A DNA stretch of 64,000 bases from an uncultured Erythrobacter sp. (GTDB lineage: Bacteria > Pseudomonadota > Alphaproteobacteria > Sphingomonadales > Sphingomonadaceae). Position 1 is the stretch's first letter, and each line of letters starts with the position of its first letter. Of the stretch, positions 1-64,000 are shown piece after piece. Under the pieces are notes generated by a model that did not search any database, was not told the origin of the DNA, and was given only the letters and a program-made list of their open reading frames with translations. The position numbers were made by a program, and so were the translations under genes. The DNA lies in the NCBI GenBank assembly GCA_947502305.1, contig CANMZA010000001.1, forward strand, positions 1,426,001 through 1,490,000, written 5' to 3'.

Positions 1-1747
1 AAAGCTGACCATCCCAGCGAGTGATCAGTGCGCTTTCGCTCGTTGGTTGCGGGGGCGACCAAAAATTACGTGATTGAGGACCCAGCACTGTCGGTTCTTC
101 ATCGCCGCGCGCGGCCAGAATGCGCGCCTCGATTGCGGTCCAATTGGGGCCAGCCACGGGATCGACGCTGGCCATCTCAATATTCCAACCGGCCACTTCG
201 ACGCTATCGCCCGGCGCAACGGCGGCGAGTTTTTCGCTCGTAAAGGCGCTTTCACTGGCCATCCCAAACAAGGCAACGGCGACACCGAAATGCGCGCAAA
301 TCATACCCCAAGTCGCCACCGGCACCCGGCGAATATTGCGCCCTCGCAAAGGCAAAAGCGCGGCAATTGCCAAGGCAATCGACAAAGCAAGACCGAGCAC
401 CGCAAGGACGCTGTAATCACCCAAGATCGCAACCAAAGCGATCACCGCGATGACGACCGCCGCCAGCGCAGCAAGCTCAAATTGAATGCGCGCCGGTTTA
501 TCATCTTTCCAGCGCAGCAGCGGCCCAATCGCCATCACCAAGAACATAGGGATAGCAAAGATCGCGCCCGCCGGGTTGAAATAAGGCGGGCCCACGCTCA
601 CGCGAACATCAAACGCCTCCGTCAGCAGCGGATAGAGCGTGCCAAGCAACACGATCGCCAGGATTGCTGACAGCATCACGTTGTTGAACACCAACGCCCC
701 CTCGCGGCTGGTCGCGGTAAAGCGTTTGCCCTCCGAAATGCTGCCTGCACGCATCGCAAAAATCACCAAGGCACCGCCAATATACAATCCCAACAGTGCG
801 AGGATAAAGCTGCCCCGCTCGGGATCGACGGCAAAGGCATGAACGCTGGTCAGGACGCCAGAGCGCACAAGGAAGGTGCCGAGCATCGACATCGAAAAGG
901 CCAACACGCCCAGCATAATCGTCCATGTGCGCAGCGCATCACGCGCCGCCAGCACGCTAACCGAATGCAGCAAAGCCGTCGCCGCCAGCCACGGCATCAG
1001 CGAAGCATTCTCCACCGGGTCCCAGAACCACCAGCCGCCCCAGCCGAGCTCATAATAGGCCCAGTAAGACCCTGCTGTGATCCCAAATGTCAGGAACACC
1101 CAAGCGCCCAGCACCCAAGGGCGCAAAACCTTGGCGAAATTGGGGTTCACTTCGCGCGTAATCAATGCGCCCATTGCGAGGCTGAAGGCAACCGACAGGC
1201 CGACATAGCCTACATACAGAGTTGGCGGATGGATCGCGAGACCGATATCCTGAAGCAATGGGTTAAGTCCCCCGCCCTCAATCGCTGGAACCGGCAGCCG
1301 TTCGAACGGATTAGAGGACAGCAAGAGGAACGAATAAAACCCCAGCGCCACAAACCCTTGCACTGCGAGCGTCGCGCTCATGGTTTTTTCCGGCAAGCGT
1401 CGCTCCAGCCCCGCGAGCAAGCCGCCTGACAGCGCCAACACGCCAACCCAAAGCAACATCGACCCTTCGTGATTGCCCCAAGTGCCGGTGAGTTTGTAGA
1501 TAAACGGCTTGGCCGAATGCGAATTGGTGGCGACCAATTTGATCGACAAATCAGTGACCGCGAAGGCGTAGAGCAAAAGGAAGAATGCGAGCACGGCGAG
1601 GAACGCCTGAACGACCGCAGCCGGGCGCGCATATATCGCGAATTGCGCCCCCGCACCGGACCGAAGGCCCAAAGCGCCCGAAATCATCTGCAACACCGCA
1701 AGCGCGGTCGATAGCCAAAGGGCTGCTAATCCAAGTTCCGCGATCAT
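1..1747 (-). CDS. ccmF: Cytochrome c-type biogenesis protein CcmF (partial, C-terminus beyond window)
   Basis: Translation from the minus-strand ATG at 1747 stays open to the left edge, giving about 582 residues of a polytopic membrane protein. It carries the tryptophan-rich heme-handling WWD motif GGWWFWDPVENASLMPWL near residues 232-248, preceded by a GTWGNHEGSMLLW segment, both typical of CcmF. CcmF works with CcmH/CcmI as the heme lyase that attaches heme from holo-CcmE to apocytochrome c on the periplasmic side. It follows ccmE with a gap of 14 bases and is the fourth gene of a ccmC-D-E-F operon. No frameshift is seen. The missing C-terminus prevents checking the last transmembrane segments. 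Confidence 0.95.
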   Translation of the reverse strand, partial: MIAELGLAALWLSTALAVLQMISGALGLRSGAGAQFAIYARPAAVVQAFLAVLAFFLLLYAFAVTDLSIKLVATNSHSAKPFIYKLTGTWGNHEGSMLLWVGVLALSGGLLAGLERRLPEKTMSATLAVQGFVALGFYSFLLLSSNPFERLPVPAIEGGGLNPLLQDIGLAIHPPTLYVGYVGLSVAFSLAMGALITREVNPNFAKVLRPWVLGAWVFLTFGITAGSYWAYYELGWGGWWFWDPVENASLMPWLAATALLHSVSVLAARDALRTWTIMLGVLAFSMSMLGTFLVRSGVLTSVHAFAVDPERGSFILALLGLYIGGALVIFAMRAGSISEGKRFTATSREGALVFNNVMLSAILAIVLLGTLYPLLTEAFDVRVSVGPPYFNPAGAIFAIPMFLVMAIGPLLRWKDDKPARIQFELAALAAVVIAVIALVAILGDYSVLAVLGLALSIALAIAALLPLRGRNIRRVPVATWGMICAHFGVAVALFGMASESAFTSEKLAAVAPGDSVEVAGWNIEMASVDPVAGPNWTAIEARILAARGDEEPTVLGPQSRNFWSPPQPTSESALITRWDGQL

Positions 1748-1761
1748 ACTGTCAATCCGTC

Positions 1762-2235
1762 CTAGTCGAGGCCCGCAACGGTTTCAGCGTAAACGTCATT
1801 GCCATCATGGCCCTCAAGCCCTTCAAGCTCGCGCGGCACGTAATTTTCATCGTGTTTCGCCAGCAGATTGGTTGCCTGAAACACGCCGTCTGCGCCCAAA
1901 GATCCCTCAGCGACGACGCCGGACCCTTCTACGAACAGATCGGGCAAAATGCCGCTATAACGGACGGGGATGGTGCTCTCTTCATTGCCGGTTACGACAA
2001 ATTTGACCGTGATCCCATCGGGCTGCGTCTCAATCGAACCGGCTTGCACCATTCCGCCCAAACGCACCGCTTGGCCGACCGCTGGCGGGGCCTCGGTCAT
2101 TTGTTCGGGAAGATAGAAATAATTCGCCTGACTACGCAGCGCCCACGCGGCGATCAATCCCGCCGCAACAATCGCCACTAAGGCGAGAATGACGAGCGTC
2201 ATGCGTTGATGCTTGGCTTTCATCGGATTGGCCAT
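1762..2235 (-). CDS. ccmE: Cytochrome c-type biogenesis protein CcmE (heme chaperone)
   Basis: A 157-residue protein with one N-terminal membrane anchor (about residues 12-31) and a periplasmic OB-fold-like domain. The heme-binding motif LAKHDENYVP places the covalent heme-ligating His at 128 and the axial Tyr at 132. CcmE receives heme through CcmABCD and hands it to CcmF. The ATG lies directly after the ccmD stop codon (stop at 2237-2239), which indicates translational coupling. Length and motif are normal for the family. Confidence 0.96.
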   Translation of the reverse strand: MANPMKAKHQRMTLVILALVAIVAAGLIAAWALRSQANYFYLPEQMTEAPPAVGQAVRLGGMVQAGSIETQPDGITVKFVVTGNEESTIPVRYSGILPDLFVEGSGVVAEGSLGADGVFQATNLLAKHDENYVPRELEGLEGHDGNDVYAETVAGLD

Positions 2236-2236
2236 C

Positions 2237-2380
2237 TCATTTGCTCCGCTTAAGTTCTTCGCGGCGCTTTTCCGCGCGCCGCATACTGCGATAGCTCCAC
2301 CAGATCAGCAGAGCGAGCGCGATGAGACCGGCCGCATATGCGCCGATGACAAAAGGCCACGGGTCGAGTGCTTCGCGCAT
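2237..2380 (-). CDS. ccmD: Heme exporter protein CcmD (small membrane protein)
   Basis: This 47-residue protein has an N-terminal region, one hydrophobic segment (about residues 10-28, ending in WWSYRS) and a basic tail rich in Arg, Lys and Glu. That is the usual layout of CcmD, which helps release holo-CcmE from the CcmABC complex. Its ATG overlaps the ccmC stop by one base (TGATG), and its stop sits just before the ccmE start. Identification rests on position, size and topology, because CcmD sequences are poorly conserved. Confidence 0.88.
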   Translation of the reverse strand: MREALDPWPFVIGAYAAGLIALALLIWWSYRSMRRAEKRREELKRSK

Positions 2381-3144
2381 CAGGCGCTCTCCATACCAGA
2401 AACGGGCGCGCTGCTCTCGACCGCTTCGTCATCCAAAGCTCGGCGGCGCAAGCGCGCTTCCACCTGAGCCTCTGCGATCAGGGCCCGCATCCGCATTAAG
2501 ACAATTCCGCCAAACAGCAGCGAAAAACCCAGAACCGCGGTCAACAAGGGCCACAGGAATACACCGTCAATCGCACTTTTCCCTGCCGTCAAACTTGGCG
2601 GTTGATGCAAGGAATTCCACCACACCACGCTGCGGTTGATGATCGGCACATTGATCGCACCGACAAGGCCAAAGATCGCCGCAATTTTATACGAGCCACC
2701 TTCACGCGCGGCGGCCTGCGCCAGCGCGATATAACCGCCATAAAGAAACAGCAGGACCAGCATCGACGTCAGGCGTCCATCCCATTCCCACCACGTGCCC
2801 CAAGTCGGGCGCCCCCAGATCGAGCCAGTGGCGAGGCAAATCGCGCAAAACACCATGCCTGGCGCCGCAATGGCTCGTGCAGCAATCCCGGCCAATGGGT
2901 GTTTCCAAATCAGCAATGCGGCGCTTGAAATCGCAATCCCAGTCCAGCCGCCCATGCCCAGCCATGCGGCGGGCACATGGATAAACAAGATACGCACAGT
3001 CTCGCCCATCAACCTGTCTTGCGGGACGACAAATATCCCCCAAGCCAGCGCGCCCAAAGACAGCACCAATCCGCCCCAGAAAAGGAGCGGCATCAGCCAC
3101 TTGGCGAGCGACAAAAAGCGCTTTGGATTGGCGTAAATATGCAC
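2380..3144 (-). CDS. ccmC: Heme exporter/heme-handling protein CcmC
   Basis: A 254-residue integral membrane protein with six predicted spans. The family's tryptophan-rich motif WGTWWEWDGR lies at about residues 115-124, and His56 and His180 sit in the expected flanking loops. CcmC delivers heme to CcmE in the periplasm. It is the first visible gene of the ccmCDEF operon. No ccmA or ccmB is next to it, and the 140 bases upstream hold no gene, so ccmAB must be elsewhere. The C-terminal tail of about 35 residues after the last span is basic and not part of the core fold. Confidence 0.95.
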   Translation of the reverse strand: MHIYANPKRFLSLAKWLMPLLFWGGLVLSLGALAWGIFVVPQDRLMGETVRILFIHVPAAWLGMGGWTGIAISSAALLIWKHPLAGIAARAIAAPGMVFCAICLATGSIWGRPTWGTWWEWDGRLTSMLVLLFLYGGYIALAQAAAREGGSYKIAAIFGLVGAINVPIINRSVVWWNSLHQPPSLTAGKSAIDGVFLWPLLTAVLGFSLLFGGIVLMRMRALIAEAQVEARLRRRALDDEAVESSAPVSGMESA

Positions 3145-3284
3145 GTTTAATTCCCCTGCCCCGTCTTACTGACCTATGCGAGGGGGGCAAGAGCGCAAAA
3201 GATGCAAGGCCCGAATTAGTCCACGCAAGCTCAACAGCGCGGGACGAAGTGCGCAGGAACCCGCGCCTCTGCCAAGTTGCGGGA

Positions 3285-4352
3285 TTACCCGCGCCCGATC
3301 AACTGCTGCGCCATCCGGTCCGCAACCACATCCGGCGACGTGGCATCCGCATCGCTTGCCTGCCAAATCTGGAGCAGACGCCCAGGAATCTGATCGATCA
3401 AAGCGTTCACATCATCAACCGTCTTAGGCGCGCCATCACGGCGTCCAAGATATTCGGTGGCGACAGAAATAATTCCGCCCGCATTGATGACGTAATCGGG
3501 AGCATACAAAATGCCGCGTTCAAACAAAACCTGACCATGCCGCGCGCGCGCCAATTGGTTGTTCGCACCGCCAGCGATGATCTGCGTTTGCAGCGCCGCG
3601 ATGCTGTCATCATCCAAAATCGCGCCCAATGCGTTCGGGCTGAGCACATCGCAAGGGGCGGACAAGATCGCATCAGGAGCTACAATTTGAGCGCCCAATT
3701 CTTCTGCCAAAGCCTTCACGCCGTCTGCGTGGATGTCCGCCAAGGTCAGCCGCGCGCCGTCTTTCGCCAGCAACCGCGCAACGCCGCCGCCGACGCTGCC
3801 GGTGCCCTGCACTGCGACATGCACGCCCGCCATCGAATCGGTGCCCAATTTGTGCTGAACCGCAGCCTTGATCCCAAGGTAGATACCGTATGACGTGAAG
3901 GGCCCCGGATCACCTCCAGCCGCATTTTCACCCGCGACCGGCAGGCCAGAAACATGCGCGGTCCGCTGCGATACAGCGACCATGTCAGCTTCCGAAATGC
4001 CGACATCTTCGGCGGTGACATATCTTCCGCCCAGCCCTTCGACCGCATCGCCGAAAGCGGCGAGCAATTCAGGTGTCTTAACGCGCGCATCATCAGCCAG
4101 AATGACGGCCTTGCCCCCACCCATCGGCAATCCCGCCATCGCGTTTTTATAACTCATCCCGCGCGACAGGCGCAGCGCATCGCGCAAGCCATCTTTTGGA
4201 TTAGGATAGTGCCAGAACCGCGTTCCGCCCGCGCCGGGGCCAAGATGTGAGGAATGAACCGCAATAATCGCCATCAGGCCAGAGGCGCGATCGCGCACAA
4301 CATGCACCATCTCATGATCGTCAAAATCGGGTTCGGTCCAAAAAGCAGTCAT
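3285..4352 (-). CDS. Glu/Leu/Phe/Val dehydrogenase family protein
   Basis: A 355-residue amino-acid dehydrogenase. Residues 1-150 form the substrate domain: LGPGAGGTRFW, then SYKNAMAGLPMGGGKAVI with Lys69 and Lys81 in the positions of the substrate carboxylate-binding and catalytic lysines, and TAEDVG with an Asp near 116. A Rossmann NAD-binding motif VQGTGSVGGGVA follows at about 181-192. Length is closer to leucine/phenylalanine dehydrogenase (about 350-370) than to glutamate dehydrogenase. The reaction would be reversible oxidative deamination of a branched-chain or aromatic amino acid with NAD. Substrate cannot be assigned from sequence alone. A GAGG lies just before the ATG. The gene is monocistronic here. 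Confidence 0.88.
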   Translation of the reverse strand: MTAFWTEPDFDDHEMVHVVRDRASGLMAIIAVHSSHLGPGAGGTRFWHYPNPKDGLRDALRLSRGMSYKNAMAGLPMGGGKAVILADDARVKTPELLAAFGDAVEGLGGRYVTAEDVGISEADMVAVSQRTAHVSGLPVAGENAAGGDPGPFTSYGIYLGIKAAVQHKLGTDSMAGVHVAVQGTGSVGGGVARLLAKDGARLTLADIHADGVKALAEELGAQIVAPDAILSAPCDVLSPNALGAILDDDSIAALQTQIIAGGANNQLARARHGQVLFERGILYAPDYVINAGGIISVATEYLGRRDGAPKTVDDVNALIDQIPGRLLQIWQASDADATSPDVVADRMAQQLIGRG

Positions 4353-4400
4353 TCGCGTGCCTCACATGCCCGCGCAGGAAACCTGACAGTTTGGGAAAAG

Positions 4401-4478
4401 TGGGGCGGCCGACGGGACTTGAACCCGCAACCTCCGGCATCACAAGCCGGCATTCTAACCAATTGAACTACGGTCGCC
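4401..4478 (-). tRNA. tRNA-His (GTG anticodon)
   Basis: The minus strand folds into a complete cloverleaf. The anticodon stem is CCGGC/GCCGG with loop TTGTGAT, giving anticodon GTG (4441-4443 complement). The T-loop is TTCAAGT, and CCA is encoded at the 3' end (4401-4403). An extra 5' G (position -1, base 4478) faces C73 (4404), the classical histidine identity pair. The acceptor stem 4-69 position reads A opposite C, a mismatch. Confidence 0.93.
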
Positions 4479-4720
4479 ACATTTTTTCCGCCGCAGCCTG
4501 TTCCGTTCGACAAATCGAAGGGCCAGTGCCAAGTCCGCGCAAGAGCCGCCGTTTAAGCCGCATTATGCCCGGGTCAAGACCGCTGTGGACGGGCGCGAGC
4601 CAATTGCACAAACGTGCAGCCAAGGGAAGCGAAAATTAGCTAGAAAATGCAGATGCGCAATATTATGTCGCACTGCCCAGCCTCTTGCTTGATGGATCTT
4701 GGCGCTTAATCTTCGCAAAT

Positions 4721-5368
4721 ATGACCGGCACATCCGATTCTATCGTTGATTGCACTGGCACAAGGCTGGCCGCTCGTGCCGATTTGCAGCGTGTTCCGCA
4801 TCCAAAAATTGAATTGTTTCAGGGCAAGAATTTTGTCACCCCGCAATTGTGCGACGCTCTGATCACGCTGATCGATAAAGACCGCCGCCCTTCCACAATC
4901 GCGGACGCCAATGGCGATGCGTATTTCCGTACCAGTGAAACCTGCGACCTTGATGCGAGCGAACCTGCCGTTAAGAAATTAGAGGCGCTGTTTGCGCAGC
5001 TCAATGGCATTGACCCTGCATTTGGTGAGCCCTGTCAGGGGCAACGCTATGATGTCGGGCAGGAATTCAAAGCGCACACCGATTACTTCACCCCCGGCGG
5101 CCCTGATTACGAACAGTTTTGCAGCGTTGCGGGCCAACGGACATGGACGTTCATGATCTATCTTAACGCGGTGAAAGCAGGCGGTGCCACACGGTTCAAA
5201 GTAGTCGGCAAAACCTTTCAGCCAGAAACCGGAAAGCTACTTTGCTGGAACAATGCGCGGCCCGATGGCAGCATGAACCCTGCCACCCTGCATCACGGCA
5301 TGAAAGTGCGCAGCGGCGTCAAATATGTGATCACCAAATGGTACCGCGAACGCGAGTGGGGTTGGTAG
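4721..5368 (+). CDS. 2OG-Fe(II) oxygenase, prolyl 4-hydroxylase alpha-subunit type
   Basis: A 215-residue protein when started at the first ATG; an upstream in-frame TTG at 4685 would add 12 residues. The iron-binding triad is clear: His119 and Asp121 in FKAHTDYF, and distal His191 in ATLHHGM. Lys201, ten residues later, suits binding of the 2-oxoglutarate C5 carboxylate, as in prolyl 4-hydroxylases. The region QRYDVGQEFKAH is the family's signature start. It probably hydroxylates a proline or similar residue in a protein substrate, which cannot be named from this window. It stands alone between tRNA-His and the convergent rpmE. Confidence 0.85.
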   Translation: MTGTSDSIVDCTGTRLAARADLQRVPHPKIELFQGKNFVTPQLCDALITLIDKDRRPSTIADANGDAYFRTSETCDLDASEPAVKKLEALFAQLNGIDPAFGEPCQGQRYDVGQEFKAHTDYFTPGGPDYEQFCSVAGQRTWTFMIYLNAVKAGGATRFKVVGKTFQPETGKLLCWNNARPDGSMNPATLHHGMKVRSGVKYVITKWYREREWGW

Positions 5369-5388
5369 AACGGGCGATCGGCCTAGCC

Positions 5389-5420
5389 AAAAAAAAGGGC
5401 AGCCCCGAAAGGCCGCCCTC
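5389..5420 (-). terminator. Rho-independent terminator downstream of rpmE
   Basis: Read on the minus strand, GGGC-GGC pairs with GCC-GCCC around a short TTTCGG loop with one mismatch in the stem. It is followed by eight T residues. It lies 38 bases after the rpmE stop codon. Confidence 0.85.
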
Positions 5421-5457
5421 TTCATGCGCCGCAGCGGGCGCAAAGCGTTTGAGACGC

Positions 5458-5688
5458 TTATTTCTTAAGGCTGAGCCCGCCGAAACGCTTGTTAAACGCA
5501 GCAACACGGCCACCTTCTTGAAGCTGTTGACGACCGCCGGTCCATGCTGGGTGGCTGGTTGGGTCAATATCGAGAGCGAGCGTGTCGCCTTCTTTGCCCC
5601 AAGTTGAGCGGGTCTGAAATTCGGTGCCATCAGTCATTTTGACATTGATGGTGTGATATTCGGGATGGCCTTCGGGTTTCATTGTCAT
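5458..5688 (-). CDS. rpmE: 50S ribosomal protein L31
   Basis: A 76-residue basic protein (74 if the second ATG at 5682 is used) with the alphaproteobacterial L31 pattern: [18 protein letters not shown], then a TRSTWG segment, then [10 protein letters not shown] and a C-terminal FNKRFGGL. It is a component of the large ribosomal subunit near the central protuberance, bridging to the small subunit. The zinc-binding cysteines of C-plus L31 forms are absent, so this is a zinc-independent form. It has its own terminator and is transcribed in the same direction as fabZ upstream. Confidence 0.95.
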
Positions 5689-5819
5689 TTGTCCTTTGAG
5701 CTTTCACCGGTTCCGACCGGCGACGCTATAAAATTCGCAAGGCGCGCAGTTAGTGCGCTTTGCGGTTTTTGGCAAGGGGCATTCAGCGTGTTTCGAGTCT
5801 CTTGAATGGACGCGAGTAA

Positions 5820-6308
5820 TTAAGAAGGCCGATCAGCAATCATCGCGGTAAACTCGACATCACAGCTTGTCTTGCCTTCTACGCTGGCTTTGCCCTTGAA
5901 TTTATAGACACGGCTGCGCTTTTGCAGAAATTCAACTTCGAGATCGAGCAAGCAACCCGGTGTCACAGGCGCGCGGAATTTGGCCGCTTCGATGCCCATG
6001 AAAATCACCAATTTTCCAGTGCCCGCCAACTCCAGCGTTTCAATGCCAAGGATTGCCGCAGCTTGCGCCAATGCTTCGATTTGAAGAACGCCGGGCATGA
6101 TCGGTGCCCCGGGAAAGTGCCCTTGGAAGAATTCTTCATTCATGCTTACGGCTTTCACCGCATGAATGCGCTCCCCAAGATGAATTTCCTTCACCCGGTC
6201 GACCAGCAACAAAGGGTAACGGTGAGGCAGGGCTTTGAGCACTTTGTGAATATCATAATCCACAATCGGTTCCTTTGGCGCTTCCGCCGAAGTTTCAGTC
6301 TCGCTCAT
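5820..6308 (-). CDS. fabZ: 3-hydroxyacyl-[acyl-carrier-protein] dehydratase FabZ
   Basis: A 162-residue hot-dog-fold enzyme. Catalytic His64 is in [12 protein letters not shown] and Glu78 in [11 protein letters not shown], the standard FabZ pair. It dehydrates 3-hydroxyacyl-ACP during fatty acid elongation in the cytoplasm. It is the last gene of the pyrH-to-fabZ cluster, 33 bases after ompH. In most Gram-negative bacteria fabZ lies between lpxD and lpxA; here neither is present. The N-terminal 15 residues are an acidic extension beyond the usual start. Confidence 0.96.
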
Positions 6309-6341
6309 ACCCTGCCCCCGCTTGGTTTCGTCTTGTTCGCT

Positions 6342-7028
6342 TTAGCGACCCGAAGGCGCCGGAGCCGCTGGTTGTGCAGCAGCGGCTTGCTGTTGCTGAA
6401 CCAATTGTGCTTGCAGCAAGGTTTGCTGAATATCTTGGAAGATCTGCGCAGCGTTGCGTGATGGGCGCCAGTCAGCAGGCGGCACGATGCCAACCGACGG
6501 GACTTTGGTGTTCAAAGATGTCGTGATCAACGCCGTAATATCCGCGCCATCAGCGGCATATTGCAGCGCTTCTGGCTGCAAAACAACGCTGATGGATTGC
6601 GCGGTGGTCACTTCGCTCATCGCGGCGGGATATTGCGCAAAGATTTGCTCAACGGCGTAAACGCGCGCGGCGTTCACTTGGTTGGTCAGCGCGCCGACTT
6701 CTTGCTCAAGCGTGGAGATTTGCGCGAAATTCGCAGCAGCCTGCACCGCTGGCAATTCTGTTTCGTCCAGCTGTCCATTGCCATTGGTGTCGAAGGGTTG
6801 AAGCAAAGCGGTAAGCTCTTGCTGTTTCGTCTGACGCTGTTCGATTTGCGCCTGATAGGTGGTGCCGATCTGGTTGTAGGCCGTTTGCAGCGCCGTCGTG
6901 CCGATGATGGCGCGGCTGATATCTGCGGTGGCAATGCGGCCATCGACTTGAGCGGTTGCAGGTGCAGCAGCGGCCAAAGCGCACAGCGCCGCCGCGCCAG
7001 TGGCGAGCAATTTGGAAGAGAGTTTCAT
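6342..7028 (-). CDS. OmpH/Skp-family periplasmic chaperone with an EF-hand-like loop
   Basis: A 228-residue exported protein. A signal peptide (about residues 1-26, cleavage after ATAQ) is followed by a Gln-rich helical region typical of OmpH/Skp chaperones, which hold unfolded outer-membrane proteins for the Bam complex. Residues 80-91 read DTNGNGQLDETE, a good match to a calcium-binding EF-hand loop, which classical Skp lacks. The C-terminus is a Gln/Ala/Pro-rich tail. The ATG overlaps the bamA stop by one base (TAATG), so the two are translationally coupled. Position next to bamA supports the family call. Confidence 0.85.
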   Translation of the reverse strand: MKLSSKLLATGAAALCALAAAAPATAQVDGRIATADISRAIIGTTALQTAYNQIGTTYQAQIEQRQTKQQELTALLQPFDTNGNGQLDETELPAVQAAANFAQISTLEQEVGALTNQVNAARVYAVEQIFAQYPAAMSEVTTAQSISVVLQPEALQYAADGADITALITTSLNTKVPSVGIVPPADWRPSRNAAQIFQDIQQTLLQAQLVQQQQAAAAQPAAPAPSGR

Positions 7029-9766
7029 TAGAATTGTGTTCCTACGTTGAACGTGAATGTTTTATCATCATCGCCTTCGATCTTGCGGATCGTCTGAGCG
7101 AAATCGATACGGAACGGGCCGAAAGGCGAGTTCCAGTTTACGCCGATACCGGCGGTAATACGGGGGCTAGGCGAATCGCCGAGGAAAACCTCGCGAATGG
7201 CGCTGCCCTGACGGATCAAGCGGGTGTTGGCCGTTACGCCGTCAGCCGCCAGTGGGTTGACGGTCAATTGCCCGTCATCCGCGCTGATAAACAAGGCATT
7301 GCCGTCGCCATCAACCGTTGGAATGCCAACCGGATTGTCTTGCAAGACCGGCTGATCCACGCCCCAAAGCGAGCCGACGTCGAGGAAGATTGAAGGGCGC
7401 AAGCCCAATTCGCGCGCGCCAGTGCCCAGCGGAATTTCAATCTCTGCCCGGCCCAGATAATAATTGCGACCGCCAATGGAGTCGTCGCGGATAGAATCGC
7501 GATCAGTAACCAAGGTCGGAAGCCCATCTTCGCCAAGCACATTGTTGTTGAACGCGTCGAGGATATAACGCTGCGTCAGGATGCGCGGACCAACGCCGCG
7601 AATACCGAAGCCGCGGAATTGCGGTTCACCCAGGAAGAATCGGTCGGTGAGCAGAATGTCATCTACATCCGGGCCGCCGCGATCCTGCAGAGGAATGATC
7701 GTGCCGCCTTCTAGCGAGAGCGAGAAGATGAAGCCGGTATTCGCAACGTTCCAGAATTGCTGCGCCCGCCCGCGGAACCGTGCGTAGCGCACATCGCCGC
7801 CCAGACCGGCTATTTCCGTGCTCAGCGAAATGGTACGGCCACGCGTCGGACGCAGGCGCGAATTGAGCGAGTTGTAATTGAGGCTGAGCCCAAGGATCGA
7901 GCTCAAACGATTGCCAAGCGAATCGCACAAGAACCGGCCAGCAAGCAGCGGATCACATTCCGCCACGCCGTCACCATCGAGATCGGAGAAAAACAGATTT
8001 TCAGCGAGGCTCACTTCATCGTAATTCAGCGTATAGCTGCCGACGAGCGACATAAATTCCGTAAGCGGCACACCAACCCGCACCGCGCCGCCAGTCGTCG
8101 ATTGTTCGAACGTGGTGTTGCGATCATTGTTGGTGAAGTTGAAGCTTGAAAAATCACGCCGATAGATATCGGCACCAGCGGAAATGTTCCGGTCGAACAA
8201 ATACGGCTCTGTGAAGCTGATCTGCGCCGATTGCTGGAACTGCGAATAGTTGAGGCTCAGCCCAATCGTTTGCCCGCGTCCGCGGAAATTGCGTTGACGG
8301 ATCGAGCCAGCGAGAATGAATTGTTCGATCGAAGAGAAGCCAGCAGAGAATTGCAATTCTCCGGTCGGTTGTTCCTCAACATTGGCCTCCAAGATAATTC
8401 GGTCGGGCGCGCTGCCTTGGACCTGAGTGACCTCAAAGTTTTCTTGGAAATAACCCAGCGAGTTAATCCGCGCTGTGGTCCTTTGAACGCCTAGCGAGTT
8501 AAACGCATCGCCTTCTGACAGACGAAATTCGCGGCGTGCGACCTTATCTTGCGTCAGAGTGTTGCCATTAATATCGACGCGTTCGATGTAAACGCGCGGT
8601 GCCTGACGCAAGATGAACGTGATATCCATCGTCAGGTCTTCAGGATTGCGGCTAAAGCGCGGCTGTACATCGGCAAAAGCATAACCGAACCGGCCCGCAA
8701 GCTCGGTCAATTGCTCAACTGTGTCTTCAACCGTTTGGGCGTCGTAGAAATCGCCCTGTTGCATGACCAAACCAGCGGCCAAGCTGTCGCTGTCAAAATC
8801 GCGCAATTGGCTTTCAACTTCGACATCGCCAAAACTGTAGCGTTCACCTTCTTCGACAACATAGGTTATGATGAAATCGCGCTGATCCGGGGTCAATTCT
8901 GCGACTGCGGAGACAACGCGGAAATCGGCGTAACCTTCGGTCAGGTAGAATTGACGCAATTTTTGCTGGTCAAACGCCAGACGGTCGGGATCATAACTGG
9001 TGTTGGAACTGAAGAAGCGGAAGAAGCGCGATTGCTTCGTCACCATTTCGCCGCGCAGATCATTGTCCGAGAAAATTTCGTTCCCGATAATGTTAATCTG
9101 GCGGACCTTGGATTTTGGCCCTTCTACAATTTCAAACACAACATCGACGCGGTTTTGCGGCAATTGAACCATTTTCGGTTCAACAGTCGCGGCAAAGCGG
9201 CCCTGACGTTTGTAGAGTTCAATAATCCGGGCCACGTCGGCGCGCACTTTTGAACGCGTGAAAATCTGGCGCGGTGACAGGCGAATTTCCGGCAGGATCT
9301 TGTCTGCATCCAGCCGGTCGTTCCCTTCCAGCACAATGCGGTTGATCACCGGGTTTTCTGTGACCGTGATAACGACATTGCCGCCATCATTGCGGATAGA
9401 AAAGTTCGAGAACAGCTCCGTCGCGCCCAAATCTTTGAGTGCCTCATCCGCTCCAGCAGAGGTGTATTCCTGACCCACGCGCAGGCGGATGTAAGAAAGG
9501 ATCGTGGTCGGCTCTAGGCGCTCTGCACCGGCGACGCTGATCGTGCGGATGATGTTCGCTGCGGGAGCGGGTGCGGGCGCCGGAGCCGGTGCAGGCTGAG
9601 CCGCAGGAGCAGCCGCCGGAGCGCCAATATCCTGTGCCAATGCCGCCGATGGCAAACCAGCCAGCACCGTGGCGCAGCTTAAAGCCACCGTAAGGCGGCC
9701 AATAGCGTTCTTGGAACTCGCTGGCGCATGCATAATAGGTGCGCCCGCTGCGTTGCTTCGATTCAT
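7028..9766 (-). CDS. bamA: Outer membrane protein assembly factor BamA
   Basis: With the ATG at 9766 the protein has 912 residues. A signal peptide ends at SAALAQ. A Pro-Ala repeat linker follows, then five POTRA repeats over roughly the first half, then a 16-strand beta-barrel ending in the C-terminal phenylalanine signature (NVGTQF). BamA inserts beta-barrel proteins into the outer membrane. The reading frame extends upstream to 9907, but those residues are basic and unlike a signal sequence, so the internal ATG is preferred. A second ATG at 9733 is also possible. It lies 194 bases after rseP and is coupled to ompH. Confidence 0.96.
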   Translation of the reverse strand: MNRSNAAGAPIMHAPASSKNAIGRLTVALSCATVLAGLPSAALAQDIGAPAAAPAAQPAPAPAPAPAPAANIIRTISVAGAERLEPTTILSYIRLRVGQEYTSAGADEALKDLGATELFSNFSIRNDGGNVVITVTENPVINRIVLEGNDRLDADKILPEIRLSPRQIFTRSKVRADVARIIELYKRQGRFAATVEPKMVQLPQNRVDVVFEIVEGPKSKVRQINIIGNEIFSDNDLRGEMVTKQSRFFRFFSSNTSYDPDRLAFDQQKLRQFYLTEGYADFRVVSAVAELTPDQRDFIITYVVEEGERYSFGDVEVESQLRDFDSDSLAAGLVMQQGDFYDAQTVEDTVEQLTELAGRFGYAFADVQPRFSRNPEDLTMDITFILRQAPRVYIERVDINGNTLTQDKVARREFRLSEGDAFNSLGVQRTTARINSLGYFQENFEVTQVQGSAPDRIILEANVEEQPTGELQFSAGFSSIEQFILAGSIRQRNFRGRGQTIGLSLNYSQFQQSAQISFTEPYLFDRNISAGADIYRRDFSSFNFTNNDRNTTFEQSTTGGAVRVGVPLTEFMSLVGSYTLNYDEVSLAENLFFSDLDGDGVAECDPLLAGRFLCDSLGNRLSSILGLSLNYNSLNSRLRPTRGRTISLSTEIAGLGGDVRYARFRGRAQQFWNVANTGFIFSLSLEGGTIIPLQDRGGPDVDDILLTDRFFLGEPQFRGFGIRGVGPRILTQRYILDAFNNNVLGEDGLPTLVTDRDSIRDDSIGGRNYYLGRAEIEIPLGTGARELGLRPSIFLDVGSLWGVDQPVLQDNPVGIPTVDGDGNALFISADDGQLTVNPLAADGVTANTRLIRQGSAIREVFLGDSPSPRITAGIGVNWNSPFGPFRIDFAQTIRKIEGDDDKTFTFNVGTQF

Positions 9767-9823
9767 GGAGTTAATGTTCCCGTCCAACTCGTATTCAAAG
9801 CGCCTGCCCCACGGCGCGTGATA

Positions 9824-9842
9824 CGAGGCTGCCCCAGCCTCG
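9824..9842 (-). other. Perfect 8-bp hairpin in the bamA leader
   Basis: CGAGGCTG and CAGCCTCG are perfect inverted repeats separated by three bases, about 58 bases upstream of the chosen bamA start. No T-tract follows. It may be an RNA leader structure or only GC-rich coincidence. Confidence 0.45.
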
Positions 9843-9960
9843 CGATTTTGGCGTAATGCCAGCTTGTATTTCTTCGCACCTGCCCTTGCCCGATGCACTG
9901 CGCGCAATCAAGCAGCCAAGCTGCGTTTTCATCCCCTGAAACGGTCACCTAACCTCGGCA

Positions 9961-11106
9961 CTATCCGCCAAACGGCAGCAAAGAGCCAATATCGTTAAAT
10001 GTGACGACCACCATAAAGACCAGCACAAGTCCCATGCCGATCCGATACGCCCATTCCGTCGTCTGCGGCCCGGCCGGTTTGCGGCGGATCGCTTCTGCGG
10101 CATAGAACGCAAGGTGTCCGCCATCGAGTGCAGGGATTGGCAAGAAGTTGATGAATGCCAAATTAAGCGAGATCAGCGCAGAGAAATAGATAAACTCTGT
10201 CGCCCCTAGGCTGAGGCGTTCTCCGGAATATTTTGCGATCTTAATCGGCCCGCCCAATTCCTTGATTGATCTCTCGCCAAAGATGATTTGTTTGAGGCCA
10301 GTGACCATCATGTCGAGCATGTCCCAGCAGGCCCAAACCGCTTTGGGTATCAATTGCCCAGCAGGCACAGGTTCTTGGCGGAATTCAAAATCCTGCGCGC
10401 CCACACCGATCCGGCCCAAAGTGCTCTTATTGCCGAACCCATCTTCTTCAACGACGCGCGCCGTTGTCATGGTGAAATCTTGCTCTGCGCCGTCACGGAT
10501 CGCGGAGACAGTGATTTCCTTGCCCGGATAAATCGCAACCTGACGGACAATTTCGGAGAAACTCTCAACCTCCACCCCGTCAATCGCGGTGATCCGGTCG
10601 CCAATTTGCATCCCTGCATCACGCGCAACTGACAACTCGCCAAATTCGCCAATGGTCACGGACGCCTCTGGATTGACCGCGACGCGCTGTCCGTAAACCG
10701 CGAACAGTCCGGCCAGAATTGCAATCGCCAGCACCAGATTGGTGATCGGCCCCGCCGCCACGATCAAGGTGCGCCGCCACAAATCCGCGCTTTGAAAACT
10801 GCCGTCATTGGTGGCCTCCGGCGAAGGAGCATCCGCATCTGGGATGCTCGCCGGGTTCATATCACCGCGAAATTGCACATATCCGCCCAGCGGCAGCATC
10901 GACAATTTCCACCGCGTACCGTGCCGATCGGTGCGTCCAACGATCTCATTGCCAAAGCCAACGGAGAAAGCATCCGCCTTCACCCCCAACCAACGACCGA
11001 CGAGATAATGGCCCAGCTCATGCACCGTTACCAGCGGTCCGAGCACGGCCAGAAAGCCGACAAAATACATCCAGAAAGGGGGCGATTCAAACAAGACGAC
11101 ACTCAA
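9961..11106 (-). CDS. rseP: RIP metalloprotease RseP (site-2 protease, M50 family)
   Basis: A 381-residue intramembrane zinc protease. The zinc motif HELGH spans residues 29-33 in the first transmembrane segment, and the second motif NFLPIPALDGG begins at residue 320. PDZ-type sequence lies between them (around IGDRITAIDGVEV). The family cleaves anti-sigma factors and signal peptide remnants inside the inner membrane. Its start overlaps the dxr stop by four bases (ATGA), a strong sign of coupling. Neighbours dxr and bamA are the conserved arrangement for this gene in Proteobacteria. Confidence 0.95.
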   Translation of the reverse strand: MSVVLFESPPFWMYFVGFLAVLGPLVTVHELGHYLVGRWLGVKADAFSVGFGNEIVGRTDRHGTRWKLSMLPLGGYVQFRGDMNPASIPDADAPSPEATNDGSFQSADLWRRTLIVAAGPITNLVLAIAILAGLFAVYGQRVAVNPEASVTIGEFGELSVARDAGMQIGDRITAIDGVEVESFSEIVRQVAIYPGKEITVSAIRDGAEQDFTMTTARVVEEDGFGNKSTLGRIGVGAQDFEFRQEPVPAGQLIPKAVWACWDMLDMMVTGLKQIIFGERSIKELGGPIKIAKYSGERLSLGATEFIYFSALISLNLAFINFLPIPALDGGHLAFYAAEAIRRKPAGPQTTEWAYRIGMGLVLVFMVVVTFNDIGSLLPFGG

Positions 11107-12266
11107 ACAAGGCTTAGGGTCTCCAAAGCGGTGCGCGCATGAACGCGCGCTTCGCTATCAATCGTCAGCACGTCCTCCATGCTGCGCGGCGCAGGCGCGC
11201 TATAGCGGCGCAGGGTCTCTTCTACCACTGCCGTAATCCGCGTGAACGGTGTGTGACCGGCCAAGAACGCCTCTACCGCCACTTCGTTCGCGGCGTTCAA
11301 TGTGGCCGGTGCCGCCCCGCCCGCCTCAATCGCTTCGCGGGCAATGCGGGTGGCGGGAAAGCGGTCTTCATCCGGTGCAAAGAATGTCAGTTCACCGATG
11401 GTCGCCAGATCAAGCGGCTCAAGCGGGGTCTCCATCCGCGCTGGGTAAGCAAGGCAGGAGGCAATAGGCACGCGCATATCGGACGGGCCCAATTGTGCCA
11501 AAGTCGAACGGTCGCGATATTCGACCATCGAATGAATGACGCTTTGTGGATGGACCACAATTTTCAGGCGGTCGAGACCAACTGGGAACAAATGGTGCGC
11601 CTCGATATATTCTAGGCCTTTGTTCATCATGGTGGCGCTGTCGACGCTTATCTTTGCGCCCATCGACCAATTGGGATGCGCCACGGCCTGTTCCGGCGTG
11701 GCGGCAGCGATTCGTTCCTGTGACCATGTGCGCAAGGGACCACCGCTGGCCGTCAGGGTGATCCGCGCGACATCGGCAATATCACTGCCCGCGAGGCATT
11801 GAAAAATCGCATTATGTTCACTGTCCGTCGGAAGCAGCGTCGCGCCATGCTGCGCCACCGCCGAAATCATAACCTCACCAGCAGAAACGAGCGCTTCTTT
11901 ATTCGCCAGCGCAATCGTACCGCCGCGCCGTACAGCGGCCATCGTCGGGGCCAAACCGGCACAACCAACAATCGCCGCCACTGTCATATCAACTGGACGC
12001 GCCGCCGCATCGCACAGTGCCTCAGCACCGCCAGATGCTTCGATCCCGCTACCTGACAGCGCCTCGCGCAATTCTGCCAAGCAAGCCTCATCGCCGACAA
12101 CAGCATGGCGTGCGCCAAATTCGCGGGCCAGCGCGGCCAATTCTTGCGCGCTGCAATTCGCCGTCAGGGTATCAACCTGCCAATCATCCCAGTTGCGCCG
12201 GATCAAATCGAGTGTTGAGGCCCCAATCGACCCCGTTGCACCCAACACAGACAGCGTGCGCGCCAT
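11103..12266 (-). CDS. dxr: 1-deoxy-D-xylulose 5-phosphate reductoisomerase
   Basis: A 387-residue enzyme of the MEP isoprenoid pathway that converts DXP to 2-C-methyl-D-erythritol 4-phosphate with NADPH. The N-terminal Rossmann motif VLGATGSIG lies at about residues 7-15. The metal and substrate region is visible as LLPTDSEHNAIFQ, ASGGPLRTW and the stretch with MGAKISVDSATMMNKGLE. The ATG at 12266 sits one base after the cdsA stop; an upstream TTG at 12275 in the same frame is less likely. It supplies precursors used by UppS and the polyprenyl synthase elsewhere in the window. Confidence 0.97.
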   Translation of the reverse strand: MARTLSVLGATGSIGASTLDLIRRNWDDWQVDTLTANCSAQELAALAREFGARHAVVGDEACLAELREALSGSGIEASGGAEALCDAAARPVDMTVAAIVGCAGLAPTMAAVRRGGTIALANKEALVSAGEVMISAVAQHGATLLPTDSEHNAIFQCLAGSDIADVARITLTASGGPLRTWSQERIAAATPEQAVAHPNWSMGAKISVDSATMMNKGLEYIEAHHLFPVGLDRLKIVVHPQSVIHSMVEYRDRSTLAQLGPSDMRVPIASCLAYPARMETPLEPLDLATIGELTFFAPDEDRFPATRIAREAIEAGGAAPATLNAANEVAVEAFLAGHTPFTRITAVVEETLRRYSAPAPRSMEDVLTIDSEARVHARTALETLSLV

Positions 12267-12267
12267 G

Positions 12268-13065
12268 TCAGGCAATCCCCACGTACGCCGGCACGACCGC
12301 GATCAGGAACATCACAAAGAAAACCGCCAAGAACCCATCCAGACGGTCAAACACGCCGCCATGACCGGGGATGAGGTTGCTGGAATCTTTGACATCGGCG
12401 CGGCGCTTCATCCAGCTTTCAAAGAAATCGCCTCCCTGAGCAATTACGCCGACGAGCAAGCCGGTTGCAAAGGCCCCGCCCAATCCGCCCAGCGTATAGC
12501 CAGCGGTGAACGCGCCGGGGCCAACATCGAATATTTCGGCAACAATACAAACGATCCCCGCCACAACTGCGCCGCCGATCAGGCCGGACCACGTCTTTGA
12601 CGGGCTGATCGAGGGAGCAATGCGCGGGCCGCCAAACGTGCGCCCAGTGAAATAGGCACCGACATCAACCGCAATAACAGGTGCAAGAAAAGCCAGCAAA
12701 ACCGGCCACATTTCATAATTCAGCCGCACTTGGATCATCGCCAATGACGCCGCGCCAACATAAAGAGCGCCGACAAATTGCCACGCCACTTGGGAAAGGG
12801 CCGAAACGCCAAAGCGGCTGACCATCAGGTTCCATTCCCACAGAACCAGCCCAGCAAGCAGCACGACGAAGAAAATCCAGAACCACGATCCGAAATACAG
12901 CGCCATGATCGATACGCCCAGCATCGCAACGGCAGAAATAAAGCGCACGAGCAGATCATTCATGCCGCTGGCTTCAGCGGGCGTCTTACCGCTTGCCTCT
13001 TCCATCGCGCTTTGCGTCAATTCGCGCAGCCGCTGGTTCACGGCCTCTTCTTTATCGTCCGCCAT
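12268..13065 (-). CDS. cdsA: Phosphatidate cytidylyltransferase (CDP-diglyceride synthase)
   Basis: A 265-residue multi-span inner-membrane enzyme making CDP-diacylglycerol from phosphatidate and CTP. The full PROSITE-type signature is present near the C-terminus: S-x-x-K-R-R-x3-K-D-S, then LIPGHGGVFDRLD. The ATG at 13065 is preceded by GGGAG; the frame continues 9 codons upstream into uppS but without a better site. The start lies 14 bases inside uppS, so translation is coupled. Its product feeds PssA encoded 8 kb away. The N-terminal 40 residues are a soluble acidic extension. Confidence 0.95.
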   Translation of the reverse strand: MADDKEEAVNQRLRELTQSAMEEASGKTPAEASGMNDLLVRFISAVAMLGVSIMALYFGSWFWIFFVVLLAGLVLWEWNLMVSRFGVSALSQVAWQFVGALYVGAASLAMIQVRLNYEMWPVLLAFLAPVIAVDVGAYFTGRTFGGPRIAPSISPSKTWSGLIGGAVVAGIVCIVAEIFDVGPGAFTAGYTLGGLGGAFATGLLVGVIAQGGDFFESWMKRRADVKDSSNLIPGHGGVFDRLDGFLAVFFVMFLIAVVPAYVGIA

Positions 13066-13819
13066 AACGCCGCTCCCTTTGCGCAAAATCATCGAGCGCG
13101 CGTTCTAAATGTTCGGGTTTAAAATCTGGCCAAAGCGTGTCGACAAACAGCATTTCGGCATAGGCGGCCTGCCATAGCAGAAAGTTCGACAGCCGAATTT
13201 CGCCGCTGGTGCGGATCAGCAGATCAAGCGGCGGCAGATCAGCCGTATCGAGATTGGCACTGATGGCTTCAGGCGTAACCGCGCCGATTTCGGCGGCTTT
13301 GGCCGCAGCGCGCGCGATTTCATTCTGCGCGCCATAATTCAGCGCGACCGCCAATTTGCGTTTCCCATTGGCGGTCTGGGCCAGAGCATCCTCAAGCATT
13401 GCGACAATATCGGGCGCAAGCGAACGCCAGTCACCGATAATGTTCAATTGCACATCATTGGCGATAAATTCAGGCAGATCGGATTTGATGAATTTGCGCA
13501 TCAGATTCATCAAGTCATCGACTTCGGTTTCTGATCGCTTCCAATTCTCTGAGCTAAATGCATAAAGCGTCAGGCAGTCGAGCTCCATCGGCTCCAAACC
13601 GCGGACCAAACGCCGCACAGCCTCCACACCGCGTTGATGCCCGATCGCGCGCGGCAAAGCGCGTTTCTTCGCCCAGCGGCCATTGCCATCCATAATGATC
13701 GCAACATGGCGCGCGCGTCCCGAAGCCCGGGCAGAAACGCTGGCATCAGCCCGGGCAGACACGCGGGCACTCGACCCCGCAGATGTACCGGTTTCGTTTA
13801 TGTCAGGGCTATCGCCCAT
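13052..13819 (-). CDS. uppS: Isoprenyl transferase / undecaprenyl diphosphate synthase
   Basis: A 255-residue cis-prenyltransferase. The catalytic Asp is residue 44 in IIMDGNGRWAKKR, followed by GHQRGVEAVRR, YAFSSENWKR and the C-terminal LIRTSGEIRLSNFLLWQAAYAE. It makes the C55 lipid carrier for peptidoglycan and other envelope polymers. The chosen ATG has AGGGGAGG four bases upstream. Residues 12-37 are an Ala/Ser/Arg-rich extension absent from standard UppS (core starts near RHVAIIMDG). It overlaps cdsA by 14 bases and lies 27 bases after frr. Confidence 0.96.
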   Translation of the reverse strand: MGDSPDINETGTSAGSSARVSARADASVSARASGRARHVAIIMDGNGRWAKKRALPRAIGHQRGVEAVRRLVRGLEPMELDCLTLYAFSSENWKRSETEVDDLMNLMRKFIKSDLPEFIANDVQLNIIGDWRSLAPDIVAMLEDALAQTANGKRKLAVALNYGAQNEIARAAAKAAEIGAVTPEAISANLDTADLPPLDLLIRTSGEIRLSNFLLWQAAYAEMLFVDTLWPDFKPEHLERALDDFAQRERRYGGR

Positions 13820-13846
13820 CCATCCTCCCCTAAGAATCCCGCCCAC

Positions 13847-14404
13847 TTATTGGGTCAGGATTTCCTGTTCTTTCTTCGCCGATGCCTCGTCCGCGCCTGC
13901 GACATGTTTGTCGGTCAACTTTTGAACTTCATCTTCCATCCGCTTGCGCTCGTCCTCGGAGATTTCTTTCTTCTTCTCGTCGGCTTTCAAGCTTTCCATC
14001 GCATCGCGGCGGACATTGCGGATCGCAACTTTGGCCTTTTCGGCATATTGCCCGGCCAGCTTTGCCAGATCCTTACGCCGTTCCTCTGTCAAATCCGGCA
14101 TTGGCAGGCGCAAGGTCTGACCATCAGTCATCGGGTTCAGACCTAGGTTCGCATGGGCAATGCCCTTCTCGACGGCGGTGATATTCGCCTTATCCCAAAC
14201 CTGCACGCTGAGCATCCGCGGCTCTGGCGCGGAGACCGTCGCGACCTGGCTCAGCGGCATCATCGCGCCATACACTTCGCACATCACCGGATCGAGCAAT
14301 GCAACATTCGCGCGCCCGGTGCGCAAACCGCCAAGATCGCTTTTCAGCGATTCAACAGCGCCGTTCATGCGGCGTTCGATATCAGCCTTGTCGTACTGAG
14401 CCAT
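13847..14404 (-). CDS. frr: Ribosome recycling factor
   Basis: A 185-residue protein with the standard RRF pattern: an N-terminal helix with MNGAVESLKSDLGGLRTGRA, the middle domain with VSAPEPRMLSVQVWDK, and the C-terminal helix with RRDAMESLKADEKKKEISED. RRF and EF-G split post-termination ribosomes in the cytoplasm. The stop of pyrH is three bases upstream, so the pair is co-translated. Length is normal and no key region is missing. Confidence 0.97.
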   Translation of the reverse strand: MAQYDKADIERRMNGAVESLKSDLGGLRTGRANVALLDPVMCEVYGAMMPLSQVATVSAPEPRMLSVQVWDKANITAVEKGIAHANLGLNPMTDGQTLRLPMPDLTEERRKDLAKLAGQYAEKAKVAIRNVRRDAMESLKADEKKKEISEDERKRMEDEVQKLTDKHVAGADEASAKKEQEILTQ

Positions 14405-14407
14405 CGG

Positions 14408-15130
14408 TTAATCGTCCTTCTGTACTATCGTCTGTGTGCCAGCGCCCGAAAGGACGGTGGCAACATTGCCTTTTTCGCGGATTGAAAACACCACTATCGG
14501 AATGTGGTTCTCTCGGCAAAGCGCGACGGCGGTCGCGTCCATAACCTTTAGGTTTTGCGACAGAACATGATCATAAGAAATCGTCTCAAACCGGCTGGCA
14601 TCCGGATTGTGTTTGGGGTCACTGTCATAGACACCGTCAACGCTGGTGCCTTTCAGCAAGGCGTCGCAATTCATCTCCGCCGCGCGCAATGCTGCGCCGG
14701 TGTCAGTAGTGAAAAACGGATTGCCGGTTCCGGCTGCGAAAATCACGATGCGGCCTTTTTCAAGGTGCCGCTCAGCCCGGCGGCGAATATAAGGCTCGCA
14801 CACGCTGCTCATCGGGATCGCGCTTTGCACGCGGGTCTGCACGCCCAATTGCTCCAGCGCATTTTGCATCGCCAGCGCATTCATCACCGTCGCCAGCATG
14901 CCCATATAATCGCCAGTGGTGCGGTCCAGCCCTTTTGCCGCCGCAGAAATGCCGCGAAAGATATTGCCGCCGCCGATCACCAGACACACTTCGATACCGC
15001 TGTCTTTGGCTGCCTTCACTTCCTCTGCCAGCCGCGCGACATAGACCGGGTCGATCCCATATTCCTGCTCGCCCATCAAAACCTCGCCCGACAATTTGAG
15101 CAAAACACGTTTGATTTCAGGAAGAGCCAT
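14408..15130 (-). CDS. pyrH: UMP kinase
   Basis: A 240-residue amino-acid-kinase-fold enzyme that phosphorylates UMP to UDP using ATP. Visible motifs are the N-terminal [13 protein letters not shown], the glycine-rich [25 protein letters not shown], and [20 protein letters not shown]. Bacterial UMP kinases are hexameric and regulated by GTP and UTP. It is the first gene of the frr-uppS-cdsA run. In most Proteobacteria tsf lies directly upstream; here it is more than 3 kb away. Confidence 0.97.
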
Positions 15131-15327
15131 TGGGGGAGTGTCCTTAGTGCGATTTGGTGCGCGAGAATGGAGCCGCGCGCCGGGTTGCAGAGCCTCTAAC
15201 CAGCAGGCGCAGTCCTGCCAAGAGGAATAGCCCTCACGCCCTGTGCGTAGAATGTCTGCATATCGTGCGCGGATTTACGGATTATGCGGCTTGCGTCCGG
15301 GAGCATGACCGGGTGAAGGTGCGGGTG

Positions 15328-16179
15328 ATGTTTGCACTTTTAAAAAATCGCTGGGTTCGGCGCGCTCTGCTGGCAATGGTCGTTGTCGGTGCGGCGGTGA
15401 TGGTGAAGGCGTGGCACGACACGATGCGCGATCCCGTGGTGAAACGACTTAGCATTGAAAGCGGCGCCCTGCCTGCTGGCGCAAAGCCGATGACCATTGC
15501 GTTCCTCACCGACATCCATGTCGCGGGGCCTGATATGCCGCCTTCGCGGCTTGAACGGATCGTCTCACAAGTCAACGCGCTGGAGCCGGATTTGATCGCA
15601 ATTACCGGCGATTTGGTGAGCGAAAAGCGCACCGCGACGCATATCTATTCACCGGAAGAAATCGTCGCCCCGCTCGCAGGCCTGCGCGCGCGCCACGGCG
15701 TTGCGCTCGTGCCCGGCAATCACGACCACTGGTTCGATTGGCCCGCTTTGTCGGCGCAATTGGCGCGGCACGGCCAAATCAGTGTCTTGGTCAATGAAGC
15801 CGCGCAAATGGGGCCATTTGCCGTCGCCGGAGTGGATGATGATTTCACCGGCCGCGCCGATATGGAGGCTACAACCACTGCCCTAGCCCCGCTTTCCGGG
15901 GTCCGGGTGTGGCTATCCCACAGCCCCGATATATTCCCTTCCGTCCCGGTAAACGCGGATTTGGTTTTGGCCGGGCACACCCATTGCGGCCAAATCGCCT
16001 ATCCATGGGGCGGATCGCCCGCGACAATGTCGGATTTCGGCGAGGAGTTCGCATGCGGGGTCAGCGAGTTGCACGGCAAGACGTTAGTGACCGGCGCAGG
16101 GATTGGCACGAGCTTGCTGCCGGTGCGGCTATTCACTCAGCCGGAGATCTGGGTGATTGAAGTGCGCGCGCGGCGGTAA
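15328..16179 (+). CDS. Membrane-anchored metallophosphoesterase
   Basis: With the ATG at 15328 the protein has 283 residues: a basic N-terminus, one transmembrane helix (about 11-27), then a calcineurin-like phosphoesterase domain. All metal motifs are present: D62-x-H64, GDLV at 94-97, GNHD at 130-133 and GHTHCGQ at 216-222. The arrangement resembles the YkuE/YaeI group, some members of which cleave UDP-2,3-diacylglucosamine or other phosphodiesters; the substrate here is unknown. The frame is open upstream to 15154, but those residues do not look like protein. It is convergent with the next gene, three bases apart. Confidence 0.85.
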   Translation: MFALLKNRWVRRALLAMVVVGAAVMVKAWHDTMRDPVVKRLSIESGALPAGAKPMTIAFLTDIHVAGPDMPPSRLERIVSQVNALEPDLIAITGDLVSEKRTATHIYSPEEIVAPLAGLRARHGVALVPGNHDHWFDWPALSAQLARHGQISVLVNEAAQMGPFAVAGVDDDFTGRADMEATTTALAPLSGVRVWLSHSPDIFPSVPVNADLVLAGHTHCGQIAYPWGGSPATMSDFGEEFACGVSELHGKTLVTGAGIGTSLLPVRLFTQPEIWVIEVRARR

Positions 16180-16182
16180 GAC

Positions 16183-17001
16183 CTAGGCGGGTGGTTCTTC
16201 TAGAACTTCATAACGAATAAAGGGCCAGCCAGCTGCACTAACCTGATAAGCTGCTGCGGCAACGCATGGCCAAGGGGTGTTGGCATTAACTTGAATACGG
16301 GCGACCAATCGCTCGATTTCAGGTGTTTCTTCAAGCACGGGCTCCACCCCACGCATTCCAATAATTCGGTTATCCAAATCCGTGAACGCCCGGTCCCAAA
16401 GTTCGCCTGACGACAACGAGATTCCATTAATCTTGAAAACACAGGCGCGGTGGCGCTCTGAATAACCGACCAAGACCGGCAGACTGTACGGATCAAAACC
16501 GCCAACAAATTCCTGTTCCTGAAACTCCGCCGCCGCATCAAGATTTCGTTCACGTCCAACTGCATCGTAACGCCGACGATCCCAATCCGAAAAAGCAAAG
16601 CGAATGCCAAGGTCCACAACTTGCCCCGCAGAATCTGAATTTTCGATTGCTTCGTCAATCGCAGACAGCTGCTCGACCACTTGAGCGTGCGGCGTGGTCG
16701 GGTGAACGGCAACCCCCAAAACAGGAAACCCTTGATCGGACCATTCGCGTCTTAGCTCGGCGATTTCTTTCGCCGCAATCGGGACGCCTTGATGGATCAA
16801 GTCGCCTGCTTCTGAAATGATCAAGGGGCACAGAAAGCTCACATTATCTGTCCAACAACGGCGTTCCTCAGGGAAGTCCTGATCACCCTGCAACACTTCC
16901 AAGGTTATTGTTGAACTTGGCCCAGCCATGTCGCGCTCACATGAACACAAGAAAATGGGGGCCACTAAGGCAAACGCAGCGAGAATGCGGTGATCATGCA
17001 T
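16183..17001 (-). CDS. Predicted lipoprotein, unknown function
   Basis: A 272-residue secreted protein with a signal sequence and a lipobox-like LCSC ending at Cys21. Two stretches look alike in pattern: residues near 70-115 (REWSDQGFPVLGVAVHP, then HAQVVEQLSAIDEA) and the last 45 residues (EIERLVARIQVNANTPWP, then CVAAAAYQVSAAGWPFIRY). Both recall the periplasmic domain of ExbD/TolR, where a strand, a charged or aromatic turn and a helix follow in order. This similarity is judged by eye only. Several cysteines (49, 58) could form a disulfide. No homologue is recognised by name. Confidence 0.6.
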   Translation of the reverse strand: MHDHRILAAFALVAPIFLCSCERDMAGPSSTITLEVLQGDQDFPEERRCWTDNVSFLCPLIISEAGDLIHQGVPIAAKEIAELRREWSDQGFPVLGVAVHPTTPHAQVVEQLSAIDEAIENSDSAGQVVDLGIRFAFSDWDRRRYDAVGRERNLDAAAEFQEQEFVGGFDPYSLPVLVGYSERHRACVFKINGISLSSGELWDRAFTDLDNRIIGMRGVEPVLEETPEIERLVARIQVNANTPWPCVAAAAYQVSAAGWPFIRYEVLEEPPA

Positions 17002-17209
17002 TTGAGCAAGTTATAAGAACCCAGGTCAAGGGCGCAAGAGAATGGCCGATGTGCTCCAACGAACCCAACTTCATCCGTGCCTTTACTGTGCCGGGGGCGT
17101 CAGAAATCTAAACACCGCAAATGCATCTCCCGTTCGGCGCTTACCGGGACCCGGTGTGCGCAGGCAAAAATCGCGCTCATCGCGGAACGCCTTTCAGGAG
17201 AGACACCAT

Positions 17210-18226
17210 ATGAAAACCCCCGCTACGAAAACTATGACGTTCGCCGCAGGCTCGGCAATCACTCTTGCCGCTACCGCATTCTTGGCCGCGCCGGCACTTG
17301 CTCAGGATATTACCGTCGAACAAATTGGCACCGATCATTCGGTCACGATCAACCAGGTCGAAGACGCGCTCAATTCCATCACGGTCACGCAGGCCGCAAA
17401 CGGCCAGATCGCTTTGGTCAGGCAAACCGGCAGCGCCGCCTCAAACACAGCCTTTGTCGCGCAAGCCGATATTGGCGGAGCAGGCGAAAACGAGGCCTCT
17501 ATCATTCAGCGCGGTTCGGATAATATTGCTGCTGCCGGACAAAACAGCGCCACAAACTTCGCCGCTTTGACACAAGATGGGGACGCCAACTTTGCCTCGG
17601 TTGACCAAGGCTTTGGCGGGGGCGACGGCACCGGCGCCGATGCGAACAATGCGCGCATCCTGCAATTCGGCAATAATGGCGAGGTTTCCGTCGAACAGAA
17701 TTTCAGCGCCGCAGGCGGCGGGAACGATGCCGATGTGCTGCAATTTGGTGATGGCAACACGGCAACTATCACGCAGGAAGACATTCTCAATGTGGTCTTC
17801 ATCGTGCAAAGCGATGTTGCTGGCACCGGCGGACACACCGCGACAGTCTCGCAAACCGGCGCGGGCAATTTGGCCGCAATCGGTCAAAACTCCGCGCTAA
17901 ACGAAGCTGTCGTCAATCAAAGCGGCGCAGACAATGCGGCCTTCATCGATCAAGGTTTCAACGATGGCGTAGGCACCGGCAGCGACGGCAATTATGCAGA
18001 AGGCAATCAAACTGGAAGCGGCAATGAATTGACGATCAACCAGAACCTACTTGATGCAGGCGGCGGCAACAGCGCGACAATCACTCAAACCGGCGACAAC
18101 AACACCGGCACGATCAATCAAGCGGGTGACAACCACACCGCAACGCTCACGCAAACAGGCGACAATTTTACCTATCAGATCGATCAGGTCGGCAGCGGAA
18201 TGGTCGCGAATATCGTCCAGAATTGA
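17210..18226 (+). CDS. Curlin-repeat (CsgA/CsgB-like) secreted protein
   Basis: A 338-residue protein with a signal peptide ending at APALAQ (residue 32), preceded by AGGAG at 17196-17200. The mature part is a chain of Asn/Gln/Gly-rich repeats of the curlin type, for example TATVSQTGAGNLAAIGQN and ATITQTGDNNTGTINQ, in which Gln and Asn recur at fixed spacing. Such repeats form beta-solenoid amyloid in curli. Residues about 79-190 and 194-305 are copies of each other at a constant offset of 115. No csgE, csgF or csgG is nearby, so the export route is not visible here. A perfect hairpin terminator follows. Confidence 0.82.
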   Translation: MKTPATKTMTFAAGSAITLAATAFLAAPALAQDITVEQIGTDHSVTINQVEDALNSITVTQAANGQIALVRQTGSAASNTAFVAQADIGGAGENEASIIQRGSDNIAAAGQNSATNFAALTQDGDANFASVDQGFGGGDGTGADANNARILQFGNNGEVSVEQNFSAAGGGNDADVLQFGDGNTATITQEDILNVVFIVQSDVAGTGGHTATVSQTGAGNLAAIGQNSALNEAVVNQSGADNAAFIDQGFNDGVGTGSDGNYAEGNQTGSGNELTINQNLLDAGGGNSATITQTGDNNTGTINQAGDNHTATLTQTGDNFTYQIDQVGSGMVANIVQN

Positions 18227-18285
18227 TCCTTTTGAGGGCTTGATTGGGCGGGCAACCCCGTCGCCGTCGGACCCACAACGCAAGT

Positions 18286-18326
18286 AAAAAGGGCCGCCGC
18301 AGCTTGTCGCTGCGGCGGCCCTTATT
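18286..18326. terminator. Bidirectional terminator between the curlin-repeat gene and tsf
   Basis: A perfect 13-bp stem (18291-18303 with 18309-18321) encloses a five-base loop. On the minus strand five T residues follow directly, serving tsf. On the plus strand TTATTT follows, serving the curlin-repeat gene. Confidence 0.92.
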
Positions 18327-18351
18327 TGTCTTTGCAATTTAGACTTGCGGC

Positions 18352-19278
18352 TTACCCGCCAACAGCGGCCGCAACCTCTGCTGCGAAATCGCTCTCTTCT
18401 TTCTCGATGCCTTCACCGAGTTGGAAGCGGACGTAATCGGTCAGCGTGATCGTGCCGCCAGCTTCTTTGCCAGTCCGGGCAACCACGTCTTCAACCGAAG
18501 ATTTGTTGTCCATCACGAACATCTGGCTGAGCAGAGCATTCTCTTTTGCAAATTTCTTGATCGCGCCTTCGACCATTTTTTCCTGCACGTTCTCAGGCTT
18601 GCCGCTTTCGGAGGCCTTTTCCTGTGCAATGGCGCGCTCACGCTCAATCACGTCGGCGTCGAGGCCGTCTGCATTGAGAGCTTGCGGGAACATGGATGCG
18701 ATATGCATCGCCAACTGCTTGCCGAACGGCACCAGCACATCGTCGCCAAGGCCGCTTTCCAGAGCAACCAAAACGCCGATCTTACCCAGGCCTTCTGACG
18801 CTGCGTTGTGGACGTAGGAAACCACAGCGCCGCTGCCGACTGATACAGTCTTCATCCGGCGGATCTGTTGGTTTTCGCCAATCGTCGCAACATTGTCTGT
18901 CAGCTTGTCAGCAACCGTGCCGCCAGTGGGATAGTCCGCCGCTTTCAAAGCGTCGACATCATCAGAACCAAGGGCGAGAGCCGCTGCGGTCGTGTGACGG
19001 ACAAAGTCCTGAAACTGATCGTTCTTTGCAACAAAATCGGTTTCAGAGTTTACTTCAACAGCAACGCCCTTGGTGCCTGCTACGGCAACGCCGACCAGAC
19101 CTTCTGCAGCCGTGCGGCTCGATTTTTTCTGTGCGGTCGCAAGGCCTTTGGCGCGCAAAGCGTCAACGGCTGCTTCAATATCGCCGCCTGCTTCGGTCAG
19201 CGCTTTTTTTGCATCCATCATGCCTGCGCCAGTTTTTTCGCGCAGAGTCTTCACATCGGCGACGGTGAAATCAGCCAT
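18352..19278 (-). CDS. tsf: Elongation factor Ts
   Basis: A 308-residue guanine-nucleotide exchange factor for EF-Tu. The N-terminal UBA-like domain begins with [21 protein letters not shown], and the exchange domain contains [14 protein letters not shown], the signature that inserts into EF-Tu. A strong AAGGAAAA precedes the ATG. It is the second gene of the rpsB-tsf operon, with a hairpin in the spacer and a terminator after the stop. The length is normal for the class. Confidence 0.97.
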
Positions 19279-19305
19279 GAGATTTTCCTTTTCGTGTATT
19301 CATAG

Positions 19306-19332
19306 GCGCCCGGCCACTTGATGACCGGGCGC
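19306..19332 (-). other. Hairpin in the rpsB-tsf spacer
   Basis: GCGCCCGG (19306-19313) and CCGGGCGC (19325-19332) are perfect inverted repeats with an 11-base loop. No T-tract follows on the minus strand, so it may act as an attenuator, processing site or stability element between rpsB and tsf. Confidence 0.6.
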
Positions 19333-19382
19333 GCTAAAGAGGATTTGTGACGCGCGTTTGACGCGCGCCGTTAAAGTGGTGC

Positions 19383-20150
19383 TTACGCCGCCGGAGCCGC
19401 TTCTGCAGCCGCCTCAGCAGGAGGAGCATCCATCGCGCCGATATCAGCGCCGGAATCTTGAACAGCGCCGCCTTTACCAGCCATCGCCGCATCACCGATC
19501 GCGCCGCAATACAGGCGAACCGCACGGGCCGCATCGTCATTGCCCGGTACAGGGAATGCGATGTTTGATGGATCAACATTGGTGTCGAGAACCGCGATCA
19601 CTGGGATGCCGAGAACGGCCGCCTCTTTAATCGCGAGGTCTTCTTTGTTCGCGTCGATCACGAACATAACGTCAGGAATGCCGCCCATGTCGCGGATACC
19701 GCCAAGCGACAGTTCCAGCTTGTCACGCTCACGCGTGAGCTGCAGGACTTCTTTCTTGGTGAAGCCGCTAGTGTCGCCCGAAAGCTGCTCTTCAAGGGTC
19801 TTGAGACGCTTGATCGAACCGCTGATGGTTTTCCAGTTGGTGAGCATCCCGCCGAGCCAGCGGTGGTTGACGAAGTGCTGACCGCAAGCGCGAGCGGCTT
19901 CGGCAATAGGCTCTTGCGCCTGACGCTTGGTCCCGACAAACAAAACTTTGCCGCCAGCACGAACAGTCGATTCAACGAAATCGAGAGCGCGCGCGAAAAG
20001 CGGCACAGTTTGCGACAGGTCAATAATGTGAACACCGTTGCGATTGCCGAAGATATACGGCTTCATCCGCGGATTCCAGCGGTGGGTCTGGTGGCCGAAA
20101 TGTGCGCCGGCCTCAATCAATTGCTGCATGGTAACGGTGGGAGCCGCCAT
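19383..20150 (-). CDS. rpsB: 30S ribosomal protein S2
   Basis: With the ATG at 20150 the protein has 255 residues. It matches S2 throughout: [49 protein letters not shown] and [13 protein letters not shown]. The chosen start is preceded by AAGGAAA; the frame runs on to 20249 but the extra residues are not S2-like. The C-terminus carries an Ala/Glu/Pro-rich tail of about 30 residues beyond the core. It is co-transcribed with tsf and is preceded by a leader of at least 100 bases with no clear known regulatory motif. Confidence 0.97.
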
Positions 20151-20368
20151 GGGTATTTCCTTTCCGGTTGTTCCTCTGGAAAGCTTGGAACTGACCGCGG
20201 CCCAAACAAGGGTGGTCCGCGTGCAGCACCGGTATGAAGCGCCTTCCATGTGAATTTCGCAAATGCATCCTGAATCGATTCGTTTCAGAATTACATCTGC
20301 GAGGCCGCGCCATTACCCGCCCTTCCCCACAAAATCTAGTGTAAAGCGCATGCCATTGACGGCGTCCG

Positions 20369-20383
20369 GAACACAAACGGAAC
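20369..20383 (+). promoter_or_regulatory. LexA (SOS) box 1, GAAC-N7-GAAC
   Basis: GAAC at 20369-20372 and GAAC at 20380-20383 are spaced by exactly seven bases. This is the direct-repeat operator (GTTC-N7-GTTC on the other strand) known for LexA of Alphaproteobacteria. It is the farthest of three upstream of the small membrane-protein gene. Confidence 0.75.
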
Positions 20384-20402
20384 AAAAGCACTTGACTGGG
20401 GA

Positions 20403-20417
20403 GAACACTTATAGAAC
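20403..20417 (+). promoter_or_regulatory. LexA (SOS) box 2, GAAC-N7-GAAC
   Basis: GAAC at 20403-20406 and 20414-20417 with a seven-base spacer containing TTATA. A TTGACT lies just upstream (20392-20397), so this box probably overlaps the promoter, although no -10 at standard spacing is obvious. Confidence 0.78.
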
Positions 20418-20427
20418 AAGGGTGAAA

Positions 20428-20442
20428 GAACAAACATTGAAC
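20428..20442 (+). promoter_or_regulatory. LexA (SOS) box 3, GAAC-N7-GAAC
   Basis: GAAC at 20428-20431 and 20439-20442 with a seven-base spacer. It ends 25 bases before the ATG of the small membrane protein, so LexA bound here could block transcription start or early elongation. Confidence 0.78.
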
Positions 20443-20467
20443 ACCGATTTTTGAGAAAGCTCTTTCC

Positions 20468-20725
20468 ATGCTCGCACTGACCTTGATCTGCCTGTTTTCT
20501 GTCGCAGTTGTCGCCACTGGGTTGAGCCTGCTGGATAGCTGGCTTCGCGGATCTAGCGCCTACCGCGTGCTGAAGCGGGAACGGGCTTTGATCGATGCGG
20601 GATTTGTTCCCCAGGTTCACGCGCATGAACTGCGGCTGCGCAAATCGCCGCGGCGCACTGTGGCATCGGCCTCGCGCCCGGCTGCTCGCCGCGCTTTGCT
20701 TCCAACATTTGAAACGGCTGCTTAA
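20468..20725 (+). CDS. Small single-span membrane protein under predicted SOS control
   Basis: An 85-residue protein with an N-terminal transmembrane helix (about residues 2-22, LALTLICLFSVAVVATGLSL) and a strongly basic tail with several Arg/Lys clusters and low-complexity Ala/Pro near the end. No enzyme motif is visible. Three LexA-type boxes precede it within 100 bases, which is unusually many for one promoter. In Caulobacter the small membrane proteins SidA and DidA are damage-induced inhibitors of cell division; this protein could have a similar role, but there is no sequence proof of homology. It ends overlapping pssA by four bases on the opposite strand. The start has only a weak GAGAAAG before it. 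Confidence 0.72.
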   Translation: MLALTLICLFSVAVVATGLSLLDSWLRGSSAYRVLKRERALIDAGFVPQVHAHELRLRKSPRRTVASASRPAARRALLPTFETAA

Positions 20726-21603
20726 TCCGCAGACTGAGCCGCCATTGCACTTTGCTCAGCATCACTGTCACGCGCGCGGCGACGTTTGATCTTGCCATAT
20801 TTGAACAGAGCATAGGGCATGAGGGCGAGATAGACCGCGCTGATCGCGGTAAGTGACCACCACGGTTCGAGCAGCATTGCGGCAAAGCCGAGCGCGGCAA
20901 ACGCCAATAAAGGCAAACGAACATCGCGGCGCGGACGGATTGCCCCCCAGCTGAGCGTGGCCATATTCGAAATGAGCAGAACTGCGATAATGCTGATCCA
21001 GATTGAGAGCACGATCGGATCCCTAAAAATCGGCATCCCCGTTTCAATCCACAAATAGCACGGCGTAAACGCCAGCCCCGCCCCAACTGGCGCAGGCACT
21101 CCGGTTAGAAACCCTGCTGATTGATGCGGCTGATCCTCCACATCAATACGCGCATTAAACCGTGCAAGCCGCAAAGCGCAGCAAATCGCAAAACCCAAAG
21201 CCGCAAACCAGCCAAAGCGCGGCAAATCCTGCAACGCCCACATATAAAGGATCAACGCCGGCGCCATGCCGAATGATAGCGAGTCAGCGAGACTGTCCAG
21301 CTCCGCGCCGAAACGCGATTGCGCGTTAAGCAAGCGCGCGATCCGTCCATCGATACCGTCTAGCACCCCAGCCAAAGCAACCGCCAAGACCGCGTAAGCC
21401 CATTGCTCTTCAATCGCGAAACGCACACCGGTAAGCCCAGCGCACAAAGCCGCGGCCGTGATCGCATTGGGCATCATTGCCCTTAGCGTCAGGCCTCTGC
21501 CGTCACCCGGTCCTCCTGCATCTTCGCCTTCATCAGCTTTCGGCCCAACGCGCGCGGGCGCAGCGGTTTTTGCAGGAGCGTTGGAATCGGAATTGTTGCT
21601 CAC
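20722..21603 (-). CDS. pssA: CDP-diacylglycerol--serine O-phosphatidyltransferase
   Basis: A 293-residue membrane enzyme that makes phosphatidylserine from CDP-diacylglycerol and serine. The CDP-alcohol phosphotransferase motif D-G-x2-A-R-x8-G-x3-D-x3-D is complete, with Asp85, Gly86, Ala89, Arg90, Gly99, Asp103 and Asp107. The remaining sequence is hydrophobic. An N-terminal extension of about 40 acidic and Ala/Pro-rich residues precedes the core, and a shorter start at the Met pair near residue 43 cannot be excluded. It follows psd by 67 bases, forming the two-step phosphatidylethanolamine pathway. Confidence 0.94.
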   Translation of the reverse strand: MSNNSDSNAPAKTAAPARVGPKADEGEDAGGPGDGRGLTLRAMMPNAITAAALCAGLTGVRFAIEEQWAYAVLAVALAGVLDGIDGRIARLLNAQSRFGAELDSLADSLSFGMAPALILYMWALQDLPRFGWFAALGFAICCALRLARFNARIDVEDQPHQSAGFLTGVPAPVGAGLAFTPCYLWIETGMPIFRDPIVLSIWISIIAVLLISNMATLSWGAIRPRRDVRLPLLAFAALGFAAMLLEPWWSLTAISAVYLALMPYALFKYGKIKRRRARDSDAEQSAMAAQSAD

Positions 21604-21670
21604 AAGCGCGCGCCCGCAATCCGCCCCGGAATATCCCGTTCAGATTTCAACCGCGCGGAAATCAAAGCAA

Positions 21671-22420
21671 TTATTGCGCGATCCCTTCGAGCAAGTTCGC
21701 CGCGCCCAAATCAGCGAGAATCGTTTCGCCAGCGACAATTTTCTGCCCCATCAAAACCTTCGGCTCTGTCCCAGCAGGCAGATAGACATCCACCCGGCTG
21801 CCAAACCGAATCAGGCCGATACGCTGCCCCTTGGCGACCAAATCTCCGGGTTTCACAAAGGGAACAATCCGGCGCGCGACCAGCCCCGCAATCTGCGTAA
21901 AGCCGATTTGCAGCCCATCCGTCCGTTCGATCATGACATGCTGCCGCTCATTCTCCTCGCTTGCTTTATCGAGGTCGGCATTCACGAATTTGCCCGGCAC
22001 ATAGACCACGCGGCGCACCGTGCCAGCGATTGGCGCTCTGTTGATGTGCACATCGAACACACTCATAAAAATAGAGATCCGCGTGACCGGGCCGTCGGGC
22101 AAACCGGTATGGCCCGATCCATCTTCGACGCGCAATTCCGCAGGCGGCTCCACTGTTTTGATCAATGTCACCAGACCGTCTGCAGGCGCAACGATGGCGT
22201 TATCCGCTTGCGGTACAACCCGTTCGGGATCGCGGAAAAAGGCAAAGACGCCCGCTGATAAAAACAGCAGCGGCCAGCCTATAATGTTCCAGCCGAAAAA
22301 CAGCGGAATGAGCGCAATGACCACCGCGATGACGCCGTATTTGCGCCCTTCGGGATGGATTGCGGGCCAGCCCCAGCTTGCTTCGCCGCGACCTTGATTA
22401 TCGAGAATTTCACCTGCCAT
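21671..22420 (-). CDS. psd: Phosphatidylserine decarboxylase (pyruvoyl enzyme)
   Basis: A 249-residue short-type decarboxylase when started at the ATG 22420; a TTG 12 codons upstream is less likely. The self-cleavage site is Gly207-Ser208 in [11 protein letters not shown], which generates the pyruvoyl prosthetic group. The N-terminal part has two hydrophobic spans (around residues 25-65), and [13 protein letters not shown] is a family hallmark. It converts phosphatidylserine to phosphatidylethanolamine. It is transcribed just ahead of pssA. Confidence 0.94.
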
Positions 22421-22588
22421 AAACGCGCATCTAGTGATTGCGGCGCGCCCAAGCAAGCGGCCCCTTCGATGTCAGTGCGGCTTGATCTGCGCCAAGCCGC
22501 CATCCGCATTCACACTTTAGTGATATATTTACCCTAATTCTAGCGCCCTGACACCCGGATCGAACACCCAAGACAGGCCACACAAAAC

Positions 22589-23698
22589 ATGCCGGCAAAC
22601 ACGGCCTCTCCCCCATCAAAGACGGAACCGCGCAGTGTGGGAACCATCGCCAGCGTGTCCGATCGCTGGATCAGCGAGGCGCCAATTCTGATCATTGGCG
22701 CGGCTCTCATGGCAGTGTGTTTGGCGCTGCTGGCGGCGCATGGGATCAATCCCGGCATCGGCGGAATTATCGCCAATTCTCAGATATTCTTTATGTTTGT
22801 GGTGGTTCTGGCGTGCTGGGACGCCGCACGTGAATTGTTTCGGCATCGCCCAGACAGCCCGGTCGGCCATCTCAAAGCGCGGTATTCTACGCCTAGGTTC
22901 AAACGCACAGTCGCCGCCGGTTTGCCAATGCTTGCGGTGGCGATCATCTTGCTGCCGTATTTCTCCAAAATGAAATCGGCGATCCCGCTCTTCAACGACT
23001 ACACTTGGGATCGCGCTTTCATTGAGTGGGATCGCGCAATATTTTTCGGCAATGATGCATGGCAGATTCTACAGCCGGTGCTCGGCTATCCGATAGTCAC
23101 CGCTTTCTTGGCGCTGCTCTACCAATTGTGGTTTTTGTTGCTCTATCCCGGTGTGATGTTCTTCGCCTTCGCCCGCGTGGATAGCACTGTGCGGCGGCAA
23201 TTTTTCCTGACCTACGTGCTCAGCTGGACGGTGATCGGCGGCGCGATGGCGACGTGGCTGGCCTCTGTTGGCCCGTGCTTTGTTGGTCCAATGCTGGGCA
23301 ACCCGACCTTTGACGATCAAATGGCGTATCTGAATGCCGCCAATGAGCAGGTGCCGATTATGGTTCTGCCGGTGCAGGAAATGCTGCTGGAATGGTATGG
23401 CAAAGCAGAAAACGGATTGGGCAGCGGCATCACCGCGATGCCCAGCATGCACTGCGCCATCGCATTCCTCTATTGGATTGCAATGCGCCGGGTCTCACGC
23501 AATGCGGGCATATTCTTCGGCGTGTTTTTCGCGATCACATGGGTCAGCAGCGTTCATCTCGCCTACCATTATGCGGTGGACGGAATGATTTCTTTGCTGG
23601 CCGTGGCGGCGCTTTGGAAGGTATCTCAAGCGATCATAGCCGCTTGGGACAAATGGTCAGATCAAGTCTTGCGAACGAACACCGTTCCGGCGGAATAA
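22589..23698 (+). CDS. PAP2-superfamily integral membrane protein (Aur1/Ipt1-like)
   Basis: A 369-residue protein with about seven hydrophobic segments. The phosphatase motifs are PSMHCAIAF (residues 285-293) and SSVHLAYHYAVDG (320-332), giving His288, His323, His327 and Asp331. This spacing matches the PAP2-like subfamily that includes fungal inositol-phosphorylceramide synthase. The likely reaction is removal or transfer of a phospho-headgroup on a lipid; in a sphingolipid-making bacterium a ceramide or diacylglycerol lipid is a reasonable guess, no more. It is divergent from psd and overlaps the next gene tail-to-tail by 37 bases. Confidence 0.82.
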   Translation: MPANTASPPSKTEPRSVGTIASVSDRWISEAPILIIGAALMAVCLALLAAHGINPGIGGIIANSQIFFMFVVVLACWDAARELFRHRPDSPVGHLKARYSTPRFKRTVAAGLPMLAVAIILLPYFSKMKSAIPLFNDYTWDRAFIEWDRAIFFGNDAWQILQPVLGYPIVTAFLALLYQLWFLLLYPGVMFFAFARVDSTVRRQFFLTYVLSWTVIGGAMATWLASVGPCFVGPMLGNPTFDDQMAYLNAANEQVPIMVLPVQEMLLEWYGKAENGLGSGITAMPSMHCAIAFLYWIAMRRVSRNAGIFFGVFFAITWVSSVHLAYHYAVDGMISLLAVAALWKVSQAIIAAWDKWSDQVLRTNTVPAE

Positions 23699-24834
23699 CC
23701 GGCGCCAAAGCTGCAAATTAGGCCGGTGTCATTCGCGCCCAAATCATCCGAATGTTTGTGGAATGCGATGATTGAGCCTGCGCTGGACGTGTTGCCATAC
23801 GTGTCGAGTACGGTGGGACTTTCATCATCATTCGCCTCATGTCCCAAGACCCGCTGAGCGATCAGACGGTTCATGCCCGCATTCGCCTGATGCAGCCACA
23901 AGCGCCGCAAAAGGGTTGGATCAAGGCCAAGCCGAGCCGATTCATCAATGATCATTTGCGCGACCATCGGCACAACTTCTTTAAAAACTTTGCGCCCTTC
24001 TTGGACGAACAATTTATCAGCATTCCCGGCATTTTCAGGCACCGCGCGGTTGAGGAAGCCAAAATTGTTGCGGATATTGTTGGAAAACACCGTTTTCAGC
24101 TTAGTGCCTAAAATCTCCCAATGGGCCTCTGGCGCAATCGCGGCATCTTCTACCAAGACAGCGGTGGCAACATCGCCGAAGATAAAATGGCTATCCCGGT
24201 CCCGCCAATTGAGGTGGCCTGAGGTGATTTCCGGGCTGACGACCAGCACGCTTTTAGCATTGCCTCCGCGGATATAATCGGCGGCGGTTTGAATGCCGAA
24301 TGTTGCGGAGGAACACGCGACATTCATGTCAAAACCAAACCCATCAATACCCAGCGCTTGCTGAATCTCGATTGCCATCGCTGGATAGGCGCGTTCCATA
24401 TTCGATGCCGCACACAAAACCGCATCAACGTCTCCGGCATCGCGCCCTGCCCGCTCCAACGCCTGACGCGCCGCGATCACGCCGATTTCGGCCATCATCG
24501 AGTGTTCATCATTGCCGCGCTCTTCCCAGCGCGGGGTCATGATATCGGGGTTAAGAATCGGATCTTTGCTCATCACATGGCGCGCTTTGATCCCGCTCGC
24601 CTTTTCGATGAACTCGGTTGAGGACGGGGCCAAAGCCTCCACATCACCCGCCGTGATTGCGTCTGCATTGGCGGCGTTAAACCGTTCCACATATTCGTTA
24701 AAACTGGCAACCAGCTCTTCATTGCTGATCGATTCTTCAGGTGTGAATAGACCAGTGGCGGAGATGACGGGACGCCCGGTTAGAGCGTCGTGGCCAGTCG
24801 ATTTATCTTGGAGAGTGTCTTGCATGGCGCGCAT
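23662..24834 (-). CDS. Beta-ketoacyl-ACP synthase III (FabH-like)
   Basis: A 390-residue thiolase-fold condensing enzyme with the KAS III triad: Cys174 in NVACSSATF, His315 in LHQANAGMN and Asn348 in YGNTSSAGS. The N-terminus carries an extra helical stretch (about residues 40-75) that is longer than in housekeeping FabH, so it may start a specialised acyl chain rather than general fatty acids. Two in-frame ATGs (24834 and 24825) are equally possible. It lies convergent to the PAP2-like gene and divergent from the kinase-like cluster, which may point to a shared lipid pathway. Confidence 0.88.
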   Translation of the reverse strand: MRAMQDTLQDKSTGHDALTGRPVISATGLFTPEESISNEELVASFNEYVERFNAANADAITAGDVEALAPSSTEFIEKASGIKARHVMSKDPILNPDIMTPRWEERGNDEHSMMAEIGVIAARQALERAGRDAGDVDAVLCAASNMERAYPAMAIEIQQALGIDGFGFDMNVACSSATFGIQTAADYIRGGNAKSVLVVSPEITSGHLNWRDRDSHFIFGDVATAVLVEDAAIAPEAHWEILGTKLKTVFSNNIRNNFGFLNRAVPENAGNADKLFVQEGRKVFKEVVPMVAQMIIDESARLGLDPTLLRRLWLHQANAGMNRLIAQRVLGHEANDDESPTVLDTYGNTSSAGSIIAFHKHSDDLGANDTGLICSFGAGYSAGTVFVRKT

Positions 24835-24903
24835 GAATAAGGACGGCAGCGGGTCGCTGCAAGCTCTTGTTGGAAACGCCGCGCCGCACTAGCATCGCGA
24901 AGA

Positions 24904-25995
24904 ATGGGGATCGTAATGCAAGATAATTTTCCGGCCCGGCCAGAGGCGATCAACCCCGACTGGTTGACGAACCGCCTAGAAGCCGCCGGTTTGCTCAGCG
25001 TATCGCGCGTAACCAAGATTGAGCACACTCCAATTGGCACCGGCCAAGTTGGCGATTCGATCCGCTTTACCTTGACCTATGACAAACCCGGATCAGGTCC
25101 GCGCACAATCGCCGGTAAATTCGCCAGCTCCGATCCCGTCAGCCGCGGTACGGCGCAGATGATGAAACTCTATCTGCACGAGGTTTGCTTTTACCGCGAT
25201 TTTGCCGGTGAATTGCCGGTCACCACGCCGCGCCCGATCTTTGCCGATATTGCTGAGGATGGCGGCGATTTCATCCTATTGATGGAGGATATGGGCCCGG
25301 CGCGGCAGGGCAATCAGCTCAGCAGTTGTTCGTTGGATGACGCGCGCCATGCGATCACGCAGGCCGCCGCATTGCACGGCGCAAGCTGGGGCAATGCTCG
25401 CTTTATCGGTGCGCCTGATATCGCGCCTGATCCGCAAATCCGGGCCATGGCTCAGGCGCTCTATCCAAAATCTACGGCGACCTTCTTGGAACGCTATGCC
25501 GGTGATTTGCCCGATGACCTGCTGGCGATTGCGGCACGCATGGGCGAATTGGCGGCGGCGATTTTTGCGCCGCGTGCGGATCATAAATGCCTAGTGCATG
25601 GTGATTTTCGGCTCGACAATATGTTGTTCGCCGCGAAGGGCGGCGCCTTGCCGCTGGCGATTGTTGATTGGCAAACGCTGACCACGGGCGACGGCGCGGT
25701 TGATATTGGCTATTTCCTGGGCGCAGGCACCGGGTCAAAATTGCGGCGCAGCCATGAGGGCGAGCTGCTGACGTTGTATCTCGCTGAGATGGCCCGGCAC
25801 GGCGTTCAGTTAAGCCGCGAAGACATTGATCACGGCTATAAATTGGGCGCGGTGCAAGGTGCGTCCACCGCCGTGTTTAGCGCCGCCAATGTGGTTCGCA
25901 CCGAACGCGGCGATGCGAATTTCCTTTCCATGGCAACAGGCGCATTGGAATTGGTGCAAGACACAGACGCACTTCGTCTGTTTGAAACAACATAA
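24904..25995 (+). CDS. Phosphotransferase family protein (APH/choline-kinase fold)
   Basis: A 363-residue protein with the kinase-like fold: a nucleotide-binding Lys72 in IAGKFASSD, catalytic loop HGDFRLDN at 232-239 and metal-binding Asp255 in VDWQT. It resembles the ecdysteroid/choline kinase-like group common in sphingomonads and actinobacteria rather than true aminoglycoside kinases. The substrate is unknown. An alternative ATG lies four codons in. It ends seven bases before the next gene, and the two are probably co-transcribed. Confidence 0.85.
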   Translation: MGIVMQDNFPARPEAINPDWLTNRLEAAGLLSVSRVTKIEHTPIGTGQVGDSIRFTLTYDKPGSGPRTIAGKFASSDPVSRGTAQMMKLYLHEVCFYRDFAGELPVTTPRPIFADIAEDGGDFILLMEDMGPARQGNQLSSCSLDDARHAITQAAALHGASWGNARFIGAPDIAPDPQIRAMAQALYPKSTATFLERYAGDLPDDLLAIAARMGELAAAIFAPRADHKCLVHGDFRLDNMLFAAKGGALPLAIVDWQTLTTGDGAVDIGYFLGAGTGSKLRRSHEGELLTLYLAEMARHGVQLSREDIDHGYKLGAVQGASTAVFSAANVVRTERGDANFLSMATGALELVQDTDALRLFETT

Positions 25996-26002
25996 GGACA
26001 CG

Positions 26003-27073
26003 ATGATGCTGAGCAAAGGCGATGATTTTCCGTTGCACCAAACGCCGGAACCGGTCGCCTATGCTGGCAGCGATCGCAATTTTTACGATCGCTATTTCTT
26101 CAACGGTTACTCCGCAGATGGAACGACGTTTTTCGCGGTGGCTTTCGGCATTTACCCCGTGCTCGATGTGGTTGATGCGCATTTTTGTGTGATCAAAGAC
26201 GGGACGCAGCATTGCCTCCACGCCTCGCGCAAATTGTGCATGGAGCGGTTGGAGCTGAGTTGCGGCGGAATTGCGATTGAGGTGCTAGAACCACTCAATC
26301 GCTTGCGGGTGACGGTGGAAGGCGAAGGACTGGCCGCTGACATCACCTTCACCGGGCGCGCTTTCCCGATTGAGGAGCCGCGCTTTACTTGGAAACGCGG
26401 CCCGCGCACGATTATGGATTACACCCGGATGACGCAAAACGGCCATTATGAGGGCTGGATCAGTGTCGATGGTATTCGCAGCGATTTGCCAACCGGCACA
26501 GCGGGCACACGCGATCGCAGCTGGGGGATACGCCCGGTCGGCATGGCCGATCCGCAGGCACCGCAAGTGGTGCCGCAATTCTTTTGGCAATGGACGCCGA
26601 TCAACTTGCCCCGGCGCAGTGTCTTTTTCCATCTCAACGCCCATCCAGACGGGTCGGCATGGAACACGCGCGCCGTAAGCGTGCCCGATGGCTCTGATGC
26701 CGATGGCCAAATTCACACCAATGACGCTATTCTCGCCAGCACATTGCAAACCGCAACCCGTTGGCCATCCAGTAGCGAGCTGACCATTGCGGGCGAGGCA
26801 TTCACGCTGGAGCCTTTGCTGCGTTTTCAGATGCGCGGATTGGGATACACATCGCCCAATTGGGGGCACGGCCTCGATCACGCAGAGCTAGAAATCGAAC
26901 GCGAAGACATTAATCTGTCGAGCATTGATCCCGCACGGCCAGACAATTTGCATGTCCAAATGCTGTGCCGCGTCACCGGGCCTTCGCAAGAGACCGGCTT
27001 CGGCGTGTTTGAACAATTGGCGATTGGCGACTACGCGCCATTAGGACTCACCGGCCTCGCTGCGCCGGCTTAA
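26003..27073 (+). CDS. CrtC/AttH-like lipocalin-fold protein of unknown function
   Basis: A 356-residue protein started at the ATG preceded by AAGGA. It is soluble, without signal peptide, rich in Trp and beta-strand patterns, with RDRSWGIRPVG (about 170-180) and HLNAHPDGSAWNTR further on. Sequence of this type, with an RDxSWG motif, is seen in proteins related to hydroxyneurosporene synthase/AttH and in DUF7064/7065-like families that accompany kinase-like genes. I assign no reaction. It is tightly linked to the upstream phosphotransferase, which suggests the two act on the same compound. Confidence 0.7.
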   Translation: MMLSKGDDFPLHQTPEPVAYAGSDRNFYDRYFFNGYSADGTTFFAVAFGIYPVLDVVDAHFCVIKDGTQHCLHASRKLCMERLELSCGGIAIEVLEPLNRLRVTVEGEGLAADITFTGRAFPIEEPRFTWKRGPRTIMDYTRMTQNGHYEGWISVDGIRSDLPTGTAGTRDRSWGIRPVGMADPQAPQVVPQFFWQWTPINLPRRSVFFHLNAHPDGSAWNTRAVSVPDGSDADGQIHTNDAILASTLQTATRWPSSSELTIAGEAFTLEPLLRFQMRGLGYTSPNWGHGLDHAELEIEREDINLSSIDPARPDNLHVQMLCRVTGPSQETGFGVFEQLAIGDYAPLGLTGLAAPA

Positions 27074-27158
27074 TTGACCGCTTTTCATTCTCCCCGCGTA
27101 GTCGCATCAGGCTGCCACCAAATTCTGGGTAATTTGCGCCCACTTTAGAAAGAACTTC

Positions 27159-28028
27159 ATGACCCAAATTGCGAACAAAACCGCTCATGTCACCGGCGCT
27201 GCTTCTGGCATTGGCTATGCACTCACGAAATCGCTGCTGAAACGCGGATGCAAGGTGATGATGTCGGATATTGACGGCGAAAAACTCGCCGAAGCGCACG
27301 CCGCAATGGTCGCCGAATTTGGCGCGGACAATGCGGCGATGGTGATCTGTGATGTCGCCGACGCCGCCGCTCTTCACGCCGCTGCAAAAGCCACCAAGGA
27401 CGCCTTTGGCAGCATCCACTTATTGTTCAACAATGCCGGGGTCAGTTTGGCGGGGTATCCCGGTACCTTTGATCTACGCGATTGGCGCTGGATCACCGAT
27501 ATCAATGTCTTGGGCGTCGCTTACGGCGTCGAAGCATTCGTCCCATTAATGGCCGAACATGGCGAAGGCGGCCATGTCATCAACACGGCATCTATGGCCG
27601 GTCACGCATCAATGCCCGGAATGGCGCCTTATCACGCGTCAAAATTCGCGGTGGTTGGATATTCAGAGGCGCTAAAGCTAGAATTGTCCCGCGCCGGCAT
27701 CGGTGTTTCCTGCTTGTGCCCGACTTGGGTGGTGTCCAACATCCACAACACAGCCGACCACAGCCCCAGCGCCATCGACGGCGCGGATATTGGCCGGGCG
27801 CAATTCAAACAATCCAAGGCGTACGAACGCATCAAAGCGGTGATCGAAAACGGCATGAAGGCCGACACTTACGCCGAATTGTGCATGGCCGGGATCGAGG
27901 CAGATCGGTTGCATATCTTCAACGACCCCGAAATGCGCGAGGCTTTGATTGCGCGCCACAATTCCAACCTTACCGAATTCGACGCAAACCTTGCGGACCT
28001 CAAAAGCATCCAATCGGACGAGGCATAA
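27159..28028 (+). CDS. SDR family NAD(P)-dependent oxidoreductase
   Basis: A 289-residue classical short-chain dehydrogenase. Cofactor motif TGAASGIG spans residues 12-19, NNAG is at 91-94, and the catalytic set is Ser145, Tyr158 and Lys162 (TASMAG and PYHASK). An Asp in MMSDIDG at the end of the second strand favours NAD over NADP. The C-terminal 60 residues are a helical extension. The substrate is unknown. It is followed by the next gene after three bases, so the two are co-translated. Confidence 0.9.
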   Translation: MTQIANKTAHVTGAASGIGYALTKSLLKRGCKVMMSDIDGEKLAEAHAAMVAEFGADNAAMVICDVADAAALHAAAKATKDAFGSIHLLFNNAGVSLAGYPGTFDLRDWRWITDINVLGVAYGVEAFVPLMAEHGEGGHVINTASMAGHASMPGMAPYHASKFAVVGYSEALKLELSRAGIGVSCLCPTWVVSNIHNTADHSPSAIDGADIGRAQFKQSKAYERIKAVIENGMKADTYAELCMAGIEADRLHIFNDPEMREALIARHNSNLTEFDANLADLKSIQSDEA

Positions 28029-28031
28029 ATC

Positions 28032-29258
28032 ATGGCCGAAACAGATCCTGAATTCGACATCATCGTCTATGGCGCGACCAGCTTCGTCGGGCAGATCATC
28101 ACGCAATATTGCCACGACACCTTCACCGATCGATCGGTAAAATGGGCGATAGCCGGGCGATCAGCGTCCAAATTGGCAGAAGTCAGCGATGCCGTTGGCC
28201 TGTCGGGCATCAAAATGATCACCGCCGATGCGTCTGACAAAACCGCATTGGCGGCCATGTGTGCACGCACCGATGTCGTTATGTCGACCGTTGGCCCCTA
28301 TGCGCTTTACGGCGATATTCTGGTTGAGGTGTGCGCCGCATCTGGCACGCATTATTGCGACCTAACCGGCGAGCCGCAATGGATCCGTAAAATGCAAATA
28401 CGGCACGAAGCCGCCGCCAAAACCAGCGGCGCGCGCATCGTCCATTGCTGCGGCTTTGATTCGATTCCTTCCGACCTTGGCGTCCATTTCCTTCAGCAAG
28501 AGGCTCTCAAACAGCACGGCGAAACCTGCGCCGATGTCGATATGCGCGTCGTCAAAATGAAAGGCGGCGCATCAGGCGGCACCATCGCCAGCATTATCAA
28601 TATGGTGAAAGAGGCCTCTGGCGACGCTGACCTGCGCCGCGAATTGAAAGACCCCTACAGCCTGTGCCCGCCCGATCACGGCTTCACCGCGGTGCAGAAC
28701 GAAATCACAATGGCCTATGACGAGGCCTATGACAGTTGGATCGCCCCATTCATAATGGCGGCGATCAATTCCCGCGTCGTTCACCGCTCCAACGCACTCT
28801 CTGGCAATTTGTACGGCGAAAATTTCCAATATGAAGAGGCGATGGTGACCGGAAAAGGTTCGCGCGGCAAACGCATGGCGCGCATGACCCGTTGGGGCAT
28901 GGGCGCAATGATGGTCGGCATGGCGCTGCCGCCGGTGCGCTGGTTGTTAGAGACAAAGATCCTGCCCAAGCCGGGCGAAGGCCCCGGCCCCAAGGAACAA
29001 TTGGAGGGCGAGTTTGATCTGGTATTCCTGGGCGAAACGAAAAGCGGCGGAAAAATCCGCACCCGTGTAACCGGTGATCGTGATCCCGGCTATGGTTCCA
29101 CCGCAAAGATGTTGTCGCAGGCGGCCGTGTGTTTGGCGAAAGACATTCCAGCCGAAACACCCGGAGGTTTTTGGACCCCGGCGACACTCATGGGCGATGC
29201 GTTGATCCAGCGCCTGCGCGCGCATTCCGGCCTAACCTTCGAAGTGGAGAAGGTTTAA
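28032..29258 (+). CDS. Saccharopine dehydrogenase / trans-acting enoyl reductase family protein
   Basis: A 408-residue protein with an N-terminal Rossmann fold (IIVYGATSFVGQ, residues 10-21) and the LVEVCAASGTHYCDLTGEP stretch typical of the saccharopine-dehydrogenase-like group. Mycobacterial relatives act as trans-acting enoyl reductases in phenolic glycolipid biosynthesis. That makes a lipid or polyketide reductase plausible here, but the substrate is not visible. A hydrophobic segment occurs near residues 295-315. It is coupled to the SDR gene in front. Confidence 0.82.
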   Translation: MAETDPEFDIIVYGATSFVGQIITQYCHDTFTDRSVKWAIAGRSASKLAEVSDAVGLSGIKMITADASDKTALAAMCARTDVVMSTVGPYALYGDILVEVCAASGTHYCDLTGEPQWIRKMQIRHEAAAKTSGARIVHCCGFDSIPSDLGVHFLQQEALKQHGETCADVDMRVVKMKGGASGGTIASIINMVKEASGDADLRRELKDPYSLCPPDHGFTAVQNEITMAYDEAYDSWIAPFIMAAINSRVVHRSNALSGNLYGENFQYEEAMVTGKGSRGKRMARMTRWGMGAMMVGMALPPVRWLLETKILPKPGEGPGPKEQLEGEFDLVFLGETKSGGKIRTRVTGDRDPGYGSTAKMLSQAAVCLAKDIPAETPGGFWTPATLMGDALIQRLRAHSGLTFEVEKV

Positions 29259-29306
29259 GGAAGATAGGGTTTTACCAACCACCCAAACTGCGGCAGACCT
29301 CCTCAC

Positions 29307-29789
29307 ATGAGCGAACTCGAACAATACAAGCTGCGAAAGAAGCTTCGTGAATCGTGCAGGATTGGTTGGTCCGAACTGGTCAATCTACCCGTTTTAGGTT
29401 TGCACAATTTTCACGCCAAGATTGATACCGGTGCTGCGACTTCATCGTTGCACGCCGTGGGAATACGAATTTTTGAGCGCGATGGCGCAGAATGGGCCAG
29501 TTTTTCCGTTCCCAAATCACCGCGCCACAACGCCCAAACCTGTGAAGCCCGCATTGTCGCAAAACGAAAAATAAAAAGTTCTAATGGGCTTACCGATCAG
29601 AGGTATGTTATTGAAACGCCAATGCAGATGGGCCCTCTCATTTGGATGGGCCAGATGACTCTCGCAAATCGTCAATCCATGGCGTTCCCGATCTTGATCG
29701 GTCGGCGAGCGTTGAAGCGTGGATTTCTAGTAGATTGCAGCAAACGCTGGATATTGGGCGCGCCAAAGCCCCTATCCCCCTTGCCCTAA
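29307..29789 (+). CDS. RimK-associated retropepsin-like protein (DUF785 / ATP-dependent zinc protease family)
   Basis: A 160-residue protein whose core begins with the aspartic-protease-like motif [13 protein letters not shown] (Asp40) and ends with the [17 protein letters not shown] strand pattern. Families of this kind occur next to RimK-type ATP-grasp ligases in many bacteria. A peptidase that trims or processes a glutamate-tailed product is the usual inference. It is cytoplasmic, with no signal peptide. It ends 17 bases before the rimK start and is probably co-transcribed with it. Confidence 0.85.
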
Positions 29790-29806
29790 ATAAAAGAGAG
29801 ATCGCC

Positions 29807-30712
29807 ATGAAAATCGCCATGCTTGCGCGCAATCCGAACCTATATTCTCACAAGCGGCTGATCGCTGCCGCTGAAGAGCGCGGGCATACGTGTGATATTC
29901 TCAACACGACACGGTGCACCGTCAACATCGCCAGCCACCGCCCGACAGTAATGTACAAGGGTGAGACGTTGGAAAAATATGATGCCGTGATCCCCCGCAT
30001 CGGGGCATCAATCACCAATTATGGTCTGGCAGTTTTGCGCCAATTTGAAATGGGCGGTGTTTGGCCGCTGAATGAAAGCGTCGCCATCGGCCGCAGCCGT
30101 GACAAGCTGCGTTCCACCCAGATTATGGCGAAGCACGGCCTCGGACTTCCGCTCACCGCTTATGCCAATGACCCGAAGCAAGCGGAGCAGATCATCAAGG
30201 CAGTGAATGGCCCGCCAGTGGTGATCAAACTGCTCGAAGGCACACAGGGTATTGGTGTGGTTCTGGCCGAAACATTGAAAGGCGGCGTGTCGATTATTGA
30301 AGCGTTCCGCGGGGCCAATATCAATATTATGGTTCAGGAATTCATCAAAGAAGCTGGCGGGGCCGACATTCGTTGCTTGGTCGTCGGCGGCAAAGTGGTC
30401 GCGGCGATGAAACGGCAGGGCGCAGAGGGCGAATTCCGTTCAAACCTCCACCGCGGCGGCAGCGCGCAATTGATCAAAATCACGCCTGAGGAACGGTCAA
30501 CCGCCGTTCGTGCGGCAAAGGTGATGGGCCTGAATGTGTGCGGAGTGGACTTGCTGCGCGCCAATCACGGACCAGTGATTATGGAGGTTAATTCCTCCCC
30601 CGGCCTCGAAGGAATCGAAACCGCCACTGGAAAAGATATTGCCGGTCAAATCATTGAATTTATTGAGGTGAATGCCGCCAAAGGCACCGCCAAGACCAAA
30701 GGCACTGGTTAG
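29807..30712 (+). CDS. rimK: RimK-type alpha-L-glutamate ligase (ATP-grasp)
   Basis: With the ATG at 29807 (AGAGAG upstream) the protein has 301 residues, the normal RimK length. ATP-grasp features are visible: [16 protein letters not shown] for nucleotide binding, [20 protein letters not shown], and the metal-binding [15 protein letters not shown]. RimK adds glutamate residues to the C-terminus of ribosomal protein S6 in E. coli; in other bacteria it may act on other substrates. An earlier frame start at 29642 would overlap the retropepsin-like gene and is rejected. It ends overlapping the convergent next gene by four bases. Confidence 0.92.
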
Positions 30713-31773
30713 ATCACCTCATCTTCATCGAGCAGTTGATCGCAAGTAATCGCCTCTTCAATCCGCTCCAATCGTTCTCCAACCGTGTCGAAGATTTTGA
30801 CCTCTGCGACATGGAGCAATGCGTCCCCTTGATTGACGATGGGCAGGTTGGAATGGCCGATCACAATGCCATCAACTGGTGAGAGGACTTCTTCCTCACC
30901 TTGGCCGAAAATGTCGCTGACATAGGCGACGACGCTGCCCTGATGCACTTTTGTACCGGATGGCGCGACCAATCTGCAAATGCCGCCTTTACTGGATCGC
31001 AGCCATACCGTTTTCTTGGCCTGCGCCGGCGCGTCACCGCGTTTTCCAAGCCGTTTGGTTTGAATGATTTCGAGCTTTCTGAGCACTCGCAAAATGCCAT
31101 TGACCCCGGTCAGCGCGGAATATTCGTCAAATCGCAGAGCTTCGCCGGCCTCCATCAAAAGCATATCAACGCCCGCATCCCGCGCGAATGCTCTGAGAGA
31201 GCCCGGGCGCAGTTCCGCTTCGATCACAACCGGCGCGCCAAATTCCATCGCCAATTCTTTCAGGTCAGGATTCCCTGACGCAATCCGAATTTGCGGCAAA
31301 TTGTATCGATGCAAGGCGGCGCTATGAATATCGATCCCGAGCGAGCAACGGCCAATAACTTCTGTGGTAAAAATATTGGCGAGCTGAGACGCGAGAGAGC
31401 CGCGCTCTGTTCCGGGGAAAGACCGATTAAGATCACGGCGGTCGGGCAAATACCGGCTGTGGGCGATCAATCCGAACATATTGACCACGGGTGCGAAAAT
31501 CACAGTTCCGCGCATGGTCGCCGGATTGAGTTTTTTCATGGTCCGGCGGATGATCTCAGTGCCGATAATCTCATCACCATGAATGGCCGCGCTTATGAAT
31601 ATCGTCGGCCCGGCGCGTTTGCCGTGGAAGATTTTGACTTCGAGGTTGGCCTGCATACCAGCGGAGAGGTCACTAACCGGAAGGGCAACCTTACCGCGTT
31701 GCCCCGGCGCAATCACTTCGCCGCCAATTTCAAACGGCTTTGCTTTGCTTTCGGTTTCCATAAATTGATGCAT
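30709..31773 (-). CDS. Succinylglutamate desuccinylase/aspartoacylase family protein
   Basis: A 354-residue zinc carboxypeptidase-like protein. Zinc ligands are His65 and Glu68 in [10 protein letters not shown] and His150 in [14 protein letters not shown] follows the arginine-rich loop. The C-terminal 100 residues form a second, biotinyl-like beta domain ([18 protein letters not shown]). The family removes acyl or amino-acid groups from N-acyl amino acids; here it forms a trio with RimK and a retropepsin-like gene, so it might remove glutamate or related tails. The first ATG has AGGAA directly next to it and the second ATG (31761) is a fair alternative. Confidence 0.85.
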
Positions 31774-32205
31774 TTCCTGCTAGTAGACCGGCGGACGTAT
31801 GGGGTTTGCGCTGCCGAAGCGATTTTCAAACCACTTGCAGTGAACCCCGGTTTCAGGATCCTCTAATACTTGTAGTTGGCGCATCGGAGAATTTAATTTT
31901 TGGCGCCTGCATTCCGGCCCAATCTTAGTCGTAACGATGCCACTGATACCGAGTCGCAAACAAGCAGGCGGCTTGGGACACTCAGGAAAAGCCTGGCGGG
32001 CGCAATGTTCGGAATTTTGAAACGAGCAACCGTAACAAATGACGGCTTTCCCAGCCTTTAGGATGCCAAATGACGGGCGGGCTAAACTGCAAGGCAGGAA
32101 CGCACTCTCACTAGCGCGAATTTTGATAGCTCTGCTCTGTCCAACGCCGCTGATTGAGCGTCAATTTCGCCCAACCCAGATCACAAGTCATTGAAAATAA
32201 ACCGG
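31774..32205. other. Intergenic stretch without a recognisable gene
   Basis: About 430 bases between the aspartoacylase-like gene and tRNA-Tyr. Neither strand has an open frame with convincing codon pattern, and no hairpin terminator or RNA family is recognised. It presumably holds the promoter of the aspartoacylase-like gene. Confidence 0.6.
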
Positions 32206-32291
32206 TGGTGGACAGGATAGGATTCGAACCTATGTACGCTTGCGCGGGCAGATTTACAGTCTGCTGCCTTTAACCACTCGGCCACCTGTCC
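32206..32291 (-). tRNA. tRNA-Tyr (GTA anticodon)
   Basis: The minus strand gives a class II tRNA of 86 bases: acceptor GGACAGG pairing with CCTGTCC, discriminator A and an encoded CCA. The anticodon stem CAGA/TCTG carries loop CTGTAAA with anticodon GTA. A long variable arm (CCGCGCAAGCGT region) and T-loop TTCGAAT complete the fold. Confidence 0.95.
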
Positions 32292-32490
32292 ACACAGGGT
32301 TTTCGCAAATTGCACACCAAATGCGTGCTTTGAAAAAGGAGCTTGGCCGAAGCGGCCTCGCTGCCGAGAGGCGACCCTTTGGCGAAGCGGCGCTTGCCTG
32401 TCAATGGGGCGGCTGGCAGGGGAGCGGTAATAACGCATCGTAATACAACACGCCGAGCAATCAGCCGGACAATCGGGACTTAGAAATTCA

Positions 32491-33288
32491 ATGGCAAAAG
32501 GTGAACGCAAGCGCGCATTGCGCGGACGCGCTGGACGGATGAAGGGTGGTCGCGGATCAGGCGGCACGACGCCGGGTAATGTCCGCCTGTGGGGCCGTCA
32601 TCCGGTTGAGGCCGCGCTAAAGAACCCTTTGCGGGTGCATCGCAAATTATGGGCCACGCGGGACGGCATCGCATCGCTGGATGGCGATTTGCCCGAAGAT
32701 TTCCCAATCGAATATGCCGACCCCAGCGATCTTGGGCGTTTGGTCGCCAAGGATGCCCCGCATCAAGGATTGGTTTTGGAGAGTGAAGCGCTCGATGGTG
32801 CATTTCTGGATGAGGTTGCCACTGGCGATCCTGCACGCCCGGTGGTTATCCTCGACCAAGTGACCGACCCGCATAATGTTGGCGCGATCCTGCGATCCGC
32901 TGCGGCGTTTGGCGCGGCGTGTATCATTACCCAAGACCGCCATGCCCCGCCCGAAAGCGGCGTCATCGCCAAATCTGCATCGGGCGCACTGGAAACCGTG
33001 CCGTGGGTGCGTGTCGTCAATTTGGCCCGCGCTTTGGATGAACTTGCAGAGATCGGATATTGGCGCATTGGCATGACCGGAGAGGCGGAAGAGACCTTAG
33101 CGCAGGCAATGCCGACCGGCGCGCTGGCGATTGTCATGGGCGCAGAGGGCGAAGGGATGCGGCACAATATCTCGGCGCATTGCGATGCCCATGCGCGCCT
33201 GCCAATCTCTTCGTCTATCGAAAGTCTTAATGTTTCGAATGCAGCAGCCATTGCACTCTATGCGGCGGCGACACGCACCGCAGAATAG
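32491..33288 (+). CDS. rlmB: 23S rRNA (guanosine-2'-O-)-methyltransferase RlmB (TrmH family)
   Basis: A 265-residue SPOUT methyltransferase. The three family motifs are present: DPHNVGAILRSA, MGAEGEGMRHN and SSIESLNVSNAAAIALYA. The N-terminal part has the basic tail KGERKRALRGRAGRMKGG and the substrate-binding LWGRHPVEAAL domain found in RlmB. It methylates the ribose of G2251 in 23S rRNA (E. coli numbering). A TrmH-family enzyme with another RNA target is possible. It is followed by a lipoprotein gene in the same direction. Confidence 0.9.
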   Translation: MAKGERKRALRGRAGRMKGGRGSGGTTPGNVRLWGRHPVEAALKNPLRVHRKLWATRDGIASLDGDLPEDFPIEYADPSDLGRLVAKDAPHQGLVLESEALDGAFLDEVATGDPARPVVILDQVTDPHNVGAILRSAAAFGAACIITQDRHAPPESGVIAKSASGALETVPWVRVVNLARALDELAEIGYWRIGMTGEAEETLAQAMPTGALAIVMGAEGEGMRHNISAHCDAHARLPISSSIESLNVSNAAAIALYAAATRTAE

Positions 33289-33324
33289 AGCAGAGCTGTG
33301 TGACATTATGGGGGAGTGAATAAA

Positions 33325-34203
33325 ATGAATCTTCAAACATCATCCAAAGCAGCCGCGACGGCGTTGCTCGCAGGATTATCTTTGCTGCTGACGGGGTGTT
33401 TCATCACGCCGGGCAAATTCACTTCCGAATTGATCCTGACTGAGGAAGACCGTTTTAGCTTCACCTATGAAGGGGAAATTTTCTTCCTCGGCCTCTCGGG
33501 CCTTGCTGAATTGGGTGCAGCGGCGGACGAATTTGTCGCCGAAGAATGCTATGATGAGGACACCTATGTGGAGCGTGAATGCTCCGCCACAGAATTGAGC
33601 GATCAGCGCGCAGCATGGGATGCCAATGCCGGAGTGCGCGCAGCCGAGGCCGCGCAGCAGGCCGAGCAGATGTCCGCAATTATGGGCGGTATTGATCCAT
33701 CCGATCCCGAAGCGTCCGCTGAACTGGCACGCCTGCTCTTGCGTCAAGAAGGCTGGGACCGGGTTGAGGACAAAGGCGACGGCGTTTTCGACGTCAGCTA
33801 TTCCGTCAGCGGCGAATTGAGCCACGATTTCATGTTTCCAATCATCGAAGGATTTCCGGCTGCCAATCCGTTTGTTCAAATCATCCTGCGCGATGGCGAT
33901 GTGGTAAGGGTCAACGCGCCCGGCTTCTCTGCTGGAAATGAAAGCAACCCGATGGCCGCCATGATGGGCGGAATGGGCGGCATGGCCGGATTGTCTGCCA
34001 TGGGCCAGCAAGGCGCCGGATCAGGCGAAATGCCCAATACGCCGGTCATCGAGGGAACCTTCACAATCGTGACCAATGGCGTGATCCGCGCCAACAACAC
34101 CGATGAAGGCGGCGTGCCGACGGCGCGCGGTGACGAACTGGTATGGAGCATCTCGCCGCGCACACAGGCCGCACCGACCGCGCTCATTGATCTGTCGCGT
34201 TAA
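33325..34203 (+). CDS. Predicted lipoprotein, unknown function
   Basis: A 292-residue protein with a signal sequence and lipobox LLTGC ending at Cys25. The ATG is chosen because GGGGGAG precedes it; an in-frame GTG three codons earlier is weaker. The mature part is acidic with a Cys pair (EECYDEDTYVEREC), a beta-rich middle (VFDVSYSVSGELSHDF) and a Met/Gly-rich stretch (NPMAAMMGGMGGMAGL), which is low in complexity. No family is recognised. It ends before a strong bidirectional terminator. Confidence 0.75.
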   Translation: MNLQTSSKAAATALLAGLSLLLTGCFITPGKFTSELILTEEDRFSFTYEGEIFFLGLSGLAELGAAADEFVAEECYDEDTYVERECSATELSDQRAAWDANAGVRAAEAAQQAEQMSAIMGGIDPSDPEASAELARLLLRQEGWDRVEDKGDGVFDVSYSVSGELSHDFMFPIIEGFPAANPFVQIILRDGDVVRVNAPGFSAGNESNPMAAMMGGMGGMAGLSAMGQQGAGSGEMPNTPVIEGTFTIVTNGVIRANNTDEGGVPTARGDELVWSISPRTQAAPTALIDLSR

Positions 34204-34273
34204 ATCGCAGCCATATCCCAGCGCCCATATCCGCGGCCTTCCCCGCTCTGGGAAAATTCGGCCGAACGCAAAT

Positions 34274-34328
34274 AAAAGGCCCCGCCTGCCCTGCAAAAAA
34301 TGCAAAGGGCAAGCGGGGCCGATTTTTT
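34274..34328. terminator. Bidirectional terminator between the lipoprotein gene and HU
   Basis: GGCCCCGC (34278-34285) pairs with GCGGGGCC (34313-34320), with a second inner stem TGCCCT/AGGGCA and an A-rich loop. Six T residues follow on the plus strand. The A-run at 34274-34277 gives a shorter T-tract for the minus strand. Confidence 0.9.
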
Positions 34329-34372
34329 ATCAATGCCTAAAAATCAATTCTGCGCTAACCGCGCCAGCGTTC

Positions 34373-34645
34373 TTAGTTGACGGCATCCTTGAGGCCTTTG
34401 CCAGCCTTGAACTTTGGTTGGTTCGACGCTTTGATCGGCATCGGTTCACCGGTGCGCGGATTGCGGCCCATCGACGCCTTACGCTTGGCAACAGCAAATG
34501 TGCCAAACCCGACCAGACGCACTTCGTCACCGCCCGCAAGCGCTTTTTGGATCGCGTCAAACACGCCTTCTACGGCGCTGGACGCATCATTCTTGGAAAG
34601 GCCGCTCGTCTCTGCAACTGCGCTGATCAAATCATTTTTGTTCAT
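34373..34645 (-). CDS. hupB: DNA-binding protein HU-beta
   Basis: A 90-residue HU protein, the canonical length: MNKNDLISAVAETSGLSK at the start, GFGTFAVAKRKASMGRNPRTG forming the DNA-binding arm, and AGKGLKDAVN at the end. HU bends and compacts DNA as a dimer. GAGGGGAA lies just before the ATG. The frame is open further upstream but without HU sequence. It sits downstream of lon in the same direction, as in many Proteobacteria. Confidence 0.97.
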   Translation of the reverse strand: MNKNDLISAVAETSGLSKNDASSAVEGVFDAIQKALAGGDEVRLVGFGTFAVAKRKASMGRNPRTGEPMPIKASNQPKFKAGKGLKDAVN

Positions 34646-34917
34646 TGTTACGTTCCCCTCATTTTCAATCGCATTCGGTGTAAGTGAATCGCCTCTCCCG
34701 AAAGGACTAGATTGAGCCCTTTTTGGATTGGCTGTCAAAGGCAAATCGCCCGGAAAAGCGCCATTTGCGTAACGTCCGTCATTGTTTTGCGGCGAACGGA
34801 GGCTCGCTGCGGTTATGAGAGCGCATCGCCGACGGATCGGCATTCAATGGACTTAAAAAGCGACCCTGCCGCGAATCGCAGCAAGAGCGGTGGTTTCTAG
34901 CCGATCCGCGCCGCTGA

Positions 34918-37317
34918 TCAATGCGCCGTCGCTGGCCCCGGCGCAGAATTTTGCACTGCGGCGCCGGGCTGCGATGCAAGATCGTCGGCCTCTGTCCATT
35001 CAATCGGCGTGGGCATTTGCGTCAAAGCAACTTCAAGCACCTGATCAACATGGCTGACCGCGATAATCTCTAGACCTTCTTTTACATTGTCCGGGATTTC
35101 AGCGAGGTCTTTGACATTGTCCTCTGGTATCAAGACGGTCGTAATTCCGCCTCGAAGCGCGGCGAGCAATTTCTCTTTCAACCCGCCAATCGGCAGCACC
35201 CTGCCGCGCAAAGTCACTTCGCCTGTCATCGCCACATCAGGGCGCACGCTCGCGCCGGTCAGGGTGGAGACAATGGATGTGACCATGCCGACACCCGCGC
35301 TCGGCCCGTCTTTCGGAACGGCGCCCTCTGGCAAGTGAATATGGATGTTTTTACGGTGGAACAGGCTCGGTTTGATCCCATATCCCGGTGCGCGGGCCTT
35401 CACAAAAGAGAATGCCGCAGCGACGCTTTCCTGCATGACATCGCCCAGCTTGCCGGTGGTTTTCACTTCGCCCTTGCCGGTCGTCGTCACGCTTTCAATG
35501 GTCAGCAATTCCCCGCCAACAGACGTCCACGCTAGACCCGTAACCGCGCCCACTTGCGCTTCGTCTTCGCTCATCCCGTGCTTGAATTTGCGCACACCGG
35601 CAAAGTCACCGAGATTTTCGGGCGTGATGCGCACGCTGGTCGCATCCTTTTCTAGAATTTTACGCAGGCTCTTACGAGCGAGCCGCGCAATCTCCCGCTC
35701 CAAAGTCCGCACACCGGCTTCTCGCGTGTAAAAGCGGATGAGATCGCGCAGACCTTCATCAGTCAATTCAAACTCACCGTCTTTCAGGCCGTGATCTTTG
35801 ACTTGCTTGGCGATCAAATGCCGCTTGGCAATCTCGACCTTTTCATCCTCTGTGTACCCTTCAAGGCGGATAATTTCCATCCGATCGAGCAGGGGTTGAG
35901 GCAAATCGAGACTGTTGGCCGTCGTCACAAACATGATGTTCGACAGATCAAGATCGAGCTCGAGAAAATGATCTTGAAACGCATTGTTTTGCTCTGGATC
36001 CAGCACCTCTAGCAATGCCGAAGCCGGATCGCCGCGGAAATCCTGACCGAGCTTATCAATCTCATCGAGCAGGAACAGCGGATTACTGGTCCCAGCTTTC
36101 TTGAGATTGGTGACAATCTTACCGGGCATGGAGCCGATATAGGTGCGCCGATGGCCGCGAATCTCCGCCTCATCACGGACGCCGCCCAAGGATTGGCGCA
36201 CAAATTCGCGCCCAGTTGCCTTGGCGATGCTTTTGCCAAGCGATGTCTTACCGACACCCGGCGGGCCAACGAGGCACAGGATAGGGCCTTTCAGCTTGTT
36301 CGTGCGGGCCTGGACCGCGAGATATTCGATGATCCTGTCCTTGACCTTCTCCAGCCCATAATGGTCCGCATCCAGCACCAATTGCGCTTTGCCGATGTCC
36401 TTCTTGACCTTGGATTTCTTGCCCCAAGGCAGGCCGAGCAACACATCGAGATAATTGCGAATAACGGTCGCTTCCGCGCTCATCGGCTGCATGCCTTTGA
36501 GCTTCTTCAGCTCCGCCTTCGCCTTAACCCGCGCCTCTTTCGACAGCTTGGTCTTCTCAATTTGCGCGGTCAGCTCGGCGATCTCATCACCGTCCTCGCC
36601 GTCGCTCCCGCCAAGCTCGCTTTGAATCGCCTTCAATTGCTCGTTGAGGTAATATTCGCGTTGGGTCTTCTCCATCTGGCGTTTCACACGCCCGCGAATT
36701 TTACGCTCCACCTGCAGGACGGACAATTCGCCCTCCATGAATGACATAACCAGCTCTAGCCGCTTCAGCGGGCTCGCCTCTGTCAGCAGCGATTGCTTGT
36801 CCGAAACCTTAGCATTCAGTGCCGCCGCAATCGTGTCGGCGAGCATCCCGGCGTCATCAATGTCGGACAGGTCAACATTGGTTTCCTCGCCCATTTTCTT
36901 GTTGAGCTTTGCATATTCGCTGAACTGATCCGTGACTTGCCGCATCAAAGCGGTGACTTCGCTGCCCGCAACCGTCTCCGGCTCTTCCAAGGTAACTTCG
37001 GCGGACACATAATTGCCCTCCGCCGTCAGAGACGACAGTTTTGCCCGCGCCGTCCCTTCGACCAAAACGCGCACCGTTCCGTCCGGCAATTTCAGCAATT
37101 GCAGCACCTGCGCAACCACGCCGGTGTCATACAGATCGACGCCTTCTGGATCATCGCAAGCCGGATCAAGCTGAGCGATCAGAACGATATCCTTCGACGC
37201 CTCCATCGCAGCCTCTAGCGCGGCAACGGATTTATCACGCCCCACAAATAGCGGCACGACCATGCCGGGAAAAACGACAATGTCGCGCAGGGGAAGGAGA
37301 GGGAAATGCTGTGTCAT
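34918..37317 (-). CDS. lon: ATP-dependent protease Lon
   Basis: With the ATG at 37317 the protein has 799 residues. The N-terminal substrate-binding domain begins LLPLRDIVVFPGMVVPLFVGR, the AAA+ domain has Walker A GPPGVGKTS and Walker B LFLLDEIDK, and the protease domain has catalytic Ser673 in PKDGPSAGVGM and Lys716 in GGLKEKLL. Lon degrades misfolded and short-lived regulatory proteins in the cytoplasm. The frame upstream to 37488 encodes low-quality sequence and is not included. The C-terminal 40 residues are an Ala/Pro-rich tail. Confidence 0.97.
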   Translation of the reverse strand: MTQHFPLLPLRDIVVFPGMVVPLFVGRDKSVAALEAAMEASKDIVLIAQLDPACDDPEGVDLYDTGVVAQVLQLLKLPDGTVRVLVEGTARAKLSSLTAEGNYVSAEVTLEEPETVAGSEVTALMRQVTDQFSEYAKLNKKMGEETNVDLSDIDDAGMLADTIAAALNAKVSDKQSLLTEASPLKRLELVMSFMEGELSVLQVERKIRGRVKRQMEKTQREYYLNEQLKAIQSELGGSDGEDGDEIAELTAQIEKTKLSKEARVKAKAELKKLKGMQPMSAEATVIRNYLDVLLGLPWGKKSKVKKDIGKAQLVLDADHYGLEKVKDRIIEYLAVQARTNKLKGPILCLVGPPGVGKTSLGKSIAKATGREFVRQSLGGVRDEAEIRGHRRTYIGSMPGKIVTNLKKAGTSNPLFLLDEIDKLGQDFRGDPASALLEVLDPEQNNAFQDHFLELDLDLSNIMFVTTANSLDLPQPLLDRMEIIRLEGYTEDEKVEIAKRHLIAKQVKDHGLKDGEFELTDEGLRDLIRFYTREAGVRTLEREIARLARKSLRKILEKDATSVRITPENLGDFAGVRKFKHGMSEDEAQVGAVTGLAWTSVGGELLTIESVTTTGKGEVKTTGKLGDVMQESVAAAFSFVKARAPGYGIKPSLFHRKNIHIHLPEGAVPKDGPSAGVGMVTSIVSTLTGASVRPDVAMTGEVTLRGRVLPIGGLKEKLLAALRGGITTVLIPEDNVKDLAEIPDNVKEGLEIIAVSHVDQVLEVALTQMPTPIEWTEADDLASQPGAAVQNSAPGPATAH

Positions 37318-37444
37318 AATTGATTGTCCAAGGCCGCCATTTGGGCGCGCTGTTTGGTTAGATATGGGTAGCGGGTGCCCGCCTCGCAATGGCGGGTCTG
37401 AGTTAGTTGTGGATGCAGTGTCGCGGGCCACAACCACGCCAGCT

Positions 37445-38218
37445 CTATGCCCATTCAGTGAGTTCGACTTCGCGCAGCTCAGCCGCAATATCCGGGTGAT
37501 ACTTATCGAGATAACGCCCCGCCTTGCGGTGCGGTTTCCTCAGATAATCTTTAAGCGCCGCCGCAGCATCCCCGTTGCTGTCAAAACGTCGCTCAAAAAT
37601 CGCGAGCGCCGTGACCAGCGCATTTTCCGACAAATATCCGGCGGTCTCTGATTGCCAGCCCTGCATTGCGCCATCGCTAAATTGACTGAAACTCCGCGCG
37701 GAATTGGCCAGGAAGACACCGAACCCCAAATACACTGCCGCGCAATCGGTGGCATGTTCCTCCAGCGCCTCTCCGCTAGGCGGCATACCAATGGTCGCGA
37801 TCAACAAATGCGACAATTCATGCGCGAACGTGGCAATCAAAGCATCCGGTTTGCGCAGCAAAGCGGGGTCATAGCGTATGACCGGCACGTTCCCCTCAAT
37901 GCTAAACGTGCCCAGCGCAGATGCCGGTTCGGAATAGACCCCAGTATCAAGGCCGAGATTTATTCGCTCCCGCCGGGTTTCGCCCTTCTCAAGGCGGCAT
38001 TCCCATTCGCCTAGGCCCGCCGCTTGTTTCACCGTCGCAAACAGATCGCTGGCGGTCGATGCAGACAGAAAGGCGGGATCATCAGGCAGCATAGACCGAG
38101 GTGCAAAACCAGCCCCGCGCCCGCCTTCCTCAAGCGAACGGTCGAGCCAGGCAAAACAGGCAAGCAACCAATTGAGCTCGTCGCGGTCAATTGGTGGAGA
38201 CGGTCCGAATAAGCCCAT
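37445..38218 (-). CDS. Uncharacterised protein with HExxH zinc-peptidase-like motif
   Basis: A 257-residue soluble protein. HELSH at residues 133-137 and a downstream EEHATD (Glu153/Glu154, Asp158) give the HExxH plus Glu pattern of zinc-dependent metallopeptidases. The 40 residues before the motif, RYDPALLRKPDALIATFAHE, read like the helix leading into that site. No signal peptide is seen, so it would be cytoplasmic. The gene lies between lon and the ybaB-dnaX pair. I do not recognise the family by name. Confidence 0.68.
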   Translation of the reverse strand: MGLFGPSPPIDRDELNWLLACFAWLDRSLEEGGRGAGFAPRSMLPDDPAFLSASTASDLFATVKQAAGLGEWECRLEKGETRRERINLGLDTGVYSEPASALGTFSIEGNVPVIRYDPALLRKPDALIATFAHELSHLLIATIGMPPSGEALEEHATDCAAVYLGFGVFLANSARSFSQFSDGAMQGWQSETAGYLSENALVTALAIFERRFDSNGDAAAALKDYLRKPHRKAGRYLDKYHPDIAAELREVELTEWA

Positions 38219-38233
38219 GCCTTATCTCGCGCC

Positions 38234-38575
38234 TCACCCCATGCCCGGCAGGTTAAACCCAGGCGGCAGTCCCATCCCGCCCTGCATTTCTTTCATCTGC
38301 TCTTCTGAAACACGGTCGGATTTGTCGCGCGCATCGTTAAACGCCGCCGTCACAAGGTCTTCGACGATGTGCTTGTCTTCCAGCTTCATCAGACTGTCAT
38401 CGATGCTGACGCCCAAAATGCGGCCCTTTGCCGTGGCGCGGACCTTAACAAGCCCGCCTCCGGCTGCACCTTCCACTTCGATCGAATCCAGTTTCACCTG
38501 CATGTCGTTCATTTGGTTTTGGATTGTCTCTGCGGCTTGCTGCGCGGCCGCCATCATTTCTTCCATCGATTTCAT
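38234..38575 (-). CDS. YbaB/EbfC family nucleoid-associated protein
   Basis: A 113-residue protein with the family pattern: N-terminal MEEMMAAAQQAAETIQNQMND helix, central VEGAAGGGLVKVRATAKGRIL strands, and a C-terminal helix with LVTAAFNDARDKS. It is a small dimeric DNA-binding protein. It lies just downstream of dnaX, the conserved dnaX-ybaB pair; recR, which commonly follows, is not present here. Confidence 0.94.
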   Translation of the reverse strand: MKSMEEMMAAAQQAAETIQNQMNDMQVKLDSIEVEGAAGGGLVKVRATAKGRILGVSIDDSLMKLEDKHIVEDLVTAAFNDARDKSDRVSEEQMKEMQGGMGLPPGFNLPGMG

Positions 38576-38609
38576 TTCGGGGGTGTCCTTTTATTCCAAT
38601 TGATTCGGT

Positions 38610-40547
38610 TCAATTCCATTTCCCGCCCGCCGCAGCGGCGCGGGTTACTGTGTCTTGCGGCTCAACCAATTCGGCGTCTGGGAACGCCTCAAAGGCGGCC
38701 TTTACCAGCGGGTTTGCGCGGATGCGGTCACTTGCGGCTTTCGCATCGGCTTCGCCTGCTTCGCGCAGGCTGGGCTGTGCCTCTCCGCTTCCGCGTTCGA
38801 TCAACCAGCGTTTGCCGGTCAGCTTAAACAAGGCGTCGCGGATATCGGGAATGGGATCGTCGCTGTAACTGTCCGCTTGTTCAAAGATCAGCCGTTCCGC
38901 CGCCAATTCAATAACACGCACCCGGTCACGCATCATCTGCGCAACGCGCAATTGCCCCGCATCATCGACGCGTTGGACCAAAACCGCCCAATCGAGCGGC
39001 CCGTTTGAACCGCCACTGGCAGCAGACGACGCAGTATTGTGTGCCCCGCCGCCGCCCTCAACCGCAGCGCCAGACGCAGAAGCTGGCGCAACACCATTCT
39101 TCGCCAATTCCTCAATCCGCCGCGCCAATTTACCTGGATCCGGCATCGTCGCGGAATGCAGCACCCGGAGCAGCGCCATTTGCAGCGACACGAGCGGATC
39201 GGGCGCTTGCCGCACTTCGTCATGCCCCTTCAGCAACAATTGCCACAATCGGTGCAATTCGGCCGCACCCAATTGTTGTGCAAATTCGCTCAAGGCCGCG
39301 CGCTCGTCTTCGCTCGGTGCATCCGCCTGACCGCCGGATACCTGCGCCAGAGTGATCCGGTGGACCAAATCCATCAACGCACGCATCAAAGCCAGCGGCT
39401 CCACACCCAGCGCATATTGCTCATTCACCCCGGCCAGCAATGCTTGCGCATCGCCTTCTAGCACGTGGGTTAGCAATCGCCGCTGCGCGCTTTTATCCGC
39501 CAGCCCCAGCATATCGCGCACCCGCTCTGCCGTGACAGAGCCTGCGCCGTCTTTGGCCGCGTCCATATCCGCATGCGCAATCGCTTGGTCTAGGATCGAC
39601 AGGCCATCACGCACCGACCCTTCGGCAGAAGCGGCGATAATGCGCAAAGCCTCTTCTTCCGCCTCAACCCCTTCCAGCCCGCAAACCTTGTCAAAATGCT
39701 TCGCCAGCATCTCCGCCGGGATACGCCGCAAATCAAAACGCTGCGTGCGGCTGAGCACGGTAACCGGCAGTTTTTCCACTTCGGTTGTGGCGAATAGGAA
39801 TTTTACGTGGGCGGGCGGCTCTTCAAGCGTCTTCAGCAGCGCGTTAAACGCGTTGCGAGACAGCATGTGAACCTCATCAATAATGTAGATTTTGTAGCGC
39901 GCCGACACCGCCGCATAGCGCACTTGCTCAATAATCTCGCGCACATCATCAACGCCGGTATGCGACGCCGCATCCATTTCGATAACGTCAATATGGCGCC
40001 CTTCGGCGATCGCGGTGCACGGCTCACATTGCCCGCAAGGATCAATCGTGGGGCCGCCAGTGCCATCAGGGCCGACACAATTCAGCGCCTTTGCAATCAG
40101 ACGCGCAGTCGAGGTTTTGCCCACCCCGCGCACCCCGGTCATCAAAAATGCATGGGCCAGCCGGTCACGCTCAATCGCATTGCCGAGAGTGCGAACCATC
40201 GGTTCTTGGCCGATCAATTCAGAAAAAGTCTGCGGCCGATATTTGCGCGCCAGTACGCGGTAGGGCTGATTGGTTTGCGCCGCAGCTTCTGCGGCAGGCG
40301 CGGTTTCGGATACAGGCGCATCGGTTTGCTGCGGTGGCGGCTCAGGAAGAGTTTCAGCCGAGGGCCCTGTTGCAGGTGCAGGTGCTGCCGGGGGAGCCGG
40401 TGAAGGAGCTGGCTCCGGATCACCAAACATCGAATTTTGCCCCGCCGCCTCTAAATCAGCCGCGCTCGGACGTTCCTCCTCTTCTGCAGGGGGAATGTCG
40501 GTCCACGGGGGATCATTGTTTGGCGTATCGGGATCTGAATCGGTCAC
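38610..40547 (-). CDS. dnaX: DNA polymerase III subunits gamma/tau
   Basis: A 645-residue clamp-loader ATPase starting at a GTG. Core sequence begins near residue 95 (PYRVLARKYRPQTFSELIGQ); Walker A is GVRGVGKTS at 138-146, and the four zinc cysteines are C157, C171, C174 and C177 (PCGQCEPC). The first 90 residues are an acidic, Pro/Ala-rich extension absent from E. coli DnaX. The C-terminal part would be the tau-specific region binding polymerase and helicase. No programmed frameshift signal was identified by eye. The ybaB gene follows in the same direction. Confidence 0.95.
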   Translation of the reverse strand: MTDSDPDTPNNDPPWTDIPPAEEEERPSAADLEAAGQNSMFGDPEPAPSPAPPAAPAPATGPSAETLPEPPPQQTDAPVSETAPAAEAAAQTNQPYRVLARKYRPQTFSELIGQEPMVRTLGNAIERDRLAHAFLMTGVRGVGKTSTARLIAKALNCVGPDGTGGPTIDPCGQCEPCTAIAEGRHIDVIEMDAASHTGVDDVREIIEQVRYAAVSARYKIYIIDEVHMLSRNAFNALLKTLEEPPAHVKFLFATTEVEKLPVTVLSRTQRFDLRRIPAEMLAKHFDKVCGLEGVEAEEEALRIIAASAEGSVRDGLSILDQAIAHADMDAAKDGAGSVTAERVRDMLGLADKSAQRRLLTHVLEGDAQALLAGVNEQYALGVEPLALMRALMDLVHRITLAQVSGGQADAPSEDERAALSEFAQQLGAAELHRLWQLLLKGHDEVRQAPDPLVSLQMALLRVLHSATMPDPGKLARRIEELAKNGVAPASASGAAVEGGGGAHNTASSAASGGSNGPLDWAVLVQRVDDAGQLRVAQMMRDRVRVIELAAERLIFEQADSYSDDPIPDIRDALFKLTGKRWLIERGSGEAQPSLREAGEADAKAASDRIRANPLVKAAFEAFPDAELVEPQDTVTRAAAAGGKWN

Positions 40548-40630
40548 CGCACCAAGCTACGCGCTTGGCGCGGGTTTGTCATGGCGATGCTTGGGGAAAA
40601 TGCGCATAAATTTGCCGCATTGAAAAGGAG

Positions 40631-40735
40631 CCGAGCGACCCGCCGCAATCCACCTGGGCTGCTTCCTTCCGGACCTGACCCGGTGAGCGAACGCAAACGT
40701 CCACCCGACTCCCAGCCGGACATATGGCGGTGACG
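40631..40735 (-). ncRNA. ffs: Small signal recognition particle RNA (4.5S)
   Basis: The minus strand contains the universally conserved SRP apical segment GGTCAGGTCCGGAAGGAAG followed by CAGCCC, with complementary flanks that fold into one long hairpin. The location just upstream of dnaX is typical. Ends are approximate by about ten bases. Confidence 0.92.
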
Positions 40736-40826
40736 CACCGGAAAATCAACCGCCTAATATTGACGCATCGGGTCAATCGCCCCTGCATGCATAGGTGTTT
40801 ACGCAGGATCAGGCGCGCCCGATCAC

Positions 40827-41105
40827 TTACCGAAAATTGTCGGCATAGGCTTGCAGCTTGAGCGTTTTTGCCGGTGTACTGTGAACGCGCGCGGCAATAC
40901 CGTGTTTCTCGGCATAGGCTTTCGCGGCATCTTTATCGGGGAAATTGAGCTTAACTTGCGCCTGCGTATCGCCGCTGCCGGTCCAGCCCATAAGCGGATC
41001 AGGTTTGCGCGCCTCGCTTTGCTCAAATTCGAGCACCCACGTCTCGGTCTTCGCCTTACCGGATTGCATCGCGCTTTTGGGCTGCTGATAAATTCTTGCG
41101 GGCAT
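40827..41105 (-). CDS. NADH dehydrogenase accessory subunit, NDUFS4-like (ETC complex I subunit)
   Basis: A 92-residue protein with the family pattern: an N-terminal MPARIYQQPKSAMQSGKAKT, a central WVLEFEQSEARKPDPLMGWTGSGD and a C-terminal FPDKDAAKAYAEKHGIA. This is the bacterial form of the 18-kDa complex I subunit found in Alphaproteobacteria, where it stabilises the peripheral arm of NADH:quinone oxidoreductase. Other nuo genes are not in the window. The frame extended upstream to 41245 in another register is a shadow. Confidence 0.92.
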   Translation of the reverse strand: MPARIYQQPKSAMQSGKAKTETWVLEFEQSEARKPDPLMGWTGSGDTQAQVKLNFPDKDAAKAYAEKHGIAARVHSTPAKTLKLQAYADNFR

Positions 41106-41255
41106 TGTCTCTTTCGTTCCTCGCTTATGCGACCAAAAGATCGCGGTGCTGCGGGCGTCCGCCCTACGGAATTTGGCGGCTTTGGTTCTTCAATCCATTT
41201 TGCGAGCCGGTTCAACATATCCCCGTCTCCATTGACCCAACCCATTACTGCAAAC

Positions 41256-43754
41256 CTATGTCCGGTTGAAGGCGTTTTTCGTCTTTAGGCTCGGCTTTTC
41301 TGTCCACGGCTGCTCTGGCCAGCGATGTTTCGGGTATCGGCCCTTCATATCCTTCGCCACATCCGACCACGATCCGCGCCAAAATCCGGGCAAATCGCGA
41401 GTGGATTGAATCGGGCGGCCTGCTGGGCTGGTGAGTTTGAGCAGCAATGGTGTTTGCCCAATCATCGGATGCTGGTCCAAGCCAAACAGCGCCTGCACCC
41501 GCACTTCGGCGCTGGGCGCGTCATCGCCCGCGTAATCGACGGCGTGGCTGGTACCCGCAGGGGACATGAAATGCGTCGGCGCGACTTTCTCTAGACGCTG
41601 ACGGTTTTCCCAATCCAGCAAGTTTAGCGCAGCATCGGCGAAACGCCCCGGCGGCAAATCCAAGTCACGCCGCCCCTCAAGCAGGGGTGCAAGCCACAAG
41701 GCCGATTGATCACGCAAATTGGCCAGCGAAAGGGCGTCTGATCCCGCAAATTCAGCGCGTTGAACAAAACCAGCGGGCAAGATTCCGCACAGGTTCTCCA
41801 GAGCTTTCTCCACAAGGATATCCACAAATGCCTGCGGATCGGGATCGGGATCGGGGCCGCTGCTCAGGACAATCGCGCCGAGCCGTTTTTCGCGGCGCGC
41901 CTCTGCACGCTTTTTATCTTTATTCCAATGTGTTGTGGAACGCTCCTGCAACCGATCGACAAATACGCAATCAATTTGCGCCGCGCTCAATTCAATACCT
42001 GCCGTGATCCGCGCGCCCTTTGCCTGACCTTGCGCATCGCCGATCACAATCCACTCCGCCCGTGCCAATGGGGATGCTGGATCAAGCTGAAAGCCGCGTC
42101 CGCCTGCGCTCAACCAATTGGCTCCATTCGCATCCCGGCGTTTGGCAACGAAATCTGACCGGGCCAGCGCGAAACATTCGGCGGCTTCCCAATTGTCACC
42201 CTCGGTTCCTTCGACCAATGATGCCGCGCTCTTTGCCCATCCGCGCGCAATCCGGTCCGCGCTCACCGCGCGCTTTGAACGGTCACCGCGCCAGCGTGAA
42301 AGTCTGTCCACCAAATCCTCACTGCGTCCGCCCAGCCCGCGTTCTTGGAGCAACATTACCAACCGTGCGGCCCCTTCCCCGCATCCAGAACGCGCGCCAT
42401 GCAGCACCGCGGCCGCCTGATCGGGGGCCATCGGCATGGCCGCGATTTTCTCACCCCAATCGGTGATCCGCCCATCGGCATCCAGCGCACCAAGCGCCGT
42501 CAGCTGCCCCCGCGCCGCTGCGACCGATGCCGCTGGCGGCTCGTCAAGCCAGCGCAGCGTGCTGGGATCACTGGTGCCCCATTTGGCGAGCTTTAGGATC
42601 AGCGCGCTCAGATCGGCGGTTTCAATCTCAGGCGGGGCAAATTCTGGCCGGCCCAAATGCCCGCCCTCTTCCCACAGGCGATAGGCAATGCCCGGACCCT
42701 GACGCGCCGCGCGCCCGGCCCGCTGCGCCGCCGCCGCTTGGCTGGCGCGCCGCGTCACCAAATGCGTTGTGCCCGCGGCCCGGTCATGTTCGGCCATCCG
42801 CGCCAAACCGCCATCAACCACCATCGTTACACCGTCGAGCGTGAGCGACGTTTCCGCAATCGCACTTGCAAGCACAATCCGCCTGCGTCCGTCCGGATCA
42901 CGCTGAATCGCGCGTCGCTGCGCCCCCGGCTCCACCTGCCCATGCAGCGGCAAGATTGGCGTGTCCGGCAATTTCGTCTGCAATCGCTCAAACGTGCGTT
43001 CAATCTCACCCACGCCCGGCAGAAAAGCAAGAATATCGCCGCCATCCCCGCTACCATCCGCGCCATCGCCGGTGCCCTCGCGCCAGGCTGTCATCACTCC
43101 GGCGGCGACCTGATCCTCGATCCGCTGCGAAGGGTCTGATCCAAGCCACTTTATATCCAGCGGAAAACTGCGCCCTTCACTCTCAATCACCGCCGCATCG
43201 TCGCCCAGCAACCGGGCAAAGCGCGCGCCGTCAATCGTCGCGGACATCACCAGCACTCGCAAATCCTCGCGCAGCACAGTGCGCGTCTCCAACGCCAAAG
43301 CCAGCCCCAGATCGCTGTCCAAGCCGCGCTCATGCGCCTCATCAAACAAAATCGCAGAGACCCCCGGCAATTCTGGATCATCGACCAGCCGGTTTACAAG
43401 GATCGCTTCGGTGACGATCAAAATGCGCGTCTTGGCCGACACTTTGCTGTCTAGCCGCGTCATATAACCGGCCGTCTCGCCCGGTTTCTCGCCCAGCATT
43501 TCCGCGATGCGTTCTGCCGCTGCGCGCGCGGCGACCCGGCGCGGAGAGGTCAGGATGATTTGGCCGGTGCACCATTCCTCGCCCAACAAATCGGGCGCGA
43601 CAGCCGTGGTTTTACCTGCCCCCGGCGGCGCAATCAGAACGGCGGCGCCACCCTTCGGTGTTGCCTGCGAACTAGTGCTTTGCCGGGCGCGCAAGAAAGC
43701 GGCCCGCAATTCGGGCAGAACGGCATATATCGGCAGATCAGTTTTCACGCCCAC
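41256..43754 (-). CDS. hrpB: ATP-dependent helicase HrpB
   Basis: An 832-residue DEAH-box helicase. Walker A is APPGAGKTT near residue 45, the DEAH box lies in LFDEAHERGLD, SAT is in VMSATIDGARFA, and motif VI is QRAGRAARQGPG. HrpB-specific C-terminal sequence follows with the conserved LPGFWRGSWSDVAKDMKGRYPKHRWPE in two parts near the end. The cellular role of HrpB is poorly understood. It is cytoplasmic and starts close to the polyprenyl synthase stop. Confidence 0.94.
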   Translation of the reverse strand: MGVKTDLPIYAVLPELRAAFLRARQSTSSQATPKGGAAVLIAPPGAGKTTAVAPDLLGEEWCTGQIILTSPRRVAARAAAERIAEMLGEKPGETAGYMTRLDSKVSAKTRILIVTEAILVNRLVDDPELPGVSAILFDEAHERGLDSDLGLALALETRTVLREDLRVLVMSATIDGARFARLLGDDAAVIESEGRSFPLDIKWLGSDPSQRIEDQVAAGVMTAWREGTGDGADGSGDGGDILAFLPGVGEIERTFERLQTKLPDTPILPLHGQVEPGAQRRAIQRDPDGRRRIVLASAIAETSLTLDGVTMVVDGGLARMAEHDRAAGTTHLVTRRASQAAAAQRAGRAARQGPGIAYRLWEEGGHLGRPEFAPPEIETADLSALILKLAKWGTSDPSTLRWLDEPPAASVAAARGQLTALGALDADGRITDWGEKIAAMPMAPDQAAAVLHGARSGCGEGAARLVMLLQERGLGGRSEDLVDRLSRWRGDRSKRAVSADRIARGWAKSAASLVEGTEGDNWEAAECFALARSDFVAKRRDANGANWLSAGGRGFQLDPASPLARAEWIVIGDAQGQAKGARITAGIELSAAQIDCVFVDRLQERSTTHWNKDKKRAEARREKRLGAIVLSSGPDPDPDPQAFVDILVEKALENLCGILPAGFVQRAEFAGSDALSLANLRDQSALWLAPLLEGRRDLDLPPGRFADAALNLLDWENRQRLEKVAPTHFMSPAGTSHAVDYAGDDAPSAEVRVQALFGLDQHPMIGQTPLLLKLTSPAGRPIQSTRDLPGFWRGSWSDVAKDMKGRYPKHRWPEQPWTEKPSLKTKNAFNRT

Positions 43755-43813
43755 AACAGCACCGCTACGGCACCGCTAAGTCAGCGGCTGCGACGACAGC
43801 ATCAGCAACCGCA

Positions 43814-44824
43814 TCAATATCCGCGGGCAACCGCGAATTGCGCGGCTTCGGCCATGGCGACCCGCGCTTTGCTGTCTGGGAAGATAGAGATCGCGTCGAT
43901 GGCCCGGTGCGCGAAATGGCGCGCCCGTTCCCGCGTATCTTCCAAGGCGCCGTGTTTCTCAATCAGCGCAATAGCATGCGCCAGATCTTCGTCAGAACTG
44001 CGGTGACCTTGGATCGCCGCTTTCCAAAATTTCCGCTCTTCTTCATCGCCGCGCGCATGGGCCAAAATCACCGGCAAGGTCATTTTACCTTCGCGGAAAT
44101 CATCGCCTTGGTCTTTGCCCATTTCCGCCGCGTCTGAATCGTAATCGATGGCATCATCAACCAATTGAAACGCAACGCCCAGATTGCGGCCATAATCTTC
44201 AAGCGCGCGCTCTTGTTCTTCAGAACATTCCGCCACGACTGCGCTGATCTGGCTGGCGGCGGCAAACAGAGCCGCCGTTTTCGCGCCGATAATGTGCAAA
44301 TACCGCTCTTCGCTGGTTTCAATCTGGCGCTGCGCCGTCAATTGCGACACTTCGCCCTCAGCGATGACGGCGCTAGCATGGCTCAAAATTTTCAACACTT
44401 TGAGCGAGCCGTCTTCGGTCATCAGCTCAAACGCGCGGCTAAACAGGAAATCGCCAACCAGAACCGTTGCCGGGTTGCCAAATATGATGTTTGCCGCCGC
44501 CTTGCCCCGGCGCAATTCGCTGCCATCGACCACATCGTCATGCAACAATGTGGCGGTGTGGATGAATTCAACCGCCGCCGCCAGCTTATGATGACGCGTG
44601 CCCTGATATCCGACCAATTCTGCCCCTGCGAGGGTCAGCATCGGGCGCAGACGCTTACCGCCGCCAGAGATTAAATGGCCAGCAAGGCGCGGGATCAGCG
44701 GGATTTCGCTGTTCATCCGTTCCAGAATGACGGTGTTTACCGAATTCATGCCATTCGCGGTCAGCGCCAGCATCGGATCAAGCGTGGGTGCCTTGCGCGG
44801 CAGGGGGACGACATCAGCGGTCAT
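43814..44824 (-). CDS. Polyprenyl diphosphate synthase (trans, octaprenyl-type)
   Basis: A 336-residue trans-prenyltransferase started at the ATG 44824. The two aspartate-rich metal sites are DDVVD at residues 96-100 and DDAID at 223-227, with GGGKRLRP for diphosphate binding near 54-61. It condenses isopentenyl diphosphates into the long chain used for ubiquinone; product length (octa-, nona- or decaprenyl) cannot be read with confidence. Alphaproteobacteria usually make ubiquinone-10, so decaprenyl is possible. It is divergent from the chorismate mutase gene. Confidence 0.94.
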   Translation of the reverse strand: MTADVVPLPRKAPTLDPMLALTANGMNSVNTVILERMNSEIPLIPRLAGHLISGGGKRLRPMLTLAGAELVGYQGTRHHKLAAAVEFIHTATLLHDDVVDGSELRRGKAAANIIFGNPATVLVGDFLFSRAFELMTEDGSLKVLKILSHASAVIAEGEVSQLTAQRQIETSEERYLHIIGAKTAALFAAASQISAVVAECSEEQERALEDYGRNLGVAFQLVDDAIDYDSDAAEMGKDQGDDFREGKMTLPVILAHARGDEEERKFWKAAIQGHRSSDEDLAHAIALIEKHGALEDTRERARHFAHRAIDAISIFPDSKARVAMAEAAQFAVARGY

Positions 44825-44891
44825 AATTTTCGGCAATAAGGGGCGCGGTGCGCGCTTGGCAAGCGCTGAATTGCTGCTACTTTCGCACCAT

Positions 44892-45203
44892 ATGTCCGAT
44901 ACAACGCCCAATTCTGGCCCCGCAGGCGATCAAAAGCTCGCTTCCTTTCGCAAGAGCATCGACAATATTGATGCCGCGATCATCCACATGCTAGCGGAGA
45001 GGTTTCGCATCACGCAGGCAGTGGGGGAATATAAGGCGAAAGTGACCCTGCCCCCGGCTGATCCAGCACGGGAACAGCGTCAGATTGAACGGCTGCGCAA
45101 ATTGTCGGAAGAAGCCGATCTCGACCCGGAATTCAGCGAGAAATTCCTGCGTTTCATCATCGAAGAAGTGATCCGCCACCATGAAAAGGCGCGCGGCGGA
45201 TAA
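44892..45203 (+). CDS. Chorismate mutase (AroQ type)
   Basis: A 103-residue all-helical enzyme converting chorismate to prephenate for phenylalanine and tyrosine. Active-site pattern is LASFRKSIDNIDAAIIHMLAERF, QAVGEYKAK and the conserved REQRQIERLRK, with a C-terminal helix FLRFIIEEVIRHHEK. The frame is open upstream to 44727, but those residues are antisense to the polyprenyl synthase gene, so the ATG at 44892 is chosen. It has no fused prephenate dehydratase or dehydrogenase domain. Confidence 0.94.
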   Translation: MSDTTPNSGPAGDQKLASFRKSIDNIDAAIIHMLAERFRITQAVGEYKAKVTLPPADPAREQRQIERLRKLSEEADLDPEFSEKFLRFIIEEVIRHHEKARGG

Positions 45204-45217
45204 TCGGCTAAGCCTTT

Positions 45218-45700
45218 TTATCTGGGCTCTGGAGAATTCAGAGGCGGTGCATTGGAGCCGCCTGTTGCAGGGGCTTCGGTGCGTATTGGCCTTGAATTTG
45301 CGGTCGCAACTGGCGGCGCAGAAGGCACTGGTTCCGGGATCGAAACACGGCGCGCGTTGAATTCGTCAACGCGGCGATTGATTTCAATTTGATCCTCCAT
45401 CGCCTGAAACCGTCGCCGCAATTCGCGCCGATCATTGCGCGATAGCCGGACCCTTTCACCTTTGCGATTATAGGCAAAGTCCCCGCGCCCCGGATAGAAA
45501 AGCCCATTGAGCCAGCGGCCATCAACACCAAAGCACTGCTCACATTGATCCGGCCCCACAGGTCCGTTCTGCAATTCCGGAGCAGCATAGGGATTATGGA
45601 AAACAGTACGTTCACCAGTGAACTGGTTTTCGGTAGTGGGGGATGCACAGGCCGTAACCATGAAAATTGCGGCCACTGCTAAGCCGGATCGAATGTTCAT
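45218..45700 (-). CDS. Predicted lipoprotein, unknown function
   Basis: A 160-residue protein with a short signal sequence and the lipobox MVTAC (Cys18 from the chosen ATG). GAGGGG precedes the ATG at 45700; an earlier Met at 45724 is less likely. The mature part contains PDQCEQCFGVDGRWLNG with a CxxC-like pair, an Arg-rich helical segment (RLSRNDRRELRRRFQAMEDQ) and a Pro/Ala-rich C-terminus. No family is recognised. It is convergent with the chorismate mutase gene. Confidence 0.72.
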   Translation of the reverse strand: MNIRSGLAVAAIFMVTACASPTTENQFTGERTVFHNPYAAPELQNGPVGPDQCEQCFGVDGRWLNGLFYPGRGDFAYNRKGERVRLSRNDRRELRRRFQAMEDQIEINRRVDEFNARRVSIPEPVPSAPPVATANSRPIRTEAPATGGSNAPPLNSPEPR

Positions 45701-45771
45701 GATTGCGCCCCTCTTTTGAACCAATCTGGGATGGTCAGGTGGGCTTTAACCCCGGCTGAATTGCACCGATT

Positions 45772-47250
45772 TTAAGCCCGCGGCAGGCGCAATTCGACCA
45801 GCAAACCGCCCAAATCTTCGCTTTCATCCAACGTGACGGAGCCGCCGTAAATCTCCGCAACATCGCGGACGATGGCGAGGCCTAGCCCGGTTCCCGGCTT
45901 GCCCGTATCGAGCCGCGCGCCCCGGTCAAAGATGCGTGTGCGCTCTTCTTCGGGAATGCCAAGGCCGTCATCTTCGACCCAGATTCGGCATAGCGGGCTG
46001 CCGGGCTCATGGTCCAAGGTCACGAACACACTGCCGCCGCCATATTTGGCTGCGTTCTCAATCAAATTGCCCAATATTTCGTCGAGATCCTGACGTTCAA
46101 TCGCGACCATCGCGTCCTTGCTGCCCGCAATATCCAGCCGCCCTTCCGGGTACAGCCGCTCCACTGCGCGGCGCACTGCCTCTGCGCTTTGGCGGACATC
46201 GGTGCGGGCCTGACCAACCGCGCGGCGCCCCACCGCGCGGGCGCGGGCAAGGTGGTGATCGACATGACGCTGCATCGTGCGCGTTTCGCGGAACACCGCC
46301 TCGTTCAAATCGGGCGCGCGCGCCGTCGCTGCATTGGTCAGCACTGTCAGCGGTGTCTTTAGCGCATGGGCAAGGTTGCCCGCATGCATCCGCGCCTCTT
46401 CGGCTTGCCGCTCTGTATGCTCAAGCAAGGCGTTCACTTCTTCGACCAGCGGTTCGACCTCTGCCGGCAGGGGGTCGGTAATCCGGTTTTGCCCCGTGGT
46501 GCGCAATTTCTGGATTGCCGCGCGCACCCGCCGCAGCGGCGACAAGCCATAACGGATTTGCAGCAAGGCCATGACCAGCAGGCCCAAACCAAGCACCGCG
46601 AAACTCCAGATCAAGATCGAGCGAACTTGCTGAATCTGGCTATCCATCTCGCGCGTCGCGCTGGCCACGGCGAAGGTCCAGCGGGTTTCGCTGCCGGGCA
46701 GGATCACGGTCCGCTCTGCAATTCGCAGGGATTCGCCTTCAAACTGGTCGGAATTGTAATAATGGACGTCGCTGTCGAAATGCTCCGCGTCCCCCTCTGC
46801 GGCACGCAGATCGAGCGTTCTGTCCCATAGGCTGCGTGAGGGATAGGGGTCGTAATTGGTGCCGCTGATCTGCCAATAGAGGCCGCTATTCGGCTCCAGA
46901 AAGCGTTGATCGCCGAGTGTGCGGTAAAACCAAACTTCGCCAAATGAATCGATTTCAGCCGACGCCACCATCGCCGTGAGCTGATATTCAAGCTGCTCGT
47001 CAAAATTCGCCTCAACCTGGCGGGTCAATGTCCGTTCTAGCGCGATGCCCCCGCCCAGCAGCAGGACGATGATCCAGCCTGCCGCGATAAAGCCCATGCG
47101 TTTCGCCAGACTGGCGCGGGGTTTTGGCGCAGACGCACGTTCCTGCGCCCCTGTTTCAGGAACGTCAGCGCCGCCTTGCTCTGCCGTCTTAGGCTCGGCG
47201 CTACGCGCGGGGCGCGTCGGCGGGGTCGTCGAGGCTGTAACCGAGGCCAC
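45772..47250 (-). CDS. Two-component sensor histidine kinase (PhoQ-like)
   Basis: A 492-residue sensor with an N-terminal Pro/Ala-rich segment (about 50 residues), a transmembrane helix, a periplasmic sensor region, a second helix near 220-245, a short linker and the kinase core. The phosphoacceptor His lies in NLAHALKTPLTV, the N box is LIENAAKYGG, and the G box is GTGLGLAIV. It starts at a GTG 50 bases inside the response regulator gene; an ATG at 47097 is the alternative start. The signal is unknown, but periplasmic metal, acid or peptide sensing is common for PhoQ-like kinases. Confidence 0.88.
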   Translation of the reverse strand: MASVTASTTPPTRPARSAEPKTAEQGGADVPETGAQERASAPKPRASLAKRMGFIAAGWIIVLLLGGGIALERTLTRQVEANFDEQLEYQLTAMVASAEIDSFGEVWFYRTLGDQRFLEPNSGLYWQISGTNYDPYPSRSLWDRTLDLRAAEGDAEHFDSDVHYYNSDQFEGESLRIAERTVILPGSETRWTFAVASATREMDSQIQQVRSILIWSFAVLGLGLLVMALLQIRYGLSPLRRVRAAIQKLRTTGQNRITDPLPAEVEPLVEEVNALLEHTERQAEEARMHAGNLAHALKTPLTVLTNAATARAPDLNEAVFRETRTMQRHVDHHLARARAVGRRAVGQARTDVRQSAEAVRRAVERLYPEGRLDIAGSKDAMVAIERQDLDEILGNLIENAAKYGGGSVFVTLDHEPGSPLCRIWVEDDGLGIPEEERTRIFDRGARLDTGKPGTGLGLAIVRDVAEIYGGSVTLDESEDLGGLLVELRLPRA

Positions 47251-47878
47251 GGATCGTAGTGATTACCTCTGCACCAAGTTTCTTACGAATGCGGGTGACG
47301 AAAACTTCGATCGTGTTGGAATCGCGATCAAAATCTTGGTCGTAAATATGTTCGATCAGTTCAGTCCGGCTCACCACTTTGCCTTTGTGATGCATCAGAT
47401 AGCTGAGCAATTTGTATTCCTGAGCGGTCAATTTCACCGGCTCACCATCCAGCGTCACCCGGCCAGACCGCGTGTCCAGCCGGACATTGCCAGCGGTCAG
47501 CTCGCTCGACGTGTTGCCCGATGCGCGGCGGATGAGCGCCCGAAGACGCGCGATCAATTCTTCGGTCTGGAACGGTTTTGCCAAATAATCATCGGCGCCT
47601 GCGTCTAGCCCTGCGACCTTATCCGACCAACTGTCCCGCGCCGTCAGCACCAAGACGGGGAAATCACGCCCTTCTTTGCGCCACATGCCCAGCACCGACA
47701 GGCCATCAATTTCCGGCAGGCCAAGATCGAGGATACAGGCGTCGTAATCCTCCGTGCTGCCAAGGAAATGTCCGTCTTCGCCATCGGTCGACAGATCAAC
47801 GGCATAGCCGGTCTGTTCCAAAGTCGATTTTAGCTGCTGCCCCAATGTGGGTTCGTCTTCAACGATCAGAATGCGCAT
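47201..47878 (-). CDS. OmpR-family response regulator (PhoP-like)
   Basis: A 225-residue regulator with a receiver domain (VEDE acidic pocket, phosphoacceptor Asp51 in ILDLGLPEIDG, Lys near residue 101) and a C-terminal winged helix (EYKLLSYLMHHKGKVVSRTELIEHIYD, then TIEVFVTRIRKKLG). It controls transcription after phosphorylation by the following kinase. Its last 50 bases overlap the kinase frame. A PepSY gene lies upstream in the same direction, so the three probably form one operon responding to the envelope. Confidence 0.94.
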   Translation of the reverse strand: MRILIVEDEPTLGQQLKSTLEQTGYAVDLSTDGEDGHFLGSTEDYDACILDLGLPEIDGLSVLGMWRKEGRDFPVLVLTARDSWSDKVAGLDAGADDYLAKPFQTEELIARLRALIRRASGNTSSELTAGNVRLDTRSGRVTLDGEPVKLTAQEYKLLSYLMHHKGKVVSRTELIEHIYDQDFDRDSNTIEVFVTRIRKKLGAEVITTIRGLGYSLDDPADAPRA

Positions 47879-48011
47879 ATGCCACCGTGTTTTCGTAAGG
47901 TTTCCGCCCGGTGACTGCGCGTTTGCAGGTCCGCCGTCAAGCGAGCAGCGCGCCGAATTATGCGCAAGCGCTGCTTAGTCCCCCGACATGTGATCATTGC
48001 CGCACCGCGCC

Positions 48012-48365
48012 TTAATTTGACCGGCCGATAATACGGCCACTGCGCGCGTCGACATCAATATAGGTCACCCGGCCATCGCGAATGAATTTGAGGCGGTAGG
48101 CGCGCGCGGTGCTGTCATAAGACGGCCCGAGATATTCGCTCCCACGCATTCTGGGCAGGATGCGGCTTTCGATTTGGCGCAGGGATAATTGATTGCCCGC
48201 GCGCATTTCGCGCCGCGCATCGCCTTGTTCATCGCGGCTTTGATCTTGCGCCAAGACATTGTCCGTCACCCCAGCCGACGCCGCGACTGAGGCCGATCCG
48301 GCGCCCAGCCCAATCAGCAGGGCCGCGCCGGTCATAGCGGCAAAAAGAGAGCGGGTGTTTGTCAT
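48012..48365 (-). CDS. PepSY-domain periplasmic protein
   Basis: A 117-residue protein with a signal peptide (cleavage near AASAG) and a C-terminal PepSY-type fold, with the pattern YRLKFIRDGRVTYIDVDARSG at the end. PepSY proteins often lie next to two-component systems of this type and are thought to modulate peptidase activity or the sensor's periplasmic domain. It is the first gene of the set with the response regulator and kinase. The final Asn is close to the end of the domain. Confidence 0.85.
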   Translation of the reverse strand: MTNTRSLFAAMTGAALLIGLGAGSASVAASAGVTDNVLAQDQSRDEQGDARREMRAGNQLSLRQIESRILPRMRGSEYLGPSYDSTARAYRLKFIRDGRVTYIDVDARSGRIIGRSN

Positions 48366-48446
48366 CGTGCTGTCATGCTTAGCCTAGCTGCGTTGAACAA
48401 GCTGTGAATAATGATGAATTTGCGCGTTCAGCTTCCCTTTCCCGCA

Positions 48447-49190
48447 TCACTCAGCCTCATTTTGCACCATTTCATATTTGATCGTGATGCTGACGCCGGT
48501 GCTGACCTGGCCGGGTTGAACAGGCGCGGCGGCGGCCTCTACATCGGCAGCGAGCGAACGCATTTGCATACGCGGAGCCGCTCCGCTGCCGCGGATTGCC
48601 TCGCCAATGGACAGCACCCGGACATCGTCATACCCGACCATCTGCGCATAGGCCAAGGCGCGTTGCTGCGCGCGTTCAACCGCCCGTTCCCGCGCCACAT
48701 CCTTTGCCGCTTCGTCATCTTCAATGCTGAAATTCGGACCTGACAAATCGGTCGCGCCCGCCGCCACAAGCGCATCCAAAGCCGCGCCGGTTTCCGCAAT
48801 CTCGCGCAGCTTCACGCTGACCCGGTTAGACACTTGATAGCCGCGAAAGATTTGGCGCTGGCTCGACCGGTCATAATCATATTGCGCGTTTAGGCTGATG
48901 CCGGTCGTTTGGATGTCTTCCTCCGCCACGCCGAGGGCAAGAATGCGGTCAATCACCGAGCGCATTTGCACCGAGTTTTGCCGCATCGCCTCCACTGCAG
49001 TGGGCGCCTGCGTCGATACGCCCGCACCGATCGTCACAAGATCTGGCTCTGCCGTCACGCTTTCAAACACCGACAATTCGATCACCGGCCCTTCGGCCTC
49101 AATCTCTACCTGAGCGGCCATTGCGGCAGGCGCGAAAGCGTGGGCGGTGAGCGCGGCGGTGGCCGCGAGAACGAGCGAGTGACGGATCAT
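48447..49190 (-). CDS. SIMPL-domain periplasmic protein
   Basis: A 247-residue exported protein with signal peptide (cleavage near AAMAA) and a SIMPL (DUF541) domain: ISVFESVTAEPDLVTIGAGVST-like start of the fold, RILALGVAEEDIQTTGISLNAQYD, YQVSNRVSVKLRE and VERAQQRALAYAQMVGY. AGGAGGAA lies before the ATG at 49190, which fixes the start. The frame runs far upstream as antisense of the ABC-F gene and that part is not protein. The role is unknown; family members relate to oxidative or envelope stress. Confidence 0.9.
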   Translation of the reverse strand: MIRHSLVLAATAALTAHAFAPAAMAAQVEIEAEGPVIELSVFESVTAEPDLVTIGAGVSTQAPTAVEAMRQNSVQMRSVIDRILALGVAEEDIQTTGISLNAQYDYDRSSQRQIFRGYQVSNRVSVKLREIAETGAALDALVAAGATDLSGPNFSIEDDEAAKDVARERAVERAQQRALAYAQMVGYDDVRVLSIGEAIRGSGAAPRMQMRSLAADVEAAAAPVQPGQVSTGVSITIKYEMVQNEAE

Positions 49191-49289
49191 TGGTGGTTCC
49201 TCCTGAGAGCGGCGAAATATCGCGCCAAGCCTGAGCGTGCACTGAACCGCCTTGGCAGGCCGAACGCAAGCCCCTAGACGCGCCTTTCT

Positions 49290-51119
49290 ATGGCACAACC
49301 TCCAATCCTCTCTTGGGAAGGCCTCGGTCTGCAACAAGGCGCACGCTGGCTGTTCGGCGGGCCCGCGCCCGGTGTGGGTGCGGAGCCGATTGATCTGCAT
49401 GTGATGCCCGGGGATCGGCTGGCGCTGATCGGGCGCAATGGTGCGGGCAAGACGACGCTGCTCAAACTGATTGACGACCGGATCGAAGCGGATCGCGGCA
49501 CACGCCGGGTAAAGCCCAACATGCGGATCGTGTTTCTGGAACAAGACCCCGATTTCAGCGCGTTTCCAACATTGATGGATTTCGCTCTGCACGGCGATGA
49601 TGCCCCCGAACGATACGAAGTCGAAGCCATCGCCGGACAGCTCGGCATCGATATGGACACCGAATCCGCAACCGCCAGCGGCGGTGAACGCCGCCGTGCC
49701 GCCATCGCGCGGGCGCTGGGGCAGGACCCCGATTTGCTGCTTTTGGATGAACCGACCAACCACCTTGATCTGTCTGCGATAGACTGGCTGGAGGAATGGC
49801 TCTCGCGCTATAAGGGCGCATTTATCACCATCAGTCACGACCGGACTTTCCTGAAACGTTTGACCCGGGCCACCCTGTGGCTCGACCGTGGCACTTTGCG
49901 GCGTAAAGAGGTCGGTTTTGGCGGCTATGATGCGTGGGAAGAGGCCGTTTACGCCGAAGAAGCCCGCGCCGCACAGAAGATGGATGCCAAGCTGAAGCTG
50001 GAGGCGCATTGGCTGGAACGCGGCGTCACCGCCCGGCGAAAACGCAACCAAGGGCGGCTGGAGAAGCTGTATAAGATGCGCGAGGCACGCGCCTCGATGA
50101 TCACCGATAGCGGCGCGGCTAAACTGAAGCTGGCCAATGACGGCGACTTCAAATCGAAATCTGTGATTGTCGCCGATAATATCTCCAAGACCTATGACGG
50201 CCGCGCGATTATCAAGCCTTTTTCCCTGCGTATTCAACGCGGTGATCGTATTGGTCTGGTCGGCGGTAATGGTGCGGGCAAGACGACTTTGCTGCGGATG
50301 CTGACCGGCGAATTGGAGCCCGATAGCGGCACCATCACCCGCGCAAGTACGCTGACAGGGGTGATGATCGACCAGCAGCGGCGCTTGCTCGCCCCCGATG
50401 CCACCGTCCGCGAAATTCTGGCAGAGGGCGGCGATTGGATCGATGTTCGCGGGGCGCGGACGCATGTTCAGGCCTATCTCAAAGACTTCCTTTTCGACCC
50501 CAAGCTCGTCGATACCCGTGTCGGCATTTTGTCCGGCGGCGAACGCTCGCGGCTGCTGCTTGCCCGCGAATTTGCGCGCCCGGCCAACCTGCTCGTTTTG
50601 GATGAGCCGACCAACGATCTCGATCTTGAAACGCTCGATCTGTTGCAAGAGGTCATCTCCGATTTCGACGGCACCGTCTTGATCGTCAGCCACGACCGCG
50701 ACTTTCTCGACAAGACCGTGACGGTGACGCTCGGCCTCGACGGATCGGGCAGCGTCGATATCGTCGCAGGCGGTTACGCCGATTGGGACGCGAAGCGCAG
50801 CAGGCGTATCGTGGGCAAATCGCGCGCCAGCCAGCGGGAGGCGTCCGCAACGCCTGCTGCTCAGCCCGCGCCTTCGGCCTCCGCTAGACCGGCCAAACTC
50901 TCCTACAAAGACCAGCGCGATTACGAAGGCCTCCCTGCTCGGATCGAGGAACTGGAAACCGCCATCGAAAAAGGCGAAGCAATCCTCGCTGATCCCAAAC
51001 TCTTCACCGCCGATCCCGCCCGCTTTGCGACCATTTCCAAGGGCATCGAGAACGCCCGTGCAGAGAAGGACGCCGCAGAGGAACGCTGGCTCGATCTGGC
51101 GGAGCAGGTCGAGGGATAG
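49290..51119 (+). CDS. ABC-F family ATPase (Uup-like)
   Basis: A 609-residue soluble protein with two ABC domains. Walker A motifs are GRNGAGKTT (48-56) and GGNGAGKTT (near 325), signature motifs ASGGERRRAAIARA and LSGGERSRLLLAREF, and Walker B sequences LLLLDEPTNHLD and LLVLDEPTNDLD. A charged linker and a C-terminal coiled coil (YEGLPARIEELETAIEKGEAIL) follow, as in Uup. ABC-F ATPases act at the ribosome or on branched DNA. No membrane segments are present, so it is not a transporter. Confidence 0.93.
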   Translation: MAQPPILSWEGLGLQQGARWLFGGPAPGVGAEPIDLHVMPGDRLALIGRNGAGKTTLLKLIDDRIEADRGTRRVKPNMRIVFLEQDPDFSAFPTLMDFALHGDDAPERYEVEAIAGQLGIDMDTESATASGGERRRAAIARALGQDPDLLLLDEPTNHLDLSAIDWLEEWLSRYKGAFITISHDRTFLKRLTRATLWLDRGTLRRKEVGFGGYDAWEEAVYAEEARAAQKMDAKLKLEAHWLERGVTARRKRNQGRLEKLYKMREARASMITDSGAAKLKLANDGDFKSKSVIVADNISKTYDGRAIIKPFSLRIQRGDRIGLVGGNGAGKTTLLRMLTGELEPDSGTITRASTLTGVMIDQQRRLLAPDATVREILAEGGDWIDVRGARTHVQAYLKDFLFDPKLVDTRVGILSGGERSRLLLAREFARPANLLVLDEPTNDLDLETLDLLQEVISDFDGTVLIVSHDRDFLDKTVTVTLGLDGSGSVDIVAGGYADWDAKRSRRIVGKSRASQREASATPAAQPAPSASARPAKLSYKDQRDYEGLPARIEELETAIEKGEAILADPKLFTADPARFATISKGIENARAEKDAAEERWLDLAEQVEG

Positions 51120-51124
51120 CCGCC

Positions 51125-51712
51125 ATCAGCACCGAAACCGCCTCCAACCTCCACCGCGCCATTGCGACTTGCACCCTTTGTGCGCAGCACCTCCCGCTCG
51201 GCCCGCGTCCGGTGGTGCAGTTCTCTGCCAAATCCCGCATCCTCATCATCGGCCAAGCCCCCGGCACCCGCGTCCACGCCAGCGGCATTCCATGGGACGA
51301 TGACAGCGGCGACCGGCTGCGCGAATGGTTGGGCGTGGACAAAGCCGCTTTCTACGACCCCGATGCCATTGCCCTGATGCCAATGGGCTTTTGCTATCCC
51401 GGAAAGGCCAAAAGCGGCGATGCCCCGCCCCGCAAGGAGTGCCAACCCGCATGGCATGACCGCATCCTTGATCAACTGCCGAATGACCGGCTGACCTTGC
51501 TGGTCGGCACCTATGCTCAGGCGCACTACCTGCCCGAAACGCGGCGGATGTCCTTGACCGCACGCGTCCAGAATGGCCCAAACTTTGCGCCCTTTGTCCC
51601 TTTACCCCACCCGTCTTGGCGGGTGCGGATGTGGATGGCCAAGCATCCATGGTACGAGGCTGAAGTGCTCCCGGCCTTGCGTCGCCGCGTCTTTGATGCG
51701 CTCCTCGCCTGA
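51125..51712 (+). CDS. Uracil-DNA glycosylase family protein with a 4Fe-4S site, non-canonical start
   Basis: A protein of about 195 residues if started at the ATC 51125. Domain motifs: RILIIGQAPGTRVHASGIPW (motif A), FVPLPHPSWRV (motif B). Four cysteines fit the cluster of family 4/5 glycosylases: C-x2-C in TCTLC, then Cys in MGFCYPG and Cys in RKECQPAW, 15 residues apart. The first two lie before the first standard start codon (GTG at 51212), so translation must begin upstream, where only ATA, ATC and ATT are found. GAGGG at 51111-51115 precedes the ATC by nine bases. It begins six bases after the ABC-F stop, so coupling is likely. The role would be removal of uracil or a related base from DNA. 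Confidence 0.7.
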   Translation: MSTETASNLHRAIATCTLCAQHLPLGPRPVVQFSAKSRILIIGQAPGTRVHASGIPWDDDSGDRLREWLGVDKAAFYDPDAIALMPMGFCYPGKAKSGDAPPRKECQPAWHDRILDQLPNDRLTLLVGTYAQAHYLPETRRMSLTARVQNGPNFAPFVPLPHPSWRVRMWMAKHPWYEAEVLPALRRRVFDALLA

Positions 51713-51742
51713 CGCTCCCTTTCGGCGGCGCGGGCCGCTCCT

Positions 51743-51769
51743 CTGACACGCCTGACACACCTGACACAC
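51743..51769. repeat. Three tandem 9-base units CTGACACRC
   Basis: The spacer between the glycosylase gene and the NTF2-like gene holds three head-to-tail copies of CTGACACRC (R is G once, A twice). It is short and no function is evident. Confidence 0.7.
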
Positions 51770-51846
51770 TGTCCAGGGGACCAAAAGTTTTGGACTTAAA
51801 CGCGGCAATCCGGCATTTTAGTCCCAGCGTAAAAGGAGACACCCAC

Positions 51847-52206
51847 ATGGACACCGCCCAAATCGCCCGCGACTTTGTAAAAATGGTCAGCGAAGACAAT
51901 GCCGCCGGATACCAAGCATTTTGGTCCGACGACATCGTCAGCCGCGAACCGGGGGACGGCGAAATGTCGCATGTTGAAGGCCGCGAAGCTCTGCTCGCCA
52001 AACACGCATGGTGGGAAGCGAATGCGGAAATGCACTCTGTTTCGGTGGATGGTCCTTTCGTGTTTGGCGATCAATTTGCGGTCAATTACGCGATGGATGT
52101 GACCATGTTCGGCGAACGCTCAAAATCATCGGAAGTCGGCATTTACACTCTCAAAGACGGCAAAATCGTCGATGAGCGTTTCTTCTATGCCGCCGAAGAT
52201 CTGTGA
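51847..52206 (+). CDS. NTF2/SnoaL-like domain protein
   Basis: A 119-residue protein with a cone-like alpha/beta pattern: N-terminal helices MDTAQIARDFVKMVSEDNAAGY, then WSDDIVSREPG, strands FGDQFAVNYAMDVTM and VGIYTLKDGKIVDERFFYA. This matches the SnoaL/NTF2-like superfamily of small ligand-binding or enzymatic domains. GGAGA precedes the ATG at 51847; the frame is open further upstream but the extra residues are weak. Substrate is unknown. It is convergent with the DUF6456 gene. Confidence 0.8.
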   Translation: MDTAQIARDFVKMVSEDNAAGYQAFWSDDIVSREPGDGEMSHVEGREALLAKHAWWEANAEMHSVSVDGPFVFGDQFAVNYAMDVTMFGERSKSSEVGIYTLKDGKIVDERFFYAAEDL

Positions 52207-52233
52207 CAAAAAGGCCCTCGATGCAGGGCACGC

Positions 52234-52707
52234 TCACGTAATCCGGTAATAATCCGCGACCCGGTCCAGCGCCAATTTCAGCACCAATTTCCCGCTGCGT
52301 GCGGGCCAGCCCAGCGTCTTCTCCGCCTCGGGCAGGCCTTCGCCTGCGCATACAACGCGCCACAATATGTCCTCCAACCCCTTGCCCGCTAAATTCAGCG
52401 CGCCGTCAAAACGGTGCTTGGCCGCGACTTGCTTTTCTGTGCCTGACAGACCGGTATCACCCGTCGATTTGATCCGCACCGCATCCCAGCGCATCGTGAC
52501 ATTGGCCGACAATTGCGCGCGCTCATAATCACTGCGCAGCGCCTCGCCTGCATCGAACAAGCGCGCGTCGATATGGCCGCGTGAATGCAGCCAAGCGATC
52601 GGCGATTCGCCCAAATTGACGGTGACGCTGCGGCGCTTCTTGCCGGTTGCCTCGCCCCGGCGCGGGCCTTCGGATGTCAATTCGCGTTCGACCAATTGCT
52701 GTTTCAT
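52234..52707 (-). CDS. DUF6456 domain protein
   Basis: A 157-residue soluble protein carrying the family pattern RSVTVNLGESPIAWLHSRGH, DAGEALRSDYERAQLSANVT, and the C-terminal ILWRVVCAGEGLPEAEKTLG with RSGKLVLKLALDRVADYYRI. Proteins of this family are widespread in Sphingomonadales and related Alphaproteobacteria, often near HTH regulators. A helix-turn-helix-like reading of the C-terminal part is possible. It is divergent from the XRE-family gene, and both may share a regulatory region at 52708-52834. Confidence 0.82.
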   Translation of the reverse strand: MKQQLVERELTSEGPRRGEATGKKRRSVTVNLGESPIAWLHSRGHIDARLFDAGEALRSDYERAQLSANVTMRWDAVRIKSTGDTGLSGTEKQVAAKHRFDGALNLAGKGLEDILWRVVCAGEGLPEAEKTLGWPARSGKLVLKLALDRVADYYRIT

Positions 52708-52834
52708 GGCGATCTTCCCTTTTTGGTTCGGCGTGCCGGATTGGCAATTTCAGCCCAACCCTTGCCAAATATGCAAATCTGTAGGAAAGCAAAAACCGAT
52801 CTGGTTCACGAATTTTAATCGAAAGACGCCGCAT

Positions 52835-53428
52835 ATGATCAATCGTATCCGCGAAATCCGTAAGGCTAAGGGGCTGACCCTGTCCGATTTGGCAGAAGCC
52901 TGCGATCCGCCCACGACGGCCCAGACAATTGGGCGGTTGGAAACGGGAATGCGCAACCTTTCGATCAAATGGATGGACCGTATTGGTACAGCGATTGGCG
53001 TTGATCCGGAAATTTTGGTTCGTTCGGATGAACAGCCCCGCGCGCAAATCGTGGCAGAGCTAGGTCTGTCCGATCCAGAGGCGCTTAGCGCCCCGCGTGA
53101 GGCGATTTTGCCCACGGAGATTGCCGCACAGGGGGACGGCGCGGCGATGTTGGTGTTGGAGGTGACGGCATCGGTCGGCGAATATCGGCCCGGCGATATG
53201 GTGTGGCTGAAACAGATACAGCCGGATGAGGCCGGCTCTGCCGTCAATCGCGCCATGAACAGGGATTGTTTGATCCCGCGCCCCGGCGGCCGGTTCACTT
53301 TCGGACGGTTAATCGACCGCAAAGGTACAATGGTCGGAATCCTCCCTTCACAAGCAGGCAATAAGCAGCAGGTGATTGATAACCCGCCTTGGATTGCCGT
53401 GGCGGTGATGTTGGTGCGGCCGCTTTGA
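52835..53428 (+). CDS. XRE-family transcriptional regulator
   Basis: A 197-residue protein with an N-terminal helix-turn-helix (residues 4-55: IREIRKAKGLTLSDLAEAC, then TTAQTIGRLETG) and a C-terminal domain of about 110 residues. The latter contains LEVTASVGEYRPGDMVWLK and a hydrophobic end, resembling the S24-like fold of some regulators, but no Ser-Lys dyad is evident. The ATG at 52835 is chosen because the frame upstream is antisense to DUF6456. It probably represses or activates its own divergent region. Confidence 0.85.
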   Translation: MINRIREIRKAKGLTLSDLAEACDPPTTAQTIGRLETGMRNLSIKWMDRIGTAIGVDPEILVRSDEQPRAQIVAELGLSDPEALSAPREAILPTEIAAQGDGAAMLVLEVTASVGEYRPGDMVWLKQIQPDEAGSAVNRAMNRDCLIPRPGGRFTFGRLIDRKGTMVGILPSQAGNKQQVIDNPPWIAVAVMLVRPL

Positions 53429-53561
53429 TGGAAACCGGATCAGGGCTGCTGTCAGCGGGCGCAGGCCGTCAGAAAAGTCAGTTTGCCTTAACTCACTGGG
53501 CTTATTCTGATGCGCGCCGCAATGAAGGAGCAAATGTGAAACCAAGCCGAGGATATGTCGC

Positions 53562-54752
53562 GTGAAGCACGTTTTGTCGCTCAGCACCCTCTATCCCAAC
53601 GCGGTCAATCCGCGCTTTGGCACCTTTGTCGCGCGGTCATTGGAGGCATTTGCGAAGCGCGGTAAAGCGCAAGGCGACTGGAAAGTCAGCGTGGTCAATC
53701 CGATTGGCCTGCCGCCGATTGCGCTGGGGCGATACCGGGCTTTATCGCAATTGGACGAAGTCTGCGAAGAGGTCGGCGTGACCATCTATCGCCCGCGTTT
53801 CACTCTGATCCCGGCGGTCGGCGCGCGGCGCAATGCCTCTGCCATCGCAAAGGCGGCTCTGCCGCTGATAAAGCGTATCCATGCCGAAACGCCGATTGAT
53901 GTGATCGACGCGCAATTCTTCTTTCCCGACGGCCCCGCCGCCGCATGGATCGCGCGCCAAATCGGCGTGCCCTTATCCTTAAAGGCCCGCGGCAGCGACA
54001 TCACCTATTGGGGCGATATAGATTTCGCCCGCGAACAAATGTTGGAGGCCGCCGAATGCGCCGATGGCCTCTTGGCGGTGAGTGAAAAGCTGGCCGAACA
54101 AATGGCGGAAATCGGCATGCCGCGCGGCAAAATCCGGGTGCATTATACCGGGCTTGACCGTGACCGTTTTCGCCCGCTCGAACACACCCAATTGCGCGCG
54201 CAATTGAGCAGCGAATTGGGCTTTGCAATGCCGGATAACGCACCGCTGCTCGCCTGTGTCGGCGCGCTGATTGAGCGAAAGGGCCAAGACATCGCCATCG
54301 CCGCCCTCGCCAATATCGAAGGCGCGCGGCTGGTCTTGGTTGGGAAAGGCGATGATGAGGCGCATTTGCGCGATTTGGCGCGGGATTTGGGCCTGTCAGA
54401 CCGGGTGCATTTCGCCGGGTCGCTGGACCATGATTTGCTGCCGCTGATCCTGTCCGCTGCCGATGCGATGGTCTTGCCGACAATGAATGAAGGCCTCGCC
54501 AATGCGTGGGTTGAGGCGCTTGCCTGCGGAACGCCGGTCGTCACCTGCGATGTTGGCGGCGCGCGCGAATTGATCACCAACAACACCGCCGGACGGCTGG
54601 TGGACCGCAACCCTGAAAGCGTGGCGGCTGGGGTCAACGAAATCCTCAACAACCCGCCCATGCGCCAAGCCGTTGCGGCCATGGCCGAACGGTTCAGCTG
54701 GGACACCAATGCGCTGGAACTGGCCGCGCATTACGATTTGTTGGCGAAATAA
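53562..54752 (+). CDS. Glycosyltransferase family 4
   Basis: A 396-residue GT-B enzyme starting at GTG. The donor-binding domain has the GT4 pattern GLANAWVEALACGTPVVTCDVGG (in two parts) with the E-x7-E type motif, plus VGALIERKGQDIAIAALANI and VLVGKGDDEAHLRDLA. The N-terminal half shows the acceptor domain with DVIDAQFFFPDGPAAAWIA and LKARGSDITYWG. It transfers a sugar from a nucleotide donor to an unidentified acceptor. No other polysaccharide genes lie near it, so its pathway is open. Confidence 0.92.
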   Translation: MKHVLSLSTLYPNAVNPRFGTFVARSLEAFAKRGKAQGDWKVSVVNPIGLPPIALGRYRALSQLDEVCEEVGVTIYRPRFTLIPAVGARRNASAIAKAALPLIKRIHAETPIDVIDAQFFFPDGPAAAWIARQIGVPLSLKARGSDITYWGDIDFAREQMLEAAECADGLLAVSEKLAEQMAEIGMPRGKIRVHYTGLDRDRFRPLEHTQLRAQLSSELGFAMPDNAPLLACVGALIERKGQDIAIAALANIEGARLVLVGKGDDEAHLRDLARDLGLSDRVHFAGSLDHDLLPLILSAADAMVLPTMNEGLANAWVEALACGTPVVTCDVGGARELITNNTAGRLVDRNPESVAAGVNEILNNPPMRQAVAAMAERFSWDTNALELAAHYDLLAK

Positions 54753-54777
54753 GGCGCACGTTTTTTGCGGTGCCGAG

Positions 54778-54836
54778 CCGCCCGCTCATCCGCCCTTCAG
54801 GATACAATTCCGAACGGAAGGGCGCGTGAGGGCGGG
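54778..54836. other. Long two-part inverted repeat between convergent genes
   Basis: CCGCCC-CTCA (54778-54788) pairs with TGAG-GGCGGG (54827-54836) with one bulge, and CGCCCTTC (54791-54798) pairs with GAAGGGCG (54817-54824). No T-tract follows on either strand. It lies between the glycosyltransferase and secF ends and may terminate or protect both transcripts. Confidence 0.55.
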
Positions 54837-54871
54837 AGGTCCGGCAAACGCAACTAAAACAACGCAGCCGC

Positions 54872-55852
54872 TTAAAGCTGACCCAAGACCTTCTTTTCCT
54901 GAATGTCCGCCTCAGTTTCCTGCGGTACGAAACTGTCCGACGTCACACCCAGCCAAATCAGAATTGGCGAGGCGAGATAGACGCTTGAATAGGTCCCGAT
55001 AAACAGACCCGCCGTAATCGCCGCAACCAGGCCAAACAGGCTGGAGGGGCCAAACATCAGCAACGGCACCAAGGCCACGAGCAATGTCAGCGATGTCATC
55101 ACCGTGCGCGCCAAAGTCTCATTCACCGACAGGTCGAGCAATTCGGGCAGCGGCATCTTGCGATACTTCTTCAGGTTCTCGCGAACGCGGTCATAAACGA
55201 CAATCGTATCGTTCAAGGAATAGCCGATGATCGCCAAAATGGCGGCAATAATCTGGAGGCTAAATTCCAGCTGAAACAGCGCGAACATCCCCAAAGTCAC
55301 CGACACATCGTGGAACAACGCAAACAGTGCGCCGACGCCGAACTGCCACTCAAAGCGGATCCAAATATACAGCGCCACCATCAACATCGCCGCCAGCAAA
55401 GCCAACACAGCGTCACTGCGGAACTCGCCCGCGACCTTGCCACCAACGCTGTCCACACCGTCAATCCGGATGTCAGGATATCCGTCCTGCAAAGCAACAA
55501 CGATGGAATTCGTCATTTGATTGGCGAAGTCAGGATTTCCCTCGGCCTCCGGCGGCAACTTAACGCGGATCGAGACCTCATTGGGTTCACCAAACCGCTG
55601 CACGACGGGATCGTTGACACTTTCTAGCGCCGATATCGTCTCGCGCAATTCCACCACCGGCGCCTCTGCCGTTTCGGTGAAGGTTGCGCGGATTTGTTGA
55701 CCGCCGGCGAAATCGACGCCGTAATTCAGGCCCATCGTCGCAACCAAAGCCCAACTGGCGACCATCAACAGCAGGCTGAAGATGAAGAAGGGCGTGCGGA
55801 ATTTCAGGAACTTTATGTTCGTATCCTGGGGCACGAGTTTTAGCAGTTTCAT
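54872..55852 (-). CDS. secF: Protein translocase subunit SecF
   Basis: A 326-residue inner-membrane protein with six spans. The first span is followed by the family motif GLNYGVDFAGGQQIRA, the large periplasmic loop lies near residues 55-150, and SLNDTIVVYDRVREN sits before the next spans. SecDF uses the proton gradient to pull exported proteins across the membrane. secF begins 16 bases after secD and ends the yajC-secD-secF operon. Length is normal and no interruption is seen. Confidence 0.97.
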   Translation of the reverse strand: MKLLKLVPQDTNIKFLKFRTPFFIFSLLLMVASWALVATMGLNYGVDFAGGQQIRATFTETAEAPVVELRETISALESVNDPVVQRFGEPNEVSIRVKLPPEAEGNPDFANQMTNSIVVALQDGYPDIRIDGVDSVGGKVAGEFRSDAVLALLAAMLMVALYIWIRFEWQFGVGALFALFHDVSVTLGMFALFQLEFSLQIIAAILAIIGYSLNDTIVVYDRVRENLKKYRKMPLPELLDLSVNETLARTVMTSLTLLVALVPLLMFGPSSLFGLVAAITAGLFIGTYSSVYLASPILIWLGVTSDSFVPQETEADIQEKKVLGQL

Positions 55853-55868
55853 GGCTCGTCTCCCTTCC

Positions 55869-57467
55869 TTAAATGTTGATGTCTTTAGGACGGTTTCCGG
55901 CGAGATAGCCCGAAACCCACATGCGCGTCAGCGTCAGCGCGGTGAATACCGAAGTCACCAGCCCGATCACGAGCACCACCGCAAAGCCGCGGATCGGGCC
56001 AGAGCCGAACCAGAACAGCAAAGCGCCGGCAATAAAGTTGGTGATGTTGGCATCGTAAATCGCGCGGCTGGCTTCTTTATAGCCGTTTTCGACCGCCGTG
56101 ATGACCTTTCGCCCGCGCTTTCGTTCTTCGCGTATTCGTTCATTGATCAGGACGTTGGCATCCACCGCCGCGCCCACCGTCAACACAAATCCAGCGATCC
56201 CCGGCAAGGTTAGCGTGAAATTGCCAATCGCCATCGCGCCCAACAAGATCAGGACGTTGAACACCAGCGCGATCGTCGCATAGACGCCAAACCGGCCATA
56301 AGTGGCGATCATCAAGGTGACCACGGCGATGCTGCCGATGATCATCGCGATCAACCCGCTACGGATCGATTCTGCGCCAAGGTCCGGGCCAACGGTGCGT
56401 TCTTCGATCACGGTCAGCGGCACGGGCAATGCGCCCGATTGCAGCGAGATCGCCAATTGGTTCGCGCTTTCAGCGGTGAAATTGCCCGAAATCTGCGCCG
56501 CCCCGCCAAGGATCGGCTCATTGAAAACCGGCGCGGAGATCACTTCGCCATCCAAGATAATGGCAAATCGCTCATTCACATTTTCCGTGCTGAGCTGAGC
56601 GAATTTTTGCCCGCCTTGCTGGTCAAATTGGATCGAGACGATGTTTTCATTGTTGCGTTGATCGACCCCGGCCTGTGCGCCCGTCAGGCTGTCACCGCGA
56701 ATACCGCCCAGCCGTTTGACCGCTTCGAATTGCCCTTCGAAATTGGAGCCTGTGGCATAGGGGTAAATCTGGCTGCCGGGATTAGCGATGCCCGCCAGAG
56801 TGTTGGTGGGCAAAGCCTGTTGATCGACCAGTTTAAATTCGAGCTGCGCGGTTTGGCCCAGCTGTTCTTTCAGAGCCTGTGGGTCTTGCAATCCGGGCAC
56901 CTGCACCACGATCCGCGTGTCGCCTTGGCGAATGATTGTGGGTTCTTTTGTGCCCAGCAAATCGATCCGGCGGCGGACAACTTCGACGGCCCCTTCCATT
57001 GCGGTGTTCAGCGCAAACGCCGTGCCGCTTTCGGTTGGGGTTAGAACCATCCGTTGTCCATCAATAACGGTCAGGTCCCATTCGCGTTGCAACCCCTCGC
57101 CCATCATCAACGGTTCTAGAATCCCGCGTGCGCGATCGATATCGGCCGGTGTATCGAGGATAAAGGACAAGGTTCCGTCAGAACGCGACGTGTCGCCATA
57201 TTCGATTTCAGGGTTCGAATTTTCCAAGGCGACTTTAACCGCCTCTTCCATGTTTTCGAGCCGTTGCAGCGCCACTTCTTCTGGGTCAGCTTCCAGCAAG
57301 AGGTGCGAGCCGCCAGCCAAATCGAGGCCGAGATTGATCTGCGGCGCAGAGGAATCTTCGCCCAGTTCCAAACCGGCAGAGCCTAGCAGTGACGGCATCG
57401 CCGCCGCTGCGAAAGCGAGCGTAATCGCCCACAGCATGATCTTTTTCCAAGTGGGAAATTCAAGCAT
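55869..57467 (-). CDS. secD: Protein translocase subunit SecD
   Basis: A 532-residue inner-membrane protein. An N-terminal span is followed by INLGLDLAGGSHLLLE, a long periplasmic P1 domain, and the C-terminal six-span region with GFVLTVGAAVDANVLINERIREE, the SecD signature for the conserved acidic residue in the membrane. It works with SecF and YajC in protein export. The ATG is 71 bases after the yajC stop. The P1 domain includes VPGLQDPQALKEQLGQTAQLEF as expected. Confidence 0.97.
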   Translation of the reverse strand: MLEFPTWKKIMLWAITLAFAAAAMPSLLGSAGLELGEDSSAPQINLGLDLAGGSHLLLEADPEEVALQRLENMEEAVKVALENSNPEIEYGDTSRSDGTLSFILDTPADIDRARGILEPLMMGEGLQREWDLTVIDGQRMVLTPTESGTAFALNTAMEGAVEVVRRRIDLLGTKEPTIIRQGDTRIVVQVPGLQDPQALKEQLGQTAQLEFKLVDQQALPTNTLAGIANPGSQIYPYATGSNFEGQFEAVKRLGGIRGDSLTGAQAGVDQRNNENIVSIQFDQQGGQKFAQLSTENVNERFAIILDGEVISAPVFNEPILGGAAQISGNFTAESANQLAISLQSGALPVPLTVIEERTVGPDLGAESIRSGLIAMIIGSIAVVTLMIATYGRFGVYATIALVFNVLILLGAMAIGNFTLTLPGIAGFVLTVGAAVDANVLINERIREERKRGRKVITAVENGYKEASRAIYDANITNFIAGALLFWFGSGPIRGFAVVLVIGLVTSVFTALTLTRMWVSGYLAGNRPKDINI

Positions 57468-57538
57468 TGTCGGCCAGTTTGAACCTTATCTCGTTATTGC
57501 AATATCGCTGAACCCGCGCGCGGGCAGCGCCAGATTGT

Positions 57539-57865
57539 TTAATCGTTGGCGGGTTTGCCGCCCTTTTCAATCAGATCGGCGATTGTGTGCTTTACCGCTT
57601 TCACGCGCACATCTTTGGCCAATTCGATTTCGGCATAATCATCGTCAACCTTGATGACTTTGCCGACCAGGCCGCCTTGCGTTACAACCTGATCGCCCTT
57701 TTTCAGGCCGCCAATTCTTGCCTGGTGCTCTTTCTGCCGCTTCATTTGCGGGCGGATAATCAAGAACCAAAAGATAACCACCATGCCGACAATCGGCAGC
57801 CAGTTAATCCAAGCCGGCGGCGCTCCAGCAGCGCCCGCTCCAGCAGCGGCAAGAAGGTCAATCAT
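57539..57865 (-). CDS. yajC: Preprotein translocase subunit YajC
   Basis: A 108-residue single-span membrane protein with the family pattern PIVGMVVIFWFLIIRPQMKR, QKEHQARIGGLKKGDQVVTQGG and DDYAEIELAKDVRVKAVKH. The ATG at 57865 is chosen over an upstream TTG at 57883. YajC associates with SecDF. It starts the operon; a large hairpin lies 34 bases upstream of the start. Confidence 0.93.
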   Translation of the reverse strand: MIDLLAAAGAGAAGAPPAWINWLPIVGMVVIFWFLIIRPQMKRQKEHQARIGGLKKGDQVVTQGGLVGKVIKVDDDYAEIELAKDVRVKAVKHTIADLIEKGGKPAND

Positions 57866-57898
57866 GTGTTTCAGGCCCGTCAAATTTGTGTGGCGTTA

Positions 57899-57955
57899 TT
57901 TGAGACGTGCCGAATACAGATGGCTCTTGCCGTCTGTATTCCCGCCCGTCTCAAA
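57899..57955. other. Large two-tier hairpin upstream of yajC
   Basis: Inner stem: GAATACAGATGGC (57912-57924) with GCCGTCTGTATTC (57929-57941), 13 pairs including one G-T, with loop TCTT. Outer stem: TTTGAGACG (57899-57907) with CGTCTCAAA (57947-57955), 9 perfect pairs, separated by a small internal loop. No T-tract follows. The rest of the 57866-58194 spacer shows no gene. Confidence 0.8.
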
Positions 57956-58194
57956 GGTAAGTGGGCGCGGTTAGCAGCAATGCAAGCCGCCCGCAATTGA
58001 GACGGTGCGAGTAATGGTGCAAGCTTGCATCACCCTTGATATTCTGCCGGGCGCGTGAGGGGTAGGCGCGGGGGCATGTGCGGGGGCACGATTGTGGTCA
58101 TGCACGGGGCCACATCATCGGCGCTGGGCCCTGCCCCACCAACAAACTTGCCAGAGCGAAATCACCGCCCTATACGGCGCGCCTCCACTGGATA

Positions 58195-58271
58195 CGGGAA
58201 GTAGCGCAGCCTGGTAGCGCATCACACTGGGGGTGTGGGGGTCGCAGGTTCGAATCCTGTCTTCCCGACCA
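58195..58271 (+). tRNA. tRNA-Pro (GGG anticodon)
   Basis: A full 77-base cloverleaf: acceptor CGGGAAG with CTTCCCG, discriminator A and encoded CCA. D-arm GCGC/GCGC, anticodon stem CACA/TGTG with loop CTGGGGG (anticodon GGG), and T-loop TTCGAAT. Confidence 0.96.
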
Positions 58272-58418
58272 GTGGAGAATTTTCTAACATGTATGGGCAA
58301 CGCATGACGTTGGGGCGCTGAGCGCTCTCGACGTAGCCGATATCACGTTCATCGAAGCCCAAGGCCCGTTTGTCTCTTGCCGCTGTTTAATTGTAACCGC
58401 GGCGCGCAAGGAACTTTC

Positions 58419-60572
58419 ATGAGCTCCAATCGCTTCACTGGCCTTATGACCGCAAAAACCCCGCCTCTCTTGCGCGCACCGCACCTCTTGCTCGGATCGG
58501 CCGCTTTGGCGCTGTGCCCGGCGATTGCGGCGGCCAATGAAGTGTCCGTCACAAGCGAAAATGCAGCGGCGGCGGATGAAACCGGTGCGGCTTCGAGCGA
58601 AACGAACACGCGGCGCACATTCACACCAGAAGATTTTGCGCGTTTTGCCCCGCGCAGCGCGCTCGATATGGCGCGGCAGATCCCCGGCTTTTCCATCCGC
58701 AGCGGCGATGGCGCGCGCGGGCTGGGTCAAGCGGACACCAATGTCTTGATCAATGGCCGGCGAATTTCTGGCAAATCCAACGGCCCGGTGGAAGCTCTGC
58801 AACGCATCCCCGCCGAAGAGGTCGTGCGGCTGGAACTGGTTGACGGCGCGAGCCTCGATATTGGCGGATTGTCGGGTCAGGTGCTCAATGTGATCACCAG
58901 CAGCACTGGCGGGATTACCGGCCAATTCCGCTATGCCCCACGTTTCCGCAGCAAGGGCACCCCCGCGCGCCTGCTAGAAGGGTCCATCTCTCTCGCCGGG
59001 GGCGGCGCGAAAACCGAATGGACATTGGCGCTCGAAAACCAATCGAACCGGCGCGGTAATGAGGGGATTGAGCGGGTTTTTGACGCGGCGGGCACTCTGA
59101 TTGATACCCGCGACGAACAATCCAATTTCAACGCGGATCGCCCCAGCCTCTCGGGCTCCTTCACCCGCATTGCCGATAATGGCAACGTGCTGAATGCGAC
59201 GGGCGAGGTTCAGGGATTTTTCTTCGAAGAAACCGAGATTTCAGAACGGACCGGCATCATTTCGCCGACTGATCGCAGCCGGTTTTTCTCCGCTGAAGAA
59301 GACGAGTTTAACTTTGAAGTCGGGTTGGATTACCAATTTGTTTTGGGCGCTGGGCGGCTGAAATTGATCGGCCTGCACCGCTATGAAAACAGCCCCACCG
59401 TCTCGCAATCCATAGAACGCTTCGCCGATGGCACCCCGCCAGCCGGATCGGTGTTTGACCGCGTCGCAGATGAATTTGAAAGCATCGCGCGCGCCGAATA
59501 CAGCACTGATGGATTGGGCGGAAACTTGCTATTTGCGGCGGAAGGCGTGCGCAATATCCTCGATATTACCTCTGCCTTAGAAGTGCGCGATGCGGCGGGC
59601 ATTTTGCAGCCCGAAATCTTGGCCGGCGCAACCGCAAGGGTCGATGAAAACCGCGCCGAACTCAGCGTGACTTACAGCAGGCCCTTGGCGGCCGATTTGC
59701 AGTTTCAAACATCGCTCGGCGGCGAATATTCGGAAATTAGCCAGAGCGGCGCCTTCGGACAAACGCGCACATTCTACCGGCCCAAAGGGTTCGTCTCTCT
59801 CGACTGGAAAGCCAGCGACAGTTTGAACATTTCAGGCCGCGCAGAACGCGTTGTCGGCCAGCTCAATTTCTTTGATTTCCTAAGCACGGTTGACCTCAAC
59901 CAAGACCGAGAAAATGTCACCAATGCCGATCTGGTGCCGCAACAAAGTTGGGTGTTTGAGATCGAGGCGACCGCGGGACTTGGCACGCTTGGATCTTTGA
60001 ACCTGCGCACATTTTACGAAGACATCACCGACATTGTTGACCAAGTGCCGATTGCAGGCGGCGGGCAAGCGCCCGGTAATTTGCCATCCGCGACATTTTA
60101 CGGCCTCAGCAGCAATCTGACGCTGCTTTCGGAAGGCGCAGGCTGGAAAGGCACGCGCCTTGATCTGGAATTGGAACTCACCGATTCCTCCGTGCTCGAT
60201 CCTTTGCTGGGCACGCCGCGTACTTTGTCGGGCAACACTTTGGCTGAGGTCGATGTCGAAATTCGCCACGATTTCACCGAATCTGTCTGGGCCATTGGCG
60301 GGTCCGCCCGGTGGCAGGATCAGGCGCCGCGCGTTCGCCTTGATGAAATCGCAGAGCGCAGCGAACCGTTTGGATTTATCGGTGCCTTTGTGGAAAATAA
60401 GGACGTCGCCGGGCTGACCGTGCGCGCCAGCATCGCCAATCTCACCAATCGCGGCGACTTTTTCGACCGCACCGTCTTTATCGACCGCGCGGCAGGGATC
60501 GTCGATTTTGTCGAGGACCGGGACCGCACATTTGGCCGGATATTCTCGCTCACGATTGAAGGTTCGTTCTGA
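58419..60572 (+). CDS. TonB-dependent receptor (outer-membrane)
   Basis: A 717-residue protein with a signal peptide (about residues 1-38), a plug domain with ARFAPRSALDMARQIPGFS, TNVLINGRRISGKSN and QRIPAEEVVRLELVDGASL, and a beta-barrel to the C-terminal phenylalanine (LTIEGSF). AGGAA precedes the ATG at 58419. Energised by TonB, it would import a large or scarce substrate; the ligand is not indicated. No transport partner genes lie near it. A classical TonB box was not identified with confidence. Confidence 0.9.
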   Translation: MSSNRFTGLMTAKTPPLLRAPHLLLGSAALALCPAIAAANEVSVTSENAAAADETGAASSETNTRRTFTPEDFARFAPRSALDMARQIPGFSIRSGDGARGLGQADTNVLINGRRISGKSNGPVEALQRIPAEEVVRLELVDGASLDIGGLSGQVLNVITSSTGGITGQFRYAPRFRSKGTPARLLEGSISLAGGGAKTEWTLALENQSNRRGNEGIERVFDAAGTLIDTRDEQSNFNADRPSLSGSFTRIADNGNVLNATGEVQGFFFEETEISERTGIISPTDRSRFFSAEEDEFNFEVGLDYQFVLGAGRLKLIGLHRYENSPTVSQSIERFADGTPPAGSVFDRVADEFESIARAEYSTDGLGGNLLFAAEGVRNILDITSALEVRDAAGILQPEILAGATARVDENRAELSVTYSRPLAADLQFQTSLGGEYSEISQSGAFGQTRTFYRPKGFVSLDWKASDSLNISGRAERVVGQLNFFDFLSTVDLNQDRENVTNADLVPQQSWVFEIEATAGLGTLGSLNLRTFYEDITDIVDQVPIAGGGQAPGNLPSATFYGLSSNLTLLSEGAGWKGTRLDLELELTDSSVLDPLLGTPRTLSGNTLAEVDVEIRHDFTESVWAIGGSARWQDQAPRVRLDEIAERSEPFGFIGAFVENKDVAGLTVRASIANLTNRGDFFDRTVFIDRAAGIVDFVEDRDRTFGRIFSLTIEGSF

Positions 60573-60622
60573 GCGTCCTAAGCCGCCGGATCACTTGAGG
60601 ATTGGGCGCAAGAGGATTGGCC

Positions 60623-61519
60623 ATGACAACACCCCCATTGAAAATGCGTAGCTGGCTCTTTGCCCCCGGCGATAGCGAGAAAAAGATGGGCAAGGCGATT
60701 GCCTCTGATGCCGATATCGCTTTGCTCGATCTGGAAGATTCGGTCGTGCCAGATCGCAAAGCGCAAGCGCGCGCAATGGTCGCCGCCGCCATTTCCGGCG
60801 CGCCAGATAAGCGGCGCGTTTGGGTCCGGGTGAACCCGCTATCGGGCGGCCTGACCCAAGCGGATTTGGACGCTGTGATTGGCGCGGGGCCGGGCGGTAT
60901 TTTCCTGCCCAAAGCCGAAGGCGGCCATGATGTCGAAACTTTGGACGCGATGCTGGCCGCTAGCGAAGCGGCAAATGGGATCGCGCTAGGCTCCACCAAA
61001 GTTGCCGCGCTGGTTACCGAAACGGCGGCGGCCATGTTTACCACCGGCACCTATGACGCCTCGGCCAAGGGGCAATTGCGATTGGTCGCGATGAGCTGGG
61101 GGGCGGAGGATTTGTCCAGTGAACTTGGCGCGCGCGAACAACGCGGGCCGGACGGCGAATACACGCATGTCTATGAAATGGCGCGCAGCCTGTGCCTTAT
61201 CGGCGCGGTGAAAGCAGGCGTCGCCCCCATCGAAACCGTCCAACCCGAATTTCGCGACCTCGACGCGCTCGAACGCCGCGCGCGCAGCGTCCGCGCCTCT
61301 GGCTATCGCGGAATGCTGGCCATTCACCCGGCTCAAGTCGCGCCGATCAACGCCGCTTTCACACCCAGCGCCGATGAACTTGCCTATGCCCGCGCCGTGG
61401 TTCAGGCCTTTGCCGATAATCCCGAAGCCGGGGCCGTCTCGCTCGATGGCAATATGCTGGACCGCCCGCATTTGGCGCTGGCTCAGCGGTTGCTTGCGGA
61501 GCATGACGCCAACCAATAG
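60623..61519 (+). CDS. CoA ester lyase (HpcH/HpaI aldolase, citrate-lyase beta-like)
   Basis: A 298-residue TIM-barrel enzyme with the family pattern SWLFAPGDSEKKMGKAI, ALLDLEDSVVPDRKAQAR, FLPKAEGGHDVETL, and SWGAEDLSSELGA. The Asp/Glu pairs in LDLEDSV and WGAEDLS are the Mg2+ ligands. AGAGGA precedes the ATG at 60623. Family members cleave citramalyl-CoA, malyl-CoA or related esters; the exact substrate is open. It is in the same direction as the TonB receptor. Confidence 0.9.
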   Translation: MTTPPLKMRSWLFAPGDSEKKMGKAIASDADIALLDLEDSVVPDRKAQARAMVAAAISGAPDKRRVWVRVNPLSGGLTQADLDAVIGAGPGGIFLPKAEGGHDVETLDAMLAASEAANGIALGSTKVAALVTETAAAMFTTGTYDASAKGQLRLVAMSWGAEDLSSELGAREQRGPDGEYTHVYEMARSLCLIGAVKAGVAPIETVQPEFRDLDALERRARSVRASGYRGMLAIHPAQVAPINAAFTPSADELAYARAVVQAFADNPEAGAVSLDGNMLDRPHLALAQRLLAEHDANQ

Positions 61520-61548
61520 GTTCAATTACTTTCCTACACGAACCTATT
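61515..61548. other. 9-bp inverted repeat upstream of the holin-like gene
   Basis: AATAGGTTC (61515-61523) and GAACCTATT (61540-61548) are perfect inverted repeats with a 16-base loop, extended by ACC/GGT with one bulge. It overlaps the stop codon of the lyase gene. It could be an operator or a weak terminator. Confidence 0.6.
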
Positions 61549-61587
61549 AGGTTAATTGCTATGCGACTCACCCACAGGAGCGCAGCC

Positions 61588-62001
61588 ATGGCCTTACTCG
61601 AATCCCTTATCGGTCCGATCACCTCGATCCTCGACAAGATCATTCCCGACAAAGAAGCGCGCGCTAAGGCGCAATTCGAGCTGTTAAAGCTGGAGGGGAC
61701 GCAGGAAATGGCGCTGATCGAAGCGCGCTTGCAAGCAATTGTCGCCGAGGCCCAGTCGGCCGACCCTTGGACCAGCCGTGCCCGGCCCAGTTTCCTCTAT
61801 GTGATGTATGTCCTGATCCTGACGGCTTTGCCGATGGGATTGCTATCGGCGTTTAATCCCCGCGCGGCGATGGATATTGCGAACGGGATGAACGCCTATC
61901 TCGGCGGCCTGCCAGAGCCGCTCTATGCGCTGTTTGGCACCGGCTATCTCGGCTACACCGCCGCGCGTCAGTGGGGTAAGGTTAAGGGCGTGGATCGGTA
62001 A
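61588..62001 (+). CDS. 3TM-type holin-like protein (orphan)
   Basis: A 137-residue protein: an amphipathic N-terminal helix, a charged coiled-coil-like region (KEARAKAQFELLKLEGTQEMALIEARLQAI), and three hydrophobic segments after DPWTSRARPSFLYVMYVLI. The WTSRARP motif and layout match the holin family of gene-transfer agents and phages. CAGGAGC precedes the ATG. No other phage gene is present, so it is an orphan or a remnant of a gene-transfer-agent cluster. Confidence 0.82.
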   Translation: MALLESLIGPITSILDKIIPDKEARAKAQFELLKLEGTQEMALIEARLQAIVAEAQSADPWTSRARPSFLYVMYVLILTALPMGLLSAFNPRAAMDIANGMNAYLGGLPEPLYALFGTGYLGYTAARQWGKVKGVDR

Positions 62002-62079
62002 GGCCGCGCTAACCGAATACCCTTTATGCTTGGGTAACGCTTTTTATCTACTGCGCCCCCTAAGCAAGGGCGAAATGCG

Positions 62080-62481
62080 ATGATCCAAGTCACTTATACA
62101 AGCGTAGCAACCGGCAAGATCGGGTCTGCGGATGTCTTCAAAATTGTCGAAGCGTCTGCAAAGAACAATGCCGTAAACGGCTTATCCGGCTTCCTGATTT
62201 TTACAGGCGGCAGGTTCTTCCAACTCTTAGAAGGGCCCGAGGCTGCGGTTGACGCGCTGCTTGCAAAATTGGCCAAGGATAGTCGCCATGCTTCGCTAGA
62301 AGTGCTTACCCGCGCACCGGTAGAAGAGCGCCTGTTTACAAAATGGAAAATGAAACGACTGGCGCTTACTCGGCACCAGCCGTCCATCATTCACGACGTT
62401 CCGGAGTTTCGCAGAGCGTCGCAATCAGTGAAGAACGCATTGGATGGGTTTCTAAACCCTGCCCTCTCACTAAGCGCCTAG
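62080..62481 (+). CDS. BLUF-domain blue-light sensor, short form
   Basis: A 133-residue protein that aligns to the BLUF domain of AppA with a constant offset of 15: Tyr6 (Tyr21), Asn30 (Asn45), Gln48 (Gln63), Trp89 (Trp104) and Met91 (Met106). The motifs are QVTYTS, NAVNGLSGFLIF and RFFQLLEGP. The FAD-binding photosensing set is therefore complete. The C-terminal 40 residues are helical and would pass the signal to an unknown partner; there is no fused output domain. It is followed by aroQ, with no obvious light-response partner. Confidence 0.92.
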   Translation: MIQVTYTSVATGKIGSADVFKIVEASAKNNAVNGLSGFLIFTGGRFFQLLEGPEAAVDALLAKLAKDSRHASLEVLTRAPVEERLFTKWKMKRLALTRHQPSIIHDVPEFRRASQSVKNALDGFLNPALSLSA

Positions 62482-62568
62482 CGAATGAACACCTGAAATT
62501 TGCGTGAGCCGGTGATCGGCGCGCGGTGATCCCTTCACCGCACGCGCGCAAGCCGCTATCCCGCCCGC

Positions 62569-63021
62569 ATGAATGATATCACCGCACGCAATATATACGT
62601 CCTCAACGGTCCCAATCTCAACTTACTCGGCCTGAGAGAGCCTGAGATTTATGGGCATGACACATTGGATGATATCGCCGGGATGCTCGAAGATCGCGCG
62701 TTAGAGCTCGGTCTGACAATCGATATGCGGCAAACCAATCACGAAGGGATGCTGGTCGATTGGCTGCATGAGGCACAGGCAGAGGGCGCGCGCGCCGTCT
62801 TGCTGAACGCGGCGGCCTACACTCATACCTCGATCGCGCTGCTGGATGCGATCAAGGCGATCAAGACGCCGGTGATCGAAGTGCATCTTTCCGATCCCAA
62901 AACGCGCGAAGACTTCCGCCACATATCTTACGTTGGAATGGCGGCGGCGCTAACTGTCGAAGGGCACGGCGCCGACAGTTACCGGATAGCGCTGGAAGCC
63001 GTAGCGGCAGGCAAGGTGTAG
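62569..63021 (+). CDS. aroQ: Type II 3-dehydroquinate dehydratase
   Basis: A 150-residue enzyme of the shikimate pathway. VLNGPNLNLLGLREPEIYG carries the catalytic Tyr28, QTNHEGMLVDWLHEA and LNAAAYTHTSIALLDAI follow, and VIEVHLSDP holds the conserved His. It dehydrates 3-dehydroquinate to 3-dehydroshikimate as a dodecamer. It is followed by accB after 151 bases; the aroQ-accB-accC order is common in Proteobacteria. Confidence 0.97.
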   Translation: MNDITARNIYVLNGPNLNLLGLREPEIYGHDTLDDIAGMLEDRALELGLTIDMRQTNHEGMLVDWLHEAQAEGARAVLLNAAAYTHTSIALLDAIKAIKTPVIEVHLSDPKTREDFRHISYVGMAAALTVEGHGADSYRIALEAVAAGKV

Positions 63022-63172
63022 TCAGCACCCCTGTGCGGCGGAAAAATTGTCGATACAAATTGCAGGTTTTGCACCGATTGCCACTTGCCAGCCGCAATTC
63101 GCGTGAATAGTCACAGCCTCAAGCGCCGGAACCGACATTATCTCTCTGGCGAAACCAAAATAAGGGGCATGC

Positions 63173-63667
63173 ATGGCTGACAAAAAGCCAAGTGCGGGAC
63201 ACAAGTCCGGCATGAATATCGACACCGCACTGGTTCGCGAGCTCGCGGAGCTTCTCGACGAAACGGGGCTTTCTGAAATTGAAGTCGAGGATGACGACCG
63301 CAAGATCCGCGTCGCGCGTAGCGGCGGGGTCGTCACCGCGCCTGTGGCCGCGCCGGTTAACACGCCTGCCGCCCCGGCTCCGGCTGCTCCCGCAGCGGCC
63401 CCCACCCCAGAAGCAGCGCCAGAGGCCGATCACGCCAATGCGTTCAAATCGCCCATGGTTGGCACCGTCTATCTCGCCGCAGAACCAGGCGCGGCCAATT
63501 TCATCAAGGTCGGCGACAGCGTTAGCGAAGGCGACACGTTGCTGATTGTTGAGGCGATGAAGGTTATGAACCCGATCACCTCCGACAAATCTGGCACGGT
63601 CACAGCGATCTTGGTTGAGAACGCTCAACCGGTTGAATTCGACCAACCGCTCGTCGTGATTGCGTAA
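63173..63667 (+). CDS. accB: Acetyl-CoA carboxylase biotin carboxyl carrier protein
   Basis: A 164-residue carrier with an N-terminal helical domain ([20 protein letters not shown]), a long Pro/Ala-rich linker (about residues 60-82) and the biotinyl domain. The biotinylated Lys130 is in [10 protein letters not shown]. It shuttles carboxybiotin between AccC and the carboxyltransferase in malonyl-CoA synthesis. accC begins six bases after the stop. Confidence 0.97.
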
Positions 63668-63673
63668 ACTGAG

Positions 63674-64000
63674 ATGCGCAAAGAAGGGGCCATTACCCGC
63701 ATCCTGATCGCCAATCGCGGTGAAATCGCGCTGCGCATTCACCGGGCGGCGCATGAAATGGGGATTGAGACGGTCGCGGTACATTCCACCGCCGATGCCG
63801 ATGCAATGCATGTGCGGCTGGCCGACCATGCCGTTTGCATCGGGCCGCCCGCTGCCACCGACAGCTATCTCAACGTCGCCAATATCATTTCCGCTGCGGA
63901 AATCGCCGAATGCGATGCGGTGCATCCCGGCTATGGCTTCCTGTCGGAAAACGCCAAATTTGCCGAGATTGTGGAGGCGCATGACCTCGCATGGATCGGA
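63674..64000 (+). CDS. accC: Acetyl-CoA carboxylase, biotin carboxylase subunit (partial, runs off window)
   Basis: The first 109 codons are visible. [19 protein letters not shown] is the conserved N-terminal strand-helix of biotin carboxylase, followed by [35 protein letters not shown] and [14 protein letters not shown]. It carboxylates biotin on AccB with ATP and bicarbonate. The ATG six bases after accB is chosen; no alternative start is better. Confidence 0.95.

Follow-up and report, generated by a model that had tools for sequence, protein, structure and literature searches.

In an uncultured Erythrobacter sp., a small gene next to rpsB carries three LexA-type (SOS) boxes in its promoter and encodes a predicted single-span membrane protein. 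LexA control of this gene is strongly supported by the sequence, and we hold it to be nearly certain. For the protein itself we propose a role in a DNA-damage checkpoint that would delay division and be reset by proteolysis, a reading to which we give about an even chance. The features of the locus are listed below in coordinates of the window, i.e., the whole stretch of 64,000 nucleotides that was analysed.

19383–20150, − strand: rpsB, encoding ribosomal protein S2 and transcribed divergently from the adjacent small gene (context)
20369–20383, + strand: SOS (LexA) box 1, GAACACAAACGGAAC; exact GAACN7GAAC, upstream of the −35 element
20392–20396, + strand: likely −35 element TTGAC, six bases 5′ of box 2
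20403–20417, + strand: SOS box 2, GAACACTTATAGAAC; just 3′ of the −35 element, the most widely kept position
20428–20442, + strand: SOS box 3, GAACAAACATTGAAC; 3′ of box 2 and ahead of the start codon
20453–20459, + strand: GAGAAAG, likely ribosome-binding site as judged from the sequence, eight bases 5′ of the ATG
20468–20725, + strand: small gene, an ATG frame of 85 codons encoding a protein of 85 residues
20717–20722, + strand: C-terminal Ala-Ala codons of the small gene, likely an ssrA-like degron
20722–21603, − strand: pssA-type CDP-alcohol phosphatidyltransferase, transcribed convergently with the adjacent small gene (context)

The first-pass annotation had reported three GAAC-N7-GAAC boxes ending 25 bases before an 85-residue frame. 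Both statements hold: the three matches are exact and lie on the + strand, and 25 bases separate the last of them from the ATG. At the other end of the frame, the stop codon of pssA overlaps that of the small gene. Upstream of the boxes, CACAAAATCTAGTG (window 20325–20345) is nearly unchanged in the genus relatives L002, L004–L007 and L011, and could belong to the promoter of the divergent rpsB gene. Elsewhere in the window, a frame of 394 residues (17042–18226, + strand) contains curlin-associated repeats (PF07012, 8e-33) and is likely an amyloid fibre subunit.

The boxes were compared with LexA-type sites of the same genome. About 150 bp before recA lies GAACAAGAGCGGAAC, and about 130 bp before lexA lies GAACGGATGCAGAAC, each followed by AA. 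The small-gene boxes resemble both, as well as several repair-gene sites, in line with their earlier reading as LexA operators. The gene-preceding sites of the genome have in common the type GAAC(A/G)-N6-GAACA, into which all three boxes of the small gene fit. The recA and lexA boxes are on the strand opposite their gene, while those of the small gene are on the gene's own strand; own-strand boxes also precede an ImuA-like frame (an NCBIfam match below the family cut-off) and ribonucleotide reductase. Among the genes preceded by a box are recA, lexA, the ImuA-like frame, an ECF sigma factor, two radical SAM proteins and ribonucleotide reductase alpha. In two further cases, a UvrD-type helicase (L042) and a frame that we read as RmuC-like (L061), the box falls within the longest frame, just 5′ of an internal ATG. 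The motif described for alphaproteobacterial LexA is GTTCN7GTTC (available text of PMC12700426). By sequence, the small-gene operators belong with the alphaproteobacterial LexA regulon, being exact boxes that match the recA and lexA sites.

Some of these other sites may be noted for their own sake. The ribonucleotide reductase alpha gene (L075, 3–1515) begins 64 bp after an exact LexA-type box, which suggests SOS control of nucleotide supply. The ECF sigma factor gene (L062, 1501–2217) begins 93 bp after an exact box. The two radical SAM genes (L046, 398–1515, and L052, 247–1515) are directly behind LexA-type boxes; one product is of the PA0069 family, and the other is named as a putative DNA modification/repair protein.

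Relatives of the small gene were gathered without any use of the boxes. A protein search of 61 genomes gave 29 matches, one of which (L029) was spurious, having neither synteny nor a frame. The remaining 28 all came from the genus of the window (28 of 37 genus genomes, the window's own included), and all 28 loci were flanked by rpsB and pssA. The 24 genomes from other families gave no match. Nine genus members were without a true match; an rpsB match was obtained in seven of them, each of which carries the gene there by position, and no rpsB was found in the remaining two. A profile search of the family matched 55 of 199 genomes, in 28 of 96 genera. From these matches we dropped the repeats L087, L088 and L090, as well as L138, L140, L141 and L144, which were without rpsB and pssA. 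L107 was left out of the count set as it was off-centre in its locus, though it carries the gene with an exact box and the two neighbours. After these drops, 50 further family genes showed rpsB in 50/50 loci and pssA in 47/50; L114, L121 and L130 have the gene and boxes by rpsB and no pssA match. A second profile, run on 147 order genomes among which the share of other families is uncertain, gave 34 matches, all in this family. Four of these 34 genomes (G103, G118, G136 and G146) gave no locus and were left out, and L196 was dropped as a repeat of L089. Of 16 new loci, 14 had rpsB and pssA, with an exact box in 14/14 and an Ala-Ala end in 13/14, and the small gene was absent from L221 and L223.

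A position-based look covered 49 rpsB loci, 27 from 29 genus or family genomes and 22 from 24 order genomes. Nineteen adjoin pssA, and all 19 have a small frame with a hydrophobic N-terminus, preceded by exact boxes in 17 cases and by boxes with a single mismatch in L150 and L156. Among the 30 rpsB loci without pssA, L167 has the gene and boxes, and the other 29 have neither; no box was present in the 700 bp upstream at any of these 29 (three of which have under 700 bp). When 20 family genomes outside the genus were looked at by position (20 of the 144 without a profile match), the gene was found in 13 and was absent beside rpsB in five, and two loci ran into a contig end. The small gene is thus not universal in the family. 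The final count set consisted of 98 genes from 98 genomes, 78 obtained by protein similarity and 20 by position beside rpsB, with start codons set by rule or by eye. Both rpsB and pssA are present at 94 of the 98 loci, and a hand tally puts the genera that retain the gene, all of one family, at 38 or more. Qipengyuania, Erythrobacter and Porphyrobacter are the named relatives among the database matches listed.

As far as sequence goes, conservation across these relatives is in our view the decisive evidence for the boxes. The first-pass annotation had suggested a search for homologues with conserved upstream repeats, and an exact box was found at most 250 bp upstream of 96 of the 98 genes, in many genera, compared with 0.2 expected at the box density of the window genome. 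The two exceptions carry one-mismatch boxes. A spacer of 7 gave the 96 genes, whereas other spacers from 3 to 12 gave at most 18. A box on the opposite strand occurred in 1/98, and the 250 bases from the ATG onward contained a box in either orientation in 0/98. The sequence TTGAC lies 4–9 bases 5′ of a box in 94/98 genes, on the strand of the small gene, the distance being exactly six in 80. In 83 promoters aligned on TTGAC-N6-box, C precedes TTGAC in 80; no −10 element was clearly assignable in the aligned promoters.

The number of boxes varies. The annotation had spoken of unusually tight control by three operators, which is borne out among close relatives, since 9 of the first 28 genes (those of the genus) have three boxes (15 have two and four have one), but not in the set of 98, where one box is usual (63 genes, against 23 with two, ten with three and two with no exact box). 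The 50 further family genes have mostly one box, about 110–130 bases before the ATG. Within the genus, the two proximal boxes are 24–25 bases apart, and the distal one, where present, is at 33–34.

These counts bear upon two readings in which the small gene would have no SOS role. In one, chance boxes happen to precede a spurious frame. A single box is indeed common: the genome has 58 exact GAACN7GAAC sites, fewer than the 133 of the reversed-pattern control, and at least 28 of the 58 are probably chance matches (by a rough rule, 37 of the 55 sites outside the small-gene promoter fall inside frames and are likely due to chance). The window count of four exact boxes is likewise unremarkable, the shuffle mean being 1.9 with four or more in 13/100 shuffles; the fourth window box (14363–14377, − strand) is inside a long frame (L059) and is likely due to chance. 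A single GAACN7GAAC is a weak signal, unlike a cluster: at the box density of the genome, some 8e-6 triples spanning 74 bp would be expected in the whole of it, and the small-gene promoter is the only triple of exact boxes among the 58 sites. With the 96/98 observed against 0.2 expected, and dN/dS below 1 in 15/15 pairs, chance was rejected, and we leave it almost no probability. In the other, the boxes would mainly regulate rpsB-tsf and so tie the synthesis of ribosomes to DNA damage, with the small frame as an incidental feature. The boxes do lie about 220–290 bp upstream of the rpsB ATG in the window. However, the boxes follow the small gene and not rpsB, because 29 of the 30 pssA-less loci have neither gene nor box and L167 has both; at L115 the gene and its box are about 1.2 kb from rpsB, the TTGAC has the orientation of the small gene, and purifying selection acts on the frame. 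Since the 29 gene-less rpsB loci have no box, this reading was also rejected as very improbable.

The annotation had taken the 85-residue frame as coding, and this was upheld: dN/dS was 0.07–0.54 in the 15 pairs computed and below 1 in every one, with synonymous sites saturated in several. The frame is truly coding and under purifying selection. The protein diverges fast, with identity down to 17%, but the members, 70–99 residues in length (median 86, 98 genes), have a common plan consisting of a hydrophobic N-terminal helix, a basic continuation, a disordered tail and a C-terminal Ala-Ala. In the alignment of 54 diverse members, near-invariance is limited to a single Pro column and the two C-terminal Ala columns.

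The window protein has a hydrophobic helix at about residues 1–22, a helical continuation with basic residues up to residue 43, and a disordered Arg-rich tail. AlphaFold2 (66 sequences) modelled one helix from 2 to 43, followed by disorder, with a mean pLDDT of 76.5, block means of 94–98 over residues 1–40, and a pTM of 0.44. The hydrophobic 19-residue maximum was at least 1.86 in 98/98. The 20 position-found genes had been chosen by an N-terminal hydrophobicity rule near rpsB; therefore, their membrane helix is not independent evidence, while their boxes and tails are. The N-flank charge is 0 or −1 and the net charge of the tail is at least +1 (median +7) in the 98 genes; the 15 residues just past the hydrophobic stretch are net positive in 82/98, neutral in 14 and negative in two. 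With few charges before the stretch and a positive tail, the positive-inside rule predicts that the N-terminus is out and the tail cytoplasmic. An anchor in the inner membrane is thus predicted for the protein, and the one N-terminal transmembrane helix with a basic tail that the annotation had described is supported as a prediction.

An Ala-Ala end is present in 86/98 proteins, the window protein included. For comparison, it was found in 28/523 other frames of the fetched loci and in 0/55 window frames; these controls, in which frames were called by a GC3 rule, are rough, because RpsB ends in Ala-Ala yet escaped the frame rule of the window. ClpXP recognizes a C-terminal Ala-Ala, and the tmRNA tag of the same genome, ANDNEALAIAA, ends in AIAA, like the Ala-Ala end of the small protein. 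The end is likely an ssrA-like destruction tag. It is not strictly required, since it is absent in 12/98, among them the fairly close genus relatives L002, L003, L004, L008, L011 and L089.

Searches for known families returned nothing credible. Pfam gave no match for the window protein and no credible match for 28 members, and none that was credible came from NCBIfam (28 members), PHROGs (54 members) or PADLOC (window protein). No credible relative was found among PDB chains searched by sequence, and megablast against a plasmid collection gave no match. Weak single-member matches (at best PHROG 0.012, azurin 0.029, SLATT_1 0.069, DUF2516 0.065, CcmD 0.078) were taken as noise such as a hydrophobic helix produces. 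Where the database gave a name, it was ‘hypothetical protein’ (24 rows; best 120 of 182 in a second search). Among the titles and abstract openings listed in the literature searches, none describes the gene, and the SOS rows available from a Sphingopyxis granuli study (PMC6472365) name no such gene. We conclude that the small gene is undescribed and that its products form a new family, although the kind of protein is known; the predicted inward-facing tail is a variant feature.

The kind is that of the small membrane inhibitors of division, which we compared by their descriptions in the parts of the cited reports available. SidA of Caulobacter crescentus is a LexA-controlled division inhibitor of 29 residues that interacts with FtsW (PMC4211646), and lexA-null Caulobacter cells are reported to filament no longer once sidA is deleted (PMC12700426). 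Like it, the present protein is alphaproteobacterial, small and of the inner membrane by prediction, with a LexA motif of the same type; unlike it, the protein has 85 residues, usually ends in Ala-Ala and has a basic tail that is predicted to be cytoplasmic. DidA, also of Caulobacter, is similar in size (71 residues) and has one membrane helix, but binds FtsN and is SOS-independent, being driven by DriD (PMC4211646), whereas LexA-type boxes precede the small gene. SosA of Staphylococcus aureus (77 residues, C-terminus outside, CtpA implicated in turnover, identity among species 25–60%; PMC6851548) is alike in size, in its one N-terminal helix, in its fixed chromosomal place and in having a C-terminal turnover signal. 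YneA of Bacillus subtilis is SOS-induced, with a single membrane helix that binds FtsW and an extracellular LysM domain, and FtsW has been proposed as a common target (PMC13396833). The single helix and SOS-type control are shared with YneA; there is no LysM domain in the small protein. The C-terminal parts of SosA and YneA are outside and are described as needed for inhibition, whereas the C-terminus of the small protein is predicted to be cytoplasmic, usually ending like an ssrA tag.

SOS control, a single span, a predicted turnover signal and a fixed locus make up the profile of several division inhibitors known outside the gammaproteobacteria, namely SidA, SosA and YneA; therefore, a division checkpoint is proposed. 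The protein is small and, by prediction, single-helix, as in that type. No match to SulA (PF03846) was found in the small protein or, at E ≤ 1, in the genome, and the latter was counted in favour of a checkpoint role. Four box-led ATG frames of 20–150 residues with a hydrophobic stretch were listed for the genome, the small gene being one. The other three look to us like chance: one is an antisense frame of 24 residues, one is polytopic with its box in the preceding frame, and one is inside a longer frame.

In the proposed mechanism, LexA on the box beside the −35 element would block transcription of the small gene. RecA filaments would trigger LexA cleavage, and the protein would then be made and inserted with its N-terminus outward, leaving the basic helix and the tail on the cytoplasmic side. 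The membrane helix and the membrane-proximal helix might bind a late division protein, our best guess being FtsW or its partners; the sequence itself gives no hint of FtsW, FtsN or FtsZ. After repair, LexA would shut the promoter again, and the Ala-Ala end would expose the protein to removal by ClpXP or a similar protease, allowing division to resume.

The main rival is an SOS membrane inhibitor of the TisB/DinQ type, which would lower membrane potential or ATP and bring on dormancy with the divisome untouched. DinQ of Escherichia coli is a peptide of 27 residues controlled by an antisense RNA, and its promoter is overlain by two LexA operators (PMC3567139, available text); TisB of the same species is described as LexA-controlled and as depolarizing the inner membrane. 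Both are thus membrane peptides under LexA that act on membrane potential, and a single helix is shared with DinQ; fast sequence change under a kept physical plan would also fit a protein acting on the bilayer. However, 85 residues with a long basic tail differ from the 27 of DinQ, and the Ala-Ala end suggests timed removal. Rfam has no family at 19000–22500, where an undescribed RNA would escape detection. To our knowledge, a kept locus (here in at least 38 genera) and purifying selection (15 pairs) across many genera would be unusual for type I toxins. We regard this rival as unlikely. Similarly low is the probability we assign to another envelope-acting SOS effector, one that, on damage, would adjust phospholipid or peptidoglycan synthesis, or else a membrane protease. 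It could draw on the presence of both rpsB and pssA at 94/98 loci and on the overlap of the 3′ ends of the small gene and pssA; but the two genes are convergent and not co-transcribed, L167, L114, L121 and L130 keep the gene and boxes by rpsB without a pssA match, and kept gene order needs no functional link.

Returning to the division checkpoint, we tentatively suggest, with somewhat less than even confidence, that it would be the family's own SOS checkpoint, in which one inside-facing protein would halt the divisome from its place in the membrane and, through an ssrA-like tag of its own at the end of the inward tail, time its removal by ClpXP. Orthology among the proteins would then rest on locus and promoter and not on sequence, and the design would be unlike that of SosA and YneA. 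Outside the gammaproteobacteria, the way in which division is arrested after DNA damage has been worked out in few species, and the inhibitors described share little sequence similarity. Here, locus, promoter and tail jointly single out one candidate gene in at least 38 genera.
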